Shown here piece by piece: positions 1 through 6,944 of a stretch of 6,944 bases of DNA (its first letter is position 1; each line of letters opens with the position of its first letter). The position numbers and the translations under genes were made by a program. Source of the stretch: Nitrospinota bacterium. GTDB taxonomy: Bacteria; Tectomicrobia; Entotheonellia; J063. The notes under the pieces are model-generated. The model had not been told where the DNA came from. It searched no databases and saw only the letters and a list, made by a program, of their open reading frames with translations. The stretch is taken from positions 1 through 6,944 of the forward strand of contig RFHZ01000013.1 in the NCBI GenBank assembly GCA_003696125.1. The letters run 5' to 3'.

Positions 1-965
1 CCCAGGCCATGTGGAACCACGGACCGGCCATGGCGGAGAAGATGAAGAGCCTGGGGATCCCTACCCCTCAGTTCCAGGGGAACGAAATGGCCGATCTCAT
101 CGCCTACCTGCGGACGGTGGGAACGGCCGAGATCCAGGAGCGGGTCTACCTCCCGCCGGGGAATCCCAAGAAGGGAGCAGAGCTCTTCCGGCAAAAGGGG
201 TGCAGCAACTGCCATGCGGTGGGAAATGAGGAGGGGAAGATCGGTCCCAATCTGAGTGAAAAGGAGTACCGGCGTAGCCTGCCCCAGATCGCCGGGATCA
301 TGTGGAACCATGGCCCGCAGATGTGGGAGCAGGTGCGGGAGATGGGGTTAGAATGGCCTACCTTTACCGCCAACGAGATGGCAGACCTGATCACCTATCT
401 CTACTTCCTCCGCTATCTCGACCAGCCCGGCAATCGGCTGGCCGGCAAGCGCCTCTTTCAGGAAAAGGGGTGCGTGGAGTGCCATTCCCTGCAGGGCAAA
501 GGGGGAAAAATCGGGCCAGACCTCGCCCGCTCTTCCCTCCTCTCCTCCCCCCTGGAGCTGGCCACGGCCATGTGGAACCACGCCCCGACCATGAAACAGG
601 TCCTGACCGAGCAGGGGAAGCCCTGGCCCCGCTTCCAGGATGATGAGATGCGCGATCTGGTGGAGTATATCCGCTCCTTCCCCCAGCAGACGATTGCCGA
701 GCAGGGGAAGGCGCTCTTTACCCGCTTCTGCGCTTCCTGTCACGGGGAAGATGGGAAAGGGAATGGCCCGGCAGCGGCCGGATTAAAGGTCAAGCCGAAG
801 GATCTGCGGGCTACCCAGGCCAGAGACAACGAGTACCTCTTCCGGGTGATTAAAGAAGGAGGGGAAGCGGTTGGCCTCTCCCCGGCCATGCTCCCCTGGG
901 ATGGAGCGCTCAACGACAAACAGATCGAAGCCATCGTCGCGTACATCCGTACGCTGAGCCCTTAA
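1..965 (+). CDS. Modular multihaem c-type cytochrome, 5' end outside window
   Basis: The reading frame is open to the left edge (two further codons, Gln-Ala, precede the first ATG at 9), so that ATG is internal and the true start lies upstream. Numbering from it, CxxCH haem sites are at residues 65-69 (CSNCH), 155-159 (CVECH) and 241-245 (CASCH). MWNH motifs are at 1-4, 98-101 and 188-191; the first belongs to a module whose CxxCH is outside the window, so the protein carries at least four haems. Each repeated module runs CxxCH, GKIGP(N/D)L, MWNHxPxM, PxF, then a helix such as EMADLIAYL. The last module differs: GEDGKGNGP after the haem and AMLPW near 293-297, as in ordinary class I cytochromes with a Met ligand. 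The protein is presumably exported for haem attachment, but its signal peptide is not visible. A close paralogue follows 45 bp downstream. The electron partner and substrate are unknown; electron transfer is inferred from the haem motifs. Confidence 0.9.
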   Translation, partial: QAMWNHGPAMAEKMKSLGIPTPQFQGNEMADLIAYLRTVGTAEIQERVYLPPGNPKKGAELFRQKGCSNCHAVGNEEGKIGPNLSEKEYRRSLPQIAGIMWNHGPQMWEQVREMGLEWPTFTANEMADLITYLYFLRYLDQPGNRLAGKRLFQEKGCVECHSLQGKGGKIGPDLARSSLLSSPLELATAMWNHAPTMKQVLTEQGKPWPRFQDDEMRDLVEYIRSFPQQTIAEQGKALFTRFCASCHGEDGKGNGPAAAGLKVKPKDLRATQARDNEYLFRVIKEGGEAVGLSPAMLPWDGALNDKQIEAIVAYIRTLSP

Positions 966-971
966 ACAATC

Positions 972-990
972 GGGGCAGGTTTCCTGCCCC
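972..990. other. Perfect 8-bp hairpin between the two + strand cytochromes
   Basis: GGGGCAGG (972-979) and CCTGCCCC (983-990) form a perfect stem around a TTT loop, 7 nt after the upstream stop codon. No T-tract follows, so it is a weak candidate for an intrinsic terminator. It may protect or process the mRNA between cistrons, or be a copy of a dispersed palindrome. Confidence 0.6.
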
Positions 991-998
991 TGCAGCAG

Positions 999-1003
999 GG
1001 AGG
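999..1003 (+). promoter_or_regulatory. Ribosome binding site of the second cytochrome
   Basis: GGAGG lies 7 nt before the ATG at 1011. An in-frame GTG at 1008 is only 4 nt from the same site, so the ATG is the better start and adds no residues before a normal signal peptide. Confidence 0.65.
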
Positions 1004-1010
1004 GAGAGTG

Positions 1011-2210
1011 ATGAAGAGGACTGCATGTATCGCCAGCATCTTGTTATGCCTTACCCTCTTTCTCTGGTCTGGAACAGGAGAAGGGACCCTGCCGGAAAAT
1101 CCCCTGCGGGGATTTCGTGTCTTTGTGGACAAGCAGTGTGTCATCTGCCACCCTCTCCCCTTTAGTGACAGCCAGCAGTACAAGATCGGTCCCCCTCTAG
1201 GAAGACGGGGACTCCACCAGAGCCTCATGCAGATCATGGCCGCCATGTGGAACCACGCCACGGAAATGCAGGAGAAGATGCGCCTGCTCCATGTGCCGGC
1301 GGTCAGCATGACCTCGGAGGAAATGGAAGAACTCCTCGCCTTTATCTACTTCCTGGGCTATTTTGACGACCCGGGAAATCCCTCTCTGGGCAAGCTGGTC
1401 TTCCGGGAAAAGGGGTGCAGCCAGTGTCACGTGGTGGGAAAAAGCGGGGAAACGGACAAAATCCCGCTGGATGCCCTGGCCAGGTACGCCTCCCCTATCC
1501 AGATCGCCTGCGCCATGTGGAACCATGTCCGGCCTGAAGGAGAAAAGGGGGAGAAATGGGAAGAACAGTGGCCCCATTTCCAGGGGGAAGAGGTAAACGA
1601 CCTGGTCGCGTACATCTGGGAGGCGAGCAACTCCAGGCCTCATACCAAAGAGCTGATACTCGCCCCCAATCCCCGCCAGGGCGCCATCGTGTTCCAGAAA
1701 AAGGGGTGTGACGCCTGTCATGCGGTCAGTCCCAAGGAAGAGGGGAAGCTCGGTCCCAATCTCGCCAACAGCCACCTGCAGGAGAGCGCCTCTCAACTGG
1801 CGGCCCGGCTCTGGACGCACGGGCCCAAGATGCTCAAGGCCATGGAAGAACTCGGCCTGGAGCGTCCCCGCTTCTCTGAGCAGGAGATCGCCGATCTGCT
1901 CGCCTACCTCTACTTTCTCCCTTACCGGGAGGAAGAAGGGGATCCGAAGCAGGGAGAGATTCTCTTCACCATCAAGGGATGCAGTAACTGTCATAGCATC
2001 CGGGGAAAAGGCGGAGACAGCGCACCCGATCTCGCCCAGAGCGATCAGATCCGTTCTGCCATCGATATCGCCCGGGCCATGTGGAACCATGCCCCGGTCA
2101 TGATTCAACTGCTGGCCGAAGAGTACCTCCGTCCTCTCCCCACCTTCCAGGCCAGGGAGATGGCCGATCTGCTCTCCTACCTGCAAACGGTGGGGAAACA
2201 GGCGGAGTAA
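1011..2210 (+). CDS. Tetrahaem modular c-type cytochrome (MWNH repeat family)
   Basis: A 399-residue exported cytochrome. Residues 1-25 form a signal peptide (basic MKR, hydrophobic core, then SGTGEG) with no convincing lipobox. Four CxxCH sites follow at 43-47 (CVICH), 136-140 (CSQCH), 233-237 (CDACH) and 324-328 (CSNCH). Each is followed by a Trp-x-His motif: MWNH 79-82 and 169-172, LWTH 267-270, MWNH 357-360. Each module ends in an amphipathic helix such as EIADLLAYL. It is a paralogue of the gene upstream but lacks that protein's class I-like last module. Two modules are atypical: the second has HVRPEG where others have HxPxM, and the third has LWTH. The usual class I Met of an MPxF loop is absent; most modules have xPxF instead. 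Role: electron transfer in the periplasm or at the outer membrane, inferred from haem motifs and signal peptide only. The start is set by a GGAGG 7 nt upstream. Confidence 0.9.
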   Translation: MKRTACIASILLCLTLFLWSGTGEGTLPENPLRGFRVFVDKQCVICHPLPFSDSQQYKIGPPLGRRGLHQSLMQIMAAMWNHATEMQEKMRLLHVPAVSMTSEEMEELLAFIYFLGYFDDPGNPSLGKLVFREKGCSQCHVVGKSGETDKIPLDALARYASPIQIACAMWNHVRPEGEKGEKWEEQWPHFQGEEVNDLVAYIWEASNSRPHTKELILAPNPRQGAIVFQKKGCDACHAVSPKEEGKLGPNLANSHLQESASQLAARLWTHGPKMLKAMEELGLERPRFSEQEIADLLAYLYFLPYREEEGDPKQGEILFTIKGCSNCHSIRGKGGDSAPDLAQSDQIRSAIDIARAMWNHAPVMIQLLAEEYLRPLPTFQAREMADLLSYLQTVGKQAE

Positions 2211-2213
2211 AGG

Positions 2214-3026
2214 TTACCGGGCTTTGGCCTCCCAGGTATCGGCTGTCCAGGTATGAGGACGGTGACAGCGCACGCAACGGTTGATGGCCCGGCGCTCAAA
2301 ATGGGCCTGGTCCTCGGTGATGTCCTCATGACAGGAGAGGCAATCGAAGAAGTCGAGGAAGGGTTTGGTGTGTGGTTTATGGCATTCAGCACACTCAAAG
2401 GCCATGGGGCCGTCTTCGGGAAAGGTCTCCTCCTTGATCTGCATCCCCTGGTGGCACTCCAGGCAGGTTTCCCGCTTGGGGAGCATCTCCTCCACATCGT
2501 CCCCACGGGCCAGGAAGTTATGACAGGTGGTGCAGTGAAACCCTGCCATGCCCCCGATGTTCATGCGGGAGTGGCTGTGGCAACGCTGGCAATCCTCGGC
2601 TTTCGGTTCAAAGGTGTGCAGGGAGGGGAGGTGGCAGGCGAGACACTGGAGATCGGCCTTCATCACATGCTGTTTGTGTCCCACCGTATCCGCAACCAGT
2701 TTCCACGGCCCGTTCTGCGCAAAGTGACACGACTCACACACCCGGCGATCCAGGCGTGTGTGGGGAGGGACCTCTTCGATGTCGCTGACCGCCCAGCTCC
2801 AGACGATCCTGGCGCGAGAGACGATATCCTGTTTATGACAGGTCTTGCAGGTCACATCCTTATGCGCCCCTACAGACCAGGTCTTCCAGGCTTTCTTCAT
2901 GATATGACACGAGGCACAAAAGCGAGGATCATGCTCGGTATAGTCGTACAGGCGGTAGCCCCCGTAGGCGATTCCTCCCACAATTACCAGCCCCAGTATC
3001 AACAAAACCACCTTCAGCACTCTCAT
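2214..3026 (-). CDS. Membrane-anchored decahaem cytochrome, NapC/NirT/NrfH-like N-terminus
   Basis: A 270-residue protein with one N-terminal transmembrane helix (about residues 4-24) and ten CxxCH sites at 37, 60, 97, 128, 146, 165, 188, 212, 229 and 251. The first reads CASCHIM, the CxxCHxM form in which the Met serves as haem ligand in NrfH. With the following WSVGAHKDVTCKTCH it marks a NapC/NirT/NrfH-type quinol-oxidising head. NapC and NrfH have four haems, so six more are appended, many spaced under 25 residues. Later sites carry CxxCHxPH (212-219, 251-258), as in c3/doubled-CxxCH cytochromes. Likely role: take electrons from menaquinol at the inner membrane and pass them to a periplasmic carrier, probably the tri-haem protein encoded just upstream. 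ImcH of Geobacter is a functional analogue with seven haems; identity is not claimed. The stop lies 3 bp from that of the convergent gene. An AGGAGGAG sits about 12 nt before the ATG, a rather long spacing. Confidence 0.9.
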   Translation of the reverse strand: MRVLKVVLLILGLVIVGGIAYGGYRLYDYTEHDPRFCASCHIMKKAWKTWSVGAHKDVTCKTCHKQDIVSRARIVWSWAVSDIEEVPPHTRLDRRVCESCHFAQNGPWKLVADTVGHKQHVMKADLQCLACHLPSLHTFEPKAEDCQRCHSHSRMNIGGMAGFHCTTCHNFLARGDDVEEMLPKRETCLECHQGMQIKEETFPEDGPMAFECAECHKPHTKPFLDFFDCLSCHEDITEDQAHFERRAINRCVRCHRPHTWTADTWEAKAR

Positions 3027-3050
3027 GACGCTGCGTCTCTCCTCCTCTCA

Positions 3051-3084
3051 GGCGGGGAGGAGCCTTACAAAGGCCCTCCCCGCC
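3051..3084. other. Strong hairpin between tri-haem and decahaem genes
   Basis: The arms 3051-3060 (GGCGGGGAGG) and 3075-3084 pair perfectly. Inside them GCCTT (3062-3066) pairs with AAGGC (3070-3074) around an ACA loop. This gives 15 bp with a single bulged A at 3061. On the transcribed - strand it lies between the tri-haem stop and, 4 nt beyond the stem, the AGGAGGAG of the decahaem gene. No T-tract follows. It may set the ratio of the two proteins through mRNA stability or translation. Confidence 0.65.
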
Positions 3085-3097
3085 CCTAAGATAGACG

Positions 3098-3478
3098 TTA
3101 TTTCTTCACATGACACTTGGTGCAGTTGGCCTTATCCTTCACCGTAAAGGCCTTGCTGCCGTTGTGGCAGGCACCGCAGAACTGCCCTTTTCCCATGGCC
3201 GCCATGGTGATCTTCCCCTTCTTCTTTTCCGTCTTGCCTCGCTTCATCTGGAAGATCTTGATATGGCAGTTCTTGCACTTCAATCCCTTCTCTTCCACGT
3301 GCAGCTTGTGACTGAAGATCACATTGGGCTGGTCTCCGGTCTCGGTGAAGGCAAAATCCTTGGGGAGCCTTCGCGCCTCCAGGGATTGCTGCGGTAGCGC
3401 CAGGAAGACCAGAAACGATGCCATTGCCACCACGGACATGATTCCCAACCACTTCCTTGCCGTCGAGTACTTCTGCAT
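3098..3478 (-). CDS. Periplasmic tri-haem cytochrome, c7-like
   Basis: A 126-residue exported protein. The start chosen is the ATG at 3478, with AGGAGG 6 nt upstream. An in-frame ATG at 3508 would add ten residues (MGIFRERRRS) but has no comparable ribosome site. Residues 1-35 form a signal peptide ending near SLEA. The mature part has FSHKLHVE (55-62), whose two His are likely distal ligands, and three CxxCH sites: CKNCH 68-72, CGACH 101-105 and CTKCH 119-123. The order F-x-H-x-x-H, then three haems with a Lys-rich stretch between the first two, fits the tri-haem c7/cytochrome c3 family, which includes periplasmic shuttles of Geobacter. The ITMAAMGKGQFCGACHNG segment resembles a distinct tri-haem subgroup from memory. 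The basic mature protein would suit docking to acidic partners. It lies upstream of the decahaem gene in the same direction, suggesting it receives electrons from that protein. Confidence 0.88.
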   Translation of the reverse strand: MQKYSTARKWLGIMSVVAMASFLVFLALPQQSLEARRLPKDFAFTETGDQPNVIFSHKLHVEEKGLKCKNCHIKIFQMKRGKTEKKKGKITMAAMGKGQFCGACHNGSKAFTVKDKANCTKCHVKK

Positions 3479-3484
3479 GCTTCG

Positions 3485-3490
3485 CCTCCT
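3485..3490 (-). promoter_or_regulatory. Ribosome binding site of the tri-haem gene
   Basis: AGGAGG on the - strand, 6 nt before the ATG at 3478. It decides the start in favour of this ATG over the one at 3508. Confidence 0.75.
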
Positions 3491-3532
3491 TTCTCTGAAA
3501 ATACCCATTCCTACCTCTCAATGAATACCTGA

Positions 3533-3570
3533 CCTGCCACCTCTAACCAACCAAAAGAGACGGGGGCAGG
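3533..3570 (-). other. Possible leader hairpin upstream of tri-haem gene
   Basis: CCTGCC (3533-3538) is complementary to GGCAGG (3565-3570), and inside them CTCT (3541-3544) to AGAG (3556-3559), leaving an asymmetric internal loop and an 11-nt apical loop. It would lie in the mRNA leader. The arms are short, so this is weak. Confidence 0.25.
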
Positions 3571-3579
3571 GGGGAGCAC

Positions 3580-3595
3580 GGGGAATGCACTCCCC
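3580..3595. other. Imperfect 16-nt palindrome near predicted transcription start
   Basis: GGGGAATGCACTCCCC is an inverted repeat with one mismatched pair. It begins at the predicted start of the tri-haem transcript, where a repressor site or leader hairpin could lie. Confidence 0.35.
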
Positions 3596-3602
3596 ATAGC
3601 AT

Positions 3603-3631
3603 ATAATAGCACCACCCTGGCCTACAAACAA
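3603..3631 (-). promoter_or_regulatory. Candidate sigma70-type promoter for tri-haem/decahaem genes
   Basis: On the - strand TTGTTT (3631-3626) and TATTAT (3608-3603) are separated by 17 nt, giving a predicted start near 3596. The -10 matches consensus at five of six bases; the -35 only at its TTG core. The poor -35 would suit a promoter needing an activator. Confidence 0.35.
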
Positions 3632-3637
3632 GGAAAG

Positions 3638-3650
3638 GTTACCGGGTAAC
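3638..3650. promoter_or_regulatory. Operator-like palindrome upstream of the -35
   Basis: GTTACCGGGTAAC is a perfect 6-bp inverted repeat around one base. Its centre is about 48 nt upstream of the predicted start of transcription, a place where activators often bind. The protein that might bind it is unknown. Confidence 0.35.
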
Positions 3651-3689
3651 GTCATATTTTGTTTCTGTGCCTCCCTCACCCGGGCGAAT

Positions 3690-3714
3690 AGGGACGCAGC
3701 GGCGCTGCGTCCCT
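3690..3714. other. Perfect 11-bp hairpin downstream of 12-haem gene
   Basis: AGGGACGCAGC (3690-3700) pairs with GCTGCGTCCCT (3704-3714) around GGC. It lies 44 bp past the 12-haem stop codon. No T-tract follows on the - strand, so it is an mRNA 3' end structure, a non-canonical terminator or a REP-like dispersed palindrome. Confidence 0.55.
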
Positions 3715-3722
3715 GCCAGGCT

Positions 3723-3735
3723 GGCTTCCGAAGCC
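3723..3735. other. 13-nt palindrome just after 12-haem gene
   Basis: GGCTTCCGAAGCC is symmetrical around its central base and lies 22 bp past the stop codon. The flanking CCAGGC (3716-3721) and GCCTGG (3749-3754) are also complementary, so the two could stack into a longer structure ahead of the 11-bp hairpin. Confidence 0.4.
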
Positions 3736-3757
3736 TCGTCACCTCTGTGCCTGGCGC

Positions 3758-5452
3758 TCAATACCGTTTCGGATCATGGTTCTTCCCATGGCACCGGAGA
3801 TAGCAGGCCCCCTTAAACCTCCCCTGCGACTCAAAACGGAGCTGTCCGCTGGAGCTGGGTGAAACGACGGTGGTATCGAAGTTGATCAGCTTGCTGTTGT
3901 TTATGCTGTTTCCCTGCGTGGCGCTGATGCCGTGCGGGTCGTGACAGACGTTACAGGGGGCCTTTTCTCCCTGGATATGCTTCTTGTGCTCCTTAAAACT
4001 CTGATCCCCCAGGATGCTGTTGCGACTGTGACACTTGTAGCAGAGGGCATAGACGGCACTGCTCTCCCTGGTGTTATCCGTGGTCACATACTGTCGCTCC
4101 AGGAGCGGAACAAAGGTGGAGCCGTGCGGGCCGTTGGGTCCAGCCCCCCCGGCACCGGGACCGGCGTTGTTATTGTGGCAATCGGTGCATTTGATGACAC
4201 TGGTGGTGGTGAGAGGGGCGATCAGGCTCGGCACGTTCGGATTGACCCCGGGCCCGACCACCGGATGAAAGGAGGGATTGGAGGTGCTGAACTCCAGGCG
4301 GACATTGGTCTGGGCGAGCTGGCGGGTGGTGCGGGGAGGGGGTTTGTTCGGGCTGTCGGCATGACAGCGGAAGCAGATCTCGTACTCAAAGGTAGCGGTA
4401 GCCACCTCTGCCCCGGTAATGCTCACGCCCCGCACCCCGGCCAGGGGGCCGGAAGGGGTACCGGCACCGGGATAGGCGGCATGCGGGTTATGGCAATCGA
4501 CACATTCCACATGCCGGGTACCTACCACCGCCGCCTCTCTCGGGTCATGGACCCCTATCGTATCCCCTACCGGATGCCGGGAGACCTTGCTGAATTCGGC
4601 CTGGATATTCTGTGTGGCCACATTGCCGTTATGACACGGGTAGCAGTTATCCTCCTCCACCGCATAGTTGAGGAGCCGCTCATGCCCCCCGGCCGTGTGG
4701 GGCCGGTGACAGTTCTCACACCCGTTGTCGGTTACCGTGTTCCAGGTGGTATGGGGCCAGGGATCCGGACCGCTTCCGTTCCAGGTGGCGGTAGAGGTCT
4801 TATGAATGCTCTGGTTCCAGAAGTTCTTGGTGTGACAGGTGGTACAGAGGGCTGCTCCCTGGTTCGACATCACCAAAAACTTCCCAAAGGCATTGTTATG
4901 TGCATCGTGACAGCTCGTGCACTGCAATTGCCCGCTGGAATCCAGCCGGACCGGACCGGTGAGGGTCAGCGGATCCACCAACTCCCCGTTGGCCGCCGCC
5001 AGGCTGCTGGTATAGGGAAAGGAGATCGGGTGATCGTCGGAGAGATCGGTCTCCAGCCGTCCTGGTCCGGCCGGCATGGTGGTGATGCCGCTCACCATGC
5101 TGATGGGAACCGGTTCGCTCAGCACCTCTCCCAGGGCAATGGTGCCGTCGTGGCAGCTCAGACAGAGAATAGAGGCACCGGTGGGTTGTCCCGGAGAAGC
5201 AACCGCGGTCGAGCTGGAATAGGGGGTGTAGTAATTCCCCGGGTCTTGCCGGTTCCAAAGCGGCGGCCGGGGAGAGGAATTATGCGGGGTATGACAGAAG
5301 ATACAGATCCGCGTCTCCTCTATCGCCTTCACCGGTCCCGGCCCACTGACCGACAGGTTATGCTTGGTGGTGGCAATGCCCCCCTCGACCGCAGGGGAAA
5401 AAGAGATAAGCACGACCATTGCCAGCCCGAGGAAAAGCCACTTCTCTCTCAT
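3758..5452 (-). CDS. Secreted dodecahaem cytochrome, doubled-CxxCH type
   Basis: A 564-residue protein with a signal peptide (about 1-24, MREKWLFLGLAMVVLISFSP then AVEGG). Eleven CxxCH sites start at 50, 97, 178, 203, 245, 270, 317, 360, 422, 471 and 500, and the twelfth is a CX3CH (CYLRCH, 550-555) near the C-terminus. Several carry the CxxCHxPH form of doubled-CxxCH cytochromes (50-57, 245-252, 317-324, 500-507). The N-terminal pattern KHNLSVSGPG, IFCHTPHN, PLWNR, CLSCHDGTIALG is familiar from large Geobacter-type outer-surface or periplasmic cytochromes. Isolated His in DDHPISF, SRHPVG and SFHPVVG are candidate distal ligands. Linkers rich in Gly, Pro, Ser, Thr and Asn (for example 430-445) suggest an extracellular protein. 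The ATG overlaps the stop of the lipoprotein gene (ATGA) and has GGAGG 6 nt upstream, so the two are translationally coupled. Probable role: electron carrier at or beyond the outer membrane, with the barrel and lipoprotein. No lipobox is seen. Confidence 0.9.
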   Translation of the reverse strand: MREKWLFLGLAMVVLISFSPAVEGGIATTKHNLSVSGPGPVKAIEETRICIFCHTPHNSSPRPPLWNRQDPGNYYTPYSSSTAVASPGQPTGASILCLSCHDGTIALGEVLSEPVPISMVSGITTMPAGPGRLETDLSDDHPISFPYTSSLAAANGELVDPLTLTGPVRLDSSGQLQCTSCHDAHNNAFGKFLVMSNQGAALCTTCHTKNFWNQSIHKTSTATWNGSGPDPWPHTTWNTVTDNGCENCHRPHTAGGHERLLNYAVEEDNCYPCHNGNVATQNIQAEFSKVSRHPVGDTIGVHDPREAAVVGTRHVECVDCHNPHAAYPGAGTPSGPLAGVRGVSITGAEVATATFEYEICFRCHADSPNKPPPRTTRQLAQTNVRLEFSTSNPSFHPVVGPGVNPNVPSLIAPLTTTSVIKCTDCHNNNAGPGAGGAGPNGPHGSTFVPLLERQYVTTDNTRESSAVYALCYKCHSRNSILGDQSFKEHKKHIQGEKAPCNVCHDPHGISATQGNSINNSKLINFDTTVVSPSSSGQLRFESQGRFKGACYLRCHGKNHDPKRY

Positions 5453-6486
5453 TCCTTGCCTCCAACGTACCGGAAGACCTGTACCCGCTGGTTGTGGGAA
5501 TCGGCCACATAGATGGTATCATCTCTATCGATAAAGATCCCGGTAGGGAGCCAGAACTCTCCCGGTCCCCGTCCCTGGCTGCCGAAAGAGAGGAGAAACT
5601 CCCCCTGCCGGTTAAAGATCTGCACGGCGTGGAAGAGGGAATCGACCACATAGATATGCCCAAAGCTATCCGTGGCGACCCCTTTGGGACGGGAGAAATC
5701 CCCGCTGGCATCCCCCAGCCGGCCAAAGGTACCCCAAAAGTCTCCCTCACCGTCAAAGATCTGGATGCGGAAATTCAAGGCATCGGTAATCAGAAGGTGC
5801 TCGGAGCGGTCCTGCCAGATGGCGACCGGATAGTTAAATTCCCCTTCTCCCCTGCCCCGCCGGCCAAAGGTGAAGAGAAGGGAGCCGTCTCTGGCAAAGA
5901 CCTTTACCTGATGCGCCCCGGTATCCACCACATAGAGACGCTCATGCGGGGGGTCCAGAGCAAGGGCGGTCGGCTGCTTCAGTCCAGCCTCTAAAGAGAG
6001 CGGGACGGCCTCCCTGGTCCCGGGAGCGATCCGCAAGATCTGGGCGAGGAGAGAATCGGCGACCAAGACCTCCCCCTCTGCACCCAGCGCCAGTCCCACC
6101 GGAGAGGGGAGCGGTCTTCCTCCCTTCCTCCGGATCAGGTCGTACCGCTTCTGGACAAGGTCAAAGCGATGCACCCCGTTGGCCCCGGGATCGGCCACGT
6201 ACAGCACATCCCCTGCAGCCACAACGGCCATGGGTCGGATCAGCCGCGCCGTAGAGCTCCCGCCCAACAGCTCCCCTACCCGCTGCCAGAACCCCTTGCT
6301 GATCCCCAGGTCCTCTGGCCGGGAAAAGCTCTGGAGAAAGCGGACACGGGGTGGGGCCGGAGGAGGAGGCCAGACCAGTGGGGTCTCCAGCACCGGCTGT
6401 GGTTTTCCCTGGGGCCGGGCACAGGCTCCTAACAGGAGCAGGACCATAACCACCAGGGTTAACCGGCATCGCCTCCTGGCCATCAT
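5449..6486 (-). CDS. NHL-repeat beta-propeller lipoprotein
   Basis: A 345-residue lipoprotein starting at the ATG at 6486. The frame extends upstream to an ATG at 6558, but that would overlap the barrel gene and place 24 residues before the signal peptide. Residues 1-21 (MMARRRC, then a hydrophobic core) end in a lipobox L-G-A-C22, and Ala at +2 favours the outer membrane. A Pro-rich linker (about 38-50, WPPPPAPPRVRF) leads to six NHL-type repeats near 84-110, 128-153, 171-197, 219-245, 266-292 and 313-339. Each has the pattern P-x-(G/A)-(V/I)-A, (L/I)-(Y/L)-V-(A/V)-D, and V-x-V-F, as in GHIYVVDS or DTIYVADS. Six repeats predict a six-bladed propeller. NHL propellers mostly bind proteins or other ligands; no catalytic residues are evident. 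It lies 4 nt after the barrel gene and overlaps the 12-haem gene by 4 nt, so a scaffold role in an outer-membrane cytochrome complex is plausible, though not shown. Confidence 0.9.
   Translation of the reverse strand: MMARRRCRLTLVVMVLLLLGACARPQGKPQPVLETPLVWPPPPAPPRVRFLQSFSRPEDLGISKGFWQRVGELLGGSSTARLIRPMAVVAAGDVLYVADPGANGVHRFDLVQKRYDLIRRKGGRPLPSPVGLALGAEGEVLVADSLLAQILRIAPGTREAVPLSLEAGLKQPTALALDPPHERLYVVDTGAHQVKVFARDGSLLFTFGRRGRGEGEFNYPVAIWQDRSEHLLITDALNFRIQIFDGEGDFWGTFGRLGDASGDFSRPKGVATDSFGHIYVVDSLFHAVQIFNRQGEFLLSFGSQGRGPGEFWLPTGIFIDRDDTIYVADSHNQRVQVFRYVGGKE
5459..5463 (-). promoter_or_regulatory. Ribosome binding site of the 12-haem gene
   Basis: GGAGG on the - strand, 6 nt before the ATG at 5452, lies inside the last codons of the lipoprotein gene. 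It supports the overlapping start. Confidence 0.7.
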
Positions 6487-6490
6487 CAGC

Positions 6491-6944
6491 TTAAAACTCC
6501 CGTCGAATCTCCATTTTAATCCGGGTCTTGTCCCGCTCAAAGTCCCCCTGCTCTTCATGATCGAACTCCCCTTCTGCCCGGAGGATCAGTCGCCGGATCC
6601 GCCACTCTCCCAGGAGCCGGAAAAATTGGGTCTTCCGCTCCAGCGTTCCTCCTCGATCCTGGTCAGAGCGGAATTCGGCCGACAGTCGCATTCTCCGGCG
6701 GGGAAAGAACTCCAGGCGAAAGTGGAACGCCAGCGCGTCCACATCCTCCGGCGAATCGAAGTTGTCTACCAGGGTACGGTTAAAGCCGGTGAAGAAGAGG
6801 AGGGAGGAGGCCAGGGGAGCCTGCAAAAAGGCGGCATAGCTCGTGCGCCGGAACGGGGCGATGTCCTCCTCCTGCTCCTCGAACTCCCCGCTCCCCCCCA
6901 ACACAAAACCGCCCAGGGGGATATGGAGCTGTACACCGTAGAGA
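6491..6944 (-). CDS. Outer-membrane beta-barrel protein (probable porin), C-terminal part
   Basis: The frame is open to the right edge; 150 C-terminal residues are present and the N-terminus is outside the window. A GTG at 6904 is internal, since the frame continues before it with YGVQLHIPLGGF. The sequence alternates polar and hydrophobic or aromatic residues in stretches of about ten, separated by charged turns: AFHFRLEFF, RLSAEFRS, FFRLLGEWRI, LILRAEGEF, IKMEIRREF. It ends in Phe, the C-terminal signature recognised by the BAM assembly machinery. There are no Cys and no haem motif. The turns are rich in Asp, Glu and Arg. Followed at 4 nt by the NHL lipoprotein and then the 12-haem gene, it is a good candidate for the barrel of a porin-cytochrome conduit. 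The exact barrel family cannot be told from this fragment. Confidence 0.8.
   Translation of the reverse strand, partial: LYGVQLHIPLGGFVLGGSGEFEEQEEDIAPFRRTSYAAFLQAPLASSLLFFTGFNRTLVDNFDSPEDVDALAFHFRLEFFPRRRMRLSAEFRSDQDRGGTLERKTQFFRLLGEWRIRRLILRAEGEFDHEEQGDFERDKTRIKMEIRREF
6497..6501 (-). promoter_or_regulatory. Ribosome binding site of the lipoprotein gene
   Basis: GGGAG on the - strand, within the last codons of the barrel gene, lies 10 nt before the ATG at 6486 and 13 nt before the next ATG. It supports 6486 as the start. Confidence 0.45.

Follow-up and report, generated by a model that had tools for sequence, protein, structure and literature searches.

The window, which is the whole stretch of DNA analysed, comprises the entire contig RFHZ01000013.1 (6,944 nt; G000:C365) of a fragmented MAG with 990 contigs and 8% contamination, whose small host phylum is represented by five genomes in the compared set. 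On the minus strand it carries, in order, the C-terminus of a beta-barrel, an NHL-propeller lipoprotein, a 12-haem secreted cytochrome (hereafter UetJ), a tri-haem c7 protein and a TM-anchored NapC/NrfH-like 10-haem protein (Table 1). An earlier note had placed these five genes on one strand in this order, and all of them were confirmed by open reading frames, motif counts and profile matches.

Table 1. Features of the window with their positions and the basis of each assignment
Feature	Position	Strand	Basis
Large outer-membrane beta-barrel, C-terminal 150 aa (UetC-type), 5' end past contig	6491..6943	-	Homology to relatives' barrels
NHL six-bladed propeller lipoprotein (UetH/I-type), ATG directly after barrel stop	5449..6486	-	PF01436, PF17170, lipobox
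12-haem secreted cytochrome (UetJ-type), start overlaps NHL stop	3758..5452	-	Motifs, alignment, AF2
OmcE-nanowire-like tetrahaem domain of UetJ (residues 25-209)	4826..5380	-	phmmer, Foldseek, VIA
Eight-haem C-terminal domain of UetJ, MtrA-like (weak)	3761..4825	-	VIA, TIGR03508, separate gene in G018 (L019:8720-9739)
11-bp hairpin between 12-haem and c7 genes	3691..3713	-	91-nt stretch -36.9 kcal/mol, z -2.4
Extended -10-like sequence TGCTATTAT upstream of c7	3599..3611	-	From sequence; under promoter-scan threshold
Tri-haem c7 periplasmic cytochrome (same type as UetD/E/G)	3098..3508	-	TIGR04257 77 bits vs cut-off 40; PF14522 over cut-off
Membrane-anchored NapC/NrfH-like 10-haem cytochrome	2214..3026	-	PF03264, PDB 2j7a

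The first three genes, for barrel, NHL protein and 12-haem cytochrome, are closely coupled: the NHL start, which is most likely at 6486/6483 rather than at 6558, lies four bases past the barrel stop (6491 to 6486), and the start of the 12-haem gene overlaps the NHL stop as ATGA. A gap of about 250 nt then separates the 12-haem gene from the c7 gene, which is followed after 71 nt by the NapC-like gene. The strong hairpin in this gap is a possible terminator or processing site, and the extended -10-like site, judged from its sequence, might serve as a promoter of c7's own; hence, it is not evident that both halves share one transcript. The plus strand encodes two adjoining cytochromes composed of repeated class I cytochrome c units, at positions 3-965 (three haems, 5' end open) and 1008-2210 (four haems), which converge on the NapC-like gene and stop 3 bases short of it. 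The motif MWNHxP recurs in them, and relatives with 37-41% identity are present in several other genomes.

The UetJ of the window nests among Pseudomonadota sequences (98 SH-aLRT), for which lateral transfer is the preferred explanation, with contamination of the MAG as the possible alternative. This preference is based on GC and tetranucleotide composition, since the window agrees with the MAG's own contigs at 0.76-0.89, within or close to the mutual range of those contigs, and fits the related Gammaproteobacterial loci more poorly (0.33-0.59).

UetJ contains 11 CXXCH motifs and one CX3CH motif (residues 550-555). The 12 haem histidines, including the one in CX3CH, are each at least 99% conserved among 79 sequences, and therefore the so-called undecahaem protein binds, by motif, twelve haems; 11 and 12 motifs have been counted in the published UetJ cluster (PMC10734462). 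Sixteen further histidines are at least 95% conserved; four of these correspond in the alignment to OmcE's four distal histidines, and another, H217, comes just after haem 4. For modelling by AlphaFold2 an alignment of 80 sequences was used, giving a model with pLDDT 91.0 and pTM 0.85; an alignment of five sequences, intended for a search of conserved stretches, was too divergent and was discarded. The first 209 residues are homologous to OmcE (PDB 7tfs, phmmer E 1e-30), and the N-terminal domain is homologous also to another multihaem cytochrome chain in the PDB, 9yuq. Using Foldseek, OmcE was the sole significant PDB match (TM 0.75 on target), and in the model residues 30-208 adopt the OmcE nanowire fold, as shown by VIA-align (Z 15.6, 2.0 A over 178 residues). 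Each of the four OmcE haem sites is retained, as is each of the four distal histidines. However, an OmcE-type subunit ends directly after haem 4, and UetJ continues for 355 further residues.

The best likeness for the eight-haem C-terminal domain encoded by this extension is MtrA (6r2q_A; VIA-align Z 7.5, 4.3 A over 209 residues), which lies in the background range and hence serves as a weak, model-based lead only; OcwA was also matched in the PDB comparison (Z 4.4). The MtrA/DmsE profile TIGR03508 matches all of the 44 C-domains scanned, below its cut-off of 192.2 bits (54.7 and 44.7 bits), with the window member far below. In the same MAG, the contig G000:C836 (L022) encodes a 10-haem protein resembling the UetJ C-domain, with 39% identity to residues 174-564, which adjoins a YVTN-like propeller and 6- and 7-haem cytochromes.

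The barrel fragment at 6491-6943 has no Pfam match and is homologous to complete barrels of ~670 aa that occupy the equivalent position in relatives (phmmer to 9e-24; family HMM). Its N-terminus is missing because the window is a whole contig of a fragmented MAG, and a search for it elsewhere in the MAG returned the window only. An HMM grown from window-like barrels gathered 63 members of one family, mostly of 650-750 aa, 50 of which are encoded directly upstream of the NHL orthologue, and left the barrels of two clusters in G018 and G055 unmatched. A full-length relative in L039, again without a Pfam match, was modelled by AF2 with pLDDT 92.6 and about 28-30 strands. Its first Foldseek match is MtrB of Shewanella (PDB 6R2Q complex), which in VIA-align has the longest aligned length (454) with a Z of 15.2, tied with BtuB1-BtuG1, itself a barrel that has a lipoprotein partner, and with others. 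One Planctomycete member of the family just reaches the general porin model PF13609. The barrel is MtrB-sized, lies outside every annotated transport family and belongs to the same family in the loci of relatives.

A scan of GTDB genomes identified 330 relatives, and the best 80 of the 330 loci, which were kept, span ten named phyla with a UetJ tree that mostly follows the phyla. In 76 of the 80 loci, by a strict test, the gene immediately upstream of the 12-haem gene is an orthologue of the NHL lipoprotein, which is a six-bladed propeller (PF01436 98 bits, PF17170 67 bits) with the lipobox LGAC. Among the 55 loci of at least 12 kb, NHL1 is present in 53, the barrel in 50, a second NHL gene in 49 and a tetrahaem gene in 47, with all four in 44. 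Such OmcE-like tetrahaem (UetA-like) genes are found in 52 of the 80 loci and end right after haem 4, like OmcE; the one protein tested matches 7tfs at 4e-22, and the haem sites and distal histidines of OmcE are 92-100% conserved in 57 UetA-like neighbours. UetJ is divided between two neighbouring genes in G018 (L019:7770-8561 and L019:8720-9739), as expected if its halves work together, and near these genes are a c7 gene, two NHL genes and another OmcE-like gene. The propeller, regarded earlier as an extra subunit, is a standard part of the module, with two per cluster in most relatives. The idea of a self-contained export module with a gene order conserved in other genomes stands for the widely conserved barrel, NHL and 12-haem unit, whereas the c7/NapC-like half is not kept beside it in the 80 loci.

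Relatives also differ in additional cytochrome genes. Directly before the barrel, a multihaem gene (5 to 19 haems) is present in about 30 of them, being a 5-haem gene in 24. In L031, L034, L047, L051, L069 and others, the gene before the barrel encodes a small lipoprotein-like cytochrome with five haems and a signature of the FDGVP type, which could be a periplasmic barrel plug. The Gammaproteobacterial loci, which are closest to the window, are without this 5-haem gene and carry 8- and 7-haem genes right after UetJ. A separate UetA was not found in the MAG, in which short contigs read as N and the contig ends upstream of the barrel; the window contains no peptidyl-prolyl isomerase UetB, which may lie past the contig end. 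Another electron-transfer cluster of the same MAG, G000:C300 (L130), contains a PPIase-like fragment, 26-haem and 16-haem cytochromes, an NHL protein and a further 5-haem ORF. An OmcE-like tetrahaem gene is also present on a putative giant-phage contig (IMG/VR IMGVR_UViG_3300009031_000221, 536 kb; L028:4935-5549 / L164:10001-10615), within an array of 18 tRNA genes and a tmRNA and near an RtcB ligase gene; a search for a second viral copy found none.

On the inner-membrane side, the 10-haem protein shows a TM segment at its N-terminus, a NapC/NirT N-terminal domain (PF03264, 30.1 bits vs a cut-off of 24.1), a first haem site CASCHIM of the CXXCHXM type and similarity to NrfH (PDB 2j7a, 2e-7 over residues 9-66). 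The NapC/NrfH anchor and quinol-site haem are joined to eight more haems, and the total of 10 CXXCH departs from the NapC/NrfH norm of four to five. From these sequence features, it is a putative quinol dehydrogenase. The flanks of the 80 related loci yielded no convincing homologue of the NapC/NrfH N-domain or of the c7 gene, and in two genomes the full-length relatives of the 10-haem protein have a ferredoxin-type Fe-S gene, and not the module, as their neighbour. In 12 of the 80 loci a b561-like cytochrome that may be another kind of inner-membrane module is encoded nearby, and therefore one outer-membrane module may be coupled with different quinone modules depending on the host.

Taken with the observed gene set, its conservation and the OmcE fold with its conserved ligands, the window is read as a Uet-type extracellular electron-transfer locus in which UetJ would act as a filament socket in the barrel, a reading that is held to be evenly poised between right and wrong. 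The NapC/NrfH-like protein would oxidise inner-membrane quinol, or reduce quinone if electrons flow inwards, the c7 protein would shuttle electrons through the periplasm, and the barrel with UetJ would carry them across the outer membrane. Within UetJ, the MtrA-like eight-haem part would wire the MtrB-sized barrel, and the OmcE-like domain would be exposed outside the cell, where an OmcE-like (UetA) filament would attach by its first subunit through a subunit-bridging histidine-haem contact of the OmcE-OmcE kind. The NHL lipoprotein might hold barrel and cytochrome together as a surface propeller. That UetJ anchors an OmcE-type nanowire, one chain supplying both the barrel wire and the first outside filament subunit in at least ten phyla, is put forward as a tentative proposal with the balance tilted against it.

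The socket reading is favoured, at the level of sequence, by the module of NHL, UetJ, barrel, OmcE-like tetrahaem protein and second NHL in ten named phyla, and the models point weakly in the same direction, with MtrA for the C-domain and MtrB as the best Foldseek match of the barrel belonging to the same complex. Against it are the background range of the former match and the tie of the latter with BtuB and others, the absence of a UetA from the MAG and the adjacency of c7 and NapC that is not conserved. In addition, deletions of cytochrome genes in NHL-bearing clusters of Desulfovibrio ferrophilus, which are likened to this locus by their NHL content, left Fe(III) oxide reduction unaffected (PMC9769857), and this result counts against the proposed explanation. 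The 5-to-19-haem protein, mostly 5-haem, encoded before the barrel in about 30 relatives could moreover be the real barrel wire. UetJ would then be wholly extracellular, an OmcA/MtrC-like terminal cytochrome at the surface reusing the OmcE fold, with a separate periplasmic 5-haem or 8-haem cytochrome filling the barrel, as the 8- and 7-haem genes right after UetJ in Gammaproteobacteria would also allow. This arrangement is considered unlikely, since the loci nearest to the window are without the 5-haem gene, the C-domain resembles MtrA, if weakly, and the MtrC structure is absent among the matches listed. The full ligand set in the OmcE domain might likewise suggest that UetJ polymerises by itself into a nanowire with 12 haems per subunit and that UetA forms a different filament. 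Nevertheless, OmcE and UetA-like proteins end after the fourth haem and the 355 extra residues of UetJ would probably occupy one filament face, which renders this option highly improbable.

The composition of the system itself is a further point, since the c7 and NapC-like genes may be unrelated neighbours serving another acceptor, the barrel-NHL-UetJ trio alone constituting a single system. The gap with its hairpin and possible promoter, the absence of the pair near the module in the 80 loci and the Fe-S gene adjoining the 10-haem relatives in two genomes argue for such a separation. However, both genes are on the same strand and adjacent to the trio, tri-haem c7 proteins are named Uet parts (PMC10734462), the c7 gene of G018 also adjoins its NHL/OmcE cluster, and the b561-like cytochrome in 12 loci may replace the NapC-like protein as the inner-membrane module. 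Separation is thus regarded as a real possibility that falls somewhat short of probable.

If the socket reading holds, UetJ architecture suggests a way to plug an extracellular cytochrome wire into the cell surface. Secretion and outer-membrane anchoring of cytochrome nanowires were called still speculative in a 2025 review (PMC12307469), and a conserved OmcE-type domain fused to a second wire domain, beside genes for a barrel and OmcE-like subunits, offers a concrete and testable candidate for a nanowire anchor. With the relatives described here, the range of the Uet system also grows beyond Proteobacteria to include many uncultured phyla. The published Uet descriptions compared make no mention of OmcE as the fold of UetJ or as the family of UetA, of a conserved twelfth haem site, of an occurrence in ten phyla or of a nanowire-socket role, although an earlier notice of some of these is possible.

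Several known systems share parts of this architecture. The OetABI conduit of Geobacter and ANME partner SRB (PMC10553843), likened by description, is also encoded with nanowire-type cytochromes, but OetA and OetB are separate cytochromes and no NHL protein is reported in the main text of that paper. The porin-MHC clusters of freshwater Verrucomicrobia (PMC5615132), again likened by description, combine multihaem cytochromes with a barrel of 20 strands or more; some relatives of the window module are Opitutae loci, whereas NHL and OmcE-like parts are not mentioned for those clusters. MtrAB of Shewanella (PDB 6R2Q) likewise places a large barrel beside a multihaem wire and gives the best, though weak, PDB matches for the barrel (Foldseek) and the eight-haem domain. 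MtrA differs from UetJ in having 10 haems and no nanowire domain. To our knowledge, the Mtr system is without an NHL protein. The OmcE nanowire of Geobacter sulfurreducens (PDB 7TFS) has its fold, four haem sites and four distal histidines in common with the first 209 residues of UetJ, and its subunit ends where UetJ goes on with the eight-haem domain.

The closest counterpart is Uet (undecaheme electron transfer), described in Ca. Tenderia electrophaga / Tenderiales and Gallionella with the parts UetA (tetrahaem), UetB (PPIase), UetC (barrel), UetD/E/G (tri-haem c7), UetH/I (NHL) and UetJ (undecahaem) (PMC10734462, PMC12575090); UetJ with an associated porin has also been reported in Leptothrix relatives (PMC13386937). 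The earlier note, which was right about a conserved outer-membrane unit, had overlooked both this already named system and the OmcE nanowire domain in the 12-haem protein. By published gene content, rather than by comparison with Tenderia sequences, the window shares with Uet the cytochrome with 11 CXXCH, one NHL protein, one tri-haem c7 (TIGR04257) and probably the barrel, of which it has the C-terminal 150 aa. It differs in the NapC/NrfH-like 10-haem protein after c7, the absence of UetA and UetB from the window, the CX3CH that makes its UetJ a 12-haem protein by motif, and a host from another, small phylum. The locus is real, well conserved and a variant of the known Uet system, with the nanowire-to-conduit fusion as its novel and testable part.
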